Source: Pirellulaceae bacterium (GTDB lineage: Bacteria; Planctomycetota; Planctomycetia; Pirellulales; Pirellulaceae). From it: a DNA stretch of 64,000 bases. Positions 1 through 64,000 of the stretch are shown piece by piece. The notes below the pieces were generated by a model, which worked only from the letters and a program-made list of their open reading frames with translations, was not told where the DNA came from and did not search any database. The stretch's first letter is position 1. Every line of letters starts with the position of its first letter. Made by a program: the position numbers and the translations under genes. Location of the stretch: NCBI GenBank assembly GCA_020852965.1, contig JADYZV010000194.1, positions 1-64,000 on the forward strand. Reading direction: 5' to 3'.

Positions 1-3000
1 TCGATGCACTGCTCGCCGCGCATGACCAGTCAGGCAGCTTTCTCGACTCGCCGCCTAAGAACTTGGCGGGTAGCAGTCCGACCGTCGCGCAGTTTGCGCC
101 GGAGCAGGCCGGCAGCTTGATCGGCCCGTTCAAACTTCTGCAGCAGATCGGCGAGGGAGGCATGGGCGCGGTCTACATGGCGGAGCAGATCGAGCCGGTC
201 GAGCGACGCGTCGCCCTGAAAATCATCAAGCCGGGCATGGACACCAAAGCGGTGATCGCCCGTTTTGAAGCCGAGCGGCAGGCTCTGGCAATGATGGACC
301 ATCCGAACATCGCCAAAGTGCTGGATGTCGGGACGACGAATTCTGGACGTCCCTACTTTGTGATGGAACTCGTTCGCGGCGTTCCCATTACGCAATACTG
401 CGACGATCATCAGTTGACACCGCGCCAGCGATTGGAGCTGTTCCTCCCTGTCTGCCAGGCGGTTCAGCATGCGCATCAAAAGGGAATCATCCACCGCGAC
501 ATCAAGCCGTCCAACGTGCTGGTCGCCGAGTACGACGACCACGCCGTCCCCAAGGTTATCGATTTCGGTTTGGCCAAAGCGATGGAGAAACGGCTGACGG
601 CGAAGACAGTTTTCACCGAGTTCGGGCAAGTGGTGGGCACGCCCGACTACATGAGCCCCGAGCAGGCCAAGTTGAACCAGATGGACATCGACACCCGCAG
701 CGATATCTACTCGCTAGGGGTCTTGCTTTACGAGTTGCTCTCGGGCAGCACGCCCTTTGACCGCCAGCGAATGCGAAGTGCCGCGTTTGACGAATTGCTG
801 CGGATCATCCGCGAGGAAGAACCGCTCAAGCCGAGTCAGCGGCTGAGCACGGTCGACACGTTGCCGTCGATCGCTGCCAATCGTCACATCACGCCAGCCG
901 AATTAACCCGGCAGCTGAGTGGCGAGCTGGACTGGATCGTAATGAAGGCATTAGATAAGGAACGAGCGCGGCGATACGAGACCGCCAACAAATTCGTCGA
1001 GGATATTCAGCACTATTTGAATGACGAGCCGGTTGTCGCTTGCCCTCCATCATCCGCCTATCGCTTCAAAAAATTTGCGAGGAGGAACAAGGTGGCATTC
1101 GCCACGGCTTCGCTGATCGCTGCGACGCTGATGATCGGCATCGTCGGCACGAGCTGGCAAGCCATCCGTGCCACGAATGCCGCCAGTCGCGCCACCAGCG
1201 CCGAACAACTGGCGCGACGGCGGTTGACCCAGGAGCAGCAGGCCCGACGGGAAGCCGATCAGGCAAGGAAGGAGGAGGCACGCCAACGTCGGCTGGCAGT
1301 GGCATCGCAGGAGCACGCATCCAACAATCTGATGCTTGCCCTCGCCGCACTCGACGACATCTATCTCAATGCGATTGGTGAAGAGCGATTGTTGTCAGAG
1401 CTATTAATTGGCAAGGAACGCCAAAGTCCCGTCACCATTGTTGGCCGAGCCTTTTCAGATGAGGAGCGAGAGCTGCTTAGACGCGGGTTGGGGTTTTATC
1501 AGCGGTTTGCCGCCGCCAACCAGGATTCTGCTGATGCCGCTTTGCATGCCGCGCGAGCGAATTACCGCGTCGCGTCGCTGCATGCAGGCCTGGGGCAGTT
1601 CGAGAGCGCGAGGTTCGCCTTCAAGGAGGCTGTCGTCGTATTCCAGGACATCATCGCGCAGGGTAATGCAGACGCCGCGCTCTACTCCGAGCTTGCCAAG
1701 TCTCAACAGGGTTTGGCCGCAACGCTGGATAGGGACGGCTCTCGGGAATCGCTCGAAGCCGCTGATCAGACCTGCTCCGAAGCCATTCGCTTGAATCCGC
1801 TAGACGCGCCCCTGTACACCCAACGCGGAGAGGTGCGCTGGGAGTTGGGCCGCGAGAACGCCATTGAAGATTTTGAGCGGGCGCTGGAGCTGGAACCAGA
1901 AAATGTTAGTCATCATTTGACATTTGCCGCTTGGTACGGGCACGGGATTTCGTCCGTCCGTGACTATGAAAAGGCGATGTTGCATGCTGAGCGGGCAGTC
2001 CAACTGGCACCGGATGACGCTCGCACGCACTCGAATCTAGGCAAAGTGTTGATCAACCGGGATCGGTCGGCTGGCGTGCAGAGGATCCTTGAGCACCTCG
2101 ATCGCGCAATCGAGCTTAATGCCGATGATTTTTGGAGCCTTGCATACCGTGCGCTAACGCTGTCCGAACTCGGTGGTGATCACGAGAGAGCGCTCGCTGA
2201 CGCGAACAAAGCCGTACAACTCCTACCGAATTACTATCGTGGCTACTTTCGGCGAGCGATGGTTTATCGCGGTCTCAAAGAATATGAGAAGGGACTCGCC
2301 GACTGCGACCAGGCCGAGAAGCTAGCGCCGCTGTCGCCGCAGCCCATGAGAGCGCGCGGTATGATTCTGCAGGCACAGGGAAAACTACCGGAGGCGATCG
2401 CCGAGTTCTCGCGTGCGATTGAACTCAGTCCGTGGTGGGCCACCCTGTATCTCGAACGAGCTGACACCCACAAACTGGCTGGTGATCACCAGTCAGCCAT
2501 CGACGACTACACGGTCACGATCTCGCTAATGCCGGATGAGATTCCTCGCAATTCGGTTGAAATCATCAAACGTCGTGCCGAATCGTACCGCGCTCTGGGG
2601 AAGTTCGAGGAAGCGGCCGCTGACTACGAAAAGGCAATCGAACTCGACCCCGGCAAAATGATGGGACTGCTGCATCGGCTAGGGTCCTGTTATGAGAAGC
2701 TCGGACGTCAGGATCAAATGATCGCCCTAGTCGACCGTGCAATCAAATGGGAACCGCTCAGCACCCATTTCAACAGCGGAAGCGGCGATCACAGGGTGAC
2801 GTCCCAAGTGTCCGAGTTTTTAGGTCGCGCCGGAGAGCATGAGCGCTCGCTGGAACTGCGGGCCGAGGCGATCGCCCAGGCGGGACGCGAACCTCATGCC
2901 TGGGATTGTTTCTGGCAAGCGATGGCGCATCACGGCCTCGGCAACATCGATCAGGCAAAGGAATTGGCGAACAAGGCACGAGAGCTAGCGGATTCCGGTC

Positions 3001-3128
3001 GCCTGGGTGCAAACAACCACGACGTATTCGAAATGTTGTTTACCGAACTGACGGGAAAGTTGCAGGAGTCGGCTGTGCCGCCATCGAAAGAGGACGAAAA
3101 AGAAATCGCAAAACAAGAACAACCGTAG
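1..3128 (+). CDS. Serine/threonine protein kinase with TPR tail, 5' end outside the window
   Basis: Membrane-anchored Hanks-type kinase with a tetratricopeptide tail, a common planctomycete signalling design. The frame is open from the first bases; before the TTG at 63 it reads DALLAAHDQSGSFLDSP, which resembles the N-terminal linker of such kinases, so I infer that the real start is upstream of the window. Counted from 63: glycine loop GEGGMG near residue 29, lysine in VALK near 50, HRDIKPSN near 144, DFGLAKA near 167, SPEQA near 197, so all catalytic motifs are present. One hydrophobic segment lies near 345-365, then an Arg/Glu/Gln-rich coiled coil, then about ten TPR-like units to the end. 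Substrate unknown. No sigma gene is visible beside it here; one could lie upstream. Confidence 0.93.
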   Translation, partial: DALLAAHDQSGSFLDSPPKNLAGSSPTVAQFAPEQAGSLIGPFKLLQQIGEGGMGAVYMAEQIEPVERRVALKIIKPGMDTKAVIARFEAERQALAMMDHPNIAKVLDVGTTNSGRPYFVMELVRGVPITQYCDDHQLTPRQRLELFLPVCQAVQHAHQKGIIHRDIKPSNVLVAEYDDHAVPKVIDFGLAKAMEKRLTAKTVFTEFGQVVGTPDYMSPEQAKLNQMDIDTRSDIYSLGVLLYELLSGSTPFDRQRMRSAAFDELLRIIREEEPLKPSQRLSTVDTLPSIAANRHITPAELTRQLSGELDWIVMKALDKERARRYETANKFVEDIQHYLNDEPVVACPPSSAYRFKKFARRNKVAFATASLIAATLMIGIVGTSWQAIRATNAASRATSAEQLARRRLTQEQQARREADQARKEEARQRRLAVASQEHASNNLMLALAALDDIYLNAIGEERLLSELLIGKERQSPVTIVGRAFSDEERELLRRGLGFYQRFAAANQDSADAALHAARANYRVASLHAGLGQFESARFAFKEAVVVFQDIIAQGNADAALYSELAKSQQGLAATLDRDGSRESLEAADQTCSEAIRLNPLDAPLYTQRGEVRWELGRENAIEDFERALELEPENVSHHLTFAAWYGHGISSVRDYEKAMLHAERAVQLAPDDARTHSNLGKVLINRDRSAGVQRILEHLDRAIELNADDFWSLAYRALTLSELGGDHERALADANKAVQLLPNYYRGYFRRAMVYRGLKEYEKGLADCDQAEKLAPLSPQPMRARGMILQAQGKLPEAIAEFSRAIELSPWWATLYLERADTHKLAGDHQSAIDDYTVTISLMPDEIPRNSVEIIKRRAESYRALGKFEEAAADYEKAIELDPGKMMGLLHRLGSCYEKLGRQDQMIALVDRAIKWEPLSTHFNSGSGDHRVTSQVSEFLGRAGEHERSLELRAEAIAQAGREPHAWDCFWQAMAHHGLGNIDQAKELANKARELADSGRLGANNHDVFEMLFTELTGKLQESAVPPSKEDEKEIAKQEQP

Positions 3129-3146
3129 GCCAGGACTTGTCCTGGC
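3129..3146 (+). repeat. Hairpin repeat directly after the kinase stop codon
   Basis: A perfect hairpin: GCCAGGA, loop CTTG, TCCTGGC, preceded by GTAG. A second member of the same family lies at 5605-5657. No T-run follows, so it is not a classic intrinsic terminator, though it may help to end or stabilise the transcript. Confidence 0.6.
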
Positions 3147-3170
3147 AGTAGCAAGCGAGCTCAAAGAGTC

Positions 3171-3242
3171 GTAGCCGGAGTCGCCAGACTTCGGGGCAGA
3201 TTGCGTTTCCGGTGGTTCCCAAACTCTGGCGAGCCCAGCTAC
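3171..3242. repeat. Imperfect inverted repeat, about 24-bp arms
   Basis: Left arm begins GTAGCCGGAGTCGCCAGACT; the right arm, read on the other strand, begins GTAGCTGGGCTCGCCAGAGT. The arms differ at a few places and enclose about 24 bases. A weaker relative (TCGCCAGACTGCGG... CCGTCTGGC) is seen at 51819-51848. It looks like a dispersed palindromic element. Confidence 0.5.
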
Positions 3243-3382
3243 GTGCTCTACCCACTTTAGTGGTGCATCGTTGTTACCTCCATAGGCTTTCTCGATTCTC
3301 AAAGACAGACTGAGATCCCTAACGCAGAAACGCATCTCTCTCCGAATTTTACTGAGATTCGGATGAGCTGGGTAGCTCGAAT

Positions 3383-3399
3383 GCCCCGCCGGGGCTTTT
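3383..3399 (+). terminator. Possible terminator hairpin
   Basis: GCCCC, loop GCC, GGGGC, then TTTTC. Short stem and short T-run in the gap between the plus-strand kinase and the minus-strand LuxR relic. Confidence 0.35.
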
Positions 3400-3422
3400 C
3401 CGGTAGGTGTGGGGCGGTCAAC

Positions 3423-3967
3423 TCATCCGTGGCGATTGGAATCATCGCTCTCGCGCCCGGCGGCAAGTACTGGCCAGAACGCGCGACAGCGAGCAAGCAA
3501 CTCACCGCGACTGCGGACATCAAAATGAGCGTGTAGCAATTTGACGTAGTCGTGCACGGTATAGGGGCTAATGTTTAGTCGCACGGCCACTTGCTTTTCC
3601 GAATCGCCTTCCATCAAACAGATTAAAACGTCCCGCTGGCGGGGCGACAGATCGGTCAACGTTGGTTCTCCGATGAGAGCGAGTTTTGTGCCGAGCAGAC
3701 GCGATAATTCCAGGTTCAGCAGGGTCATCAGTCGACGATCGCGGTCGCCAAAAGGTGAATCGTTTAATGCGCGATTGACCCACAACCAACGCATCTGCCG
3801 GGGACCTGCCTGATGGTGGATCAAAATCCCGTCGTCGAGATGAGCCTTCTTGACGTACTCGTTAAAAAACATCGAATTCTGCCAGCCCGCGCGGCCCAGT
3901 GTTGCCGCCAAGCCGTTGGGTCGGCGCCAAGCTCGCAGCATTCTCCTAACAGAACTTTAACTACATG
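3423..3967 (-). pseudogene. LuxR-family regulator relic (internal deletion and frameshift)
   Basis: The longest open stretch (3423-3941, 172 codons) carries a clear LuxR/GerE helix-turn-helix: LSPRQRDVL, then GDSEKQVAVRLNISPYTVH and SRGELLARC near the C-terminus. Upstream of its ATG, in another frame at about 3895-3967, lies HVVKVLLGECCELGADPTAW, which matches from memory the N-terminal start of planctomycete LuxR proteins. In intact relatives about 90 residues separate this from the FNEY/DDGI segment seen here at the start of the 172-codon frame. So I read it as one gene that lost its middle, shifted frame and was cut at 3967, where a different relic starts on the other strand. An AGGAG lies before the ATG at 3941, so a short product containing the DNA-binding part could still be made. 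Confidence 0.65.
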
Positions 3968-4561
3968 CCCTTCGGAAGTAACGGCGGGACCCGATATCAG
4001 CAGGTCTACAGCGCCGCCGAATTCCCCGATGAATTGAGTATCAACGGCGTGAGATTCTTCCATCACTCCTTCTTTGGATTCCCAGGTACGCTTGCCAAAG
4101 GTGTGTTGACCTTTGAGTTTTCCGTCACCTCACAACCGGTTGACGGACTGGACACTGCCAATCTCGACAACAACGTCACTGGTGTCGTCCTGGGAACGGG
4201 AACGCTCGTGCTTGGTGGAGGCGACGGCCACGATGTGATCGTCGGCGTGACGCCGTTCAGCTATGACCCTGCGATGGGGAACCTGCTGATGGACATCAGC
4301 TACCCGCGAGGATTATCACGTGGCCCTGGGTTCCCCGCCCCCTTCGAGGCGTACAATGGTGAGGATGGAAGTTCTGCGGGAGGAATTCTTAGCCGCGCGT
4401 ACAATAGCGGCGGTGAAGGATTTGCAGGCTGGGGGCTCAAAACTGAATTCCTGCTAGGGACAACTCCGCTATTTTTCCCAATGGTGGAAGTCTTCGTGGA
4501 CGCCGGTAACCTGACTCTGGTCGGGCAACGACCGCACCGAACTCGGCGGCCGGCAACGTGA
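3965..4561 (+). pseudogene. Exported beta-sandwich (PEP-CTERM-like) protein, fragment
   Basis: The translated product lacks a signal peptide and starts abruptly with PFGSNGGTRYQQVYSAAEFP, a pattern I associate with the first strand region of exported, Gly/Asn-rich beta proteins of planctomycetes. It continues with FEFSVTSQPVDGLDTAN, a Gly-rich turn (GTGTLVLGGGDGHDVIV) and FSYDPAMGNLLMDISY, then ends in a non-matching arginine-rich tail. No ribosome site precedes 3965. Both ends therefore look broken. The family assignment is by pattern only and the role is unknown. Confidence 0.5.
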
Positions 4562-4571
4562 TGGCGTATCC

Positions 4572-4961
4572 ATGCTGCAGGTCGACGGCCAGGTTCTGAT
4601 CAACGGCGGTGACGGAAACAATAAAGCCATCATCCGTGCTCGCAATGGCGCGACGATCAACTTTGGCAGCGATTTGAGTCTTGTAGGCAACTACGCCGTC
4701 GTTGGATTGTCGATGCCGCGCCGTGAAGGCTCCTTTACCGGCCTCGCCTTGGACGACCACTTGGCACAGCGCAATGCCAAAGCTTGTTGTGGACTGCAGG
4801 TCATCGATCTGGATTCAGGTGATATCGTGCACTGGCTACGTATCGACGGCAGTATTCAAGAACTCTACGACGTGGCTGTGCTTCCGGGCGTACGTCAGCC
4901 CAAGGCCCTTGGTTTCTTGACCAACGAGATTCAACATCACGTTTCGCTCCCCAACAACTGA
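4572..4961 (+). pseudogene. C-terminal fragment of a TIGR03032/DUF4915-like propeller protein
   Basis: From about 4681 the reading VGNYAVVGLSMPR ... FTGLALDDHLAQR ... CGLQVIDLDSGDIVHWLRI ... ELYDVAVLPGVRQPKALGFL matches the last 95 or so residues of the TIGR03032 (DUF4915) family, proteins of roughly 350-400 residues. The first 36 codons (VLINGGDGNNKAIIRARNGA) do not fit that family and may be part of another exported protein. There is no convincing ribosome site. It is read as a relic joined to the preceding fragment. Confidence 0.6.
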
Positions 4962-5224
4962 TTGTCTGAGGTCATAAATTGAAATGGCTCGCGGGTTCGT
5001 GAGCCACGACACGGACGGAAACGTCAGCAAACCGAACGCGGCCGGTGAGATCATCGTCTACTACGAACGCAGAATGGGTCGCATTCGCGCCGGCATTTTG
5101 ATCCCGACCGACTGAATTCCGATTTTTCCATACAGAAGAAAGCAACTGGCCGGCGAGTCTATAGCACCAACCAACATCTTCGTTCCGCTCAACGAAGGAA
5201 GAATTCTGCGACAGGAGAATTGAC

Positions 5225-5332
5225 ATGCAGAATTTCTTTGTCGAAATCATCCATGAAGCGAGCAGCGGGTGCTTGAATGCAGTTTCTCTGTCCGCCGCTT
5301 CGGTCGCCGAGGCGCTCCGGATTCCGCGATGA
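5225..5332 (+). CDS. Possible 35-residue small protein
   Basis: ATG at 5225 is preceded by CAGGAG with good spacing, and the frame runs 35 codons to TGA (MQNFFVEIIHEASSG ... ALRIPR). I know no family for it. The ribosome site is the only support; it could be the surviving start of a longer gene, since the surrounding area is rich in relics. Confidence 0.25.
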   Translation: MQNFFVEIIHEASSGCLNAVSLSAASVAEALRIPR

Positions 5333-5604
5333 ACGATCGTTCGCAATAGAAATTCACAACGTTATCGGTTGATGCCCTGTCCCCCGTTGATCTGCGCCAG
5401 AAACGGTTCGTGAAAAGTGCTTGGGCAAGACGGTGAACACGGAGACGCCTCTGCGGTGCGCTCCCTTAAACTGGGGAATGGTCATTTCCGTTTAAGTTCT
5501 CCACATTGGGGACGTGTTTCGCAAAGTTCGCGCAAAATCATGAAACAAACTTCGACAGCTCACCGTGGCGACGGCGCATTGAATAGTTAGGAACACAACT
5601 AAAC

Positions 5605-5657
5605 GTAGGCCAGGATTTGTACTGGCAACGATCGCGTCAGGACACCTCCTGGCCTAC
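5605..5657. repeat. Second copy of the GTAGGCCAGGA hairpin family
   Basis: GTAGGCCAGGATTTGTACTGGC at the left and TCCTGGCCTAC at the right form an inverted pair. The left part matches 3125-3146 with two changes. The element ends about 20 bases before the ribosome site of the next gene. Confidence 0.55.
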
Positions 5658-5691
5658 ACGCTGCACACAAAGAAACTGGAGGACACATCTC

Positions 5692-6759
5692 ATGAGATTA
5701 CCAACTCGCTCAATCACTCCCACCGTAGTTGTGGCTGTCTGCTTTATCGGTTTCTCGATTGCCGTAAACAATAAGTTCAGCATACTGACGGATGGAGATG
5801 GCAGCAGTAGTTTTCAGCTTGTGGAACTCCGGTCTGCAGGCAGCACTGCAAGTAAGGCATATGCAATCAGCGACTCGGGAATTGTAGTCGGAGCAGTGGA
5901 TGGCGCGCCTGGAATATGGATTAGCTCGGAAACGGTACCGGCTTTCTTCCCGCTCGCTGGAGAATGCGGAGAGGCCCTGTCGGTCAATGAATACGGCGAA
6001 ATCGTTGGGCGGGGCCCGAACGGTCCTCAGTATTGGTCATATGCAACGGCCAATCCTATCGATCTACCGTTGCCGCCCGGGTTCGATGCGGGCAACGCGA
6101 ACGGGATTAGTTCAGAAGGCATCGTGGTAGGGGAGATTTGGGGCCATGCCTCTCATAGAAACGAATTTTGTGCAGCGTCCTGGCGTGTCACTGAAGGACA
6201 AGTCTTCGGGCCGATACTCCTTGATAAAGGCGGCGCTCACGATATTGCCCTCATGGGCGCAGGAATCAATCGGGCCGTCGGACGAGCATCCGATGCTGAG
6301 TTTGGGCACGTGGCAACGGCTTGGGATCTGCATTCCAAAGACGATGGCACTTTCACAGTGATTGGATCAACGGTACTCGTTGAGGGGGTTACAGCCGAAG
6401 CATATGCCATTACCCAAACTGGAGACACGGCTGGAAGGATCGAAGAGTGGAGCAAAGGACGATGGGGCAACACAGCATTTGTCATCCGTGACGGTTCGCT
6501 CGTTCGTCTCCCGAGTGGTAGAAGGAACAAATTCGGCGTCAGCTACGATCTAAATGCGACGGACGTCGTCGGACAATCGGGGAAGGCGTGGTACTCAGAC
6601 AAGTTGGGTGCAACAAAGTGGAACCCTCAAGACAAGCATCAGGATCTATTGAGGAACTACCTCAACGAGAGTTGGAGGTACACAGCGGCGGTGGGACTCA
6701 ACGCGAAGGGGAACGTCGTTGGCAATGGATCCGGCGGTGCTTGGCTTCTGCGACATTGA
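5692..6759 (+). CDS. Exported HAF-repeat protein
   Basis: Secreted protein of 355 residues built of repeats of the HAF type (TIGR02913), seen as AYAISDSGIVVGAV near residue 40, EYGEIVGRG, ISSEGIVVGEIWG, INRAVGRA, AYAITQTGDTAGRI, LNATDVVGQSGKAW and LNAKGNVVGNGSGGAW, consistent with a beta-propeller-like fold. The ATG at 5692 is chosen because GGAGG precedes it and because it gives a signal peptide (MRLPTRSITPTVVVAVCFIG) at the very start; an earlier in-frame start would bury it. Function is unknown; such proteins are usually extracellular. A hairpin at 7012 probably ends the transcript. Confidence 0.8.
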   Translation: MRLPTRSITPTVVVAVCFIGFSIAVNNKFSILTDGDGSSSFQLVELRSAGSTASKAYAISDSGIVVGAVDGAPGIWISSETVPAFFPLAGECGEALSVNEYGEIVGRGPNGPQYWSYATANPIDLPLPPGFDAGNANGISSEGIVVGEIWGHASHRNEFCAASWRVTEGQVFGPILLDKGGAHDIALMGAGINRAVGRASDAEFGHVATAWDLHSKDDGTFTVIGSTVLVEGVTAEAYAITQTGDTAGRIEEWSKGRWGNTAFVIRDGSLVRLPSGRRNKFGVSYDLNATDVVGQSGKAWYSDKLGATKWNPQDKHQDLLRNYLNESWRYTAAVGLNAKGNVVGNGSGGAWLLRH

Positions 6760-7065
6760 GAAGTCTCTAGTTTGAGGACCAGCGGGCGAGTGAGTCCAAT
6801 GACTTCGAATACAGGGAGTGTTGCCACATTCGCCATAACGGCATTGCGATTGTCTATCAATCTGTCAGGAAGAACGCTTGGACTTGTGACTAGCTTGCGG
6901 ATCCTTCGACGATTGTTTGGGCTTGACCATCCGTGGCGCCTTCGAGAAGTTGGAACTTAAGTCGTCCCTGAACTCTTGTCGCGAGTCGTCATTTTCTCCA
7001 AAATTAACTACAAAACATTGCCAATGTTTTACCCTATGTGCCGTAGATGAGGGGGGCGAGTCGAC
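6760..7065. other. Intergenic region between convergent genes
   Basis: 306 bases with no gene recognised. The only structure is the palindrome at 7012-7030. Confidence 0.5.
7012..7030. terminator. Bidirectional terminator-like palindrome
   Basis: AAAACATT, loop GCC, AATGTTTT: a perfect A/T-flanked hairpin that ends in TTTT on either strand. It lies between the convergent HAF protein and kinase genes. Confidence 0.55.
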
Positions 7066-10000
7066 TCAGCGTGCTTCGCTTAGCGATATTTCAAAGTCAT
7101 CGAACCATACGTGGCCGGAGCCCTGCCCCACGATACTGATCGGCAGCGTTGCTTGCTGGGCCGTGATGAGCAATTCATGCTTCTTCCATTCGAATGAGTT
7201 GCCATCGAGCACCAGCCAATCGGTCGATTCGCTGGCGCCTTTCGTGGGTGGGTCACCGGCATCGATGACTCCCACCTGAACTGACCCTGCGCTCAAGTTT
7301 TCTGCTCGCGCCCAAAAGCTAAGCGTGTAGTTGGCACCTTGAGTTACCGGAACGGTTTGCGTCATCGATCCGAATGAGTCTGCGGCGATTGGCGAATCGA
7401 GCGCGATCGCCAAGCAGCGTTGGCCGGATCGGGGACTAATCGAGCTGCTTTCCGCAACCGTTTTCGACAGGCCCATGTTTTTCCAAGTGGTGGAGTAACC
7501 GCGTTTGTCATTCGGATTCCAATGATAGGAGAGCCCCAACTCAAATCCACGGTTCAACAGCGGCGGGTGAATGCTATCGGATTCTGGCTGGGAGAATTGC
7601 GTTTTGGGCTCCAATTCGGAACGCAACTTCTGACACAGCGATTCAAGCTCGTTCGCTCCCGAGTTTCTCGCCACAGTAAGCAGTCGTGAGATATCCACCG
7701 CGCGATCACTGGCAGTCGCCTCGTGGACCAGTGCCACCGCCCGCGACGTTTGTCCGTTTTGAACCAAGTTTCGCGCCAATTCGATTTGGGCAATGCTCCT
7801 CTGCCAATCCGATGGAGCGAATTGGATTGCAGCTGTCAGTTGTTGTGCCTCTTGCACGGAATCGTTGCGGGCGAAAAAGTATTGGGCGTTGGCCATGCTG
7901 ACTTGCCAGGCGAATCTTTCCTGTTCGTTGACTTCAATTGGTTGCAACTCCGCTGAGCCGGGTTGTTGATCTAGTTGAATGAGTCGCTGCAGCCGTTGTA
8001 AATCCGGATTCTCAGCATGCACCTGCATGCCTTGCTGGCACACTTCCATGGCTTCCTCATGCTGACCCTGCCACAGCAACATCACCGCTTGCAACTCGAA
8101 GAGATCGCTTGACTTTCGTCCAGCCGCAGCTTGCCGTTGAGATAGTTTTTTTGCCGCTTGATGGAACAAACCCGAAACGGCGGAGAAGTGGCCGTCTCTA
8201 ATCTCGTGAAGTTTGGGACTCAACGCGATCGCGCGCAGAAACGCTTGGTTAACCTGGCTTTCTGGCGCGCCAGTGCTACTCAAGACGATCGCCTGAATCC
8301 AATAGGGTTGCGGTTTGTTCTTCTCCAAATCCAATGCGCGCTCCACGTCGTGGCTCGCGGAATTCAGCAGTGTCGCGCGTTGTTCGGCGGTAACGTCCTG
8401 GCCATTGGCTATCGTCACACTTGCCCAAGCGCGATACTGGTAACCGACCCAATAATCGGGACGGATACCAATCGCATGCGATAGCAATTTGATACTCTCC
8501 TCGGCGTCGCCGGTCTTGAGCTGATTGACTCCTCTAAAAACGGGCAACCAGTACCAATCTGGATTGTATTTGAGTCCATCGTCTAACCATTGCCGGGCGA
8601 CCTCGTTGGGATCTCGAAACCCCAATAAGGCGGAGATCGCTTGTCGAGTGATCCCTTCGCGGGGAACATTGTTGTCCAGAATTGAACCCATCATAGCGCT
8701 ATCGATGGAGTTGAGTGGTTTTAGATTGGTTAGATCGACACCAATCCGCTCGCCGCGGTTTGCCTGAGCGACTTCTTCAATCAAGCGCAAGCCGCGTGCG
8801 CGGCGAAAGCGGTTGCCTTGGCTGGCGGCAAATCCGGCCGCGCGAATCAATTGGGTGCGCGGATTCTCAGACTCAACCTTTTGCGGATCGGTCAATAAAT
8901 CAAAGGAGAACGCCGCTTCGGCGGTTTGCGCCAGTCGCATCGAGGACAGCAACCCCAAAATGCGGTAGACCTCGGTCTGCAATTGATCGACTTGTAACGC
9001 AGTTAGATCTTGGTCAGGAAGATGGGACCACCAGTCTGAATGATCCAAGACGCCAAGCCGATCGACGGCAGATTGGCAATAAGTGGCCGATCGCGAGAGT
9101 CGATCAAAAAACGTTTCTTCCTGTGCCTGCATGCTAAAGTTATAAAAATCTACGATCTTTTGAGTGCGCTCACGACGCGCGGCGAGTGTTTCCGAAAAAG
9201 TTGTCAGTCGCGGTTCGCCTTCCATCAGCTCAATCGCTTGTCTGAGCGTCTGGGCGGCCGACTCAAACCGCCCCGACTGTATCTGCGAAATGGCGGTCGC
9301 GTCGGCACGTTCTACTGCAATCTGTATATCCGTGACTCGCTTGTCTTCGCGAAGCCTCCATGCATTATGGACCATCAAACTAGCGATCAGCGCAATCGAA
9401 ACAAAAAACAGCGTCATTGCCACTGTAGCCGCTGTCGTGGGGTTCCGGCGGATCCATCGCGACGCCCGTGCCGGCAATGAATCCCGATAGGCGGAAATTG
9501 GTTGATCGGCTAGGAACTTCTGGACGTCTTCCAACAATTCCCCACAGTCTCCATAGCGATCGCGTGGTTCAACCTGCATGGCTTGGGCCGCGATGGCGCT
9601 TAGCGACTTTTCGACACGGGCGTTGATAGTACTAGCCCTCGGAATTTGGCCAAGCTTGACCCGTTCGATGAGTTCATCCAAGGGACCGTCGGTGAACGGT
9701 ACTTTGCCAGTAATCAGATGGTACAGTGTCGCCCCTAAGGAATAGACGTCACTTCGACGAGTGATCGCGGCCAGTTCACCGCGAGCCTGCTCGGGCGGCA
9801 TGTAGGCTGGAGTTCCCATGATCGCGCCACTGAGTGTCTTAAGCGACTCTGCGGCCGTCAGCACCTCGGGATCATCTTGCAACAGGATGGACTCGGTAGG
9901 TTTGTAGGGTGCATCGATGACGCTTGCCAAGCCCCAGTCTAGAACGATGGTTTCACCGTAGTCGCCGACGATCATATTCTGGGGTTTGAGATCGCGGTGT

Positions 10001-10839
10001 ATGACCCCCTGGCTGTGCGCGTATTGAATCGCTTGACAAACATCGACGAAGGACTGTAAGAGCTTCTGCCGCATTAATTCGAACGCAGAAGACAATGGAT
10101 CCAGAGAGTGCAGTACGTCAATCGCCTCGGCCAACGTCCGCCCCTGAATCAATCGCATCGTGTAATAGGCAAAGTCGTCCCCCTGAGAGCTGATATCATA
10201 GACTGGCACGATACCAGGATGTTCCAGCTTGGCTGTGACACGGGCTTCGCTCATGAAGCGTCGTCGCGATTCGGCATCGGTCGCTAAGCGGTGACCAAGT
10301 TGCTTCACAGCGATACGTCGGCCTAGTTTTGTGTCGGTCGCTCGCCACACCGCTCCGAAACCACCGCGACCATGTTCCTGTGTAATCTCGTAGCGACCGA
10401 TAGTCGTACCAGGTCTGACGACTTGACTTTGGCGGAGATCCGCAAGTAGGTTCTGCAGAATCGGCCGCAAGGGGGTGGCACCGACGCTCTCGCCGAACCG
10501 ATCGACATAGACTTGCACCGAAGGCTTGTCGCCAAACTGATTTGCCAATTCAAATTCGCTTTGAATGAGACCCAGCTTGACTTCCTCCAACTGAGGGAAT
10601 TTTTCCCAGTAGGTTTCAACCGCCAAGGGAGCATTCACGGGTGACGGATGAATTCGATAGTTTTTCCAGCGAAATTCCAAATCAATGTGGACGAGCTCTT
10701 CGAGCGTTCCCAGAAAACGTGGATCGCTCGGCGGCGGCAAGTAGGCCGTCAGATTATTCGGTTCACCCTTGAGCCAATCCTGCTCGAACAGGCTGACCAA
10801 TCCGCCGTCAATGTCGTTGAGGTTACCGTCGTTCATCAT
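7066..10839 (-). CDS. Serine/threonine protein kinase with TPRs and a C-terminal carbohydrate-binding-like domain
   Basis: Large kinase (1257 residues), probably regulated with the ECF sigma gene upstream on the same strand. Residues 1-150 form the N-terminal region typical of planctomycete kinases. Kinase motifs: GRGGFG near 155, AVKQLG near 177, HRDLKPQN near 282, then DWGLAS near 301 where most kinases have DFG, and PPEQA. The Asp is kept, so activity is plausible; DWG is frequent in planctomycete kinases. One membrane helix (TVAMTLFFVSIALIASLMV) lies near 475, followed by TPR-like helices to about 1060. The last 165 residues (from LLNRGFELG) look like a jelly-roll carbohydrate-binding module, ending GSGHVWFDDFEISL. 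Thus an inside kinase is joined to an outside binding domain. Confidence 0.92.
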   Translation of the reverse strand: MMNDGNLNDIDGGLVSLFEQDWLKGEPNNLTAYLPPPSDPRFLGTLEELVHIDLEFRWKNYRIHPSPVNAPLAVETYWEKFPQLEEVKLGLIQSEFELANQFGDKPSVQVYVDRFGESVGATPLRPILQNLLADLRQSQVVRPGTTIGRYEITQEHGRGGFGAVWRATDTKLGRRIAVKQLGHRLATDAESRRRFMSEARVTAKLEHPGIVPVYDISSQGDDFAYYTMRLIQGRTLAEAIDVLHSLDPLSSAFELMRQKLLQSFVDVCQAIQYAHSQGVIHRDLKPQNMIVGDYGETIVLDWGLASVIDAPYKPTESILLQDDPEVLTAAESLKTLSGAIMGTPAYMPPEQARGELAAITRRSDVYSLGATLYHLITGKVPFTDGPLDELIERVKLGQIPRASTINARVEKSLSAIAAQAMQVEPRDRYGDCGELLEDVQKFLADQPISAYRDSLPARASRWIRRNPTTAATVAMTLFFVSIALIASLMVHNAWRLREDKRVTDIQIAVERADATAISQIQSGRFESAAQTLRQAIELMEGEPRLTTFSETLAARRERTQKIVDFYNFSMQAQEETFFDRLSRSATYCQSAVDRLGVLDHSDWWSHLPDQDLTALQVDQLQTEVYRILGLLSSMRLAQTAEAAFSFDLLTDPQKVESENPRTQLIRAAGFAASQGNRFRRARGLRLIEEVAQANRGERIGVDLTNLKPLNSIDSAMMGSILDNNVPREGITRQAISALLGFRDPNEVARQWLDDGLKYNPDWYWLPVFRGVNQLKTGDAEESIKLLSHAIGIRPDYWVGYQYRAWASVTIANGQDVTAEQRATLLNSASHDVERALDLEKNKPQPYWIQAIVLSSTGAPESQVNQAFLRAIALSPKLHEIRDGHFSAVSGLFHQAAKKLSQRQAAAGRKSSDLFELQAVMLLWQGQHEEAMEVCQQGMQVHAENPDLQRLQRLIQLDQQPGSAELQPIEVNEQERFAWQVSMANAQYFFARNDSVQEAQQLTAAIQFAPSDWQRSIAQIELARNLVQNGQTSRAVALVHEATASDRAVDISRLLTVARNSGANELESLCQKLRSELEPKTQFSQPESDSIHPPLLNRGFELGLSYHWNPNDKRGYSTTWKNMGLSKTVAESSSISPRSGQRCLAIALDSPIAADSFGSMTQTVPVTQGANYTLSFWARAENLSAGSVQVGVIDAGDPPTKGASESTDWLVLDGNSFEWKKHELLITAQQATLPISIVGQGSGHVWFDDFEISLSEAR

Positions 10840-11018
10840 TTCCGCAGTCGAGGGGGGAAGATTTATCTCACGCCATTCCGGCCGCTAGGGCGACGACCAA
10901 GTCGTTGACAACTCAAGATTCCCATCGGCGCCGGCGAGCGGACACTCAATTTGCCGAATTTCTTATCGTTGAGAGTTTCTAACGCGCCCTCCTGCTCCCT
11001 TTACCCTCAGAATTGAAT

Positions 11019-11085
11019 GTAGTGGACGAGGTTACGAGTCCCAAACGTATTACGAATCAATCGGACTCGTAACCTCGTCCACTAC
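11019..11085. repeat. Perfect inverted repeat with 23-bp arms
   Basis: The arm starting GTAGTGGACGAGGTTACGAG at 11019-11041 returns exactly inverted at 11063-11085, with a 21-base loop. It lies between the sigma gene and the kinase it precedes. Single, more diverged arms occur at 20544-20565, 42929-42951, 51406-51427 and 51478-51498, so this is a dispersed family. Confidence 0.85.
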
Positions 11086-11110
11086 CCTTAATTTAAATGT
11101 GGTCAAAGCA

Positions 11111-11743
11111 TTAGTTTTCATCTTCCGCAAACAATGTCTCCCACCTTGCGCGGATGTGGTTGGTCAGTCGACGTACCGTTCGCTCCGAACAGCTCATTTG
11201 TTCCGCGATCTCATCGTTGGTATGGTTCTGCAGTTTGAGATCAAGTACCTGACACTCCTGCGGATTAAGGTTTTCCAATAGAGCGTTCAACTGATCAGAG
11301 AACATGGCAGCTGTCAGTGGAGAATCCTTATCGCCTTGCAACTCAAAGAGACGTTCCCCGGTTGCAGGCGAAACCGTATCGATATACTGCTCGGACGCAA
11401 TTCCGCGTTTCTGACGCGAGTGATCTCTAGCCGCCCGACGGGCTTTGGTGAGAGTCAAGGCGCACATCAAACGCCAAAGCGAATCCGCATCGGGCAGATC
11501 GAATTGGCCGCTCGATACACGACGAAAGAAAGTGCGGCAGGCGGATTGAACCACGTCGTCCGGGCCCACTCGTCTCTGCAATCGTTCCGACAACTGATTG
11601 CGCGCTACGCCTTCCAACGCCGGTCCGAATTGCTCCCAGAAAACACTGCATACTCGCTGATCGCCCTCGCGCAGCCCAGCGATCAACTGGTCCCACGCGT
11701 CGTTTTCCAAACCATCCATCGGTCCCTGCCTCTGCTGGATCAT
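11111..11743 (-). CDS. ECF-type RNA polymerase sigma factor
   Basis: Sigma-70 family protein of the extracytoplasmic-function group, 210 residues. Region 2 is visible as FGPALEGVARNQL, RVGPDDVVQSACRTFFRR; region 4 as LNPQECQVLDLKLQNHTNDE with the recognition helix IAEQMSCSERTVRRL near the C-terminus. It lies upstream of and on the same strand as the kinase 7066-10839, the usual planctomycete sigma-kinase pairing, although 270 bases and an inverted repeat separate them. That kinase is the obvious candidate partner for control, perhaps by phosphorylation; this is inferred from context. Confidence 0.93.
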   Translation of the reverse strand: MIQQRQGPMDGLENDAWDQLIAGLREGDQRVCSVFWEQFGPALEGVARNQLSERLQRRVGPDDVVQSACRTFFRRVSSGQFDLPDADSLWRLMCALTLTKARRAARDHSRQKRGIASEQYIDTVSPATGERLFELQGDKDSPLTAAMFSDQLNALLENLNPQECQVLDLKLQNHTNDEIAEQMSCSERTVRRLTNHIRARWETLFAEDEN

Positions 11744-12085
11744 TCTGATGGAGCCTTCTACGAGGACTCACCTGCCTGTTCTCGTAGCGGGGCTCGCCCG
11801 ACTTTTGTCGTTGCCACCGCTGGTTGCTTCCAGGGGACACACCATTCGAGTGGATTCCATTATACAATATAGGGACCGCCTAGAATGGCACGACGTTAAG
11901 GAACTATGAGCGGTTTTGGCGCTAGCCACCGGCGCATTGCTTGGACGTTTTGATTGGAAATACCGGTGGCTAGCTCCATTCCGCTCAGTCAAGTCAGCGG
12001 CGAAAAAGTTGCGCTGCGTGATTGCCCAGTCACGCGTAGCATCACACAACCAGCCACTCAGCGCAGCTCTTAATCTGTTTACCCA
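11744..12085. promoter_or_regulatory. Divergent promoter region of the sigma gene and the cyclase gene
   Basis: 342 bases between divergent starts. A minus-strand TATAAT at 11859-11864 could be a -10 box for the sigma gene about 115 bases downstream, but I see no good -35. No gene is recognised. The ribosome site of the cyclase at 12086 is weak. Confidence 0.3.
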
Positions 12086-13522
12086 ATGGCAAAAAAGCAT
12101 CTTCAATCGATCGAATCCGACTCTTTCATCGCGCACTCGAACCTATTGTCACTGATGGATTTGATTCCTGTCGATTCGAAAAATTCCATCGAGCGCTGGC
12201 TTGAGGCGTTATTGGCGATCTCACAGACGCAGCCTGGACAAGACAACTTTGCCCAGAACGCTGCCCTGGCGGTGGTCGAGTTGATCGGTTTAGATGGCGG
12301 CCTTGTCATGTTATATAAATCGAGTGTCTGGTCTGTGGCCGGAATCGCCTCAAAATCGGGAGTGTCGATCGAGTCCTACTGCCCTACGATTCTTGAGCGA
12401 GTAGCCGAAAGCCGAGCGACTCACTTCGAATCGCAGGTAATGCTCGAAAGTTCGGATGATCCCACCCAAGTGCAAGCCCTGGTCTCGTCCCCCATTCTCG
12501 ACTCGGGCGGCAATGTGGTCGGTGCGCTCTGCGGGGCCAGGCGATTGACTGCCGATCGAACCGAAGGCATCCATCGCTTGGAAGCGCGTGTGGTTCAGTT
12601 TTTGGCAGCTGTCATTGGCGCGGGTCTCATTGCCGAGAACCAACAAGCCGACGCATCCCGTTTCCAAATGCAGCTCGAACAGTTCGCATCTCCTAGCTTG
12701 GTAAGGGCAATGAAGGATGACTCAAGCATACTCGACGCTCGGGAAAGAGAAATCACCGTATTGTTTTCCGACATTCGAGGATTCACTGGCTTAACCGAGC
12801 GGGTCGGTGCGGAGAAAACATTTGTCATGATTCGTAATCTAATGAATCAATTGACGCGCTGTATCTTGGACGAAAACGGTTTTATCATGGGCTACGCCGG
12901 AGATGGTATTGCAGCCATGTGGAATGCGCCTGCAAGTCAGTTGGACCACGCGGAATTGGCCTGCTGGGCCGCTATCAATATGCAACGCGAAATGGCAAAG
13001 ATAAGTCAATTCTGGAATTTCATTACCGGGGAAGTTCTGGAAGCGAGAATCGGCATCTCTACTGGCATCGCGCATGTTGGCAATGCCGGCAGTCGCTGGC
13101 GGATGAACTATTCGGCGCTCGGACCATGTGTCAATCTTGCCAGTCGTTTGGAAGGGGCCAACAAGTTTTTTGGCACGTCAATTTTGATTAGCCAGTCGAC
13201 CAAAGATCGCTTGTTTAGCAGCCTTGAGCTACGACGTATCGGTCCAGTGTTGGTCAAAGGTGTGGATCAAATCGAACAAGTCTACGAGTTGCGACTTGAC
13301 TCTAAGTCAAGCTCAAACTCAGCCCGATGTTTTGCCGACTATGAACAGGCACTTCAGTGGTTCGAACAGCGCAAGTACGATCGGGCCAGCCAAGTCATCG
13401 AAGAGTCTCAAATCCGTTGCGGGGATGGCGACATAGCCATGCGCGTCCTAAAGAATCAAATTGATTCGTTAGATGCCTCGGCGTATCAAGGCGCCCCTGC
13501 GATTCGACTGCTCACTAAATAA
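12086..13522 (+). CDS. Class III adenylate/guanylate cyclase with GAF domain
   Basis: Makes a cyclic nucleotide (cAMP or cGMP) from a nucleoside triphosphate. A GAF-like sensor occupies about residues 35-185 and the catalytic domain about 215-400. Seen: metal-binding Asp in FSDIRGFTGL near 228, second Asp in GYAGDGIAAMWNAP near 272, and the Asn/Arg pair of VNLASRLE near 348, so the main catalytic residues are present. There is no membrane segment, so it is predicted to be soluble. The C-terminal 60 residues (EQALQWFEQRKYDRA) look like a short helical TPR-like unit. ATG at 12086 is the first in frame; another ATG at 12155 is possible. It is divergent to the sigma factor gene. Confidence 0.93.
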   Translation: MAKKHLQSIESDSFIAHSNLLSLMDLIPVDSKNSIERWLEALLAISQTQPGQDNFAQNAALAVVELIGLDGGLVMLYKSSVWSVAGIASKSGVSIESYCPTILERVAESRATHFESQVMLESSDDPTQVQALVSSPILDSGGNVVGALCGARRLTADRTEGIHRLEARVVQFLAAVIGAGLIAENQQADASRFQMQLEQFASPSLVRAMKDDSSILDAREREITVLFSDIRGFTGLTERVGAEKTFVMIRNLMNQLTRCILDENGFIMGYAGDGIAAMWNAPASQLDHAELACWAAINMQREMAKISQFWNFITGEVLEARIGISTGIAHVGNAGSRWRMNYSALGPCVNLASRLEGANKFFGTSILISQSTKDRLFSSLELRRIGPVLVKGVDQIEQVYELRLDSKSSSNSARCFADYEQALQWFEQRKYDRASQVIEESQIRCGDGDIAMRVLKNQIDSLDASAYQGAPAIRLLTK

Positions 13523-13620
13523 CTCCACGGTTTTGTGAGCTCTTGAGTCGCGGCTGACACTAGGATTGTGCGAAGCTCGACGCACGCGGGGCCTGGTTCA
13601 GATCATCCATTGTGCGGATC

Positions 13621-13695
13621 GTTGTACCACACGTCTCGATTTTGGATTGGCCCCATGCCAGCTTGTCTGGCGTGGGCCAAGTTTTATGAATAGAG
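13621..13695 (+). repeat. 75-bp dispersed repeat, copy 1
   Basis: Starts GTTGTACCACA and contains CCCCATGCCAGCTTGTCTGG, ending TTTTATGAATAGAG. A second copy lies inverted at 49806-49880, and the beginning (GTTGTACCACAT) recurs at 18017-18028. The centre can fold as GCCAG/CTGGC. Confidence 0.75.
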
Positions 13696-13713
13696 CACGA
13701 CGAAACACCCCAG

Positions 13714-13774
13714 CCCTACCACTTTTCCACCCGCTCGCCACCTGAGGTGGCGAGCGGGTGGAAAAGTGGTAGGG
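13714..13774. terminator. 61-bp perfect palindrome between convergent genes
   Basis: Thirty bases (starting CCCTACCACTTTTCCACCCG) are followed after one centre base by their exact reverse complement. The stem is uninterrupted, much longer than a normal terminator, and lies between the ends of the cyclase (+) and the PQQ protein (-). A bidirectional terminator is the simplest role; a mobile palindromic element is the alternative. Confidence 0.75.
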
Positions 13775-13909
13775 GCATTGGTGAAGAACTCGATCTTGTT
13801 TTAAAACTCGTTCACCTGTAAGACAATCTCACAGGGGTCCAAAAAAAGGATGTGCGGTCAGGCCATCGCGCGCAAGGGAGTACATGAATAATCCTGGTTC
13901 AACAGCTTT

Positions 13910-16900
13910 TTAGAGATCCGGCGATTCAATGCGCTGGACTGCCAGTGCACTCAACCGCGTTTCACCACGTTTGGCAATCAACTCAACTCGCAGTTGGTCG
14001 GTGACCTGAACCGAAGGAATTGTGAGCACGAGCGGTGCAATACCATGCGTGTCCGATGGCGTTAATGTGACATCGGTCAAAGCTGTTTTTCCTTGTATCT
14101 GGACGTCGAACACGGTTGCGTCATGTTCCTTCCGCCAATCCGGTGTGAAATGCAAGGTTATCTGGTAGTGGGACGGAGGATCCTGCGGTCCGAGAAGTGG
14201 CAGCTCAAACTTATCTAGACCCTCTGCCCAGGTCGTGTAGCGCCATGGAGTTTGCTCGTCGAGCACCTTGACGGATGTGTCATTAATGCCGGTATAGCCA
14301 CCGTTTGGGCGAAAGGACGCTTTGAGATCCAAGGCGAGGTCCAATGACGTCTCTTGATAGGCCTTGCGGCGTGGATACGAAAGCCAAAGCTGGCCCGCCG
14401 CGTCTTTTCGATCGCCGGGGGCTCCAAAGTTGATGAACATTGATTCAACTGGAAACTTCACTCCTACGGCGCTATGTATCGACCATTCACGGCGAGGAGG
14501 ACGAGGCTCCATCACGATGGTTGAGGAAATGGAAAATTGACACACGCAGCCGGCGCTGGCTTCAGGGATCATGACCAACCCGTTTGCTGGGATGGCATTG
14601 ATCCAGCAACCAAGTCGGTGACCGGCAAAATGTTGCACGCCAACATCAGCCTCGAGATCGTAGAAGGCCGTATCGCCTGAACGAAACAGAAGCATACCCG
14701 AGTCACATCCTGTTAAGATGCCGCAATGGTGGCCAGTGCGCATCAGACTCCATGGCACTTGCTGGCCCGTCAACGGGTGTTGCCTCATCGTCTGTTCGCC
14801 CGTGTAAAGATTATACGACCAGGGTTCGGCGAGAATGCGATCACCGATGGTTATTGGCCGCCCCTTGTAATTGGCGTCGCGTGCCCACAGCTTGTGACCA
14901 TCGGTGGCAGAGAGGGCTACCATTCTGCGTTGCTTAAACTCGCCCGCGACGAACTGCTTCCAATAGTGGCCATTGGCATTAGCGCCACATAACAGCAAGA
15001 TGTTGCTTTGATAAAGCAGCGTCAATTTACCACCCCCGATACCGATGTCACTGCAATCTGTTACGTCAACAGCTTCACTCCATTGGGGTTGCCCCGAGCG
15101 AATATCGAGAGCAACGGTTTGGCGCACGTCTTTAGCTAACGCACGTTTCTCCGCCTGCTGTTGCTCTTCGCCCGTCAATGATCTAAGGCGTGTTTTATCC
15201 TGAAGCAGAATCGCCTGACGTTGCTCGCTGGTTATCGAACTATCTATGAAATAGATATTGTCGGGACCGATAGCAATAGTGTGGTGCGAGATGCTTTGGC
15301 CCAGATAAGTCCATGCGTGCTGACCTGTCGTCAAATCAATCGCGAACAGACCATCGGTGGAATCGACTGTCGCCTTACCGCGCCGCCGCTGTTTGGCTTC
15401 GATTTCCTTTCGCACCGTCGCCGCACCAAATAGATGATTATCCTGAGTAGCGATGTAGCCCCACTCGTATTGGCCATTGTCGTATTCCGCGGGTAGGCGA
15501 TGGATGCGGACGAGTTGACCGGTGGCTGCATCGAGCTCAAAGCACTGATCTTTCACAAAGTGAAATAGTCGGTCGTCGTTGGCGGCGAGGTTGGAAGGAT
15601 TGTTGTTCTGAAAAACACCGGTCCGCAAAGCTTCGGGATTCTCATACTTCCAAAGAAACAATCCGTTGTATGCGTCATAGGCCAGTATGGTCGTTTCGCC
15701 TTGAACAAACAAACGACCGTTAGTCGAAAGTGGGCCAACTGCCCCATCATGGCGATTGACCATTTCCCCAGGTCCTGGATCGCCGTACCACAGTACGCCC
15801 AAACCGGACTTGACGCGAGTTTCCGAGGTAACTCCCGTATTGGCTGGATTGCCGTATTGATGGGACCAATTGCCAGCGCCCGGCAAGGGACCTCGCTCGA
15901 GGATGCCCCAATCGCCGTGAGTCGACACGGTCGTCGGACCTTCCAACTGGACCTGCGACAACAATTCGTCTGGAGCACTTCCTTCTCCATTACTAGCGTC
16001 GATCGCTGACTCTCGCCCCAGAATGATCTTACCGCCGAGAGGTTTTAAATGCCGTGACCACGTTTGAGGCGGAACGGGGAGCTGGCCGTTGATCAAGTAA
16101 CTATCGGACACAATTAGATTGGCGAAATAGTTCGAGTACGGAAGATGATCTGCGGCCGCCTGATGAATCACGATACGGTTACCGTAGAGTCCCGTTCGTT
16201 GTAGGGCAGATCGAGCTGCCTTTACTTTGTCCGCATCCGGCTCGATGGCATAGATTTGCAGTTCACTACGCCGGGCCAATTCATAGGCGAGTCGACCGTA
16301 TTCATTGCCCACAAGTAAGCAGAATCCCTTGCGCTCTCCCAGCTGTTCTAGGATTTCATCAGCTGCACGAGAGTAGCGTTCGGTAAGCTTGTCTGGCGGG
16401 AAGGGGCTATCGGCCAGCAGCTTGGGCTGCGGCTCAGCCTGAACTGGAGCCACCTCCTGCGAGGCAAAACAATAGATGCCGCCAGCGCTGGTACTGACCA
16501 ATAGATGTTGATTCGCTGCAACCAGTCCCGTCGCATCACCTTTGACAGACGCTTCCCAAGTTGGATCACCCGAGGCGGAATGAAAAGCGGCCACGCGATT
16601 CGTTCCGCCTAGGAAAACACGGTCGCCAGTTGCGATCAACGCCGAATCGCCGGTGGCGTCGTGTTGCCAAGTGATTCCAGTCGAGGCGATTTGTTGCAGC
16701 TCCTCCCGAGCATCCCTGATTTTCTGTCGGAGCTCTGCGGTTTGCGCACCAGCGGTGGACAACTTTCGGGACGAATCGTAGATCAGCATCTCTAGTTCAT
16801 GCCGCCGTCGGGAGTTCGTCGCGTAGGCCAGACGATCTAGCTTGACAACATATTGTCCCGTGGTCGCGTAGGCATCATCGCCTTGAACCACAATCAGCCT

Positions 16901-17905
16901 GCCGTCGAACCAGCCAAATCCGACATCGCCGGACGATTGTTGCATGGCCAGCCAGTGCTGAGGGCCGCTGGTGTAAACTTGTCCATCGGACAGTAGGGCA
17001 TCAACTCCACCGACAACTCCTCCGGCAGTGGTCCGCCACGAATGCGTGCGTTTAAACAATAGCTCACCAGTCCGTCGATCCATGGCGGCTGGCAGGGAGC
17101 GCCCGGACGGAATAAACAGCTGATCTTCGCTAGCCAGCAGGTAACCCTGCGGCGACAAATCATTGCGCCCCGCATCAAGTACGCTCAAGTTATCTTGACG
17201 CCAGATAACCTTGCCGTCGTCCGCATCGACGGCGTAAAGATAGACGTCTTCATGCGGAAAGATCCCTGCCCCAAAATAGGCCACGCCTTGAAAGACCGTG
17301 ACCCCGGTTCGTACGGGCCAGCGCGAGATCATTTCGCCTCGCGCCAGCAACCACTCGTCAGCCGGTCCCGCCTTTAACTTCCAATTCAACGTTCCGTTGC
17401 TGGCGGAAAGACAATATGCGAAACCATCGTCGGAACCGAAATAAACGCGTCCCTGATCGACGGTGGGTGCTAGGCGAATGGGACCATCCGCTGCAAAGGT
17501 CCAAAGTTGTGCACCGGTCTTCAAGTCCAAGCAATGCAGATGATGATCTACCGAGGAACCGAAAAAAACTCGGTTATCGACTACCACCGGATGGATCGCA
17601 TCGTCGTACTTCGTCAAATCACCGATTAGATGATTCTCCATAACTCGCCCTGCCCCGCTCGACCAAGCCATGCGCGGAGCTGCGGCAGCTCGATAGACCC
17701 AACGCGGCTGTTCCTCGGGATGGACGACTTCGCTGGTTGAACCCAGTCGCGCCGGACCATTTCGAAAAGTGGGCCAATCGGAAGCCTGGCTTAGGCAGGC
17801 GGTCAGCAGACAGCAACCGAAGTGGACGACCGTTACGGCTGCCCTTAAGACATGTGTGACAGGCAATACGCATAGCGCGGACCGCGCCTTGGTAAGTGGT
17901 GACAT
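13910..17905 (-). CDS. Exported PQQ-like beta-propeller protein with internal methyltransferase domain and malectin-like C-terminus
   Basis: Protein of 1331 residues. An N-terminal hydrophobic segment (VTVVHFGCCLLTACLSQASD) suggests export. Residues about 40-500 and 660-1150 contain PQQ-type blades (DLKTGAQLWTFAADGPIRLA, ASNGTLNWKL, DADDGKVIWRQ, DLTTGQHAWTYLG, SATDGHKLWARDA). Between them, about 510-640, is a class I SAM-dependent methyltransferase-like fold: CLLVGNEYGRLAYELARR, IYAIEPDADKVKAAR, IHQAAADHLPYSN, LIVSDSYLING. The glycine motif is degenerate (VGNEYG instead of GxGxG). The last 160 residues (from LWLSYPRRKAYQE) resemble a malectin/NPCBM-like sugar-binding domain. Neither substrate nor cofactor can be told. 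It stands alone between a palindrome and a repeat-rich gap. Confidence 0.85.
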   Translation of the reverse strand: MSPLTKARSALCVLPVTHVLRAAVTVVHFGCCLLTACLSQASDWPTFRNGPARLGSTSEVVHPEEQPRWVYRAAAAPRMAWSSGAGRVMENHLIGDLTKYDDAIHPVVVDNRVFFGSSVDHHLHCLDLKTGAQLWTFAADGPIRLAPTVDQGRVYFGSDDGFAYCLSASNGTLNWKLKAGPADEWLLARGEMISRWPVRTGVTVFQGVAYFGAGIFPHEDVYLYAVDADDGKVIWRQDNLSVLDAGRNDLSPQGYLLASEDQLFIPSGRSLPAAMDRRTGELLFKRTHSWRTTAGGVVGGVDALLSDGQVYTSGPQHWLAMQQSSGDVGFGWFDGRLIVVQGDDAYATTGQYVVKLDRLAYATNSRRRHELEMLIYDSSRKLSTAGAQTAELRQKIRDAREELQQIASTGITWQHDATGDSALIATGDRVFLGGTNRVAAFHSASGDPTWEASVKGDATGLVAANQHLLVSTSAGGIYCFASQEVAPVQAEPQPKLLADSPFPPDKLTERYSRAADEILEQLGERKGFCLLVGNEYGRLAYELARRSELQIYAIEPDADKVKAARSALQRTGLYGNRIVIHQAAADHLPYSNYFANLIVSDSYLINGQLPVPPQTWSRHLKPLGGKIILGRESAIDASNGEGSAPDELLSQVQLEGPTTVSTHGDWGILERGPLPGAGNWSHQYGNPANTGVTSETRVKSGLGVLWYGDPGPGEMVNRHDGAVGPLSTNGRLFVQGETTILAYDAYNGLFLWKYENPEALRTGVFQNNNPSNLAANDDRLFHFVKDQCFELDAATGQLVRIHRLPAEYDNGQYEWGYIATQDNHLFGAATVRKEIEAKQRRRGKATVDSTDGLFAIDLTTGQHAWTYLGQSISHHTIAIGPDNIYFIDSSITSEQRQAILLQDKTRLRSLTGEEQQQAEKRALAKDVRQTVALDIRSGQPQWSEAVDVTDCSDIGIGGGKLTLLYQSNILLLCGANANGHYWKQFVAGEFKQRRMVALSATDGHKLWARDANYKGRPITIGDRILAEPWSYNLYTGEQTMRQHPLTGQQVPWSLMRTGHHCGILTGCDSGMLLFRSGDTAFYDLEADVGVQHFAGHRLGCWINAIPANGLVMIPEASAGCVCQFSISSTIVMEPRPPRREWSIHSAVGVKFPVESMFINFGAPGDRKDAAGQLWLSYPRRKAYQETSLDLALDLKASFRPNGGYTGINDTSVKVLDEQTPWRYTTWAEGLDKFELPLLGPQDPPSHYQITLHFTPDWRKEHDATVFDVQIQGKTALTDVTLTPSDTHGIAPLVLTIPSVQVTDQLRVELIAKRGETRLSALAVQRIESPDL

Positions 17906-18374
17906 CGTATTTCCAGCAGGGGGTTATAGGGGCGAGGGGAAGGCGGAACGAATATTGTATCGTATTACCGCCCCTGAAATACCGGATAATTCACATGGCC
18001 CTCTCGCCAGCGGCTCGTTGTACCACATATCGTTTTTTACCCCCCTGTGAGCTTGTCTCCAGTGGCGTGGACTTAAGGGAATTCATGGACGCGAAACTTT
18101 CAACCGTTTCGGCCATCGTAACATTAAGACCCCGGCGAGCTTGCCTCGCCCGGTGAATCCGTTTTGCAATTAGCTCGCTCTCGCAGGCTCAGAACATTCC
18201 CGCCCGATAAATCATCCACCGTATTCAGGATCTATCTGACTAACGTCCAGCGAATTGAAGCGAAGCAGTTCATCATCTCTTTTACTAAAACGGCCATTTT
18301 TGATGGAATGTGGCGATGAATTCTGAGACAATAAACGCTTGGCCTCCACTTAGCCTCTTGAAGGAACCCACCTG
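17906..18374. other. Repeat-rich intergenic region
   Basis: 470 bases between the divergent PQQ-type gene and the esterase. It holds GTTGTACCACAT at 18017-18028 (75-bp repeat family) and two copies of the CCCTGTGAGCTTGCCTC family at 18041-18060 and 18129-18170, the latter running into GGTGAATCCGTTTTG. No gene is recognised. Promoters for both neighbours must lie here but no strong boxes were found. Confidence 0.5.
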
Positions 18375-19259
18375 ATGAAGCGACTGATTCTGTCATTTGC
18401 CCTGCTGTTGTTGGTACAGCAGGTGCAGGCCGAAGATACCAAGCAGCTAAAGAACGTGCCGTACGGCGAACACCCGCGACAGGTTCTCGATTTCTATCAA
18501 GCCGATTCCGAAACACCGACCCCAGTCGTCTTCTATATTCACGGCGGCGGATGGCAAGGCGGCGACAAGAAGACCAACCCTCAAGCATTTCTCGACAAGG
18601 GTATTTCGGTGGTTGCCATCAACTACCGATATGTGAAGAACGCGGTGGAGGAGAAAGTGGAGCCACCGGTGAAGGCTCCGCTGGAAGACGCGGCCAGAGC
18701 ACTCCAGTTTGTTCGCTCGAAAGCAACAGATTGGAACCTCGACAAGAAGAAGATCGGCGCGACCGGTGGATCGGCAGGCGCGTGTTCCTCTCTTTGGCTG
18801 GCATTTCACGACGACATGGCCAAGCCTGACAGCGAAGATCCGATCGCGCGCGAATCGACGCGGCTCTATTGCGCCGCGGTCAACGGAGCCCAAGTTTCGC
18901 TCGATCCAAAAGAACTGCGAGAGTGGATGCCCAACTACAGGTACGGCGCGCACGCGTTCGGTCTCGACGGATTCCAGGCCTTGATCGACAATCGAGAATC
19001 GGTTCTACCGTGGATCAAAGAGTATTCGCCGATCGAGCACGTTTCCAAGGACGATCCGCCGATTGGTTTGTTTTATGGCGGCGAAGTTCCGGTGGTGGGT
19101 GCTTCTCCCAAAGACCCAACGCACTCGGGCATCATGGGCCTGAAGCTGGCAGAACGGCTGAAGGAAGTTGGTGTCGACGTCGCCCTGGCCACGCCGGGAG
19201 TTGAAGATCCCGAGTACAAGAACTCGACCGAGTACTTGATTGATCACTTGCGCAAGTAG
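18375..19259 (+). CDS. Secreted esterase/lipase, alpha/beta hydrolase (BD-FAE-like)
   Basis: Hydrolase of 294 residues with a signal peptide (MKRLILSFALLLLVQQVQAE). Oxyanion-hole motif HGGG near residue 56, followed by SVVAINYRYV, and nucleophile motif GGSAG near 131, as in hormone-sensitive-lipase/BD-FAE-type esterases. The charge-relay residues near the C-terminus were not assigned with certainty (candidates in PGVEDPEY and LIDHL). Probably acts on ester groups of sugars or lipids outside the cytoplasm. AGGA precedes the ATG. A strong hairpin follows the stop, so it is likely transcribed alone. The last 16 bases overlap the 3' end of the opposite transposase frame. Confidence 0.88.
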   Translation: MKRLILSFALLLLVQQVQAEDTKQLKNVPYGEHPRQVLDFYQADSETPTPVVFYIHGGGWQGGDKKTNPQAFLDKGISVVAINYRYVKNAVEEKVEPPVKAPLEDAARALQFVRSKATDWNLDKKKIGATGGSAGACSSLWLAFHDDMAKPDSEDPIARESTRLYCAAVNGAQVSLDPKELREWMPNYRYGAHAFGLDGFQALIDNRESVLPWIKEYSPIEHVSKDDPPIGLFYGGEVPVVGASPKDPTHSGIMGLKLAERLKEVGVDVALATPGVEDPEYKNSTEYLIDHLRK

Positions 19260-20272
19260 GTCCTGCGAACGAGATTCAAGAACCGCGAAAGCCTCGTCCC
19301 ATGACGGGGCTTTCTCGTTAGTTGCAATACCAAGCAATACCAAGGGACACTCAACGTTGATGGAAAGAATGGCGAACGCGACCTGGGTAGCTGAGGTTGG
19401 ATGATCGGGAGAATCGCAGGTGTGTCGGCTGGAATGACACTTCGTTTGCCGACTACCGGTTGTCGAGCTGTCCAATCGAGCAGCGCCAAATAGTCTTGTC
19501 CCGACATGTTCAAAAAGCCGTTGTCACTACAACGATAGCCGCTGGAACTGGGGCGTGCTCCTAGTTCATCACGCAGCTCGTCGATGGTTATCGGTGCCAA
19601 GAAGCGATCGGAATGTTTGTCGGGAGATTGCAGCGACTCGATGCGACGCTGGGCTGAAGTGTACTCGCTTTCTTCTAGCGTCTCAGCCAGGGCGGCGCGA
19701 ATTGGATTGAGATCGACATAGGCCGCACAGGCCAGCAGGCCTGATTCATCGAGGATAAGGACGGCTCGAAAACGTCCTTCGAAAAATCTTCCTGTAGCCT
19801 CGTCCTCCGAGTTCGCGCGCACGGCAATCTTTTGGCACAGCAAACGCATCCACCAAGAGATATCGCTCAGACGCGAGCGAATATGTTTGAGCTTCACTGC
19901 GTCGTTGACAATCGAGTTGATCTCTGTCTCTTTTGGCTCCGCTGGTGAACCATCGCGGAGCTTGCGTTTGGGGCAAAGCATCAGCCAACGCCGAGCCACT
20001 TCGCGATTATTCCACGTTGCGACAATATCTGGCTGCGATTTTAGAATCAGATGAAAGTGGTTAGACAGCAATGCAAAGCAAAGAAGATCAATTCCGAAGA
20101 ACCTGGCATGGTGCTGGAGCAGTTTTTCGATCCATTGTTTGCGGTGATCGTAGTTCTTGCCGGTCAGCGGATCGTCTCCAAGCAGAAAGCAACGCCGTAC
20201 AACGCGGCTGATGACATGCACGATGCAGGATTCATCTGGTGAAAAGACTTCACTACGGTTTGGTCTCGCCAT
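19244..20272 (-). CDS. REP-associated (Y1/HUH-type) transposase, altered C-terminus
   Basis: Single-strand-nicking transposase of the IS200/REP type. HFHLILK near residue 70 carries the His-x-His metal site; the family features GKNYDHRKQWIEKLL, VARRWLMLCPKRKL, GRFFEGRFRAVLI and AAYVDLNPIRAALAET are also present. ATG at 20272 is chosen because the protein then starts MARPNRSEVFSPDE, as usual for the family; an in-frame start 30 bases upstream is possible. After ALLDWTARQ the family sequence decays within 25 residues and the frame runs through a 90-bp repeat (19331-19420) to a tail that fits nothing. So the 3' end appears replaced and activity is doubtful. Such transposases act on palindromic intergenic repeats, which are abundant here. 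Confidence 0.8.
   Translation of the reverse strand: MARPNRSEVFSPDESCIVHVISRVVRRCFLLGDDPLTGKNYDHRKQWIEKLLQHHARFFGIDLLCFALLSNHFHLILKSQPDIVATWNNREVARRWLMLCPKRKLRDGSPAEPKETEINSIVNDAVKLKHIRSRLSDISWWMRLLCQKIAVRANSEDEATGRFFEGRFRAVLILDESGLLACAAYVDLNPIRAALAETLEESEYTSAQRRIESLQSPDKHSDRFLAPITIDELRDELGARPSSSGYRCSDNGFLNMSGQDYLALLDWTARQPVVGKRSVIPADTPAILPIIQPQLPRSRSPFFPSTLSVPWYCLVLQLTRKPRHGTRLSRFLNLVRRTYLRK
19288..19318. terminator. Terminator after the esterase
   Basis: AAAGCCTCGTC, loop CCAT, GACGGGGCTTT with one wobble pair, then CTCGTT. It works on the plus strand and, because of the AAA flank, on the minus strand too. Confidence 0.75.
19331..19420 (-). repeat. 90-bp repeat, copy A
   Basis: Matches 30555-30644 without gaps, with about nine differences. 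On the minus strand it starts CCTGCGATTCTCCCGATCAT and ends near AGTGTCCCTTGG. It coincides with the point where the transposase reading frame loses family similarity. Confidence 0.75.
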
Positions 20273-20592
20273 GATAGGGTCTCCGAAAGAGGACTGAGAC
20301 ATCCCACTCTGCAGCCGCTAGCTAGTACGGTTCCGAGCGTGGGAGCGTCGAAGATATTCCGACACTAACAGACGGAGATGAGCCCTAATGCCTTACCAGA
20401 ATTCCGCGTTTTTTCTAAAAAACACGCCAGACGTGGCCAAGGCGACCTCGCCGAACCCGTCGCTTGCTAGCAGGTCGCCGATTGCAGCCCCTCTATGAAC
20501 ATGCTGTGTCCCCATGCCCCATGCAGTTGGCTTTTCGGGAAGAGACTCGTAACCTCCTCCAGTACGGCCAATGCAGTTTCTTGATTGCGTCA

Positions 20593-20904
20593 CTACGCGT
20601 GAGCGTGGCTGAAAGTCGGGGGATCGCTGGCTGGAAAGCTCTCGTTACCAGCTTCGTCGATCAACGCTTCGTTGTGGGCTGAGTCCGCCTCGCGCGTGCT
20701 TTGCCACCTGATGGCAAGTCTTGCTGCGTCGGCCGTTCTCTCCAGTAGTTCGCCGTATCGCTCGGGCGCTGGCTGGTCCGCAAACTTCTTGGCTTCTTGC
20801 ACGACGTCCGCTTTCTCGTCGGAATCCCGTGCGACCCCCTCCGCACACTTGCCCAAATGTGCGCACAGTTGTTGCCATTCGGATTGGACAAACGGATCTA
20901 ACAT
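20593..20904 (-). CDS. Small conserved hypothetical protein
   Basis: 103 residues, charged and helical (MLDPFVQSEWQQLCAHLG ... ADVVQEAKKFADQPAPER). The end, NESFPASDPPTFSHAHA, is the short ESFPASDPPS-type tail seen on many small bacterial proteins of unknown role. ATG at 20904 is preferred over the one 48 bases upstream because GAAAGG precedes it and the domain begins there. No signal peptide, no membrane segment. It stands alone between relics. Confidence 0.65.
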   Translation of the reverse strand: MLDPFVQSEWQQLCAHLGKCAEGVARDSDEKADVVQEAKKFADQPAPERYGELLERTADAARLAIRWQSTREADSAHNEALIDEAGNESFPASDPPTFSHAHA

Positions 20905-21079
20905 TGTTCTACCTTTCTCGGTTGGTTGATGTTTGGACGGCGATCGTCGCATTCACACTAGTTGATAAACCGCAACTTGAGTACCGATCCGATTGGTTAC
21001 ACCACAAAGCCAACCAATGCGTCACTGGCACAGGTTGTATTGATGTGCTCGTTAGGGAGTTCGATACTCCAACACGACT

Positions 21080-21440
21080 GTGAATCAAATGAACAAGACA
21101 CTCTTGCCCACTGTTTCGGTTTCGCTAGCGTTTGCTGCATCGCTGGCGGCTTCCGATGACCTGTGCGCAGCATCTGCTCGCGGCCCCTTCGTATCGGGGC
21201 CAAGCACAAGCGATTGTTGCATCGACCACTCGCCCGGTGGTGGCGCCGACCGCACGTGTCGGAAAACCCGCACCAGAATTTGAAACTCACGCCTACATCG
21301 ACAGAGGATTCCGGCCACTGAAGCTGTTGGGCTACAAAGGCAAGCGGGGCGTGATGGATTTCTATCCCGGAGACTTCACTTTGTTTTGCACGATTAGCGA
21401 GTCTGGTAGCGTCCAAGCCTTTGATGAGGCGGCGGTGTGA
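21080..21440 (+). pseudogene. Peroxiredoxin (AhpC/TSA) relic
   Basis: An exported thiol peroxidase that is no longer intact. The first frame (GTG 21080 or ATG 21089) gives a signal-peptide-like start, MNKTLLPTVSVSLAFAASLA, and stops at 21283. The next frame carries the family core: VGKPAPEFETHAYIDRGF, LLGYKGKRGVMDFYPGDF, TLFCTISESG and QAFDEA. Intact members read FFYPGDFTFVCPTE; the peroxidatic Cys is retained. The two parts are joined by a frameshift near 21200, and the rest of the domain (over 100 residues) is missing because an ArsR relic follows in the same frame. Confidence 0.75.
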
Positions 21441-21704
21441 TTAAAAACTCTGGCTCATCCCGTTCGCTCGCGAATGGTCCAGTTATTGCAGCACGGTCGG
21501 TGCACCGTTGGCGAAATAGCGGAGGACTGTGAAGTTTCCGACCATGTTGCACCAAAGAGTATGCGACTGTTGTAGCGGTGTGGCTTTCTATCGAGAGAGC
21601 GGGAAGGCCGTAAAGTATTCTACCAGATCGCTGAACCGCATTTGGAAGGATTGCTGAACCGCATTGAAAGGGCTTTTGCGAACGCTAGTTCTAAGGACCG
21701 GTAA
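21420..21704 (+). pseudogene. ArsR-family regulator relic with two in-frame stops
   Basis: Read in one frame from 21423: DEAAV, stop, LKTLAHPVRSRMVQLLQHGR, CTVGEIAEDCEVSDHVAPKS, MRLL, stop, RCGFLSREREGRKVFYQIAE, then PHLEGLLNRIERAF to TAA at 21704. This is an almost complete ArsR winged-helix regulator. The first stop (TGA 21438-21440) lies near its start, the second (TAG 21573-21575) stands where relatives have Gln, so one C-to-T change would explain it. The protein cannot be made whole. The frame is continuous with the peroxiredoxin relic. Confidence 0.8.
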
Positions 21705-21811
21705 CACAAATTAAGCGAAGCCGGTGTCGGCCCCATTGATTGACATCGTATATCGTGATCAAGGGCCAATCACCACGTTTTCTCAACCACGAAAAAAGGC
21801 GAGTGCCAATC

Positions 21812-22291
21812 ATGTCAAAGAAAAAGACGATCGAAAACCTCCAACGCGCGCTGTCGATGGAATTGACCGCGATGCATCAATACCAGCTTCACGCTTGCGT
21901 GCTAGATGATTGGGGCATGGGGCTGTTGGCGACCAAGATGCGAGAGGAGTTGCAGGAGGAACTGGGTCACTCAGAGGAATACTTGGTTCGCATCCTGTTT
22001 CTAAAAGGGGATCCGAAGTTGGTATTGCAGAAAACACCCGTTCGGGCAACTTCGCTAAAGCAGATGTTTGAAACGGATCTCGCGGACGAGAAGGAGGCGA
22101 TCGAGTTCTACACGACGGCATCCATTCAAGCGAGCGAAGACCGTGACATCGGTACGCGGCAACTCTTTGAACGAATCGCCGTGGACGAGGAAGGCCACGC
22201 AAGTTGGCTGGAACTGCAACTCGATTTGCTCGATCGGATGAGCGAACCGGCGTATATCGCCAAACATATGTCAGCGAAGTCGGGAGAATAG
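21812..22291 (+). CDS. Bacterioferritin-like four-helix iron protein
   Basis: 159 residues. Di-iron ligands of the ferritin type are visible: Glu in MELTAMHQY near 17, Glu and His in EELGHSEEY near 50-53, Glu in DEKEAIEFY near 93, Glu and His in DEEGHASW near 127-129. It probably stores or oxidises iron in the cytoplasm. In bacterioferritin a Met two residues before the second-helix His binds haem; here that position is Leu (E-L-G-H), so haem binding is unlikely. ATG at 21812 is chosen since AAGGCGAG precedes it and the first helix starts directly after; earlier in-frame ATG at 21740 adds a tail with no match. Confidence 0.85.
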   Translation: MSKKKTIENLQRALSMELTAMHQYQLHACVLDDWGMGLLATKMREELQEELGHSEEYLVRILFLKGDPKLVLQKTPVRATSLKQMFETDLADEKEAIEFYTTASIQASEDRDIGTRQLFERIAVDEEGHASWLELQLDLLDRMSEPAYIAKHMSAKSGE

Positions 22292-22345
22292 CTAACCGTG
22301 CAACGAAGAATCGCATGCATTCAGCCTTCCCAAAGGAGCCATCTC

Positions 22346-23575
22346 ATGGGCCGCACCATCGCGTTGTTTATCATTCTCAGCTTTGGCGCACTTGCCATCG
22401 CACCGACATTCGCGCAAGACCAACCTGGACAACGCCGTGGTCAGGGATTCGGTGGTGGGCGCGGACCGGGGTTTGGCCAAGGTCGAGCTATGAGGCATCA
22501 TGCCGCCAACCAAGACCAAGCGGACAAGACGCAACAGCCTACCTACCCAGCGATCGCAAATTACGGAGGCGTAGTGCAACTTCCCGCCGCTGCACAGCAA
22601 CCTCGTGCAGGCACGCAACTGTTGGTCGATCTGACAAGTGGCTCGGACGCGGACAAGCTAAATGCCGGTCTGGAGCAAGTTGCAAGGTTTGTGAATCTCT
22701 ATGCCGGTGGCGGTGCGGAACCAGCGGACGTTCGAATCGCTGTGGTCTTTCATGGCGATGCAACGCTGGCAGTCCTGAATCCGGAGGCTTACGCGGCCAA
22801 ATTTCAAACTGACGGCAACCCAAATCTGAAACTGCTGCAACAGCTAAGTGATTCGGGCGTCGATCTCTACGTTTGTGGCCAGTCACTGATCTCCAAAGGT
22901 TCGGCTCCCAGCGACGTTGCGATGTTTGTCAAAACCGCCGTTTCGGCGTTGACGACGGTAGTGAATCTCCAAGCCGACGGTTACGCCTATCTGCCCATCG
23001 CCCAAGCCACGGCAAACACCTCACCAAAGCCGGGCGCAGCCGCCGCAAAGCAGGTAGACAATCTTAGCGAAGACGATCACGCACATCGGCCGGAAATTGG
23101 CCGTGGCATGGGTCGCGGTCTAGGTGCGAGGCAGGGCATGCAAGGAGACATGGCGACAGTTCACGCAATGTTTGACGCCCGCGACAAGATCAAACGCACG
23201 ATCAAGAATCTACCTGATGGAGCCGAGGCGATCACCGAATCCGATGACGAAGCGATCGCGGACATGCTGAAAGAGCATGTCCCAGCGATGGAAGATCGTG
23301 TGCTCGGGAACAGGCCGTTGCCTCCGATGACGTTTCACCCGATCTTTGTCGAACTTATCAAACATGCTGAAGACTATACGCTGACCCATGAAGAAACGGA
23401 CAAGGGGATGAAGGTCAAGTACCAATCCGATGATCCCTACGTGGTCATGTTGGTTCAGGAACACGCAAAGTTGATTAGCCGATTCATCAAGAATGGCATG
23501 GAAGAACTCCACACTCCGTATCAGTTGCCGAAATCTACCGAAAAGGCCCCTGCGGATGGACTACAGGAAGACTGA
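22346..23575 (+). CDS. Exported DsrE-like domain protein
   Basis: 409 residues with a signal peptide (MGRTIALFIILSFGALAIAP ... AQD) and a Gly/Arg-rich stretch (GQGFGGGRGPGFGQGR). Residues about 70-215 form a DsrE/DsrF-like fold: LLVDLTSGSDADKLNAGLEQ, VARFVNLY, VRIAVVFHGDATLAVL, LQQLSDSGVDLYVCGQSL, YAYLPI. The Cys in VDLYVCGQ is the position used for sulfur transfer in related proteins. The C-terminal 140 residues (FDARDKIKRTIKNLPDGAEA ... EEL) form a separate helical domain I cannot name, possibly a metal or peptide binder. ATG 22346 follows AAAGGAG. Close to the ferritin-like gene (54-base gap), perhaps one transcript. Confidence 0.8.
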   Translation: MGRTIALFIILSFGALAIAPTFAQDQPGQRRGQGFGGGRGPGFGQGRAMRHHAANQDQADKTQQPTYPAIANYGGVVQLPAAAQQPRAGTQLLVDLTSGSDADKLNAGLEQVARFVNLYAGGGAEPADVRIAVVFHGDATLAVLNPEAYAAKFQTDGNPNLKLLQQLSDSGVDLYVCGQSLISKGSAPSDVAMFVKTAVSALTTVVNLQADGYAYLPIAQATANTSPKPGAAAAKQVDNLSEDDHAHRPEIGRGMGRGLGARQGMQGDMATVHAMFDARDKIKRTIKNLPDGAEAITESDDEAIADMLKEHVPAMEDRVLGNRPLPPMTFHPIFVELIKHAEDYTLTHEETDKGMKVKYQSDDPYVVMLVQEHAKLISRFIKNGMEELHTPYQLPKSTEKAPADGLQED

Positions 23576-23642
23576 ACCGCCGACATGGCATTGGCCCGCC
23601 GCTTCGACACGAGTGGAGCATCTTGCGTGCTGCACAGAATAG

Positions 23643-24119
23643 TGTGAAACGTGGGGACAGGTCACTGGTGAGTTCGAATTGGAACATTTCGAACCGAAGT
23701 CACTAGCCCTGGCTCTCAGGCTCGACTACTTCAATTTGGTCTATTCCTGCCGTCGCTGCAACCATGTCAAGCTTGACCAGCCGGTCGCTGATCCACTCAC
23801 GACACTTTCGTCTGATTGTGCGACCGTGCTTCCCGATGGACGCATTTCGAGTGAGCGTATCGACACTCAGCGCCTCATCCGGCAACTCGACTGGAACTCG
23901 CCTAGGCCTTTAAAGAGCCCAATGTTTATGTTCTCTGGGTACCCTAAACGATATACGTATCTTCCTGAGGTTAACGAGGAGTGGGCGCAAAGCCTGCCGA
24001 CCAAAGGTCCAGCGAGTTGCGAAACTGGACACTCAAGAGTTGCTATGAATCGGCGCAAGCGCAGACGGTTAGCCCGAAGTGACGTAGATGTCTCGCGCTT
24101 TGATTTGTTTTCGTACTAA
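23643..24119 (+). pseudogene. HNH nuclease-like fragment lacking its N-terminus
   Basis: The frame opens after TAG at 23640 and reads LEHFEPKSL, then DYFNLVYSCRRCNHVKLDQP, typical of the HNH proteins in which H-F-x-P-K is followed by a C-x-x-C-N. Family members have a further 40-80 residues, often with CxxC, before this point. No ATG or GTG precedes the motif; only a TTG at 23679 right before it. The C-terminus (DWNSPRPLK ... RRKRRRLARSD) also fits. I read it as a 5'-truncated gene; a TTG-started short protein is possible but unlikely to fold. Confidence 0.6.
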
Positions 24120-24125
24120 GTCAGG

Positions 24126-24689
24126 TTAGTTTTGGCCATTCCGTTCCTGAAAGACCTTACGAACTTGCCTGAGCCGCCATTCAACGGTCTTTTCTGAACG
24201 ATTGATTTCTCGAGCAATCTCCGCATTGGTAAGCCCTTCGAGTTTCAAAGCCGCAACTGAGCGCAGTTTTTCATCTTTCAGAAATGCCAGCAATTCTTGG
24301 CTCTCAGTAATCACTTGCGCAGCAAGCTCGGCGGTGGGTTCATTCTCGGCGAGCACCTCCAAGCTCTTGTTTCTGCGCACGTCACGTTTGCCAGCGAACT
24401 GTCGCTTGCGCAGCTTATTGGCCTTCCAGATCGTCGTAGTTACGAGCAGCGGCCACAGTTCCGTACGATCCTTGAGATCGGGAAACTGTCCCTCGCGATG
24501 ACGCCGAAAGAAACTCCGCATCACACTGATGGCCACATCCTCCTCATCCTCCCAAGTAGGCGGTGCATTCCGGAGTTTTTTTTGAGCGAGTTGCATTAGT
24601 TTCGAGAAGTACGTTTCCCAAATGCCTTGTTCAGCCGCCTCTTCATCCCCCCCCCTTGGTGACACGTATCCATTTAGTAATTGGAGCAT
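24126..24689 (-). CDS. ECF-type RNA polymerase sigma factor, frame altered at a G9 tract
   Basis: Sigma-70 ECF protein: region 2 in YFSKLMQLAQKKLRN and DEEDVAISVMRSFFRRHREG, region 4 in LKLEGLTNAEIAREINRSEK with TVEWRLRQVRK. The frame as written starts at ATG 24689 (MLQLLNGYVSPRGGDEEAAE), which has a poor ribosome site. A different frame from ATG 24720 reads MLNEFKSSSQDAPITKWIRV then TKGG, the family-typical start (ITxWI..GD..AA); it would join DEEAAEQGIW if the run of nine G at 24648-24656 had eight. ATG 24720 is also only 8 bases after the kinase stop. So the native start is probably 24720. It is transcribed after the kinase-nSTAND gene. Confidence 0.82.
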   Translation of the reverse strand: MLQLLNGYVSPRGGDEEAAEQGIWETYFSKLMQLAQKKLRNAPPTWEDEEDVAISVMRSFFRRHREGQFPDLKDRTELWPLLVTTTIWKANKLRKRQFAGKRDVRRNKSLEVLAENEPTAELAAQVITESQELLAFLKDEKLRSVAALKLEGLTNAEIAREINRSEKTVEWRLRQVRKVFQERNGQN

Positions 24690-24728
24690 CCTGGGAGCTC
24701 GATTTGAATTCGTTCAGCATGATTTCAC

Positions 24729-26648
24729 TCATCGTTGTAACTTACTTGAACTGGTCTCTGAACTCACAGCGGTGAGGGCATCATCTATCAAGACTCCGCA
24801 TAGAGCTTGCTCCTCTTTGGTGAGCTTCGATAACACGAGTTCAAATCGTTCTCTCGCTAGGTCATCATTCCCGTTTTCCGCGCTTCGGATTGCCAATAAG
24901 ATCTCCAGCGACGACTTCAGAATATGATCCAAGTGGCCGGACTGCAAAATACTCGTTAGCTTGGCCGTGCTAATTTCTTTTCCAAGACGATATTCGTTGA
25001 TGACCTCGATCGCGAGAATTGCGGGATCACCTTCCCTCAAGGTCTGCAGCGCTTCACCTGCATTCGCGAGGTCCCTGGCAGTTGGCTTTGGACTTAGCGA
25101 TATCGACCGAAGCCTTTGTAGCACGCTGGCGTATGAGTCCTCGCTTAGTTCCTTTGCCGATTCATACGCAGCATTGCGAATTGCAAAGAGGTCACGATCG
25201 GTAACAGCACGAGCATATTCATTGGATCCGTTTTCGAATGCCAAACGAATTTTTTCGCAACAAATTTCCTGTAGTTCGTCCGGACTCAAATCGAAGAGCT
25301 GCTTCTCTGCATTTCCTTGCAGCTCAAGCATGAGCGAGTAGATTCGCGCCAACTGGTAATAAGCTAGAGCCTTGTCGGTTGCAAAATCAGACTCAATTGC
25401 CTCGGTCTGAACCACATTCGCATGGACCAATAAACTGGCCGCAAGTGTCGGAGACTGGTCAATCAATTCCCGCACCCAACCCAATAAGGTTCTTACGTCG
25501 TGAGCCACTGATTGAGGATCTAATTTCGACTTTTCGTCGCGGAGCCTCAAGTACTCTGAAAAGTGTTGAATCGCGAGTTCATGCTCTGAGCGCTTCCAAT
25601 AGCAGTGAGCAATAACATTATGGTAATGGGGGTCCTGTGGTTTTTGGTCGAGAACTTGTTTGAAATCTTCGAGCGCTGATGCATAATCGCCACTGCTAAA
25701 ATACGCATGACCCCGCTGGTGACGCGTTGCTCCATCCCTCGGCTGAATTTCCAAAATGCCGGTGAGCGTAGTCACAGCATCTTGAAATTTGCCGAGTTTC
25801 ATCAGCGCTACTGCAAGGTTTGATCGCGCGTCCAGGTCGGATGGGTCTTTTTCGATAAGCTTGCGAAGAAGGGCGCAGGCGTCTGCCCAGCGCCTATCGG
25901 AAAGATGTCGGATTGCTGTCTCAGTATTGAGCCTAGACAGCTCCTGATTCCGGTTAGTTCTGTCCAAGTCGCTTATGTGCCAACGAGCAATCAGCTCTAT
26001 TTGACGGGACCTAGGCATTTGGCGACGCACCGTGAGGACTCCGGCGTCATCCATCTCCATGCCCGTTATCTGCGAGATTGTTGCACCTACGGAATCAATG
26101 TCGCCGAAAATTTCGGTGGGTAGCCGCCACATTTTTGCAACCCTATCTTTGCCTCCGGTTGCAACCAATGAGTCGTCGCTGTTAGAGATGACACATAACA
26201 CAACATCGTCATGCGTTAAAGGGGGGCCAACCGGGACGGCAAAGTATGGGTCCCAAACCCTGGCTTGGTGGTCAAGGGCAGCCGTGATTGCAAGCAGATG
26301 GCGCGAAGTAAGTAAACAGTCGGTCACCTCTCCGAGATGGTTAAATGGGAGACCGACCGCTTCGTGTGATTCGAGATTCCACAGCTGGGCGCTGCCATCA
26401 TTGGCTCCGACCAGAACGAGTTCGTTGCCCTCCGCGAATGCCAAACTTGTCACAGGCTTTCCAATTGAAATCGGTTCCCCAATCTTTGCGCCGTTTTTTG
26501 CATTCCAAATCTGCACGGATTGGCTTCCTGCTGTTGTCAATACACGCTCGCCCGAAGAATCTATTGCCAAGGTACGGTGATTTCCGGTTAGACCGATCTC
26601 GCAGCACGACCTCCTAGCCTCGAGGTCCCAAACGACTGCCTTTCCCAC
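24729..26648 (-). CDS. WD40-TPR part of the split kinase-nSTAND protein
   Basis: This frame continues the protein begun in 26588-30040. It opens with GKAVVWDLEARRSCCEIG and carries WD40 blades (VLTTAGSQSVQIWNAKNG, LVLVGANDGSAQLWNLES, QARVWDPYFAVP, LVATGGKDRVAKMWRLPTE) to about residue 180. TPR units follow (ADACALLRKLIEKDPSDLDA, LGKFQDAVTTLTGILEIQPR, HYHNVIAHCYWKRSEHELAI), then a helical region to the end. It has no ribosome site of its own and overlaps the upstream frame by 61 bases, so it is best seen as the 3' half of one gene with a frameshift near 26630. The stop is 8 bases before the alternative sigma start at 24720. Confidence 0.8.
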   Translation of the reverse strand: MGKAVVWDLEARRSCCEIGLTGNHRTLAIDSSGERVLTTAGSQSVQIWNAKNGAKIGEPISIGKPVTSLAFAEGNELVLVGANDGSAQLWNLESHEAVGLPFNHLGEVTDCLLTSRHLLAITAALDHQARVWDPYFAVPVGPPLTHDDVVLCVISNSDDSLVATGGKDRVAKMWRLPTEIFGDIDSVGATISQITGMEMDDAGVLTVRRQMPRSRQIELIARWHISDLDRTNRNQELSRLNTETAIRHLSDRRWADACALLRKLIEKDPSDLDARSNLAVALMKLGKFQDAVTTLTGILEIQPRDGATRHQRGHAYFSSGDYASALEDFKQVLDQKPQDPHYHNVIAHCYWKRSEHELAIQHFSEYLRLRDEKSKLDPQSVAHDVRTLLGWVRELIDQSPTLAASLLVHANVVQTEAIESDFATDKALAYYQLARIYSLMLELQGNAEKQLFDLSPDELQEICCEKIRLAFENGSNEYARAVTDRDLFAIRNAAYESAKELSEDSYASVLQRLRSISLSPKPTARDLANAGEALQTLREGDPAILAIEVINEYRLGKEISTAKLTSILQSGHLDHILKSSLEILLAIRSAENGNDDLARERFELVLSKLTKEEQALCGVLIDDALTAVSSETSSSKLQR

Positions 26649-29600
26649 ACTCGTGCGACGCCATCGAATCCGCCGGTTGCGAATCTCGACCCATCTGGCG
26701 TGAATGCAATACTCGATATGCCGGACGGTAGAGGGCGGAATGTGGGTTTCAGTTCCTTGCCAGGAGCGTGGTGCTCCACGTCATTGAGCGATTGCCAGCC
26801 GTCAGATACTTTCTTCCAAATCCGAGCTTTTCCGTCGGTACAACCTGCGACCAACACTTTTCCATTGGGATCAAAGCATACGCTCGCCACTACTTCCGGA
26901 TGCGGAAGTGGTCCTGCAATTCGATCCCCCGTTGAAATGTCCCAAAGGTGAACCATTCTGTCACTACATGCGACGGCCAAGGTGCTACCGTCAGCTGAAA
27001 TAGCGATGTCATTGGCCCTTTCACCGTGTGCGAAAATCTGGTCCAAAACATGTAACTCGCGCGACCAAGAGACAAGATTGAGGCGGCACACATCGGCTCG
27101 TCGACGATCTCCGATGCTTTCAGCAATTTCTAACGCTTGATCGAAAGTTAGAAGTCCCTGCGCAATGTCGCCTTCTTCGCAGAGACGCTGAGCTTCATTC
27201 ATCGTAAAACGCCAACTTGCCCTTTGAGCATTCTCGCGCTCCCTAGCCTCGGAAAGAGCTGCGTCTTCCGCTTCGCGACGCGCTTCAACTTCAGAAACTG
27301 CCGTTTTGTATGCGTATCCGCTTACCCCGAGAAGACCTACAACAAGCATCATGAACAAGCACGCCGCTAAGCGCAAGCGGCTAAGCTCTTTCTTCTGCCT
27401 AATTGTTTCTTGCTTGGCCCTTTCTTGCTCTTCAACGCGTAGCCGTTCGCTCTCCGCCAAGAGTCGAACTTCGTATGCTTCCGACGCATCAGCAAACAAC
27501 TTCTGAATAGAATTAAAGTCATGTTCCAAACGACCTTTTCTCTGCAACAACACATGCAATTCTGGTGGACGCCAGAGCGAGCCTTCAAGTCTGCCGAGTT
27601 CATCCCATCGCCTGGCAGCATCGTCGAGTCGTTCTCGAAACCTAATATCGGCGCGACCTTCGTCGATCCAGCCTCGAAATCTCTGCCAATGATCTAGCAA
27701 TGCCTCATGGGTTAACTCGGCAGTGATGGCTCCTGCCTCTGTACCAGCCTTCCGAGGAAGGTGCTTCAGCGAGACGAAACGCGCCTCTTTAGATGAGAAC
27801 TTCGACAATACTCGTTTGGCAGTTTGTGGGTCATCCATGTACGACAGGATCTGAGAAACCTCAGCTGTCCGCCGCGTATCCTGCGTTCCTTCGCCGAGCT
27901 TGACCAATCCCAAAAAGATGCGCCGAGCGATTGCCTTCTCCTCGTCTGAAAGCTCCGAGAAGATCTGCTCGGCGGCACAGGCCAACGCTCCGCCCAGACC
28001 GCCTAGGCGGCGATATGTTTCCGTTGGTGCCACACCGGTTCGTAAGCCATCCCAGATCTTGGATAAGACAACCTGCAACAGTGGAAGAGCGCCGTCGCGA
28101 TGACAACTCTCTTTGAGCAGCAAATCGACAGTCGCCGGGTCAAACTCATGTCCCGCATTACGGGCCGGAGTGGCTATCGCCTCACGAAGCTCACTTTCGG
28201 TCATCGCCGGAACCAGGATTCCATGATCTGCGATGGCTGAGTTCAGCTGCTCATGTTGTTGCGTCTCAGCAAGAAAATCACTTCGAAGTGTCAAGACTAC
28301 CGAGAAGCAACCATCTTTGCGCGATGCGGCATAAAGTAGATTCTCAATAAACTGCTGCCGCTCCTGCTCGTCCTCGCACTCTGTGAAAATCTCCTCGAAC
28401 TGGTCCACCACAAAGACGGTGGCGAATCGCTGATTCTCATGCAGCGAGTCGACGATCCACCACAATCCGTCAAATTCCCCCTTTTCGTTGAGTTGCTGAA
28501 GGTCGCGTATATAGCGTCTCGACCTGGCAACGCCTGCCTCCTCCGAACCGCCGGCAATCGAATCCAAGGCATCAGCCAACGATTTAAGCGGTCGCATGCG
28601 TGGTCGAATGGTCGTAACTCGCAACGACTTGTGCTTTCCAACGCCCTCGCGTTTTAGCATCGGAACTAAACCAGCTCGGACGATAGAGGACTTGCCGCAG
28701 CCTGATGGTCCCAAGACCGACAAAACGCGCGGCTTGTCTACGTCCCCCAACGAAGCGTCGAATATTTCCTCGAATCTTTCTCTGAGTCGAATAATCTGGC
28801 TTTCACGCCCAAAGAATCGATCGGCGTCAGCTTCGTCAAACGACTCCAGGCCCTTGTATGGATTGACGCCAAGCTCTTGGCCTCGCAACGCACGGGCGAG
28901 CCCATTGGCCGTTTGGTACCGATCCTTGGGATCTTTGCTCAAACACTTCAGGCAGATCTGCTCAAGTTCCTCGGGAATACCGTCGCGTAGCTGCGACGGA
29001 GACTTCGGTGCCTTGTGGACAATCTGATTACGTAGCTCCTTCCCCTTAAATGGACGTTGCCCAGTGAGCATTTCGTAAAGGACAACACCCACCGCCCAGA
29101 TGTCGCTGCGGGCGTCAATCCAATCCGCCTTGCCAAGCACCTGTTCGGGAGATTGGTAAGGTGGTGTGCCGGAGAAATCTCCGCGATGGTGCTCCAGATC
29201 GGCTTCGGCTACAGCTAGGCCAAAGTCAGCTACGCAGACGTTGCCATCGGCATCGAACAAGATGTTCTCGGGCTTCAGATCGCGGTGGTATATGTGTTCC
29301 GCGTGGCTGTGAGCGGCATGTAGCGCCTCTACTATTCTAGAAGCGATTCGAATTGCTTCCTCAGGCAGCAGCAGATGTTCGGGCTGTATACGCTCCCGAA
29401 GGGAACCACCTTCCATATAGTCCATTACCAGATAGGTCCGATCCTTCGCATCCCGAGCAACATGCAGTACTCGTATTATCGACGGATGCTTCAGATGTAG
29501 TAGAGTCTTGGCTTCATGCAGAGACTGGCTTCCGATCTTGATGGCGACATGGTGGCCAGTATCGTCATGAGTTGCCAGGTAGACAATGCCGAAGCCGCCT

Positions 29601-30040
29601 CGCCCAAGTTCGCGAGTGGCAACGTAAGGGCCAAGCCTGGGCAAGTCGTCTGGTAGCCTCTGCTGTTGCATTGAGGCAATGTGCCTGTCAATAACCCGGT
29701 TTACAATTGCTGCAAACTCAGGAAACTTCGCCCCGAACATACTTCGCTGCGACTGGAGGTCAACGGCTTTTGTGTATTCAACCGCCAACTGCAGCAGCTG
29801 TTCGAACAGCAGTTCCTTGTACCCTGCATCTACCGCCTTCAAGTACGCCCTGATCTCAGGAAACGCCCCTCGCTGGCACTCATCCTCAAATCGCTCCCGT
29901 AGACGTCCTATCTGTTCATAAACAACTAGAGGCAGCGAATCAGTCTCTAGTTCGCGCGTGGTGTCCACTGCAAACCTCACTCGACAAAGGACTGGGGGCT
30001 GAATTAGACGTACTGATTTTATCACGGACATTGGCAACAA
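26588..30040 (-). CDS. Serine/threonine kinase with nSTAND NTPase domain and WD40 repeats (N-terminal part)
   Basis: Kinase domain at about 135-395: GRGGFG, AIKIG, HRDLKPENI, ADFGLA, SPEQV, all catalytic residues present. The space between the AIK lysine and the next Glu (HEAKTLLHL) is only about 8 residues, shorter than usual. Next, PYKGLESFDEADADRFFGRE introduces an nSTAND1 NTPase with Walker A GPSGCGKSS near 447 and Walker B VFVVDQFEEIF near 535. A membrane helix (LAACLFMMLVVGLLGVSGYA) lies near 900, then WD40 blades (LAVACSDRMVHLWDISTG, RFATGGFDGVARVW). The frame then breaks. Start: TTG 30040 is formal; ATG 30031 or, better, GTG 29968 preceded by GAGG are more likely. A switch-like sensor protein is inferred. 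Confidence 0.85.
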   Translation of the reverse strand: MLPMSVIKSVRLIQPPVLCRVRFAVDTTRELETDSLPLVVYEQIGRLRERFEDECQRGAFPEIRAYLKAVDAGYKELLFEQLLQLAVEYTKAVDLQSQRSMFGAKFPEFAAIVNRVIDRHIASMQQQRLPDDLPRLGPYVATRELGRGGFGIVYLATHDDTGHHVAIKIGSQSLHEAKTLLHLKHPSIIRVLHVARDAKDRTYLVMDYMEGGSLRERIQPEHLLLPEEAIRIASRIVEALHAAHSHAEHIYHRDLKPENILFDADGNVCVADFGLAVAEADLEHHRGDFSGTPPYQSPEQVLGKADWIDARSDIWAVGVVLYEMLTGQRPFKGKELRNQIVHKAPKSPSQLRDGIPEELEQICLKCLSKDPKDRYQTANGLARALRGQELGVNPYKGLESFDEADADRFFGRESQIIRLRERFEEIFDASLGDVDKPRVLSVLGPSGCGKSSIVRAGLVPMLKREGVGKHKSLRVTTIRPRMRPLKSLADALDSIAGGSEEAGVARSRRYIRDLQQLNEKGEFDGLWWIVDSLHENQRFATVFVVDQFEEIFTECEDEQERQQFIENLLYAASRKDGCFSVVLTLRSDFLAETQQHEQLNSAIADHGILVPAMTESELREAIATPARNAGHEFDPATVDLLLKESCHRDGALPLLQVVLSKIWDGLRTGVAPTETYRRLGGLGGALACAAEQIFSELSDEEKAIARRIFLGLVKLGEGTQDTRRTAEVSQILSYMDDPQTAKRVLSKFSSKEARFVSLKHLPRKAGTEAGAITAELTHEALLDHWQRFRGWIDEGRADIRFRERLDDAARRWDELGRLEGSLWRPPELHVLLQRKGRLEHDFNSIQKLFADASEAYEVRLLAESERLRVEEQERAKQETIRQKKELSRLRLAACLFMMLVVGLLGVSGYAYKTAVSEVEARREAEDAALSEARERENAQRASWRFTMNEAQRLCEEGDIAQGLLTFDQALEIAESIGDRRRADVCRLNLVSWSRELHVLDQIFAHGERANDIAISADGSTLAVACSDRMVHLWDISTGDRIAGPLPHPEVVASVCFDPNGKVLVAGCTDGKARIWKKVSDGWQSLNDVEHHAPGKELKPTFRPLPSGISSIAFTPDGSRFATGGFDGVARVWERQSFGTSRLGGRAARSV

Positions 30041-30264
30041 TCACGTGTTCCATTATAAAAACGCTGCTTGGCCCAGATCCCCTAATAGAAATGGGAAGTT
30101 TTTCAGCATTTATTTCAAATTCTGGTATCGCGCGCCGGAGAATCTAGGGTGTGCCAGTTCAGGTGTCGCATGACTCCAATATCAACACGCCATCAGAAAT
30201 CCTGCTCTTTGCCATGAGTTAAATTGATAGGCATAGATGTAGCTCAGCCTTAGCCAAATCGTGA
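30041..30264. promoter_or_regulatory. Upstream region of the kinase-nSTAND gene
   Basis: A minus-strand TATAAT lies at about 30050-30055, just before the formal start, and may be the -10 box; if so the GTG start at 29968 is the more natural one. No clear -35 is visible. The rest holds no gene. Confidence 0.3.
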
Positions 30265-30618
30265 ATGTATGATCCGTTGGGGACGTCCACGTTTGATCGT
30301 CCTCTCAATACCTACTGGCCTCCGGCTCCACATTACGTGGTTCGACGTAGCGAAGCAGTTTCAGACGAGATCGACTTGAATCGCAACGTGACTTGTACTT
30401 GCAAACATCGGATAACGGATAGGGGGCTAGCAGATTTGGTCGAACTACCCAATCTCGAATACCTTAGCCACCGAAATACTGAGCTCACCGACGAGGGGTT
30501 GGAACTGCTTCCGACGACGACCGACCAACCCGCTGCCGCGCTGCTTAAAGACCTCAAGCAAATCCAAGGGACACTCACCGTTGATGGAGGGTATGCCGCA
30601 CGCGACCTGGATAGCTGA
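30265..30618 (+). pseudogene. Chimeric relic: leucine-rich repeat piece joined to a DUF1501 piece
   Basis: The frame contains ITDRGLADLVELPNLEYLS and NTELTDEGLELL, one and a half leucine-rich repeats of the planctomycete type, and then without break TDQPAAALLKDLKQ, the segment of DUF1501 proteins that also appears at 34048-34089. The tail is encoded by the 90-bp repeat. Nothing upstream resembles a gene start. It is therefore a join of unrelated gene pieces and not a functional gene. Confidence 0.65.
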
Positions 30619-30644
30619 GGTTGGATGATCGGGAGAATCGCAGG
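30555..30644 (-). repeat. 90-bp repeat, copy B
   Basis: Ungapped match to copy A at 19331-19420 with about nine differences. It lies exactly where the DUF1501 similarity stops, as copy A lies where the transposase similarity stops. Confidence 0.75.
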
Positions 30645-30885
30645 CGCTGAGGTAGAAAGGCTGCGTCATACCACTCCCTGAGAGGCTGCGGGCACGTTTT
30701 TGGCGCCTGGTGCGCGAACGCCTAGACAGTTCGACCGGTTGATCGTCGAACAAGGCTTCAAAGACAGGCGGCGGAATACCTACTGGCGACGTTTGAGCAT
30801 TGGAGCTCAGACGCTCAGTAGCTCGCGCGTTCTTGGTCGCGTGTGAAAGCGCGCTGAGCTTATGATGGGAGGGGGCGGACGTCAT
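30645..30885 (-). other. Unrecognised reading frame running into the 90-bp repeat
   Basis: ATG at 30885 opens a basic, low-complexity sequence (ELSRRSRTRRQKRARSLSG) that enters copy B of the repeat and continues antisense to the relic. I recognise no family. It may be a genuine gene start cut by the repeat, or chance. Confidence 0.25.
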
Positions 30886-31146
30886 GGCTGGTTCTCATTG
30901 ACAGTATGAAGAAAACCTGCTCGGCTGGCGCAAATCTTGTGCCACTTGCGCACTCCACCGCACGGAAAACCACTAAAATGTTAAGGTGAGGGCCATTTGG
31001 CTAGCGCCGTCGGCTCACATCCCATTGTAAAAACCTGGCTGTGAAAACGTGCTTGGCCCCGTGTCTTCAACAACGAGACTGCGACTGCGGTGGATGTTAA
31101 ACTAGTTGGTTCACTACTCGCCAGTCATTGAATCAGGATCGCAGCC
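30886..31146. other. Intergenic, nothing recognised
   Basis: No reading frame or structure here could be supported, apart from the CAGGA ribosome site of the next gene at 31134-31138. Confidence 0.4.
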
Positions 31147-32451
31147 TTGCCAACGATAGCCTTTCGAATCGCAATTATCTTGACGTTCTCCATGTGGGCT
31201 CCAGCAATGGCTCAGTGGCCAGATCGTCATGGCCCGAGCCTGGATGGCCATGTCGGTGCAGCAGACGCGGCGGCGCTGCCGACGTCGTGGAGCGAAACAG
31301 AGAACCTTGCATGGAAGGCGCCTCTGCATGACGAAGGGCATTCATCGCCAGTCATCATGGACGGAAAAATCTGGCTGACCGCAGCCATCGCAGATGGCAC
31401 CAAGCAATATGTTCTGTGCATCGACGAAGCAACCGGTAAAGTTTTGCACGACAAGTTGCTGTTCGAGAACGACGAAGTCGAAGAGCTTGGCGGAGCTGTG
31501 GGGTTCAACAACTACGCAGCGCCTAGTCCTGTCGTCGCAAAAGGTGCCGTCTATGTGCACTTTGGCAGCTACGGTACGGCTCGCTTGGACCCTGAAACTG
31601 CCGACGTCGTATGGCAACGCCGTGACCTGGAGTGTCGTCACTTCCGCGGCCCTGGATCGTCACCGGTGCTATTCGGTGACAAGCTCATTTTGACGTTCGA
31701 CGGAATCGACCATCAATACACGGCCGCACTCGACTGTGCGACAGGCGATACGGTGTGGCGAGTAGCGCGAAGTACTGACTACGGTGACCTAGGTGACGAT
31801 GGCTTTCCAAAACGTGAAGGCGATTTTCGTAAAGCTTACTGCACGCCTGGGTTTGCAAAGGTTGGCGATAAAATTCAATTGCTGTCCGTGGGGGCCCGCG
31901 CCATGCAAAGTTACGATGCTGCGACTGGTGAAGAGTTGTGGACGTTACGACACTCGAGCTCCAACGCTGGCATTCGTCCGCTTTGGCTGCCAGAACAAGG
32001 TCTTGCACTGATCAACACCGGCTCTCGGGGGGAGTTAATTGCCGTCAAGCTCGATGAAACGACTCGCGGAGATATCACAGACAGTCATGTCGCTTGGGTG
32101 TACGACAAGGTCAATCCGCGTTTCTCGATGCCGATCTATAGCGACGGCCTTATTTTCCAAATCAGCGACTTAGGGGTGGTTGTATGCATCGATGCGACCG
32201 ACGGTAAAGAACTGTGGAAGGGACGAGCACCTGGCAACTATCTAGCGTCACCCATTTTAGCGGGCGAACATTTATATTTCTTCAGCGAAGATGGCTTGGG
32301 CACAATCTTGCGAGCTGGCCGAGAATTCGAAAAGGTATCCAGTAACAAAGTAGAAGCACTCGGCACAACCGCTTGCCCCGCCGTTGCCGGTGGAGCCTTC
32401 TACGTTCGCGGAAAAACCCACCTCTACAAGATCGCGGTCCAGCATAAGTAG
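31147..32451 (+). CDS. Exported PQQ-like beta-propeller protein
   Basis: 434 residues. Starts with TTG at 31147: CAGGA precedes it and the signal peptide (IAFRIAIILTFSMWAPAMA) needs this start, since the first ATG lies inside it. The opening QWPDRHGPSLDGHVG and the repeats ATGKVLHDKLLFEN, DPETADVVWQRRD, DCATGDTVWRVARS, DAATGEELWTLRHS, DATDGKELWKGRAPGN mark a PQQ-type propeller like those of quinoprotein dehydrogenases, but short and probably without PQQ. Such periplasmic proteins are numerous in planctomycetes; the ligand is unknown. It is the only intact gene in the 30.2-34.3 kb relic zone. Confidence 0.88.
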   Translation: MPTIAFRIAIILTFSMWAPAMAQWPDRHGPSLDGHVGAADAAALPTSWSETENLAWKAPLHDEGHSSPVIMDGKIWLTAAIADGTKQYVLCIDEATGKVLHDKLLFENDEVEELGGAVGFNNYAAPSPVVAKGAVYVHFGSYGTARLDPETADVVWQRRDLECRHFRGPGSSPVLFGDKLILTFDGIDHQYTAALDCATGDTVWRVARSTDYGDLGDDGFPKREGDFRKAYCTPGFAKVGDKIQLLSVGARAMQSYDAATGEELWTLRHSSSNAGIRPLWLPEQGLALINTGSRGELIAVKLDETTRGDITDSHVAWVYDKVNPRFSMPIYSDGLIFQISDLGVVVCIDATDGKELWKGRAPGNYLASPILAGEHLYFFSEDGLGTILRAGREFEKVSSNKVEALGTTACPAVAGGAFYVRGKTHLYKIAVQHK

Positions 32452-32488
32452 TTGCTCGCTCGGTACGAGTGCTCCAGCATATCGTTTT

Positions 32489-32641
32489 GATTTGCTGCAG
32501 CTTGCACCTGATATTCAGGAGGCGGTTCTGCACCTGCCACGGACGGAGCATGGACGGAATGCGTTTACGAAGCGGGATTTGAGGCCGATTGCGGGGAGGC
32601 TGTGTTGGAAGGTGCAGCGTAGCGTCTGGAAGCGGGGATGA
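32489..32641 (+). pseudogene. C-terminal half of an HTH/recombinase-associated protein
   Basis: The reading DLLQLAPDIQEAVLHLPR, HGRNAFTKRDLRPIAGRL corresponds to the end of a planctomycete family in which an HTH segment (AELARLGHVSRARLTQIM) is followed by LLxLAPDIQExLLFLP. The complementary N-terminal half is found downstream at 33473-33562. No start is present. The family, often near serine recombinases, is named from memory and its role is uncertain. Confidence 0.6.
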
Positions 32642-32875
32642 GCCACTTGAATCAATTACAAATCAAGCACTCTGCCCACAGAATGAAAAGTGCAAGTAGA
32701 ATAAGTTTGGAATTCGTGGCCCGCCGCTCGTCAGCTCATATCCCGCGCGATATTTTTCAGCAAGTTTGACCGAGTCGGGGTATTTAAGAAAAAACAACTA
32801 TCGAGCCTGAAGTTGTTCGGGGAGACCTAGGCGCATCCCGGTTGGCCTGCTGACTCATCGATGTAATGAAAATCA
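32642..32875. other. Intergenic, nothing recognised
   Basis: 234 bases between two relics without reading frame or repeat that I can support. Confidence 0.4.
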
Positions 32876-33467
32876 ATGCCTAGTGTCGTTTACACACGTC
32901 AATACAATATCGGCTTTTTCGGTCTCGAAAGGCTGCACCCTTTCGATTCTCGAAAATATGGGCGTGCCTGGAAATTGATCAAAGAAGTTCACGCCGACAT
33001 GTTGCGGCAAGTCCATCTGCGTCCAAATCGCCCTGCGAACCGCGATGAATTACGATTGGTTCACTCGGATACTTGATGTCTTCAATCAGTACATCTATCC
33101 CATGTACGATCTTGTTGCACGGAATCGAATTGATTGCGAGGTCCCGGTAGCAAGCGAAATCACAGACTCTGAATATTTGTCTCAACTAGCATCTAAATTG
33201 CCAGGTTTCTTAGAATCTATTTGCAATTCGAAGGTCGGAATTGCCATTTACAACGCGGGCACCGATGTCGTCGAAAACGATTCTCTGGGCGGCCTCAGAC
33301 TTTCTCCCTCCGCGATACTGGATCGCGACTTATTGGTAATTTCGGAACTTCGCCGCCGGAAGATTCCCACTGTAATGCTGCTTAGTGGTGGTTACACCAA
33401 CAAGAGCTACCGGCTGGTTGCAAATACAGTGATTGAACTGCTGAACCAATACGGAAGCGCAGGTTAG
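32876..33467 (+). pseudogene. Class IV histone deacetylase (HDAC11-like) relic without catalytic core
   Basis: N-terminal piece from ATG 32876: VVYTRQYNIGFFGLERLHPF, DSRKYGRAWKLI, ANRDELRLVHSD, matching the HDAC11-type start (YNI.F.GLE.LHPFD..K and the LVVH segment). A frame change at about 33065 leads to RILDVFNQYIYPMYD, SEYLSQL, IYNAGTDVVENDSLGGL, VMLLSGGYT, matching the C-terminal part. In HDAC11 roughly 110 residues lie between these, including the HH, GFC and DLDAHQGNG active-site motifs; all are missing. So both flanks survive with a deletion of the catalytic middle. Without zinc site it cannot deacetylate. ATG at 33045 could still start the C-terminal piece. Confidence 0.8.
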
Positions 33468-33472
33468 CAACG

Positions 33473-33562
33473 TGGTTGATTCGCGACAGAAAAGTGCCCG
33501 ACCAAGCGGAATTGGCGCGACTGAGTCATGTTTCTAGGGCGCGGCTCACCTCAATCGTCTGT
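33473..33562 (+). pseudogene. N-terminal half of the HTH/recombinase-associated protein
   Basis: LIRDRKVPDQAELARLSHVS then RARLTSIV is the helix-turn-helix half of the family whose other half lies at 32489-32641. The similarity ends where the DUF1553 relic begins. In the intact family the end of this piece is followed directly by the start of the other. Confidence 0.6.
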
Positions 33563-33955
33563 GGCAGCAGTTGTTCGGACGCGGATTGGTCTACACCTCG
33601 GAGAATTTCGGTATCCGTGCCGACCGTCTGTCGCATCCAGAACTACTCGACTGGCTCGCCCTGGAGTTCATGCAAAATGGCTGGAGCATCAAGTCGATTT
33701 TGCAACAGATCGTGCTATCGCAGACCTATCAGCAATCTTCGCAGGCTCGGCCCGAGCTCAGCGACGTCGATCCCTCCAATCGCTTGCTCGCCCGGCAGGC
33801 TCGGTTACGTTTTGTCGGGAGAGGCAGTGCGCGACTCGGGGCTAGCTGCCAGCGGGCTATTGAGTCGCGCGCTAGGGGGCCCCAGTGTGAAACCGCCGCA
33901 ACCGGCGAGTGTTTCGCAGGAGGGTTCTAGTAACGACTGGGAGCCGAGCAGCGGC
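33562..33955 (+). pseudogene. DUF1553 (PSD1-type) protein fragment, frameshifted
   Basis: RLWQQLFGRGLVYTSENFGI, HPELLDWLALEFMQNGWSIK, IVLSQTYQQSSQARPEL, DPSNRLLARQARLRF is the core of DUF1553. After a frameshift near 33815 the other frame gives LSGEAVRDSGLAASGLLSRA and GGPSVKPPQPASVSQEG, the continuation in intact members. The long N-terminal part (DUF1549 and cytochrome) is missing, and so is the end. Confidence 0.75.
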
Positions 33956-33957
33956 GC

Positions 33958-34317
33958 AGATTGCTACGGTTTGTGCACCTGATGTACAGCACTTGGGATC
34001 ACCACAGCGACCTAGAACAGCGACTGTCCCACAACTGCCGCATGACCGACCAATCCACTGCCGCGTTGCTTAAAGACCTCAAGCAACGGAGCCTGTTGGA
34101 CGAGACGCTGGCCGTGTGGGCCGGCGAATGCGGGCGGACGTCCATGGGAGAAGTTCGGCGCGGAGTTACTGCGGGAAAAGAAGGCCGAGGCCACCATCCT
34201 CAAGCCTTTAACGCGTGGCTGGCAGGCGGCGGCATCAAATCTGGCTACGTTCATGGTCAAACCGATGACTTTGGATTCCAAGTAACGGAAAATCCAGTGC
34301 ATGTGCAAACGGTGTAG
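33958..34317 (+). pseudogene. DUF1501 protein, C-terminal fragment
   Basis: FVHLMYSTWDHHSDLEQRLS, HNCRMTDQSTAALLKDLKQR, LLDETLAVWAGECGRTSMGE, GRGHHPQAFNAWLAGGGIKS, VHGQTDDFGF, VHVQTV is the last 118 residues of a DUF1501 (sulfatase-like) protein, usually about 480 residues. Intact members have GEFGRTP; here it is GECGRTS. DUF1553 and DUF1501 genes normally sit next to each other in this order, so an original pair decayed here. Confidence 0.8.
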
Positions 34318-34410
34318 TTGAAGCTATCGCAATTGCGTGAGCAGGCGTAGGATGATTCAAAATGGGCATGCAAGTCATCACCTCAACACGAATCTGAAAA
34401 AGGCCACACT

Positions 34411-34914
34411 ATGTTTCCACGAACGTTTTCTCACATTGGCATTTCGGTCACCGATTTGGACCAAGCCGTCGAATTCTATACTAAAACGTTGGGTTGGTAC
34501 GTCATCATGCCGCCGACAGAAGTTGTCGCAGATGATTCTGCGATTGGTGTAATGTGTAACGACGTCTTTGGGGATGGGTGGGGCCGATTTCGAATTGCTC
34601 ACTTAGCCACTGGAGATAGAGTTGGCGTTGAGCTTTTCGAGTTTGAGAATGCTCAGAAGCCCGAGAATAATTTTGAGTATTGGAAAACTGGCGTGTTTCA
34701 CTTTTGCGTTCAGGACCCTGATGTAGAAGGCCTCGCTAAGAGAATCGTCGAAAATGGAGGGAAGCAGAGAATGCCCGTCCGCGAGTACTATCCCGGCGAA
34801 AAGCCGTACAGGATGGTTTACTGCGAAGACCCATTTGGCAATTTGATTGAAATATATTCGCACAGCTACGAACTTACGTATTCGGCCGGCGCATATCAAG
34901 GTAATCCCGACTGA
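34411..34914 (+). CDS. VOC-superfamily (glyoxalase/dioxygenase-like) protein
   Basis: Metal-dependent enzyme or binding protein of the vicinal-oxygen-chelate fold, 167 residues, cytoplasmic. Two beta-alpha-beta-beta-beta modules: FSHIGISVTDLDQAVEFYTK ... VELFEFEN, and VFHFCVQDPDVEGLAKRIVE ... EDPFGNLIEIYSHS. Likely ligands are His8, Glu in VELFEF, His in VFHFCV and Glu in LIEIYS. It resembles lactoylglutathione-lyase-type proteins, but the substrate cannot be inferred. AAAGG precedes the ATG. It follows the relic zone directly. Confidence 0.85.
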   Translation: MFPRTFSHIGISVTDLDQAVEFYTKTLGWYVIMPPTEVVADDSAIGVMCNDVFGDGWGRFRIAHLATGDRVGVELFEFENAQKPENNFEYWKTGVFHFCVQDPDVEGLAKRIVENGGKQRMPVREYYPGEKPYRMVYCEDPFGNLIEIYSHSYELTYSAGAYQGNPD

Positions 34915-35334
34915 CGACTGATCTGAAAGATGCAGGATGTAAACGGTACTATTCTCGCCGCAAAACTCGGAAGCGACTTTGCGACCTTTAAAATCTGCGG
35001 CGCGTGCATCATCCGAATGCTTGAACGATATACCCTTCGCTGCAGGGCGATAAGCCACCGACCTCAGGTCCGTCCTGAGCAGGTAGTTGGTCGCAAAAAG
35101 CACGTGGCTTGCCTTGCAATTGTGCAGGCCCAGAATGGTCACATCCTGCGATTGTCACAATCGCCTGATCACTGGCTAGATGCTATCGATACTTTGGAAC
35201 TGCGTGAATAAGACGTGCATAGTGAGGAGCTCTCACTAAAACGGTATGTACCGCTTTACGCTTTGGGAAAACGCCGCACTGCGCACCGCGAGCAGGTATC
35301 GTAACTATCGATTCGGCAAGGACTTAACGTCTAG
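34915..35334. other. Intergenic region without recognised gene
   Basis: 420 bases between the VOC gene and the tRNA. An open frame at 34930-35211 has neither ribosome site nor family pattern and is not accepted as a gene. Confidence 0.45.
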
Positions 35335-35408
<74 letters not shown>

Positions 35409-35667
35409 ATGCTGTCGCTTCGACTGCTTATCATTTTGGCGAAAAGCGGCTGAGGCGACAACGGGGGTACGGGGCTTTATGCGATTTTGATCGAGAGTTT
35501 TCAATAAGTCGAGGCAGTCAAGCCTTAAGCCTGAGCTGGCGTGACTGTGGTATGGCTGGTTCGGCTGCACTTGCATTCGGAGTCTACATGGGTTAGCCGG
35601 CCAGAGAATGGTTTAAATCGGCTGATCGCTTACAATCGTTTAATCGTTTCCTTTCGGCCGTCTCATT
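35409..35667. other. Region upstream of the tRNA gene, nothing recognised
   Basis: 259 bases that must contain the tRNA promoter (minus strand). No convincing boxes or genes are visible. Confidence 0.35.
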
Positions 35668-37299
35668 CTAACAGGCCCGATCGGAAAGGATGGCCCGAGC
35701 GGCGTTGCGTCCGCAAGCGCCAATGACTCCGCCACCGGGATGGGATGCTGCACCGCATAAGTAAAGTCCAGCTACCGGCGTGCGGTGGTCGGCCCAACCG
35801 GGGATGGGACGCATGCTAAAAAGCTGGTTGAAGTTCATGGCTCCCTGAAAAATATTGCCGCCGGTCAAGCCATAGATGCGCTCCAAATCGATGGGACTGA
35901 GTACTTGACGATGCTCGATGGCACCGCGCATGTTCGGTGCGAACTCGACGAGCAAGTCGACGCAGCGATCGGCAAAGCTCTCCTTGATGTCGTCCCAGCG
36001 TTTGCCACTGGCCAATTGGTAGGGCGTGTACTGTACAAACATGTTCATCACGTGCTTGCCCTCGGGGGCTAACGTCCGATCAAGACTGCTGGGCAACGTA
36101 ATTTCCAAAATGGGCTGCGTACTGGGACGCCCGTATTTTGCGTCGTCGTAGGCCCGTTCCAGCCAATCGATGCTGTCACAGATGTGAATCGTGCCGTGAT
36201 GATGTGGGGCAATGCTACTGCCTGGAATGGCGCGGAAGTCGGGGAGCTCAGAGAGGGCCAAATTGATCTTCATCGTCGCACTCGAATAATCAATGTGGCC
36301 TACCGCCCGCAAAAATTCGGGTGGAAGTGCTTCGGGCGAAAGAAAACGATTAAAGGTTAAGTTCGCGTCGACCGTCGATGCGATCACTTTAGCTGAATAT
36401 GTGGTTCCAGCAGTGTCGGTGACCGCTACGGCGCGACCGTCCACGGTTTCGATACGAGCCACTTCGCACTCGCGCACCAGTTGCACTCCGAGCTGTTCGC
36501 AGACCGACCATACCGATTGGGCAAACTGTCCCATGCCGCCTTCTACGTATCCCCACACGCCGCGTGCACCTCCGGCGGTCCCCATCACGTGATGCAATAG
36601 CACATAAGCGGTCCCAGGAGCAGAAATCGAAGCAAATGCACCGATGACGGCATCGGTGGCGAGAGTTGCGCGTAGCACGTCGGATTCAAACCAACGTTCA
36701 AGGATGGGACGCGCGGCTCCGGTCAGCAGCTCCAGCGCTTCGGGTATCCGCTCGCCAAGCTTGGACATACTTCGATAAAGTTGCCAGCCGGTGCGCGCAT
36801 CGCCAATTCGCTTGCCCAGCTTTTGCTTGCGCCAACTGCCGGGCAATGGGAGCAGATCGGGGGCAGCCTGCGATAGCAGCGGCTCGAGCTGGTCGGCGAC
36901 CGCTTCCAGCAGGGCTTCGTATTTGGGAAAAGCCTCGGCGTCCCGCTGACTGAACTTGGCGATCTGCTGTTGGTTGAACGCCAGGTCTGGCCCCAATAGC
37001 AAATGCCGACCATCGCGAGTGGGAGTAAATGAAGAAGGATTGCGAGGCAGAATCTTCAAGCCGTTTTGTTTCAGTTGCAGATCTTGGATGATCTCCGGCA
37101 ACACCAGGCTCAACACATAGGATGCAGTCGAGATCTTATAGCCAGGCCAAAGTTCCTCGGTCACGCTACAACCACCAATGACCGACCGTCGTTCGAGCAA
37201 GCAGACCTTCTTGCCAGCTCGTGCCAAATATGCGGCTGCTATCAAGCCGTTGTGACCGGCACCGATAATCACGCAATCAAAATTCTGGGCTGCATTCAT
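35668..37299 (-). CDS. FAD-dependent oxidoreductase, PYROXD2/phytoene-desaturase-like
   Basis: Flavoprotein of 543 residues. N-terminal dinucleotide-binding motif VIIGAGHNGLIAAAYLARAG, then LERRSVIGGCSVTEELWPGY; the C-terminal FAD motif GLYLCGAASHPGGGVIGACG. Middle parts (MGTAGGARGVWGYVEGGMGQ, IDYSSATMKINLALS, GGNIFQGAMNFNQLFSMRP) fit the PYROXD2 branch of the carotenoid-desaturase-like amine-oxidase superfamily. The substrate in bacteria is not established. ATG at 37299 (MNAAQNFD) is favoured over the GTG four codons upstream. No neighbours in operon arrangement. Confidence 0.88.
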   Translation of the reverse strand: MNAAQNFDCVIIGAGHNGLIAAAYLARAGKKVCLLERRSVIGGCSVTEELWPGYKISTASYVLSLVLPEIIQDLQLKQNGLKILPRNPSSFTPTRDGRHLLLGPDLAFNQQQIAKFSQRDAEAFPKYEALLEAVADQLEPLLSQAAPDLLPLPGSWRKQKLGKRIGDARTGWQLYRSMSKLGERIPEALELLTGAARPILERWFESDVLRATLATDAVIGAFASISAPGTAYVLLHHVMGTAGGARGVWGYVEGGMGQFAQSVWSVCEQLGVQLVRECEVARIETVDGRAVAVTDTAGTTYSAKVIASTVDANLTFNRFLSPEALPPEFLRAVGHIDYSSATMKINLALSELPDFRAIPGSSIAPHHHGTIHICDSIDWLERAYDDAKYGRPSTQPILEITLPSSLDRTLAPEGKHVMNMFVQYTPYQLASGKRWDDIKESFADRCVDLLVEFAPNMRGAIEHRQVLSPIDLERIYGLTGGNIFQGAMNFNQLFSMRPIPGWADHRTPVAGLYLCGAASHPGGGVIGACGRNAARAILSDRAC

Positions 37300-37311
37300 C
37301 GCGACTGTCAC

Positions 37312-37824
37312 ACTCTACGGAAAAAAATTCGTAAAAATTTGCTGGCGCCCATTATGATCGACTTTCCCCTTGCGTGCGACTTGATGGAATCTATGGAATG
37401 CGCCCATTTTGCTTGCCTGCGACAGAGCACTTGTCTGGTCACGCTGCTAGCAATAGTAATTTTCGAAAGGAGTCGTGTCTTTCAAACCGCACTAGTTGCT
37501 ACGACCGGCATGTGGCGATGGGAGTCTGCGGTTTAGGCCGATTACTCGGGACAAAAAATGCCCTTCATTTTTTGACCATTGGCTACTTGCGACCTATAGT
37601 TCCACGGGTCAACTTCGTGCATGGATGGTAGCACGTGTGGTGGGCTAGCTAAGGTAGGCGAAAGCGACTTGCAGCTAGTTGACCAGTTCGTGTTGTAAAG
37701 TGGTTGCCCACTTGCAACTCATTGCCTTGCAGGACACTTGCCACGAAAGCAGTCGTGGTCGTCCGAGGGAGGCGAGTTTGCTTTTCCATGTTGCCATGAA
37801 GTCGACTCCTCGGAAGAGAGCTGA
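37312..37824. promoter_or_regulatory. Divergent promoter region
   Basis: About 510 bases between the divergent oxidoreductase and protease genes. An A/T-rich piece (AAAAAAATTCGTAAAAATTT at 37319-37338) close to the oxidoreductase start may be part of its promoter. Open frames in it lack ribosome sites and family patterns. Confidence 0.3.
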
Positions 37825-39513
37825 ATGAATTCCATTGCCCGTGTTTCGCTGGTTTGTCTGCTATGTTTGGCGTGCACTACGCCGCAGAGCGCTTATGCTC
37901 AACGCCTAAGCGCTTCCGCTGCAGCGGCTTCCGATCCAATCAGTTTGCTAAAAACCGGATTCGAATTGGAAAAGTCGCGGGACTGGGGTAACGCGGTTCA
38001 CCACTATGAAATGGCGCTGCGTGCCTTTCCGGAAAATGGGGACATCAAACGCCGACTGCTTATAACCCGCCTTCACAACGATGTTATTCGCCGCAGCACC
38101 GACGCGGCGATCGATGACATGATTGGTCATGTGTCGGCCAGCGAAGCGCTCGATTTATACTCCGAGGTACTTGCGCGGCTGGAAATGAGTTACGTCGAGG
38201 CGGTACCGCTGACGGAAGTGATCCGTAGTGGCACCGCTTACTTCGAGGTCGCCCTGACCGAATCGAGTTTCGTCAGTCGATACTTGCATGGACAGGCTCC
38301 CGCCGCAATCGAGAACTTTCGAACATCGATTCACCGGGTTACGCTGGCTGACCGAGTCGACAATCGCTTCGAAGCGCGTTCGGTCGTCGCCAAGGCTGCC
38401 GAAGAAGCTCAGCGGAAACTCAACATCGAGCCGACGGCAACCGTCATGCAATTTGTATTTGGTGCCATTTGTCTGCTCGATCCCTACTCGTCGTTTCTCT
38501 CATCGGGAGAATTGAACGAAGTCGAATCGCAGATCGAAGGCAATTTCGTTGGCTTGGGCATCGCGTTGCAGCCTCATGAAGCTCCACTTCGCATACTCAA
38601 TGTCATCGCAGGTGGCCCGGCCCTGGAAGCAGGTTTGGAGTCGGGTGATTTGATCGTCGAGATCGGTTCGGTCGACTGTGTTGACGTGGGGGCCGAGCGT
38701 GCGGCCGACCTTTTGCGTGGCCCCGAGCAGAGCCAAGTCCGATTGCTGATCCAAAAAACCGATGGTAGCCAAGTCGAGCGTGTGGTGGTGCGTCGCCGCG
38801 TCGAGGTCCCGAGCATCGAAGGGGTTAAACTACTCGAGCCAAACACCGGTGTGGCCTACTTGAAAATCAATAGCTTCCAAAAAACCACCGCCCCGGAGCT
38901 CGACGAAGCCCTGTGGAGCTTGCACGGCCAAGGGATGCAGAGTTTGATTATCGATGTTCGCGGCAATCCGGGAGGGTGGCTCGATGCGGCCATCGCCGTT
39001 GCCGATCGCTTCCTGGCAGAAGGTGGTATCGTCAGCACGCGAGGTAAAAACGGTATTGAAAACCAGAATTACTCGGCCACTCGTAGCGGAACGTGGCAAG
39101 TCCCCTTGGTACTGCTGATCGATGATCAAAGCGCCAGTGCCAGCGAGATTTTAGCGGGTGCGATTCGCGACAACAATCGCGGCGTGCTCGTTGGCGAAAC
39201 AACCTACGGCAAAGGGAGCGTTCAGGGCTTGTTCCACACCAAGTCGCTCGCCAGCGGAATTCGTTTAACCGTTTCCAAATTCTATTCACCAAGTGGAAAA
39301 GCCATCGCTGAAAAGGGTGTACAACCCAATGTGGCAGTAGCGGACGATCCGGAATTGAACATGCACTTCGTTGCCAAGCAAGCCCCAGGCGGAGCGGCCC
39401 CAGGCGGAGCGGCCCCAGGCGGAGCGGAACCAAACGACAAGGCGCTTCAAGTAGCAATCGAACAAGCTCGCCGTTCACTGATGACTGCGCAAACGATAGC
39501 GGCTCACAAGTAA
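37825..39513 (+). CDS. S41-family C-terminal processing peptidase with PDZ domain
   Basis: Exported serine protease of the CtpA/Tsp type, 562 residues, acting in the periplasm on C-terminal ends of proteins. Signal peptide MNSIARVSLVCLLCLACTTP...AYAQ. A TPR-like N-terminal part (DWGNAVHHYEMALRAFPENG) is followed by a PDZ domain at about 230-310 (GLGIALQPHEAP, GGPALEAGLESGDLIVEIGS) and the S41 core (VAYLKINSFQKTTAPELDEA, VRGNPGGWLDAAIAVADRFL). Catalytic Ser in DDQSASASEI near 437 and Lys in TYGKGSVQG near 461. Near the end a five-residue unit, APGGA, is repeated three times (39389-39428). Its stop faces the opposite aldo/keto reductase stop with 12 bases between. Confidence 0.93.
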   Translation: MNSIARVSLVCLLCLACTTPQSAYAQRLSASAAAASDPISLLKTGFELEKSRDWGNAVHHYEMALRAFPENGDIKRRLLITRLHNDVIRRSTDAAIDDMIGHVSASEALDLYSEVLARLEMSYVEAVPLTEVIRSGTAYFEVALTESSFVSRYLHGQAPAAIENFRTSIHRVTLADRVDNRFEARSVVAKAAEEAQRKLNIEPTATVMQFVFGAICLLDPYSSFLSSGELNEVESQIEGNFVGLGIALQPHEAPLRILNVIAGGPALEAGLESGDLIVEIGSVDCVDVGAERAADLLRGPEQSQVRLLIQKTDGSQVERVVVRRRVEVPSIEGVKLLEPNTGVAYLKINSFQKTTAPELDEALWSLHGQGMQSLIIDVRGNPGGWLDAAIAVADRFLAEGGIVSTRGKNGIENQNYSATRSGTWQVPLVLLIDDQSASASEILAGAIRDNNRGVLVGETTYGKGSVQGLFHTKSLASGIRLTVSKFYSPSGKAIAEKGVQPNVAVADDPELNMHFVAKQAPGGAAPGGAAPGGAEPNDKALQVAIEQARRSLMTAQTIAAHK

Positions 39514-39525
39514 ACCGCGTTTACT

Positions 39526-40563
39526 TCAAAGACGGCGCAAGCCGTCTTCGCGCAAGGGACAGGGAATGTCCACGTCCACTTCATCAATCCGCTCTAATGT
39601 TTCTGGATCGAGTATTAGGTCAACAGCTTCGAGCGACTGATCGAGCTGAGCGACCGAAGTGGCACCGATGATCGTAGAAGCGACGAAGTCGTGTTGGCGG
39701 CTCCAAGCGACTGCCAATGCCACCAGCGATACACCGATATCTTCGGCTATTCTCGCAAAGCGTCGCGTAGCCTCTAAGCTCCGATCGTTGACGAAGCGCT
39801 GGGCCATACTCTTTTGCCGCGCTCCGCCGTTTCGCAGATAGTCGGTGAAGCGAGCCCCCTCAGGGAGTTTGTCGTTGTACTTGCCAGTCAATACGCCTCC
39901 GCCCAACGGCGAGTAGGGTAACAAACTGATTTGCTCTCGTCGGCAGACCTGCGCCAGTTCGCTTTCGCAGCGCCGGTTGATCAAGCTAAAATTGTTTTGC
40001 ACGCTGTCATAGCGCGCCGTATTGTGTCGCTCGGCGGCCCATAGGCTTTTCATCAGTCCCCAGCTCGTCTCATTGCTGGCACCAATGGCGCGTACTTTCC
40101 CTTGATCGATCAGCTTTCCGAGCGCTGCGAGCGTATCCTCATAGCGCATATGGTGATCGGGCCAGTGGGTCTGGTAGAGATCGATATAATCGGTTTGCAA
40201 GCGAAGCAAACTCGCTTCGACCGCTGCGACGATTTGCCGGGCATCCAGAGCGGTACGTCCACCACGCACGGGCGGCGAAAACCAACCATGCCCCGGGCCG
40301 GTAATTTTCGTTGCAATGATCAGTTGCTCGCGCGGTTTGGCCTTGAGCCATCGCCCGAGGATCTCTTCCGTGCGCCCAAATGTTTCGGCTTGAGGTGGTA
40401 CGGGGTACATCTCAGCCGCATCATAAAAGTCTATTCCAACGGAGTAGGCGCGGTCTAGAATATCGTGGCTCGTGCGCTCGTTGCACTGGCTACCAAAGGT
40501 CATCGTCCCCATGCAGATGTCCGTCACCGCAATTCCGCTGGCTCCCAACCGTCTCCGCTGCAT
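39526..40563 (-). CDS. Aldo/keto reductase
   Basis: NADPH-dependent reductase with TIM-barrel fold, 345 residues, cytoplasmic. Catalytic tetrad visible: Asp48 and Tyr53 (DFYDAAEMY), Lys86 (ATKITG), His133 (QTHWPD). Cofactor-binding parts include [25 protein letters not shown] and [17 protein letters not shown]. The length and the insert after [14 protein letters not shown] resemble the Tas-type group. The aldehyde or ketone substrate is unknown. ATG at 40563 is the only sensible start ([13 protein letters not shown]). Confidence 0.92.
39529..39548. terminator. Hairpin between convergent genes
   Basis: AAGACGGC, GNRA-type loop GCAA, GCCGTCTT: a perfect 8-bp stem. It lies inside the last codons of the aldo/keto reductase and just after the protease stop; GTAAAC-CGC-GTTTAC at 39510-39524 is a smaller one beside it. 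No long T-run follows on the plus strand. Confidence 0.5.
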
Positions 40564-40917
40564 CGACTCAAGTCCTAATGATATATGCTAAATTGGAATC
40601 GCCTCGTCGTATTGACAGCGATGGTGAATGACGGGAATAGTTTACTCGCATTGGACCGCATTGTGGACATACCTATTCTGAGATTTACGTATTGCCCAAT
40701 CCAGCCACTCGAATCGTTGGCGGTCTGATGCGCATCCAGCGAACGCCCGCAATCGACTTGCGCCAACGCGATCATGAGCCGGCGTCCAATTTACCAGTGC
40801 CTGGCTGGACCGCTGGCAGCACTGAACGAATCTATGGGGTCGATTGGGAATACAGTCAAGTCCCGCTGCCCCAGTATCGCCAGAGGGTAGAGTCCTGCGA
40901 TTTGACGCTGGCAACTA
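40564..40917. other. Intergenic, nothing recognised
   Basis: 354 bases downstream of the cytochrome gene and upstream of the reductase gene, both on the minus strand. Open frames here have no family pattern and no ribosome site. Confidence 0.4.
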
Positions 40918-42846
40918 CTACAGTGTCTTTAGGTAGGCGATCAGTTGATCGAGTTGCGAATCGCTGAGTTCCGCACCACCGCCGACCTCGCTGGGAGTGT
41001 GCCATTTCGTCAGCACATCGCGGAGCGATTTGGCGCGTCCGTCATGCAGCAAGCGAGCCTTCTGGTAAACGCCCACTAAGCTCGGTGTATTGTAACCTTC
41101 GTACTTGTCCGACTCAGAGCCGAGTCCGACGTCATGAATCTGACCATCGGTGGCCAGCGGCCCTGAGTGGCAGTTGGCGCAGCCCACTGCGTCGGAATGA
41201 AACAGCTCAGAGCCCTGCGCGACCAACTGAGCAAAAGAACTCATGTTGGCATCGGTACGATCGTTCGGGGCCGCATACCCATCATCGCTGCGAGCATCGA
41301 GTGCTTGGAGAAATGGATTGGGAGTCGATCGTAGCGACGCCAGGTAGGCTCGAACGGCGGCCACATCATCGGCAGAGGCTTGGCTGCCTTGCATGGTTGA
41401 CACGAAGGAGTTCTGAATCGATTCATCCAAGTCTTGTTGCCAACCATGCCATGTCCAGGGACCCGTATCCGCGACTCCCGTGAGAGGCAAGACGGCTTTT
41501 ACCGTCAACTCACTACCGTCATTCCAAGTGTCCATGGCTTTGGCATTGGAGCCTCCGTCAAGGTGGCACGAGCGGCAACTGTACCACTGATGCAAACTGC
41601 GTGTGGCGTCGTGAAAGATTTCCATCCCGAGATGCACGATGTGTTCGGACGAGTCGGTAGATGGCCGGCCAAGTGAGATGACAGCCGTCACTCGCCGGCT
41701 CTCCAAGTCGACTCGTTGCAGTGCATCCAACGTATGATTCACGATCCACAGTGTTCGATTGTCGCGGGCTGATTCGATTCCCAGTGGACGCCCGCCCAGT
41801 TCGATGCGTGTGAACGCCCTCCGATTGCGCAACAAACTCTCGTCGATCAAATCACCGGGACCGCCTGTGCCAACAAACGGCATTTGCTCTATGCTGTAGA
41901 CCAACAATTCGTGCGTCCCAGCGGAGGTCACCGCCATCGTCGATTGATCCGGCGTGACAGCCAGGCCGTGCGGGTCGGCCACCGCCATGCCGGGCACATC
42001 CAACGAAATAGCTTCGCGAGTTGCGGGACCGTCTAGGCGCACGCGAGCTATACGGCTGGCCAATACCCAACCGCGGCGAATGTTGCCTGGGTCGATGGGA
42101 TTGCTACGATAGATCATCCATGGAAAGTAGACGTACTGACCGTTGGCGGAGCAACGCATGTGCCCCATATTGATGCTGCCACTGAGCGGTTCGTCATAGG
42201 CGAGTTCGCCTGACGGCAGGTCGAACACCGCTAGCGTACTTTCACCACTCAGACCGACGGCCAGCTTGGTTCCGTCTGGAGAGACAGCCAGGTAGCGAGG
42301 CCACTTCCCGACACTCCAGCGACGCAGCAGGCGGTTGTCGGATAAGTCGATCTTGGCCACTTCGCCGGAGGCCATCAGTCCGACATAGGCGCGGTCAGGT
42401 TGCTGCTTGAGCTTGGGTGCCACGGCCACACCGAGAGGTTCGTAACCCGTCGTGATGTCTACCACACTTTGCAAGTCCACCGGTCGACCGTCGTGATATT
42501 CGACGCGAAACCTCCGCAACAGGCCCGCATTGCGACAACTGACCAACAGCTCGTTGCCGGGCAGCCTCGCACAGGCTGCCGGACGTCCAGCACACGGAAC
42601 TTCCACCACGATCCGCTGAGCGGCTAAGTCGACGAGCGAGAGCGTGTCGGATAATTCATTGAGCGTTACTGCCCAAGATTCGTCATCCGCCAGAACCAAA
42701 TCAACAGGCCCGCGATAGGTTGCACGCTCCATCAAACCAGCGGACATCGGTTCACTGCCGAAACTGACCATGGCTGCCGACAACATCCAGGCCAGTGCCG
42801 CGATGGCGCAGCGAGGTGCGAGTATTCGAGTTCGATTGGTGCTCAT
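40918..42846 (-). CDS. Exported YncE-like propeller fused to a two-haem cytochrome c (peroxidase-like)
   Basis: Periplasmic electron-transfer protein of 642 residues. Signal segment CAIAALAWMLSAAMVSFGSE near the start. Residues about 40-380 form a seven-bladed YncE/cell-surface-type propeller (VDLVLADDESWAVTLNELSD, GKWPRYLAVSPDGTKLAVGL, GLAVTPDQSTMAVTSAGTHE). The rest holds two c-type haem sites, CRSCH near 424 and CANCH near 554, with QKARLLHDGRAKSLRDVL typical of the cytochrome c peroxidase/MauG group. Substrate unknown. ATG at 42846 is chosen over the one at 42891 because GGAG precedes it and the signal peptide follows directly. Confidence 0.88.
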   Translation of the reverse strand: MSTNRTRILAPRCAIAALAWMLSAAMVSFGSEPMSAGLMERATYRGPVDLVLADDESWAVTLNELSDTLSLVDLAAQRIVVEVPCAGRPAACARLPGNELLVSCRNAGLLRRFRVEYHDGRPVDLQSVVDITTGYEPLGVAVAPKLKQQPDRAYVGLMASGEVAKIDLSDNRLLRRWSVGKWPRYLAVSPDGTKLAVGLSGESTLAVFDLPSGELAYDEPLSGSINMGHMRCSANGQYVYFPWMIYRSNPIDPGNIRRGWVLASRIARVRLDGPATREAISLDVPGMAVADPHGLAVTPDQSTMAVTSAGTHELLVYSIEQMPFVGTGGPGDLIDESLLRNRRAFTRIELGGRPLGIESARDNRTLWIVNHTLDALQRVDLESRRVTAVISLGRPSTDSSEHIVHLGMEIFHDATRSLHQWYSCRSCHLDGGSNAKAMDTWNDGSELTVKAVLPLTGVADTGPWTWHGWQQDLDESIQNSFVSTMQGSQASADDVAAVRAYLASLRSTPNPFLQALDARSDDGYAAPNDRTDANMSSFAQLVAQGSELFHSDAVGCANCHSGPLATDGQIHDVGLGSESDKYEGYNTPSLVGVYQKARLLHDGRAKSLRDVLTKWHTPSEVGGGAELSDSQLDQLIAYLKTL

Positions 42847-42928
42847 CCGTAGCTCCGAATGGTTGCAACTTGTGGGAAGTAAGCGGGACATCTGTAGTGA
42901 TGAATGCTATATGCTAAACGATATTGGG

Positions 42929-42951
42929 GTAATGGACGAGGTTACGAGTTC
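42929..42951 (+). repeat. Single arm of the GTAGTGGACGAGG repeat family
   Basis: GTAATGGACGAGGTTACGAG matches the arm of the inverted repeat at 11019 with one change, in the gap between divergent genes. Confidence 0.6.
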
Positions 42952-43160
42952 CCTTGATTCCACGCGTGCCAGTGGCGCCTCATTTCGTCCACGAGGGGCA
43001 GATCCAAATCGTCTTGTAGGCAGTCCGAACGACCATCAAAGCCAACATTTCACGAACTACTCTATATCGAGCTAGCTTTAATCTTACTTGACATGTGGCT
43101 CGGCTCCGAATTAACGTAGATAGGACCGTGGTCCATTTCTTGTTCACCAGGAGAGTTACC

Positions 43161-43697
43161 ATGACTTCAGATGAAGCCGGTTCAACACTCGATCGATTCT
43201 TCGTTGGCTTGACGGAATTTGTCTTCCATTCGCAATTGGGCGTGGTTGACACGGAAGTAGTCGACTACGTGAGTCATTTGCTGGTCCGATTCACCCGTCT
43301 AGACGGCTTGCAGAAAATCCGCCGCATCGACGGTCGTCCCGTGACGGAAGTGGTGGCGCTGGTGTCGGAGGCTGAGCAGCGCATCGGCACCGCCCGTCGC
43401 GAGGTCCATCGGCACATCGGCGACTTCACTCTATTTTGGTCGGGTGTCTATCCCGAAGCACTGCGCGAGATGCAGTCGTCGGATAAGTGCGACCAGTTTC
43501 TCAACTACTGCGCCCAAGGTAAGCGAGCGTACAAGATAGCCAGCTCGATCGAAAGTGATGAGCCTACCGCAACGGCAGAATTGTTGCAGCGTATGAGCGA
43601 TCAGTTTGAGATGTGCGCCTATGGACTGCGCGAGATCCGTCGCGAATGGGAACGCCGCGATGAAGACGGCACAAGCCCCTCACCGCTATTGATGTAA
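43161..43697 (+). CDS. Conserved hypothetical protein
   Basis: 178 residues, mostly helical, no signal peptide or membrane segment. Begins MTSDEAGSTLDRFFVGLTEF and contains YVSHLLVRFTRLDGLQKIRR, GDFTLFWSGVYPEAL, SDKCDQFLNYCAQGKRAYKI. I recognise no named domain; the clean layout suggests a lineage-specific protein. ATG at 43161 follows AGGAGAG and so is preferred to an upstream in-frame start. A hairpin repeat pair starts at its stop codon. Confidence 0.7.
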   Translation: MTSDEAGSTLDRFFVGLTEFVFHSQLGVVDTEVVDYVSHLLVRFTRLDGLQKIRRIDGRPVTEVVALVSEAEQRIGTARREVHRHIGDFTLFWSGVYPEALREMQSSDKCDQFLNYCAQGKRAYKIASSIESDEPTATAELLQRMSDQFEMCAYGLREIRREWERRDEDGTSPSPLLM

Positions 43698-43800
43698 ATG
43701 TGGCCCGACGCTCCGCGTCGGTGGTTTGCGCAATCCGGAAACTTTCTCGCGAAGCGCAACCCCACTCAATCTGACCCGACGCTCCGCGTCGGTGGTTTGC
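43698..43800 (+). repeat. Two copies of the TGTGGCCCGACGCTCCG hairpin repeat
   Basis: Copies at 43698-43729 and 43772-43800, each with CCGACGC-TCC-GCGTCGG followed by TGGTTTGC. The first starts right after the stop of the preceding gene. Other copies: 54616-54645, 58244-58268, 58288-58312. Confidence 0.8.
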
Positions 43801-43924
43801 CTATTCCAGCACTCCACTCCCTTTTCGGCGCGCGGCCAATTTTCGATAGACCACAGTTCCACAGCTACATCCAGCTTGTCCCTGTCGCTTGTCTGAACCG
43901 TGTACAGGCGTTAAATTGGTGTGC

Positions 43925-44659
43925 ATGTTGCACATCACCATCTGGAATGAATTCCTACATGAACGCACGAACCCAGCGGTGCAAGCCATCTATCCCGACG
44001 GTATTCATATCGCGCTTCGCGATGCGCTCGCAACCAACCTAGGGGATGCCGCGCAGTTGACTTGTGCTACGCTGCAAGAGCCCGAACATGGTCTAACTAG
44101 CGAGCGATTGGCAAGTACGGATGTGTTGCTCTGGTGGGGGCACGCCGAGCACGAGAGGGTTGCCGACGAGGTCGTCGAGCGAGTGCAACGTCGAGTGCTC
44201 GAAGGCATGGGACTCATTGTGCTGCATTCTGGGCACGGATCCAAGATTTTTCGGCGGTTGATGGGAACCAGTTGCATGTTGCGTTGGCGCGAGGCCGCTG
44301 AGCGCGAACGGTTGTGGATAACATTGCCAGGGCATCCCATCTTGCGCGGTATCGAAGGGGACTTCATCGAATTGCCCTCGACGGAAATGTACGGCGAACA
44401 CTTTGATATTCCGCCTCCTGACGAATTGCTGCTCATCAGTTGGTTTGAAGGCGGCGAGGTGTTTCGCAGTGGTTGTACTTTCCAGCGTGGCCAAGGAAAG
44501 ATATTTTACTTTCGTCCCGGACACGAGACCTATCCGATCTACTATCATCCGCAGGTGCAGCGGATCATCAGCAATGCAGTTTTGTGGGCGAAGCCCGAGT
44601 TGGGTAATTTCCATTTCGACGCACGGCATGTCCCCGATCCACTTTCACCTATTGCATAG
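43925..44659 (+). CDS. ThuA-like domain protein
   Basis: 244 residues with the class I glutamine-amidotransferase-like fold of the ThuA family (trehalose utilisation, PF06283). Seen: [127 protein letters not shown]. ThuA proteins are linked to sugar (keto-sugar) metabolism; the reaction is not settled. ATG at 43925 begins the first beta strand. The following gene, 42 bases on, is a sucrose-phosphatase-like HAD enzyme, so a sugar role is plausible. Confidence 0.85.
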
Positions 44660-44701
44660 CCGTTCACCCTATCCCTCTGAATTTGTTAACTGAAGTTAAT
44701 C

Positions 44702-45541
44702 GTGATTCCACAAGTACTCGCCACCGACCTCGACGGTACTCTCATTCCACTGGACGGCAATGCGCAGAATGTGCACGACTTGCAACAGATTGGCGAACAC
44801 CTATCGCAGAGTGGAATGCAAATGCTGTATGTGACTGGGCGTCATTTGAGTTCGATCCTAGGTGTGATGACTGGGAAAAGCCTTCCGCAACCCGATTGGA
44901 TCATCGGCGACGTGGGCACGTCGATCTATCGTCGGGAGAGTTCAAGAGAGACGAGTCATTCCGGTCTGTCTGCTACATGCGCGGATACTGTCAGCAGCTA
45001 TACTTTGGACGGCAATTATGTCGAGCATTTGCGGGAATTGGTCGGCAATTTCAGCGTTGCGCGTTTGGCTGATTGCTTGAAGCCGATCGGCGAACTGCGT
45101 CTGCAGGAGTCAGAGAAACAGACGCCTTTCAAGCTTAGCTACTACATCGATCACGCGGGCCGTTCTGCTGCGACGCAACAGATCGAGCGGCGATTGTCGG
45201 AGACGCAAGCTCCCTACACGGTCGTATCCAGTCGCGATCCATTTAATGGTGACGGACTGATCGACCTTTTGCCACGACAGGTCACTAAGGCTTACGCAAT
45301 CGCCTGGTGGGCCGCGCAACAAGCCATTGATTGCCAAGCCATTCTATATGCAGGGGACTCTGGCAACGACTCGGCGGTTTTCGCCGCCGGCTACCGTTCG
45401 ATTATCGTCTCCAACGCGGCCCCCGAGGTCTTGCAGGCCGCACAGGCCGCACATGCACGGTCGGGCTGGACCGACCGCCTTTTCGCCGCCCCGGCTCCAG
45501 CCACTAGCGGCGTCCTGGCCGGTTTAAAACATTACTGCTAG
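44702..45541 (+). CDS. HAD-family hydrolase, sucrose-phosphate-phosphatase-like
   Basis: Phosphatase of 279 residues. Motif I TDLDGTLIPLDG with the nucleophile Asp and the acid Asp, motif II YVTGRH, Lys in LPRQVTKAYAI, motif IV YAGDSGNDSAVF, then RSIIVSNAAPEVL. The cap and PFNGDGLIDLLP fit the S6PP/sucrose-phosphate phosphatase group, which releases phosphate from sugar phosphates such as sucrose-6-phosphate or glucosylglycerol phosphate. Start is GTG at 44702, directly before IPQVLATDLDG; no ATG is available. Probably co-transcribed with the ThuA-like gene. Confidence 0.88.
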   Translation: MIPQVLATDLDGTLIPLDGNAQNVHDLQQIGEHLSQSGMQMLYVTGRHLSSILGVMTGKSLPQPDWIIGDVGTSIYRRESSRETSHSGLSATCADTVSSYTLDGNYVEHLRELVGNFSVARLADCLKPIGELRLQESEKQTPFKLSYYIDHAGRSAATQQIERRLSETQAPYTVVSSRDPFNGDGLIDLLPRQVTKAYAIAWWAAQQAIDCQAILYAGDSGNDSAVFAAGYRSIIVSNAAPEVLQAAQAAHARSGWTDRLFAAPAPATSGVLAGLKHYC

Positions 45542-45774
45542 CCTCTGCGACCTGGCTACTCGACGTGTATATAGTTCCTAGTCGCCGCGGCAGTGGCATT
45601 GGCACGCAATTGACAAACTCAATCCTCACTCACCCGTTCTTCGCGTCTGTGCAACGCTGGATGCTTCGTACGACAGACGCCCAAAGGCTATACTCACGTT
45701 TCGGTTTCAAGCGTGTCGCGCAGGGCGACACGTTGATGGTGTTTGATCGCACTGCAGAATCCAATATAAAGTAG
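45542..45774 (+). pseudogene. GNAT acetyltransferase, C-terminal fragment
   Basis: Directly after the HAD stop, one frame reads SATWLLDVYIVPSRRGSGIG, the acetyl-CoA-binding motif (R/Q-x-x-G-x-G/A), then TNSILTHPFFASVQRWMLRT, DAQRLYSRFGFKRV. This is the second half of a GNAT enzyme of about 140-150 residues; the first strands and helices are absent and the join coincides with the HAD stop. The GTG at 45565 is not a credible start. Confidence 0.7.
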
Positions 45775-45907
45775 CAAGACGAAAAAAGCGTAGCCAGCCA
45801 CCACATTCAGCCGTGGATGCAATACGTGAGCGCACAAACTGGTGTAGGCGATCACTCAGCTCACGCCAGATTTGTTCGGTCTTCGTTTTTCGCTGTTCTT
45901 GATTCAT
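45707..45907 (-). pseudogene. SigZ-like sigma factor, N-terminal fragment
   Basis: ATG at 45907 follows the stop of the cysteine-rich gene by one base (TAA C ATG). The start MNQEQRKTKTEQIWRELSDR then LHQFVRSRIAS is the N-terminus of SigZ-type sigma factors (IWxEFxxxLxxFIRSRV). Similarity ends after about 37 residues near 45797; the remaining frame is unrelated. Only the first part of region 2 is left, so it cannot work as a sigma factor. The tight junction suggests that intact gene and the cysteine-rich gene were translated together. Confidence 0.6.
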
Positions 45908-45908
45908 G

Positions 45909-46046
45909 TTAGCAGCAAGATTTGTCCGGCTTCGAACTTGCCTCGGAATTGCATTGTGAACAGCAGCAGCAGCAACAGCAGCGATTACTGCAACAACTTG
46001 CTTTTTCGCAACATTCTGGCTGGTTTTGTTTGGCTTGCTCGGTCAT
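45909..46046 (-). CDS. Cysteine-rich 45-residue protein, metallothionein-like in composition
   Basis: Small gene with strong ribosome site (AAGGAG, 6-7 bases before ATG 46046). The product has 45 residues, 14 of them Cys: MTEQAKQNQPECCEKASCC, then SNRCCCCCCCSQCNSEASSK, PDKSCC. Cys pairs at 12-13, 18-19 and 44-45, seven consecutive Cys at 23-29 and one at 32 suggest metal or metalloid binding; no family is recognised. It is followed one base after its stop by the ATG of a SigZ-like start, a layout for coupled translation. The CTG/TGC-like triplet run makes chance low complexity a competing explanation, but the ribosome site, the coupling and the spread of the other Cys pairs argue for a real gene. 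Confidence 0.6.
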   Translation of the reverse strand: MTEQAKQNQPECCEKASCCSNRCCCCCCCSQCNSEASSKPDKSCC

Positions 46047-46130
46047 TTCACGCTCCTTATAGAGTAGTTAAAATGGGCTGTCAAATTGCCCTTCACTCCA
46101 TAGACGTCGGAGGCTCAAGAAAGACGCACC

Positions 46131-46162
46131 AAAAACCGCTGGAGCGTCAAAAAATCCAGCGG
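46131..46162 (-). terminator. Intrinsic terminator
   Basis: On the minus strand: CCGCTGGA, loop with a run of six T, TCCAGCGG, then TTTTTGG. Perfect 8-bp stem and T5 tail, about 50 bases after the stop of the protease-like gene 46211-47473, which it should terminate. It also insulates the cysteine-rich gene. Confidence 0.85.
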
Positions 46163-46210
46163 AGTTGCGAAGCGGGACGTATCAGAAGGGCAATTACTGT
46201 TCGCGAGTAA

Positions 46211-47473
46211 CTAGCGAACGCTGCCGGCGACAGGGGGAGAGACGGAGCGCGATACCAACGTGGCTTGGGCAATCATGCCTTGCAGCAGTGGCTGGAGCAC
46301 ATCGGCAGGCAAAGCGTATGAGGAGACGCGTCCGGCGCGAGCGATGTTGAGCCCGACGACTTGGCCGTCCAAATTGCATAGCGGGCCGCCGCACTGGGTG
46401 GGGTCGAGCACGGTGTCGTGCAAGAAAACGCGATCGAAGCCGGTGGCGCGAGCGCTGACGGGCCCGTTGACTTCCATCTCCGTCTCGTCGAGTAGTTCGT
46501 CGGCGAGGTCCATGAGCTGGGCGTTGATTTCGAACTCCTTCTCAGCTCGCGAAATGGTCAGCTTGACCACAGTTCCGCCACGGGAGGCATCGATGGCGCG
46601 TTGAAAGCCTTGGTGGGAAGCGACCGGGCTACCATTGACAGCGATGATATTGTCACCGACTCGCAAGCCCGCCTGCTCAGCTCCGGTCCCCATCAGCACG
46701 CGAACCACGGCGGCACCAGCGGTCGAATCGGTAAGCTCGACGCCTAGCACGGCCCGCGCGGATCGAACCGATTGAATTCCCGCGCTGACAACGCCCACGG
46801 CGGTGGGCATTTTGGCGATGTCAGTCGTCGCCAACCAAGTGCCTCGCGAGGGAATGCTCGAATTGGCCCAATGGACGGCGCTCAGTCCGTCGCGTTGGAC
46901 TCGAAGCAACGCGATATCGTAATCGCTCGAAAGTTGCACGATCTCAGCGACTAATTCGGAGTTGTCGGACAATTGAGCGGTTACTTTGTCTCTGCCCGAT
47001 AGCTGGCTGGCTTTGGTTGCAATCCAGCCGTCGGAATCGACGATGGCACCCAACGCGATCTGCCGCCCCTCTTCGTTCAGGAGCTGAACGGTACTCAAAC
47101 GAGTATCGACGACCGCCTCGCTGAAGGCGCGGAGCATGGTGAAGTTATTGCGTTGATGGGCGCGGCGCAGGCCCGAAGAAAAGTCGGGGCGGAAGCTCGA
47201 ATGGCTGAGTGGCTCTTGGACAAATTGCGCACCTTGATTTTCGGCTGGCTCGGTCAGATCGCAGCTATCGACTTGGCATAACGGCTGAGGTTCTGGTTCG
47301 GTAGCCAGTGCGGTGAGCAGACGCGTTGCGGATAGCGAAGTCCAGCTTAGAACAAAGCCACCTAGCAGGGCGAACAGCATCAATGTCTGAGCCATTGGGG
47401 CCTGAGCAAATCGAGAGCGGTTTGGCAAGCTGCACGGAGAATTGCCGGGAACCTTAGATAGCGAATTTTTCAC
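46211..47473 (-). CDS. Trypsin-like (S1C) protein with PDZ insert, catalytic residues replaced
   Basis: 420 residues with one N-terminal membrane segment (TLMLFALLGGFVLSWTSL), so anchored and facing the periplasm. The protease N-lobe is seen at about 120-235 (GAIVDSDGWIATKASQL, SSDYDIALLRV). A PDZ domain follows at about 240-300 (VLMGTGAEQAGLRVGDNIIA, VNGSPVASHQGFQRAI). Then the end of the protease fold returns (LDPTQCGGPLCNLDGQVVGL, SSYALPADV). In active relatives the first segment has TAAHV or TNNHV; here TKASQ, so His is lost. GNSGGPL became TQCGGPL, so Ser is Cys. It is probably an inactive homologue, perhaps a regulator or binder. It lies just downstream of the intact paralogue on the same strand. 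Confidence 0.82.
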   Translation of the reverse strand: MKNSLSKVPGNSPCSLPNRSRFAQAPMAQTLMLFALLGGFVLSWTSLSATRLLTALATEPEPQPLCQVDSCDLTEPAENQGAQFVQEPLSHSSFRPDFSSGLRRAHQRNNFTMLRAFSEAVVDTRLSTVQLLNEEGRQIALGAIVDSDGWIATKASQLSGRDKVTAQLSDNSELVAEIVQLSSDYDIALLRVQRDGLSAVHWANSSIPSRGTWLATTDIAKMPTAVGVVSAGIQSVRSARAVLGVELTDSTAGAAVVRVLMGTGAEQAGLRVGDNIIAVNGSPVASHQGFQRAIDASRGGTVVKLTISRAEKEFEINAQLMDLADELLDETEMEVNGPVSARATGFDRVFLHDTVLDPTQCGGPLCNLDGQVVGLNIARAGRVSSYALPADVLQPLLQGMIAQATLVSRSVSPPVAGSVR

Positions 47474-47606
47474 GATGCACTTTCACAGGTGAGAGTTGCC
47501 GATCGTGGAAGATTCCCTTCTTACCACTCCATTGATTCCGATAATGATCTAGTTTAGTCGAACCTGCGCGGCCTGTGGTGCGGATTCGACTCAAGTGTAC
47601 AGAGAT

Positions 47607-48902
47607 TTAACCGCCGCGGACGCCGACGGTGACGGGAAGTTGTAGGATTTGATCCTTGCGTTGAACCTTGAGCACGATTACGTCCCCAGGCATACTCTGT
47701 TCTACGTGCTCGCGTAGTTCGACGAAGGTAGTAATGGCCACACCGTCACAAGCCACGATGAGATCGCCAACTTCGAGCCCCGCCTGGCGGGCAGGTCCGC
47801 TTGGATCCAATGAGGAGATCAGTGCTCGCTCGTCCCCCTTGGTCCCTCCGACGCCGATAATCGGTTGGTAGCCAGGGAGCATACCCCATACTTCTCGATT
47901 GACCATCCGGTCCCAACTGGCGCTAAACACATCGATGGGAACGTGCATGTTGTCTTCGACATCGGTGCCGATGCGCGAGTGGATCCCGATCAGCTTACCT
48001 TCCAAAGTAAACAGTGGGCCACCGCTATCACCTCCGATAAGGGCGCAATCCGTGAATAGGGTATGAGCAACTTTTTCACTACGACTTTTGCTGATCTTCA
48101 AAACGCGTCCAACTCGGATCACGGCTCCACGATCTGGCTTCCAGCCGCCAGGGTGCCCCGAGGCGATACACCACTGGCCAACTCGCAAATCGCTGCTGCG
48201 TCCGATGGTCGCGTGGGGCCATGGGCCAAAGCGGCTGTCTTCGATTTTTATCAGACCGGCGTCTTTGTCGCGATTCATTCCCAGCGTCCGCGCCTTGAGC
48301 TGCGTGCCGTCGCTGAGAATGACCCAGGCCACACGGTCTTTGCCGCCGGCTACGTGGGCAGCCGTCAGCACATAGCCGTCGGCGGTAATGATCACACCGC
48401 TCCCTTGGGCCGAGCCTTGCTGTACATTGACAGTGACCCGTTCGATGGCTTTGGCCACTTTGGATTGTTGCAGTTCGAGCGCTTTGAGCTCTTGTAAGGT
48501 ACTCGGTTCGCGGCCGAGAAAGACCGACTGCAGCCCACTAGCCAGGGCGACATACGTGGCACCATCCTGTTGCTTGTCCGCAGACGACACCGACGCTTTG
48601 GCTGCCACACGCGGCAGATTTGACGAATCCCCAGCAGTCGGTGCTTGTGTGCTCGGGAATTGAGAGCCGGGTAGCTGCCCAGGCTGATTCAACTCCGCTG
48701 GTGCCAATTCGAGCGGAGCGGGGGCTCGGTAGGGCAGGGGCGAATTTTGTGAAGGTGTTTGAGGCGGGAGGACCGATTCAACCTGCCCATGGGCTTCGAT
48801 CAGCCCCAACCAAGCACAACATAGCAGCACTAGCCAAAAGGGAGAATGGACGCCGCGGCGCTGAAGGCGATTCGAGCCATCCAAGGTCGAACTTATATGC
48901 AT
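47607..48902 (-). CDS. Trypsin-like serine protease with PDZ domain (DegP/HtrA-like)
   Basis: Exported protease of 431 residues. N-terminal hydrophobic stretch (WLVLLCCAWLGLIEAHGQ) then a Pro/Gln-rich linker. Catalytic triad intact: His in VLTAAHVAGG near 178, Asp in NRDKDAGLIKI near 213, Ser in GGDSGGPLFTLEGKLIGI near 289. PDZ domain at about 355-420 (SLDPSGPARQAGLEVGDLIV, ITTFVELREHVEQSMPGDVI). Role: breakdown or sensing of misfolded envelope proteins, by analogy. ATG at 48902 is favoured over the TTG two codons earlier. The inactive-looking paralogue follows 134 bases downstream, so both may be expressed together. Confidence 0.9.
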   Translation of the reverse strand: MHISSTLDGSNRLQRRGVHSPFWLVLLCCAWLGLIEAHGQVESVLPPQTPSQNSPLPYRAPAPLELAPAELNQPGQLPGSQFPSTQAPTAGDSSNLPRVAAKASVSSADKQQDGATYVALASGLQSVFLGREPSTLQELKALELQQSKVAKAIERVTVNVQQGSAQGSGVIITADGYVLTAAHVAGGKDRVAWVILSDGTQLKARTLGMNRDKDAGLIKIEDSRFGPWPHATIGRSSDLRVGQWCIASGHPGGWKPDRGAVIRVGRVLKISKSRSEKVAHTLFTDCALIGGDSGGPLFTLEGKLIGIHSRIGTDVEDNMHVPIDVFSASWDRMVNREVWGMLPGYQPIIGVGGTKGDERALISSLDPSGPARQAGLEVGDLIVACDGVAITTFVELREHVEQSMPGDVIVLKVQRKDQILQLPVTVGVRGG

Positions 48903-49170
48903 CGGCAAATCCCAGGGAACGGATACAAAGGAAACAGCCCTTAGAGTTTGCCTCTAAAGACTTTGCTGGACATCCTGATTATTCGTGCGATCAGAACAAA
49001 ATGAAACCCTTTGGCAAATCTTTTTCTGCAGATGTAGCCAATTTAGTAACGCCAAACTGGGAAAAGGTAACGAGTTTGACGGTTGAACCACGCCCCAGCC
49101 AAGCAATAGCTGGACTGGACAGCTCGTTGAATTCGCAGAAATGTGGCAGGTAGGGCTTCGATGTGACTCT

Positions 49171-49231
49171 CGGTGGGGGACCACCGAGCCACTGTGCTTC
49201 GCGGTGGGGGACCACCGAGCTACTGTGCTAC
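49171..49231 (+). repeat. Tandem repeat of a 30-31-bp hairpin unit
   Basis: Two copies of CGGTGGGGGACCACCGAGC followed by C/TACTGTGCT. Each unit folds as CGGTGG-GGGA-CCACCG. They lie about 100 bases before the thioredoxin-like gene and may influence its expression or be a dispersed palindrome family. Confidence 0.75.
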
Positions 49232-49333
49232 CGTGATTTTCGGGCTGGATTTCAAGAGTCAATTGTGGTATCCGACCAGCTACACTCCGCAGCGGTGGGC
49301 AGGCTGCGTGAAACAAGCATCGGAGAGATTGTC

Positions 49334-49789
49334 ATGAGCAAATTGCGTCAGACGGCGGAGCGGATTGCCAAAGGTGTGGTCAATACCAGTGTATTGGCCA
49401 CCGTGTCGGCCGTTTTATTAGCCAGCGCCGGGCGAGCGGAAGAGATCCAATGGCTACGATCAGCAGCGCAGGCGGGTGAGCTGGCGGCGCAGAGCGGCAA
49501 ACCAATCCTGGTTTACATTCGCTCAGCCAATTGCCACTACTGCGACTTGATGCAGAGCAACGTCTGGCAAGATCCGACCACGGTGGACACGGTCATGCGT
49601 GACTTTGTGCCGCTTAAGTTGACCCGAGAGGAGAATCCTGAGGCGGTAAAAGTGCTCCAAGTGAAAGGTTTTCCGACTACAGTCATCTTTACGGCTGATC
49701 GTCGCTACGTCGATCGACTCGATGGCTACGTCGAAGCGGAACGCTTTCGCGCGGCGGTTGGTAAAATGCATGCCGATGTGCGGCGGTAA
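49334..49789 (+). CDS. Exported thioredoxin-like protein
   Basis: 151 residues with signal peptide (GVVNTSVLATVSAVLLASAG, then RAEE). Thioredoxin fold with redox motif SANCHYCDLM near 66-72 (CxxC) and the cis-Pro segment KGFPTTVIFTADRRYV. It resembles the short DUF255/thioredoxin-like proteins that reduce or shuffle disulfides in the periplasm. ATG at 49334 is chosen because GGAGAG precedes it; upstream in-frame codons run into repeats. It stands alone. Confidence 0.85.
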   Translation: MSKLRQTAERIAKGVVNTSVLATVSAVLLASAGRAEEIQWLRSAAQAGELAAQSGKPILVYIRSANCHYCDLMQSNVWQDPTTVDTVMRDFVPLKLTREENPEAVKVLQVKGFPTTVIFTADRRYVDRLDGYVEAERFRAAVGKMHADVRR

Positions 49790-49805
49790 GACTGGGGGGC
49801 GACGT

Positions 49806-49880
49806 CTCTATTTCATAAAACGTAGCTCGCGCCAGACAAGCTGGCATGGGGCCGATGCCAATTGAGATGTGTGGTACAAC
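49806..49880 (-). repeat. 75-bp dispersed repeat, copy 2
   Basis: Inverted copy of 13621-13695: on the minus strand GTTGTACCACACATCTCAAT, then CCCCATGCCAGCTTGTCTGG and TTTTATGAAATAGAG, with a few substitutions and small indels. Confidence 0.75.
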
Positions 49881-49909
49881 CAGCCGCTTACGGGAAGTTA
49901 CCATGAAGT

Positions 49910-51301
49910 TCACGGTTCACGGAGGCAGTGCATGTTGGCCATCGAGATGCCGCTGACGATTGCACCGATAATACCGACAAAGCCTTGATCGGTTCCGCAC
50001 AGGAACAAATTCTTCAAGTGCGTTGAGCCATCGAGAACTTTTTCGGGCGCACCGTAGACCGCTCCATTGTCATGCGAAGTAAAGCGACGAATGGTTTTCG
50101 GGGTGAACACATCGGTGTCGATTACGTGGGAGCGAAAATCGGGAATGAAACGCACGGCAGCCGCGACACTGCGATCGTACCACCACAATTTCTGCCGCGC
50201 ATAGTCCGAATCGTTCAGCTCGCTCCAGCGCTGGAAGTCGGCAATGGTGGTTAAGCGAATAACGCCATCTTCCAAATTGCCGACCTCGCTGGGATACAAG
50301 TAGTTGTTTGGGCTGCAAATCACTCCAGTGCGTGTGTCGCACAGTTCGCCTGCGGGGGCTCGCCAAGTGAATTTGGGACTGTCATTAAAGAATACGATCG
50401 TTTCGCCAAAGCCCAAATCCTTCGGCTGTCTATCGAGCACGCTGATCGACTCGATAAAAGTCAACTGGCCGGCGCGGTCGGGCGTTTGCTCGGTTAGGTC
50501 GTCGCACAGTCGCTGAGTCTCGATAATGCCAGCGCTCGACAGGACGCGTTTGGCTTGCAGCTCTTCACCGCTTTCGAGCACAACACCCACCGCGCGATCA
50601 CCCTCGGTGACAATGCGTTCCACCCCGCTCCGCAGCTTGAGCTCGCCACCCAAAGCCCGGTAGCGGCGGACCAAATGTTTCAGTATCAGACGCACGCCTT
50701 TGAAGGGGCGCGCGAAGCCCTCTAAAAAGATGCTGCGGAACATAATGCAGAACTGCCCGTAGTCCATGTCATCTTCGCGAGCATTGCCATACCACATCAG
50801 CGGGCATAGCAGCATTTCGATCAGCAGGGGGTCGCTAATCGTATCGGACAAGAACTGGCGCGCCGAGCCACCGAAGTTGTCTTGATTGAGATCGTCGTAG
50901 TCGGCCAATTGATCGAGCAGGCGTTCAAACGCGTCGACCTGCTTGGGGAATTCGCGAGCCACTTCGCTCTTAAGCAGTTCGATATCGTTGGTGAAGCCGA
51001 GCCGCACCCCGGGGAAGGCGATGGCCGAGCCGACTTGAGGTGAGAGCTCGAAATCCTCCCATTTGAATCGGAGTTGCCTGAGCAATCGAGCCAACGGACC
51101 TTTTTTCGTACCGGGCGGAGTGAAATTGGTTACCGCGTGAAGGCCCACATCATAATTGCGACCACCGCTGCGATAAAACGAGTTCAGGCCGCCGATGGTC
51201 CAATGTTTTTCTAAGATGCAGACCTTTTGGTCGTAATGGGCCAAGCGAATGCCGGCGGCTAGCCCTGACATTCCTGCACCGATAATGATGGTATCGTACA
51301 C
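49910..51301 (-). CDS. FAD-dependent phytoene-desaturase-like oxidoreductase
   Basis: Flavoprotein of about 463 residues of the CrtI/CrtISO-like group. Dinucleotide motif TIIIGAGMSGLAAGIRLAHY at the start, EKHWTIGGLNSFYRSGGRNY, a central catalytic domain (DMDYGQFCIMFRSIFLEGFA), and the C-terminal FAD motif NLFLCGTDQGFVGIIGAIVS. It probably desaturates, isomerises or saturates a polyene or lipid. The start is uncertain: GTG at 51301 (VYDTIIIGAG) fits the family; in-frame codons farther upstream encode a non-matching Pro/Arg/Ser tail derived from repeats. An acyl carrier protein gene lies 200 bases upstream on the same strand, so an acyl-ACP pathway is a possible context. Confidence 0.82.
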   Translation of the reverse strand: MYDTIIIGAGMSGLAAGIRLAHYDQKVCILEKHWTIGGLNSFYRSGGRNYDVGLHAVTNFTPPGTKKGPLARLLRQLRFKWEDFELSPQVGSAIAFPGVRLGFTNDIELLKSEVAREFPKQVDAFERLLDQLADYDDLNQDNFGGSARQFLSDTISDPLLIEMLLCPLMWYGNAREDDMDYGQFCIMFRSIFLEGFARPFKGVRLILKHLVRRYRALGGELKLRSGVERIVTEGDRAVGVVLESGEELQAKRVLSSAGIIETQRLCDDLTEQTPDRAGQLTFIESISVLDRQPKDLGFGETIVFFNDSPKFTWRAPAGELCDTRTGVICSPNNYLYPSEVGNLEDGVIRLTTIADFQRWSELNDSDYARQKLWWYDRSVAAAVRFIPDFRSHVIDTDVFTPKTIRRFTSHDNGAVYGAPEKVLDGSTHLKNLFLCGTDQGFVGIIGAIVSGISMANMHCLREP

Positions 51302-51507
51302 TGCAGCAACTTTGCGACTGGGCCAACCTGATCGTCGTGAACGAAGATACGAGTCCGTAGTGGGGGGAGGGGGGGCTACGAGCCCGCATGACTGGGAATA
51401 CGCAAGAGCTCGTAAGCTCGTCCACTGCGGCTTACAGATCGACACAAACCATGAAGACAGCTAACAGGCGTACGCAAGGACTCGCAACCTCGTCCACGGC
51501 CGTTGCG
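51302..51507. repeat. Repeat pieces between the ACP and desaturase genes
   Basis: Diverged arms of the GTAGTGGACGAGG family in inverse direction at 51406-51427 (AGCTCGTAAGCTCGTCCACT) and 51478-51498 (GGACTCGCAACCTCGTCCAC), plus a G-rich run near 51358-51376 (GTAGTGGGGGGAGGGGGGG). Confidence 0.6.
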
Positions 51508-51759
51508 CTACATGGTAACCATTTTGGGTTCTAAGTACCCGACCGTGCTGGCCATGCTGGCGAGTTGCCCGTAGTCTTCTTCTGGTATCTGAATGCGATG
51601 CCGCTTGCGAAGCTCCATGACGATGTCGAGGAAATCCATGCTGTCGAGCTCAATCTGGTCGCGAAACGACTGCTCATCCTTGAGATCACTCAGGTCTTCA
51701 TCGGGGGCAATTTCACTGAGAATGTCGAGGATTTCGACTCGGATCTCCGCTGGGGTCAT
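51508..51759 (-). CDS. Acyl carrier protein
   Basis: 83 residues, acidic, carries acyl groups on a phosphopantetheine arm. The attachment site is Ser40 in the motif LDSMDF; the helices around it (RVEILDILSEIAPDEDL, FLDIVMELRKRH, IQIPEEDYGQLASMASTVGY) have the ACP pattern. It is different enough from the fatty-acid AcpP to suggest a specialised pathway. AAGGAG lies well placed before ATG 51759. The nearest same-strand gene is the desaturase-like flavoprotein. Confidence 0.9.
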   Translation of the reverse strand: MTPAEIRVEILDILSEIAPDEDLSDLKDEQSFRDQIELDSMDFLDIVMELRKRHRIQIPEEDYGQLASMASTVGYLEPKMVTM

Positions 51760-52055
51760 TACCTGAAAACTCCTTAAAAATTCTTTAATGATCTAAATGA
51801 TCAACTCGCGTGGCGGTGGTCGCCAGACTGCGGAAGTCTACCGTCTGGCAACGGTAGCCACAAAATAACATAGCTGCGGTCACCGCATGTTACCCGCAAG
51901 CGGTCGATTCGGCTAGTTCTCCTGGCCGCCAGAACGGCAATTGCGAACATGGCGGTTTGCGGGTATCTTCGCAGACCGTACAAAATGTGCGAAAAGCTCG
52001 TCCAATTTCCCGCTACTTATCCTAACGTTTTTTATTGAAATAGAAAGTGTTACTC

Positions 52056-54140
52056 ATGAGCGTTTCCGCTGCGCGAACCGAAAAGACGATCGAACAACTC
52101 GCTATCGACACCATTCGAACCTTGAGCATGGATGCGGTTCAAGCAGCCAACAGCGGGCATCCTGGGACCCCCATGGCGCTGGCACCGGTGGCATTCCAGG
52201 TATGGACCGAAGCCATGCGTTACGATCCGGCTCAACCGCTGTGGCCCAATCGAGACAGGTTTGTGCTCAGTTGCGGCCACGCGTCGATGCTGTTGTATTC
52301 GATATTGCACTTGACCGGGGTCAAAGCGACCGGCAAGCAGGGAAAGGTTCTCAATCGACCGGCGATCGACCTGGACGACATCAAGAACTTCCGCCAGTTA
52401 AATAGTCCTTGCGCGGGACACCCCGAGTATGGCGAAGCGGCGGGTATCGAGACGACCACCGGGCCGCTGGGGCAGGGCATTAGCAATAGCGTCGGCATGG
52501 CGATTGCCTCCAAGTGGCTGGGGGCGACCTATAATCGGCCCGGCTTCGAGCTGTTCGACTACGACACGTACGCCTTATGTGGCGATGGGGACATCATGGA
52601 AGGAGTCTCCAATGAAGCCGCCTCGATGGCTGGACATATGCAGTTGTCGAATCTGTGTTGGATCTACGATGACAATCGCATCACGATTGAAGGGCACACC
52701 GACCTGACGTTTAGTGAAGACGTTGCTGAGCGTTTCAAGGGGCTGGGGTGGAATACCCTTCGCGTGGAGGATGCCAACGATACCGCCGCGCTCGGTCGGG
52801 CGCTTGAGAACTTCAAAGCCTGCCAGGACAAGCCAACCTTGATCGTGGTCCGTAGCATCATCGGCTATGGCTCGCCCAACAAGGCAGACACGCACGGAGC
52901 GCACGGTTCCCCGTTGGGTGAAGAGGAAATCAAGCTTACCAAAAAATACTACGGCTGGCCCGAGAACGAAAAGTTCCTGGTACCCGAGGAAGTCCCCGAG
53001 TATTTCCGCAATACGGTGGGGGACAAAGGCGCCCAAGCGAGCGGCGAGTGGACCGCCAAGTTTGCCAAGTACAAAGCCAGCTTTGCAAAAGAAGCGGCCG
53101 AGTTGGAGGCAATCTTTGCGCGTCGTCTGCCTGCCGGATGGGATCGCGGTTTGACCGAGTTCCCCGCTGATGCAAAGGGCATGGCCACGCGAGTCAGCAG
53201 CGGAAAAGTGCTCAACATGTTGGCTCCCCACATGCCATGGCTGCTGGGTGGTTCGGCGGATCTGGCACCGAGCACGATGACATTGCTCGACGAGCAAGCT
53301 GCCTTTAGCCCGCAGGATTATTCGGGTCGCAATTTTCACTTCGGCATTCGCGAGCACGGAATGGCGGCGGCTCTCAACGGCATGTCGGTCAGCGGACTGC
53401 GACCTTATGGGGCCACGTTCTTTGTATTCACCGACTACTTGCGTCCCGCCTTGCGTTTGAGCAGCGTGATGCACCAGCCCGTGCTGTATGTGCTGACGCA
53501 CGATTCGATCGGGCTCGGCGAGGACGGCCCAACGCACCAGCCAGTCGAGCACTTGGCGGCGTGTCGAGCTATTCCCGGCCTATATGTTTTCCGTCCAGGG
53601 GATGCCAACGAAGTGACCGAGTGCTACCGCGCGATCATGCAGTTGACCCATCACCCGGCGGCGTTGGTGCTTTCGCGTCAAAATGCTCCGACCTTGGACC
53701 GCAAGCAATACGCGCCCGCTGCTGGGTGCGGCCAGGGGGGCTATGTATTGAGCGACTGCAAGGGGGCACCGCAAGTCATCTTGATCGGCACTGGGACTGA
53801 ATTGCAACTGTGCCTCCAAGCCCAAGCCGAGTTGACTAGCCAAGGCATCGCCACGCGCGTCGTTAGTATGCCGTGCCAGGAATTGTTCGATGACCAGCCG
53901 ATCGCATATCGCCAAAGCGTGCTGCCTCAAAGCTGCGATGTGCGAATAGCTTGCGAAGCTGGCGTTCGTCAGGGGTGGGATAAGTACATCGGTACCGACG
54001 GGCACTTTGTAGGAATGTTCAGCTTTGGTGCGTCGGCACCGGCCAACGAACTGTACGATCACTTCAAGATCAACGCTGCCCAGATCGTCAGTTTGGCACA
54101 GGTCGCCATTCGCGGATTGGACGATAGTACGACTACATGA
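52056..54140 (+). CDS. tkt: Transketolase
   Basis: Thiamine-diphosphate enzyme of the pentose phosphate pathway, 694 residues, full length. Seen: AANSGHPGTPMALAPVAFQV, CGHASMLLYSILHLTGV, TTGPLGQGISNSVGMAIASK, ThDP motif GDGDIMEGVSNEAASMAGH, DDNRITIEGHTDLTF, then the pyrimidine domain (GGSADLAPSTMT, HFGIREHGMAAALNGMSVSG) and C-terminal domain (ACEAGVRQGWDKYIG). ATG at 52056 is taken; a GTG three codons earlier is possible, ribosome site weak in both cases. The stop overlaps the start of the next gene by four bases (ATGA). Confidence 0.97.
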   Translation: MSVSAARTEKTIEQLAIDTIRTLSMDAVQAANSGHPGTPMALAPVAFQVWTEAMRYDPAQPLWPNRDRFVLSCGHASMLLYSILHLTGVKATGKQGKVLNRPAIDLDDIKNFRQLNSPCAGHPEYGEAAGIETTTGPLGQGISNSVGMAIASKWLGATYNRPGFELFDYDTYALCGDGDIMEGVSNEAASMAGHMQLSNLCWIYDDNRITIEGHTDLTFSEDVAERFKGLGWNTLRVEDANDTAALGRALENFKACQDKPTLIVVRSIIGYGSPNKADTHGAHGSPLGEEEIKLTKKYYGWPENEKFLVPEEVPEYFRNTVGDKGAQASGEWTAKFAKYKASFAKEAAELEAIFARRLPAGWDRGLTEFPADAKGMATRVSSGKVLNMLAPHMPWLLGGSADLAPSTMTLLDEQAAFSPQDYSGRNFHFGIREHGMAAALNGMSVSGLRPYGATFFVFTDYLRPALRLSSVMHQPVLYVLTHDSIGLGEDGPTHQPVEHLAACRAIPGLYVFRPGDANEVTECYRAIMQLTHHPAALVLSRQNAPTLDRKQYAPAAGCGQGGYVLSDCKGAPQVILIGTGTELQLCLQAQAELTSQGIATRVVSMPCQELFDDQPIAYRQSVLPQSCDVRIACEAGVRQGWDKYIGTDGHFVGMFSFGASAPANELYDHFKINAAQIVSLAQVAIRGLDDSTTT

Positions 54141-54616
54141 ATCGCGACGCGACACTGGTAGCAGACACCCGCCACGCCAAGCCCCGTCATGGGGCTGTGG
54201 CCATCATTGTCGAGGAGGGTCGCTTTTTGGTGATTCGTCGTAGTCAGTTCGTGCGTGCACCCAACCTGCTATGTTTCGCCGGTGGCACGATCGAAGTGGG
54301 GGAAAGTCCGGAACAAGCGATTGTGCGCGAACTGCGAGAAGAACTCGCGCTCGAGTCCCAAGCCCGACAGCATGTATGGCAAAGCCGCACCGCTTGGGGG
54401 ACATTGCTCGAATGGATCTTGGTCGAGCGCGAAGCCGCTTCTCAGCCTGTCGCCTATCCACAGGAAGTTGCCGAGTGGATGTGGCTCGAGCCAAGCGAAC
54501 TACTCAAACATCCCGATCTATTGCCCAGTGTGCCTGCTTTCTTTCGCGCGTGGGCCCAAGGTAAGCTGCAATTGCCATCCCGCGCCGGCATAGCCCACCC
54601 CAGTTGGTGCGAATAA
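54137..54616 (+). CDS. NUDIX hydrolase
   Basis: Pyrophosphohydrolase of 159 residues. The Nudix box is complete: GGTIEVGESPEQAIVRELRE followed by ELAL, near residues 51-74. Other parts: RHGAVAIIVEEGRFLVIRRS, EVAEWMWLEPSEL. It hydrolyses a nucleoside-diphosphate-linked compound, exact substrate unknown. Its ATG overlaps the transketolase stop (ATGA), so translation is coupled. A hairpin repeat copy starts at its stop codon, as at 43698. Confidence 0.92.
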   Translation: MNRDATLVADTRHAKPRHGAVAIIVEEGRFLVIRRSQFVRAPNLLCFAGGTIEVGESPEQAIVRELREELALESQARQHVWQSRTAWGTLLEWILVEREAASQPVAYPQEVAEWMWLEPSELLKHPDLLPSVPAFFRAWAQGKLQLPSRAGIAHPSWCE

Positions 54617-54645
54617 TGTGGCCCGACGCTCCGCCGTCGGTTTGC
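54616..54645 (+). repeat. TGTGGCCCGACGCTCCG hairpin repeat, third copy
   Basis: ATGTGGCCCGACGCTCCGCC then GTCGGTTTGC, directly after the Nudix stop. Stem CCGACG/CGTCGG. Confidence 0.75.
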
Positions 54646-54728
54646 ATTTCCTCGCTTAAATCCCGTTCAGCTTTCAGTCGGTTGATTCAACACCAAACAT
54701 GGACACTATTCGCTGAACGCCACCAGCC

Positions 54729-54836
54729 CCTCTGTGTTCTCTGTGCCTCCGTGTATAAATTTCTCGTCGATTGACCCAAGTAACGACTATGCGGATCGTT
54801 TCGTTTTTGAAACACAGAGACACAGAGTTCACAGAG
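54729..54836. repeat. Inverted repeat of CCTCTGTG-type sequence
   Basis: CCTCTGTGTTCTCTGTGCCT at 54729-54748 faces ACACAGAGACACAGAGTTCA plus CAGAGG ending at 54836. The arms are similar but not perfect. The region 54646-54946 holds no gene. Confidence 0.6.
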
Positions 54837-54946
54837 GTGTTTTGTCTTTAGCTTGCGATAGTTGTTGGTCACGTGGTAGCGATCGTTTAGAAGTGTCAGA
54901 ATATGAGAGTGGGAATCAGCCGTAAGCCGATAAGGGGAAGGAACTT

Positions 54947-55888
54947 ATGAGCCAATCACCTCAATTCCAGTGGAGTCCCGACCAATACTCGCTGCTTGAT
55001 TTTGGTGCCGGGCGAAAGCTCGAGAGGTTTGGCAACGTCGTGCTCGATCGACCTTGCCCGGCAGCACTGGTCTGCGGTCGCTCCCTAACCGGTAAGCGAG
55101 CTGCATCCAATTCGGCGCATTCTTCCGGTTTCTTGGTCGAGACGGATGCTGACTATTTCGATTGGGAGCGGGCCGATGTGCGACTCGACAATGAGGGGAA
55201 ATTGTTGGCTGGTCGAGCCCCCGCAGATGGCTGGCAGTGCCACTGCGGACCGATGGTATTTAGGCTAAAGCTGACGCCGTTTGGTCATGTCGGATTGTTT
55301 CCAGAACAGTTAGCTAACTGGCAGTGGCTTACCGCACGCTGCGCACAATACCAAGCGCCAACTCGGCGCGATTTCCGTGCACTAAATCTATTTGCGTATA
55401 CGGGTGGTACGACGATGTGCTTGGCAACGGCAGGAGCACGAGTGGTGCATGTCGATGCGTCGGCCCCGGCGGTCAAGTGGGCTCGCGCCAATGCGCAGAG
55501 CAGCCGAATCGCGGAGTCGCCGATTCACTGGATTGTCGACGATGCGCGAAAATTTGTGTCACGCGAATTGAGGCGTGGCAATCATTATGATGTGATAGTG
55601 CTCGATCCACCCAGCTTCGGCCATGGCGCCGGAGGCGAGCGATTTTCTATTGAAGCGCATTTGCCCGAACTGCTCGATGGATGCCTGCAATTGCTTGCAC
55701 CCGCTCAAGGCACTCTGCTGATGAGTGCGCATTGCGAGCTGCCTACCCCCGCGTCCATCGCAGATTGGATTCGAGCTAGCGGACGTTCTGTCAGCATCGT
55801 GCACGACCGTTTACTACTGAAGACGCAGGCGGGTAAATCACTGGACGCTGGTTTCTATATTCGAGCCGTCTGCGGCGATAGTCGCTGA
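54947..55888 (+). CDS. Class I SAM-dependent methyltransferase (RlmI/YccW-like)
   Basis: 313 residues. SAM motif I NLFAYTGGTTMCLATAGARV near 147, acidic VVHVDASAPAVKWARANAQ, and motif IV DPPSFGHG near 219, as in the 23S rRNA cytosine methyltransferases of the RlmI/RsmC-like group. There is no PUA domain visible at the N-terminus, which distinguishes it from E. coli RlmI (396 residues), so the target may differ. Likely a cytoplasmic RNA methyltransferase. ATG at 54947 follows AAGGAA. Confidence 0.88.
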   Translation: MSQSPQFQWSPDQYSLLDFGAGRKLERFGNVVLDRPCPAALVCGRSLTGKRAASNSAHSSGFLVETDADYFDWERADVRLDNEGKLLAGRAPADGWQCHCGPMVFRLKLTPFGHVGLFPEQLANWQWLTARCAQYQAPTRRDFRALNLFAYTGGTTMCLATAGARVVHVDASAPAVKWARANAQSSRIAESPIHWIVDDARKFVSRELRRGNHYDVIVLDPPSFGHGAGGERFSIEAHLPELLDGCLQLLAPAQGTLLMSAHCELPTPASIADWIRASGRSVSIVHDRLLLKTQAGKSLDAGFYIRAVCGDSR

Positions 55889-56341
55889 CCACACCGCCGG
55901 TCAGTTGCTTTGTATTGCTCGTGCGGTTGACGCGTCCGGTCCACGACGATAGTGTTCTCGCAATCGTGCTAGCTATCACCGACAAAAAAAGATTTCGCGA
56001 CTTCTGATCGACAAGCTGCATACCGCGCTTTACACGACGACCAAATTTACTCAAAATGCGTTGGTGGGCTACGAACAGTGGCCGACGCCAAAACGTAAAA
56101 AACTTTTGTCTAATCAGAGCGACTCAAGCGTCAAGGTTAGCCTCACTAGTGTTCATTGATAAAGCAGCAGGCACACTCCGCGTACCCTAGCCATGGAAGC
56201 CCATGTTGCATGCTCCGGCAGTCGGCACAGAGAGCTTCACGACGGATGGCGCAAGGAACGCTACCTGCTACTTATTGAACGGCATTACTGATCGTCCCAA
56301 TTGAGTCACTGCAAACATAACTCATACATACGGTAGCACGG
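55889..56341. other. Intergenic region without recognised gene
   Basis: 450 bases. A minus-strand open frame at 55791-56054 has no ribosome site or family pattern. No repeat was recognised. Confidence 0.4.
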
Positions 56342-57160
56342 ATGTTGCGACTTGCCGTCAGCGAACTGTCGACGTTTCGTTGGTCGTTTGAAGAAGATGT
56401 GCTCCACTATCATGAGATAGGTTTTGAAGCCATCGGTATTTGGCGTCCAAAGCTGGCCGACTATGGCGAGGAGAAGGGGCTCGAGCTAATTCGCGAGCAC
56501 AATTTGGCGATCTCTTCGTTGCAGTGGATCGGTGGCTTTACCGGTAGTGACGGTCGCAGCTTTCGCGATAGCATGCACGACGCACTGGATGCCATTCAAT
56601 TGGCTTCTGACATCGGAGCGGAAACCGTCGTCGTGCTTGCAGGTGGCCGTGGCGGCCATACGAAGAATCATGCCAATCGCATGCTGCGTTTAGCATTGAA
56701 GGAGCTTTCCGAAGCCGCTCAAGCCGTCGGAGTCCAATTGGCGCTCGAGCCGATGCATATAGGTTGCGCGCACGATTGGTCATTCTTGAATACGATTCCG
56801 CAGTGCTTGGAGGTCATCGCAGCGATCGACAATCCCAATTTGGGAATTGTCTTTGACTGCTACCACCTTGCACAGGATCTACTCTCATCCACGTGGCTTG
56901 AGTCGATTGTGCCCTACGTACGCTTGGTACAATTGGGCGATTCCAAGCATGCACCGATGGGCGAACAGAATCGCTGTCTGCTTGGGCATGGCTGTGTACG
57001 GCTGGCCGATATCGTGTCGATTTTCCAAGGTAGCGGCTACGCTGGTTTCTATGAGATCGAAATCATCGGTCGCGAAGTCGAACACATGGGCTACGAGCAA
57101 ATCCTGGGAGCGGCGCGCATGGTCACCGACGACTGGCAACTCGCCAGCGATGGCGTCTAG
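56342..57160 (+). CDS. Sugar phosphate isomerase/epimerase (xylose-isomerase-like TIM barrel)
   Basis: 272 residues, AP-endonuclease-2 superfamily TIM barrel. Motifs: FEEDVLHYHEIGFEAIGIWR, DIGAETVVVLAGGRGGHTKN, LALEPMHIGCAHDWSFLN (metal-binding Glu and His), NLGIVFDCYHLAQD (Asp, His), VRLVQLGDSKHAPMGEQNRC, and YEIEIIGRE (last metal Glu). This pattern is that of sugar-phosphate or inosose-type isomerases and epimerases. The exact sugar cannot be told. ATG 56342 is at the start of the first strand. It converges with the dipeptide epimerase gene. Confidence 0.88.
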   Translation: MLRLAVSELSTFRWSFEEDVLHYHEIGFEAIGIWRPKLADYGEEKGLELIREHNLAISSLQWIGGFTGSDGRSFRDSMHDALDAIQLASDIGAETVVVLAGGRGGHTKNHANRMLRLALKELSEAAQAVGVQLALEPMHIGCAHDWSFLNTIPQCLEVIAAIDNPNLGIVFDCYHLAQDLLSSTWLESIVPYVRLVQLGDSKHAPMGEQNRCLLGHGCVRLADIVSIFQGSGYAGFYEIEIIGREVEHMGYEQILGAARMVTDDWQLASDGV

Positions 57161-57198
57161 TTAGAGATAAGTGCGTTGCCGATGCGTAAACAAAGTCC

Positions 57199-58218
57199 TC
57201 AACTACGCAGCCGAACTCCCAGCCCTGCCTGTTTCGGAAGTTGGCAATAACCTCGTTCCCAATGCAACCCCTCGGCGATATCTTCAGCCAGCAATAATGC
57301 ACCGTCTAAGTCGGCATAGTCGAGTAGCGGCAACAAGTGTACTCCGGCTGCGATCCCAATGCTCGACTCAGTCATGCAGCCAACCATCACCTTCAATCCA
57401 TGTTGCTTGGCCCGAGCGATCATGCGCCGCGCGGGTGTTAGACCTCCGCACTTGACCAACTTGATGTTGATTGCATCGAAGGCATCGACGCAGCGATCCA
57501 CATCGCTCTCCACTTGGCAGCTCTCGTCCGCCATCAGCGGAATCGCACACTGCCCCTTAAGTTGCCGCATGGCTGCGTAGTCATCTGTCCGCAGCGGTTG
57601 TTCGATCAATTCGACTTGCAGGCCAGCCAATTCCTCTGCCCAGCCTGGCACATCAGCGGCCTGCCATGAACAATTCGCATCAACTCGAAACATGCTCTGC
57701 GTTTCTTTTCGCAAGCGGCGCACCAAATCCATCCCACCACGCGCGTCGAGCTTAATTTTGTAGACGGGCCAATCGGGCATTGCGCACATCTTGCGGACCA
57801 TCTCTTCGGGTGTATCCAATCCGATGGTGTAGCAGGTCGGCGGATAGCCTTCGTCGTCACGAAGTCCCCACAGTTTCCACAGCGGCTCGCCCTGCCCTTG
57901 TGCGTACAAATCCCAAGCCGCACAGTCGAGAGCACACTGGGCGAAACGACAATCACTGAGCAACGGATCGAGCTCACGCCACAGTTCGGCAGGGTTTTCC
58001 AAAGCCCAGTCGGCTAGTCTCGCCGACACTCGATCGATGGCAGCCGACATGCTCTCCAACGTCACCCCGTAGAATTCGTTGGTCGTCGCTTCGCCCAAGC
58101 CCACCAGACCATCATGCTCTAGCCGCACAATCAGGGTGGGTTGGACTGTAACCGTTCCGCGCGCAATGGTGAATGGATCACGCAGCTTGAGCTGATAGCT
58201 AGAAACACTGACGCGCAT
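57199..58218 (-). CDS. Dipeptide epimerase (enolase superfamily)
   Basis: 339 residues. Enolase-superfamily muconate-lactonising subgroup: KIKLD near 154 (catalytic Lys-x-Lys), metal ligands in FRVDANCSW, ELIEQPL and LMADESC near 231, second Lys in NIKLVKCGGL near 254. These match L-Ala-D/L-Glu-type dipeptide epimerases, which help to recycle murein peptides or other dipeptides; specificity inferred from the family only. ATG at 58218 begins MRVSVSSYQLKLRDPF, the usual start. Two hairpin repeats stand upstream. Confidence 0.9.
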   Translation of the reverse strand: MRVSVSSYQLKLRDPFTIARGTVTVQPTLIVRLEHDGLVGLGEATTNEFYGVTLESMSAAIDRVSARLADWALENPAELWRELDPLLSDCRFAQCALDCAAWDLYAQGQGEPLWKLWGLRDDEGYPPTCYTIGLDTPEEMVRKMCAMPDWPVYKIKLDARGGMDLVRRLRKETQSMFRVDANCSWQAADVPGWAEELAGLQVELIEQPLRTDDYAAMRQLKGQCAIPLMADESCQVESDVDRCVDAFDAINIKLVKCGGLTPARRMIARAKQHGLKVMVGCMTESSIGIAAGVHLLPLLDYADLDGALLLAEDIAEGLHWERGYCQLPKQAGLGVRLRS

Positions 58219-58243
58219 CTTTGGTCCAAAGTTAAGAGAACTA

Positions 58244-58312
58244 ATGTGGCCCGACGCTCCGCCGTCGGCACCCTGGTGAGAAAACTAATGTGGCCCGACG
58301 CTCCGCCGTCGG
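58244..58312 (+). repeat. Two copies of the TGTGGCCCGACGCTCCG hairpin repeat
   Basis: ATGTGGCCCGACGCTCCGCC at 58244 and again at 58288, a 44-base period, each followed by GTCGG. They lie between the epimerase start and the msrA stop. Confidence 0.8.
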
Positions 58313-58372
58313 AACTACCCGGACGAAGCATAGCGCAGAGCGGCCCAATCCGTCAACGGGCGACAAAACTGC

Positions 58373-58972
58373 TTATTTCTTCGCAGTTTCGGCGCGTTTG
58401 GGAAGGACCCAGTTTTTTCGTGGGTAGTGGCAGGTGTAGCCTCGTGGGTTTCTGACCAAGTAATCCTGATGTTCAGGCTCGGCTTCCCAAAAGTCACTGG
58501 CCGGCTCGACTTGGGTAATCACTTTTCCCGGCCACAAACCTGACGCATTGACATCTTCAATCGTGTCTAAGGCGATTCGTTTTTGCTCGTCGCTCGTGTA
58601 GTAAATAGCGGACCGGTACGACGCACCTTTGTCATTGCCCTGCCGGTTCAGTGTGGTGGGGTCATGTATTTGGAAAAAGAACTCGAGCAGTTTGCGAAAG
58701 TCCGTCTTGCTTGGATCGTAGATGACCTCGATCGCTTCAGCATGATTGCCATGATTGCGGTAGGTCGCGTTGCGGACGTCTCCTCCGGTATAGCCGCAGC
58801 GCGTTGAAACAACGCCTGGTAGCTTGCGGAACAGGTCCTCCATCCCCCAAAAACATCCGCCTGCCAATACTGCGCGTTCGTTCATTGCGTACCCTTTCGC
58901 TGGCACAATCGCCATACCTAAGACAGCCAAGCCTGCCAGCATGGCCCACTTCAAGGTTGTGTGATGATGCAT
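58373..58972 (-). CDS. msrA: Peptide methionine sulfoxide reductase A, exported
   Basis: Reduces methionine-S-sulfoxide in proteins. Active-site motif [15 protein letters not shown] near residue 38 with the catalytic Cys, [58 protein letters not shown]: full MsrA domain. ATG at 58972 is chosen because GGAG precedes it and it yields a hydrophobic leader ([20 protein letters not shown]) before the domain, so it is secreted or periplasmic; an upstream in-frame extension is not family-like. A C-terminal resolving Cys is present in [10 protein letters not shown]. Confidence 0.93.
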
Positions 58973-59018
58973 TGAGTTTGTCTCCGTAACTTGGAATATG
59001 TAGTCGTTTGCGCAGGCT

Positions 59019-59092
59019 GTAGAACAATTGTCACAATGGTTTGGGTGGCGAAGCCAGTACAGGTGCTCAAACCATTGGGACAATTGTACTAC
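59019..59092. repeat. Inverted repeat with 25-bp arms
   Basis: GTAGAACAATTGTCACAATG at the left; the right arm read inverted is GTAGTACAATTGTCCCAATG; both end in GTTTG. Two differences in 25. A related piece, CCAAACAATTGGGGGCAATT then GTTCTGC, lies at 62500-62527 before uvrA. Confidence 0.75.
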
Positions 59093-59274
59093 AATGCTAT
59101 TGATGCCAAACCAACATCGCCAAAGTCGAACTTACCTATAATTGTACTCACTAGCGCAAGTGTACGCTGCTGCTGCTGACTTTCAAGTTGGCAGCCCGCC
59201 TTGAAACTATACCGCTGGGCAGTGCATCTTTCAAGCGATTTATAGTAGGATAGGGGCAGGAGCTTCGTTGAATT

Positions 59275-60003
59275 ATGCCACTTCGCGATCATTTTCGTCC
59301 GCCGTTGACTCGGACTTCGACTTACCAAGAAGTGCACGGTCAATGGCCCGCCGTTTTGGTACAGCAACTGGGACGACTGCTTCCTGGCAACTATGTCGCT
59401 GGGCCGCGCGTTCATGTGGGAGCACAAGTAGAAATCGATGTCGCGACTTTTGAACAAGATGCAACCTTTGCAAGGCGCGAAAGTACGAGTGGCGGGGTGG
59501 CTACTGAAGTTTGGACAGCTCCGCAACCGTCTCTGGAAATCCAGACCGCGCTGGGAGACTTCGATGAGTACGAGGTGCGTGTTTACGACGTACGAACCGA
59601 GCGACGCTTAGTTGCCGCGATCGAATTGATCCGTCCAGCCAATAAAGATCGCCCTGAGACTCGCAACCAATTTGTTGCCAAGTGTGCGGCCCTACTACGC
59701 AGCGGAGTTTGCGTGGTTCTGGTTGATGTTGTTACATCGAAGGACTTCAATTTGTACAGCGAACTACTGTCGTTGATTGGCGAACGAGACCCATCGCTCT
59801 CAGTGCCACCTCCGGCTACCTACGCCGTTTCTTGTCGCTGGCATCCTCGCGGCGCTGACTATTGGCTGGAAACGTGGAACCACACTCTCCGCCTCGACCA
59901 ACCACTTCCCGTCTTACCACTGTGGCTTACAGCCGATCTCGCCATCTCGCTAGATTTGGAATCAAGTTACGAGCAGACCTGTCGAGATCTACGAATTGCT
60001 TAG
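59275..60003 (+). CDS. DUF4058 family protein
   Basis: 242 residues, unknown function. Family features: MPLRDHFRPP at the start, WPAVLVQQLGRLLPGNYVAG, EVDVATFE-like VEIDVATFE, VRVYDVRTERRLVAAIELIR, PANKDRPETRNQFVAKCAAL, GVCVVLVDVVTSKDFNLYSE, and PVLPLWLTADLAISLDLESS near the end. DUF4058 proteins are distantly like restriction-type PD-(D/E)xK folds (the IELIRPANK segment would be the E-x-K part), but no activity is established. No signal peptide. Convergent with the dehydrogenase gene, 9 bases between the stops. Confidence 0.85.
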   Translation: MPLRDHFRPPLTRTSTYQEVHGQWPAVLVQQLGRLLPGNYVAGPRVHVGAQVEIDVATFEQDATFARRESTSGGVATEVWTAPQPSLEIQTALGDFDEYEVRVYDVRTERRLVAAIELIRPANKDRPETRNQFVAKCAALLRSGVCVVLVDVVTSKDFNLYSELLSLIGERDPSLSVPPPATYAVSCRWHPRGADYWLETWNHTLRLDQPLPVLPLWLTADLAISLDLESSYEQTCRDLRIA

Positions 60004-60012
60004 CACTCACAA

Positions 60013-61191
60013 CTAACTGTGACTAAAACTCTCCCGATAGAGCTGTAAGAAGTCTTGTTGCGATAGTTTGCGAGGGTTGAATGTACCGGTCCACTGCGCG
60101 CACGCGTCTTCGGCAAGCTGTTCCAAGCTGTCGAGCGGAATGTTTAGCGCACCGAGCTCGGTTTCCAAACCGGCCAATGCAACTAAGTGTTGCACGAATA
60201 GGGCCAGTGATTCCGACGCTGACTCTGCCCCAGGGAGGCCACCGAACTGTTGTGCCCATGGGGTCGTCGTCATCTCGCGCCACAATTCCGCGTAGAGCTC
60301 AGCGACCTCTGTCGAGTTGAAGCGAATGACAGCGGGGAGCATAGCTCCGACGGCTTGGCCGTGTGTGATATCAAACCTGGCCGTCAGTGGATTTGCCAAC
60401 GCGTGGGCCGCACCGAGCATACTGGTTTCAATGGCCAACCCCGAAAAGTAGGCACCCAATTGCACTTGCCCCCGTGCGTCGATGTCGTGTGGATGGCTCA
60501 GCACGCGCGGGAATCCCAAGCTGAGAAGTTGCCAAGCTTTGCGACTGTAACAGTTGCTCAGGGGACTGCGCTTGATCGTTACCTGCGTTTCGATTGCATG
60601 AGAAATAGCGTCGATCCCGGTCAGTGCGGTAACGCGTGACGGTTGAGTTAGGGTCAGTGTGGGATCGAGCAGCGCGATGCGACAGGCGGCGCGCGGGTCG
60701 CCGCAAGCCATTTTGACGTGCGACTCGACTTGACTGATCAGCGCAAAGGACTGAGCCTCGCTTCCCGTCCCGGAGGTGGTAGGGACGGCGATCAGCGGCA
60801 GCATGTCCGCCGTCGCCTTGCCAACTCCCCAATAGTCCTCCATGCGTCCTCCGCACGAGTAGAGGAAATTGATCCCTTTGGCGCAGTCCATCGAACTGCC
60901 ACCACCAATGGCGACCAGCAAGTCGGGGCGTTCTGCTTGAGCAACTTGCACCCCCGCGTCGACGTCGTCCGTGGTGGGGTTTTCATGGACACCATGAAAC
61001 GACGAAACCCGCAAGCCCGCTTGTGTTAGACTATTCACACCATGTTGGAAATGTCCCGCAGAAACAACTCCAGGATCGCTCACGACTAGAACGCGTGTGG
61101 CACCTAGCTCGGCGGCCAACTCCCCCAAGCGATCGACCGAATTTTGTCCAAAAATCAAGCGCGTGCGCTGCAAAAAATCGATACTATCCAT
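60013..61191 (-). CDS. Iron-containing alcohol dehydrogenase
   Basis: NAD(P)-dependent group III dehydrogenase, 392 residues. Seen: GQNSVDRLGELAAELGATRV, cofactor motif AIGGGSSMDCAKGINFLYSC near 97, VPTTSGTGSEAQSFALIS, and metal ligands in DAISHAIET, LGAAHALANPLTARFDITHG. Substrate probably an alcohol or aldehyde; unknown. ATG at 61191 (MDSIDFLQRTRLIFG) is family-like; the open frame extends 18 codons upstream without similarity. It is divergent to the DapA-family gene with 184 bases between, which may indicate common control. Confidence 0.92.
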   Translation of the reverse strand: MDSIDFLQRTRLIFGQNSVDRLGELAAELGATRVLVVSDPGVVSAGHFQHGVNSLTQAGLRVSSFHGVHENPTTDDVDAGVQVAQAERPDLLVAIGGGSSMDCAKGINFLYSCGGRMEDYWGVGKATADMLPLIAVPTTSGTGSEAQSFALISQVESHVKMACGDPRAACRIALLDPTLTLTQPSRVTALTGIDAISHAIETQVTIKRSPLSNCYSRKAWQLLSLGFPRVLSHPHDIDARGQVQLGAYFSGLAIETSMLGAAHALANPLTARFDITHGQAVGAMLPAVIRFNSTEVAELYAELWREMTTTPWAQQFGGLPGAESASESLALFVQHLVALAGLETELGALNIPLDSLEQLAEDACAQWTGTFNPRKLSQQDFLQLYRESFSHS

Positions 61192-61375
61192 TAAGCCTGT
61201 CTTCAGGAGGGAAAGAAGAAATTGCGGTGGGCCGATGCAATTCACCGGTGTAATTCATCGCTCGGTTGTGGTGGGTGGCTGCCATTCTACCGCAAAGCGT
61301 CCTTTCGAGTCCCCGTGGAAGGGACTAAAATTAACACCCAATCCAGCCTTCGATTCCTACCTAAAGCAACGGTTC

Positions 61376-62275
61376 ATGGATAAACATGCAGTAATTCCAG
61401 CCCGATTGGCTGCCAGCGTAATTGCGGTACCACCGTTGGCCCGCGATTCGCAATTGAAAATCGACGTAGCCGAAAATCGAAAACTGGTAAAACACATCGA
61501 GGCGGGTGGAATTACCACACTATTGTACGGCGGCAACGCCGTGTTGTATCACCTGCGCCCGAGCGAGTATGCGCGTTTATTGAGCATGTTGGTCGAGATC
61601 GCTGGGGAGCAAACGCTAGTTATCCCGTCGGTCGGGCCCGCTTTCGGGACGATGATGGATCAAGCTCAAGTACTAGCCGATTTCGATTTTCCGACCGTAA
61701 TGATCTTGCCGCAGAAAGAGGTCGCTGACGCGCAGGGCATTGCTTCTGGAATCCGCCGCTTTGTCGATGCGTACGGCAAGCCGATTGTGTTGTATCTCAA
61801 GCACGATCGCTGGCTGCCGCCGGAATTGGTGGCCAAGCTATATGAAAGCGGTTTGTTGAGTTGGGTCAAATATGCAGTGGTGCGCGACGATCCTGCGCGT
61901 GATGACTACCTGCGTGAATTGTTGGCAGTCGTCCCAAGTGAGATTGTCGTTAGTGGTATCGGCGAACAACCGGCCATCGTCCACCTGCGCGATTTTGAAA
62001 TCGGTAGCTTTACCAGCGGTTGCGTGTGCGTGCGGCCTGACCGTTCGCAGCAGATGTTGACTTCGATTCAGGCAGGCGATTTCGAACTGGCTGAAAAGAT
62101 TCGCGGCGAGTTTTTCAAATTAGAGAATTTGCGAAATGCGATCCATCCGATTCGGGTTCTACATCGCGCTATTGAATTGGCAGGCATCGCCAACACGGGT
62201 CCGATGCTACCGATGTTGGGAGAGCTATCGCCCGACCAAACCACTCAAGTGGCAGCTGCCGTCAGATCCCTGTGA
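61376..62275 (+). CDS. Dihydrodipicolinate synthase family (DapA-like) aldolase
   Basis: 299 residues, class I aldolase TIM barrel. Features: PARLAASVIAVPPLARDSQL, HIEAGGITTLLYGGNAVLYH, LVIPSVGPAFGTMMDQAQVL, and IVLYLKHDRWLPPELVAKLY with the presumed Schiff-base Lys in VLYLKHD. The usual GGT/S...E pattern is altered (GITTLLYGGNA), so it is a family member and not necessarily the lysine-pathway enzyme. ATG at 61376 is the first one at the domain start; the frame is open for 93 codons upstream without similarity. The last codons (TCC CTG TGA) lie in the first unit of a 44-bp tandem repeat. Confidence 0.85.
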   Translation: MDKHAVIPARLAASVIAVPPLARDSQLKIDVAENRKLVKHIEAGGITTLLYGGNAVLYHLRPSEYARLLSMLVEIAGEQTLVIPSVGPAFGTMMDQAQVLADFDFPTVMILPQKEVADAQGIASGIRRFVDAYGKPIVLYLKHDRWLPPELVAKLYESGLLSWVKYAVVRDDPARDDYLRELLAVVPSEIVVSGIGEQPAIVHLRDFEIGSFTSGCVCVRPDRSQQMLTSIQAGDFELAEKIRGEFFKLENLRNAIHPIRVLHRAIELAGIANTGPMLPMLGELSPDQTTQVAAAVRSL

Positions 62276-62399
62276 GCGTGTCTCATGGGTGAATCAGTTT
62301 TGTAGGTAGACCCCTGTGAGCTTGCCTCATGGGTGAATCAGTTTTGTAAGTAGACCCCCGTGAGCTTGCCTCATGGGTGAATCAGTTTTGTAGATAGTC
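62268..62399 (+). repeat. 44-bp tandem repeat, three copies
   Basis: Units start at 62268, 62312 and 62356: CCCTGTGAGCTTGCCTCATG, then GGTGAATCAGTTTTGTA and GTAGA. The first unit contains the stop codon of the DapA-like gene. Single relatives are at 18041-18060 and 18129-18170. Confidence 0.85.
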
Positions 62400-62558
62400 G
62401 ACGTTTCACCAACGCGATTCGCAAACGTTCGCGGTAAACGCGGGAACTGAGACATGGATACAACCTTTGTCTCACCGGCTGGCTACATCGACATGTGTCC
62501 CCCAAACAATTGGGGGCAATTGTTCTGCAATGCAATCGAGCGAGAACGGTTACCAGGA

Positions 62559-64000
62559 ATGAGTACGGTAGAAGTCACCGCCGCAGAGACGATGATTCGC
62601 ATCGAAGGGGCGCGGACCCATAACCTGAAGAATGTTTCACTCGATATCGCCCACAATGCGTTGACGGTACTGACGGGTGTCAGCGGCAGTGGCAAAAGCT
62701 CGCTGGCATTCGACACACTCTACGCGGAAGGTCAACGACAGTATATCGCCAGTTTGTCGACCTACGCGCGACAATTCCTCAATCAAATGCAACGTCCAGA
62801 AGTGGACAGCATCGAGGGTCTGCAGCCGACGTTGTGCATCGATCAACGAGCTGGTTTGGCCAATCCACGCAGTACCGTGGCCACCGTCGCCGAGATCTAT
62901 GACTACCTGCGATTGTTGATGGCTCGCGTCGGTACGCCTAGCTGTACGGTTTGCGACAAACCAATTCTACAGCAGTCACCGCAACAAATCCTAGAGGCGT
63001 TGATGCAGCTTCCCGAAGGGACCAAGCTGGTCCTGATGGCACCGGTGGTGCGCGGTCGTAAAGGGGCGCAGCGTGACGCGCTGCACGCGATTCGCAAAGC
63101 GGGCTTGGTGCGAGCGCGAGTCGACGGTGAACTGCTCGAGTTGGATTCGATTCCCGATTTAGCCGTACGCAAGAACCACACGATTGAAGCGGTCGTCGAT
63201 AAGATCGTCATTCGTCCTGGAGCGGAAGCGCGCATCGCCGAGTCGCTGAGGCTGGCATTGCGGCTGGCCGAAGGTCTGGCCTCGGTCAGCTATTTGACTC
63301 CGGAATTGGCAGACCAAGCTAAAGGCAATGTGTGGACCGAAGAGTTTTTTAGCACGCTCTACGCTTGCCCCGACTGTGGAGTGAGTTTCGAAGAGATCGA
63401 GCCGCGCACCTTCAGCTTCAATAGTCCATACGGTGCCTGTCCTGCCTGCGAAGGGCAAGCGACCGATTCATCCACCTGTACGCAATGCGGCGGGGCGCGT
63501 TTGCGTCCCGAAGCGCTATCGGTACGCTTGGCGGGAAAGAACATTTACGAAATCTGCTCTCAATCGATCCAGGCATCACTGGAATGGTTCGAAGCGTTAC
63601 CGGTATCCAGCGACCAACAACCCATCGCCAAGCCAATTATTGTTGAAATGCTGCACCGACTGCGGTTCTTGGTCAAGGTCGGTGTGGGCTATCTGTCGCT
63701 GTCGCGCGGTGCCGATTCGCTTAGCGGTGGTGAATTGCAACGCGTGCGTTTGGCGACGTGCATCGGCAGCGGACTCGTCGGCGTGTGCTATATCCTCGAC
63801 GAACCCTCAATCGGCTTGCATCAACGCGATAACGATCGCCTGATCGCTTCCCTACGCGATTTACAACAACAGGGCAACACGGTCATCGTCGTCGAGCACG
63901 ACGAAGCCATGATGCGCCACGCCGATCGTTTGGTCGACATTGGTCCGGGAGCCGGCAATCAAGGTGGCGAGATTGTAGCCGACGGCACACCGGCAGAGGT
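62559..64000 (+). CDS. uvrA: Excinuclease ABC subunit A, 3' end outside the window
   Basis: DNA-damage-recognition ATPase of nucleotide excision repair. 480 residues seen. Start MSTVEVTAAETMIRIEGART then HNLKNV, Walker A GVSGSGKSSLAFDTLYAEGQ near 40, YARQFLNQMQRPEVDSIEGL, zinc module CPDCGVSFEEIEPRTFSFNS to CPAC near 275-300, ABC signature LSRGADSLSGGELQRVRLAT near 385, Walker B YILDEPSIGLHQRDN, VVEHDE. ATG 62559 is preferred; the in-frame ATG at 62454 would add a segment coding through a repeat (62500-62527). Between CPACEG and CTQCGGARLR only about ten residues are found, whereas E. coli UvrA has about 110 there. Confidence 0.93.
   Translation, partial: MSTVEVTAAETMIRIEGARTHNLKNVSLDIAHNALTVLTGVSGSGKSSLAFDTLYAEGQRQYIASLSTYARQFLNQMQRPEVDSIEGLQPTLCIDQRAGLANPRSTVATVAEIYDYLRLLMARVGTPSCTVCDKPILQQSPQQILEALMQLPEGTKLVLMAPVVRGRKGAQRDALHAIRKAGLVRARVDGELLELDSIPDLAVRKNHTIEAVVDKIVIRPGAEARIAESLRLALRLAEGLASVSYLTPELADQAKGNVWTEEFFSTLYACPDCGVSFEEIEPRTFSFNSPYGACPACEGQATDSSTCTQCGGARLRPEALSVRLAGKNIYEICSQSIQASLEWFEALPVSSDQQPIAKPIIVEMLHRLRFLVKVGVGYLSLSRGADSLSGGELQRVRLATCIGSGLVGVCYILDEPSIGLHQRDNDRLIASLRDLQQQGNTVIVVEHDEAMMRHADRLVDIGPGAGNQGGEIVADGTPAE

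Follow-up and report, generated by a model that had tools for sequence, protein, structure and literature searches.

The 64,000-nucleotide stretch of DNA analysed here (hereafter the window) carries a short, very cysteine-rich open reading frame (ORF) directly before the broken start of a sigZ-like gene. This arrangement raises the question of whether the ORF encodes a functional product, whether that product was once made together with an ECF sigma factor, and what such a product might bind. The explanation which we favour, with a probability of about 0.7, is that the locus represents the front relic of a SigZ-autoregulated operon whose peptide is likely to bind a metalloid or soft metal, with arsenic as the leading candidate. 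The features on which the argument draws are collected in Table 1.

Table 1. Features at and around the relic, with their positions in the window
Feature	Position	Strand	Basis or remark
GNAT acetyltransferase C-terminal remnant	45544..45774	(+)	Pfam Acetyltransf_7, 3e-7; convergent with the sigZ remnant
sigZ remnant (ATG and some 31 codons with homology to sigZ)	45815..45907	(-)	Alignments to intact SigZ; NCBIfam
Cys-rich peptide ORF (45 aa, 14 Cys)	45909..46046	(-)	Class: small Cys-rich proteins directly before sigZ
Shine-Dalgarno AAGGAG, 6 nt 5' of the peptide ATG	46053..46058	(-)	Sequence
SigZ-type promoter TGCGTC-N16-CGTCT	46102..46128	(-)	-35 at 46128-46123, -10 at 46106-46102; sole strict match in the window
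Two adjacent trypsin-like/PDZ (HtrA-like) genes flanking the relic	46211-47473, 47607-48908		Pfam on the first

A cysteine-rich ORF before a broken sigma gene

The minus-strand ORF encodes MTEQAKQNQPECCEKASCCSNRCCCCCCCSQCNSEASSKPDKSCC, in which a run of seven cysteines is accompanied by three separate CC pairs. Direct reading bore out every count of the original prediction (an AAGGAG site, 14 Cys in 45 residues, the seven-Cys run and three CC pairs) as well as the stop codon placed one base before a SigZ-like ATG, since TAA (45911-45909) is followed by a single base and then by the ATG at 45907-45905 (TAA-C-ATG). The accompanying statement that the gene is not detected as a normal ORF reflects a length cut-off alone, and the ORF is listed once the minimum is set at 30 aa. 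Of the 821 window ORFs of 25-100 aa, no other combines 8 or more Cys with a Cys content of 15% or more; the background for the same criteria is one in 2791 ORFs from 83 loci, that one being devoid of a Shine-Dalgarno sequence. Searches of Pfam and NCBIfam returned no family, and no metallothionein model, for the window peptide or for the peptides of seven relatives (eight tested in all). Used as a direct query, the 45-aa peptide gave no strong match beyond the window's own in 60 genomes and no match among plasmids. This search is insensitive (G059 is among the 60 genomes, yet its peptide at L186 was not listed) and hence uninformative, so that relatives were sought through SigZ instead.

The sigma-factor remnant opens with MNQEQRKTKTEQIWRELSDRLHQFVRSRIAS and is identical to the SigZ of locus L054 at 22 of 31 residues (counted by eye). 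A truncated SigZ-like N-terminus had been proposed, and about 31 codons do align to intact SigZ before an unrelated tail begins; the proposed boundary at 45797 overshoots the homologous part, as homology stops near 45815, while the frame itself continues to 45707 through a tail without evident homology. With the NCBIfam SigZ model (NF007215), the window fragment scores 12.7 bits against a cut-off of 212 and does not qualify as a whole family protein. Other ECF factors are encoded in the source genome (8.37 Mb, 99.52% complete), but neither NF007215 (top score 84.9 bits; 21 of 71 first-look candidates scored) nor a SigZ alignment (no match at 1e-34; 8 of 73 candidates scored) revealed a full SigZ there. 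Since these searches brought up no intact SigZ, the peptide gene is probably orphaned from its sigma factor and probably silent or nearly so. The result fits the view that the peptide was formerly co-produced with the factor, and the window has caught the unit in decay, with the sigma gene broken and the promoter and peptide gene still readable.

The neighbouring genes were also considered. The GNAT remnant is possibly, though uncertainly, a further relic of a sigZ island; its assignment as ArsN2 was not accepted, as its 31.6 bits, against a cut-off of 125, are on a par with the score of another GNAT from this genome. The first HtrA-like gene was matched in 12 of 14 other genomes of the genus, and both genes together in 8 (the loci being short). 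No clear match to the peptide was seen in these 14 genomes, which is a weak test given the insensitivity of the peptide search.

Intact gene pairs and a common promoter element

A survey of 149 genomes of the family yielded SigZ of at least 173 bits in five (L022-L026), two of them above the NF007215 cut-off, and in three of these five loci a Cys-rich ORF lies directly before sigZ. A contig scan, of which the best 80 of 333 named loci were kept, and 392 genomes of the phylum, which gave 19 more loci, extended the collection; after dropping L086 (the same locus as L026), the SigZ-like set comprises 103 loci. All denominators retain seven loci (L128, L129, L130, L133-L136) that match ECF factors weakly, at about 69-73 bits, and lack the CC motif of SigZ.

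The window, L024, L138 and L139 can be aligned through the promoter, the peptide gene, the junction and sigZ up to about codon 31, the gap between stop and ATG being 2 nt in the three relatives vs 1 nt in the window. The original prediction had staked itself on a peptide homologue standing beside sigZ in relatives, and these three loci have the pair; co-production with a SigZ-type ECF factor is strongly supported by three intact pairs, a common promoter and alignable DNA. Across the SigZ-like set (best 80 of 333 included), 20 of 103 loci have a Cys-rich ORF immediately upstream of SigZ and in its orientation, whereas scripted scanning of the opposite strand found none. Sixteen of the 20 were obtained by script at a threshold of at least 13% Cys and four (L092, L131, L152, L155) with a start set by the ribosome-binding site; at 15%, the value at which the window and background were scored, the script gives 14 loci, L151 and L154 dropping out. 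Named hosts include a Pirellulaceae bacterium (L086), Planctomyces sp. (L131), Polaribacter (L099), Lutibacter (L100), Bizionia (L106), Oceanihabitans (L109) and Seonamhaeicola (L115). In six flavobacterial loci, the SigZ match begins 57-86 nt past the peptide stop, with a hairpin in between.

A promoter element, absent from the original prediction, was recognised 55 nt upstream of the peptide ATG (TGCGTCTTTCTTGAGCCTCCGACGTCT, 46128-46102 on the minus strand), and the alignment places it identically in L024, L138 and L139. Two features define the group of SigZ-coupled peptides proposed here, namely a short ORF that carries 8 or more Cys and immediately precedes sigZ in the same orientation, and TGCRTCY-N15-CGTCT no more than 100 nt ahead of the peptide; the window peptide has both. 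The element was first noticed in the printed upstream regions of 25 loci and then tested on all 103, where TGC[AG]TC[TC]-N15-CGTCT occurs near SigZ in 65 of 103 loci and, outside the printed 25, in 49 of 78 (hand count; both sets including the best 80 of 333). Between -1000 and +300 of SigZ, there are 69 matches on the same strand and one on the opposite strand, as compared with 5 and 2 in 750 kb outside and a mean of 0.05 expected from shuffles; 25 non-SigZ ECF loci and 19 other loci gave no match. The arrangement agrees with an excerpt of PMC6713349, in which the Bacillus subtilis SigZ promoter has a C at -34, fitting the TGC seen here.

At the scale of whole genomes, TGCRTCYTTN13CGTCT has a single match in the 8.37-Mb source genome, at the peptide gene. 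It occurs once or twice, always including the sigZ operon, in G063, G068, G092, G163, G145, G227, G248 and G466, and once in G224, where it lies 3' of sigZ and 5' of a Cys-rich ORF; the SigZ genomes G258 and G199 have none, and a backwards control pattern has no match in any of the 12 genomes (the source and the SigZ genomes). The strict element is missing near SigZ in 38 of 103 loci (best 80 of 333 included). These include the seven weakly matching ECF loci that lack the CC motif, two loci (L022, L023) in which the promoter stands at a greater distance upstream, ahead of a gene for an oxidoreductase, and two (L099, L100) with AGTCT in place of CGTCT. Over 396 genomes of the order, the pattern is found in 33 and the backwards control in about 40, so that an isolated match is informative only through where it lies; use of the order-wide matches as a regulon list was rejected, most lone matches being due to chance by this control. 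A search with the promoter pattern alone, in which 31 of the 39 listed sites were examined, returned the known loci of G000, G068, G163 and G145 and one new peptide/sigZ pair in G059 (L186), which stands outside both the 20 and the 103. Separately, TGCATCTTTTTTGTACAAAAAACGTCT in G799 fits the SigZ pattern in four identical copies (L206 and three other places) and is probably a repeat rather than a promoter. Taken together, the gene pair, the common promoter element, the tight junction and the truncation of sigZ in the window are borne out by comparison of these sequences.

Genes behind the promoter, arsenic and possible sensing

The first gene behind the promoter encodes an arsenite methyltransferase (arsM) in L113 (362.1 bits against a cut-off of 263) and ArsI/CadI in L074 (153.7 bits against 116). 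In other loci, its product is a permease similar to SaoE and SO_0444 or a DF-family protein, each scoring under its cut-off, or else a PatB C-S lyase, SigZ itself or a small Cys-rich peptide. PatB-type C-S lyases or look-alikes stand behind the promoter in L102, L104, L114 and L119 (model run on L102), the hosts being Vibrio, Ferrimonas, Thalassomonas and Alginatibacterium, while DF-family-like proteins with three CC pairs each, in which they closely resemble the free peptides, occupy the position in L059, L060, L065 and L072 (model run on L059).

Arsenic genes were surveyed by tblastn (1e-8, single references) at the same 103 SigZ places, some of them in wider stretches. ArsM-, ArsI-, ArsA-, ArsC- or ArsE-like genes occur in 45 of 103 loci and, on adding the permease and the DF protein, in 60 of 103 (best 80 of 333 included in each case), as compared with none of 80 control loci, which are shorter (252 kb vs 1080 kb for the SigZ loci). 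Among the 20 loci with a Cys-rich ORF before SigZ, arsenic genes are nearby, within the stretches searched, only in L026/L056; the link of the peptide to arsenic therefore runs via SigZ and the promoter. At least two CC pairs are found in 19 of 52 first genes of at least 100 aa behind the promoter (three of the 52, in L099, L106 and L115, being flavobacterial SigZ) vs 14 of 727 background ORFs of at least 150 aa. The arsenic genes near SigZ and the Cys pairs on other promoter-linked proteins lend indirect support to the putative binding of a metal or metalloid by the peptide. A full-text literature search brought up no paper that, judged by its title, connects SigZ with arsenic or with Cys-rich peptides, and the available excerpt of PMC10141391 lists B. 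subtilis SigZ only as 'ECF', with no role given there.

With respect to family membership, the TIGR02959 cut-off of 168.65 is exceeded by the intact SigZ of L054 (181.5), L055 (182.3) and L092 (176.5), while L056 (159.4) and the flavobacterial partners in L099, L109 and L115 (154-163) fall below it. Residues C167, C168, C189 and C192 of the L024 SigZ are Cys in 87, 95, 84 and 75 of 102 SigZ-like sequences, respectively, and C109, before region 4, in 56 of 102. In a structure model of this protein (mean pLDDT 85.9, pTM 0.52), the four C-terminal residues are predicted to lie where a helix ends, past a hairpin and within a short helix. Such a conserved CC...CxxC tail could allow SigZ to act as a metal or metalloid sensor; CorE-type sigma factors, as described in an excerpt of PMC8999054, sense metals through C-terminal Cys, and the activity of the CorE-like ECF238 group requires a Cys-rich C-terminal domain and a linker CXC.

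We infer that SigZ reads this promoter, that it positively autoregulates its own operon, that the peptide binds a metalloid and that SigZ may serve as the sensor. Transcription by SigZ-RNA polymerase in the intact relatives would begin at TGCRTCYTTTT-N11-CGTCT and yield a single mRNA, the first product of which would be the very Cys-rich peptide, and sigZ would be translated by coupling right behind the peptide gene, thereby closing a positive loop. With its Cys pairs and runs, the peptide would most likely bind ions of soft metals or metalloids, As(III) and trivalent organoarsenicals being the leading candidates, and would either lower the free ion level or pass the ions to enzymes. The sensor might be SigZ, whose tail carries the conserved CC...CxxC.

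Peptide function, competing explanations and known systems

Whether the peptide itself matters was addressed in the relatives. Six flavobacterial peptides conserve 11 Cys with a spacing that is fixed in all six, and pairwise comparison of four of them gives pS of 0.51-0.74 and pN of 0.06-0.24; on these sequence comparisons, the four peptides are under protein-level selection. The L138/L139 pair (pS 0.15, pN 0.07) is too close to say much, and between lineages the peptides have little in common except Cys. A free 77-aa Cys-pair peptide is encoded 5' of the oxidoreductase gene in L089, while in L052 a like segment forms the N-terminus of the oxidoreductase itself (36% identity, with E 1e-5 when the two sequences alone are compared); no match to the L089 peptide was obtained with the N-terminus of the enzyme in L053. 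The occurrence of the free and the fused form points to a protein function over a leader.

The strongest competing explanation is that of a poly-Cys leader, i.e. a cysteine-responsive attenuator in which ribosomes stalled at Cys codons for want of Cys or Cys-tRNA would alter termination or translation ahead of sigZ, with an inert peptide as by-product. Mycobacterial polycysteine short ORFs are reportedly attenuators (by a title cited in PMC7790235), and seven consecutive Cys codons with a tight sigZ junction would suit such a device, as would the hairpins between the peptide stop and sigZ in seven folded loci (L099, L100, L106, L109, L115, L116, L149), which have z values of -2.5 to -7.7 against mononucleotide shuffles and, in several cases, a U-rich stretch after them. 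From their sequence, these hairpins could act as an attenuator or could provide for much peptide and little SigZ. A leader has no need, however, of the fixed 11-Cys spacing and of a pN well below pS in flavobacteria; several relatives have dispersed CC pairs without a long Cys run, the Cys-pair segment is fused to an enzyme in L052, and enzymes occupy the promoter-proximal slot in other lineages. We therefore regard a leader as unlikely.

A peptide that inhibits SigZ until titrated by thiols or metalloids, or that senses them jointly with SigZ in the manner of a small anti-sigma factor, is considered improbable. Its genetic coupling to sigZ would be expected of such a partner, but no motif other than Cys is common to the lineages, 83 of 103 SigZ-like loci (best 80 of 333 included) have no such upstream ORF, and anti-sigma genes usually lie 3' of the sigma gene. 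A chance ORF in a CTG/CAG-like repeat beside a decayed gene is hardly credible, for although the Cys codons run within a TGC/TGT stretch whose other frames are also open, the ORF is one of its kind among 821 in the window, has a promoter and Shine-Dalgarno sequence in place, and belongs to a gene pair with homologues in relatives, which use mixed TGT and TGC for Cys.

The SigZ-operon relic with a metal- or metalloid-binding peptide consequently remains the preferred reading. A broader proposal, held tentatively and with slightly more doubt than belief, is that SigZ is a cross-phylum arsenic/soft-metal response sigma factor with one conserved promoter, that some of its regulons have shrunk to a co-made Cys-rich chelating peptide, and that the free peptides correspond, as independent proteins, to the Cys-pair segments carried by SigZ-controlled enzymes such as ArsM, ArsI and a flavin oxidoreductase. 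The cross-phylum promoter and the recurrent first genes make the role of SigZ directly testable, and such peptides would form a class of small Cys-rich proteins overlooked by ordinary annotation. Since the window copy is a relic, the main interest lies in the intact family and its promoter.

Among known systems, bacterial metallothioneins (SmtA/BmtA) are small proteins with about one-third Cys. The window peptide resembles them in size and Cys content, and the flavobacterial peptides have CxC and CxxC; it differs by its poly-Cys run and CC pairs, the lack of His, the SigZ-type promoter and the absence of a family match. Mycobacterial polycysteine leader ORFs, compared at the level of titles, are likewise short, Cys-codon-rich and placed before a gene, whereas the peptides described here have protein-level conservation, a Shine-Dalgarno start and a like segment fused to an enzyme. 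The SigZ family (TIGR02959/NF007215) is approached through the intact relatives above the TIGR02959 cut-off and the promoter C at -34 (excerpt of PMC6713349), while the window copy retains only about 31 codons and L056 and the flavobacterial partners lie under that cut-off. Finally, SigZ shares with the CorE-like ECF238 factors, as far as the excerpt of PMC8999054 describes them, the nature of an ECF factor with conserved C-terminal Cys, and is distinguished from them by having a CC...CxxC tail in place of a long Cys-rich domain.
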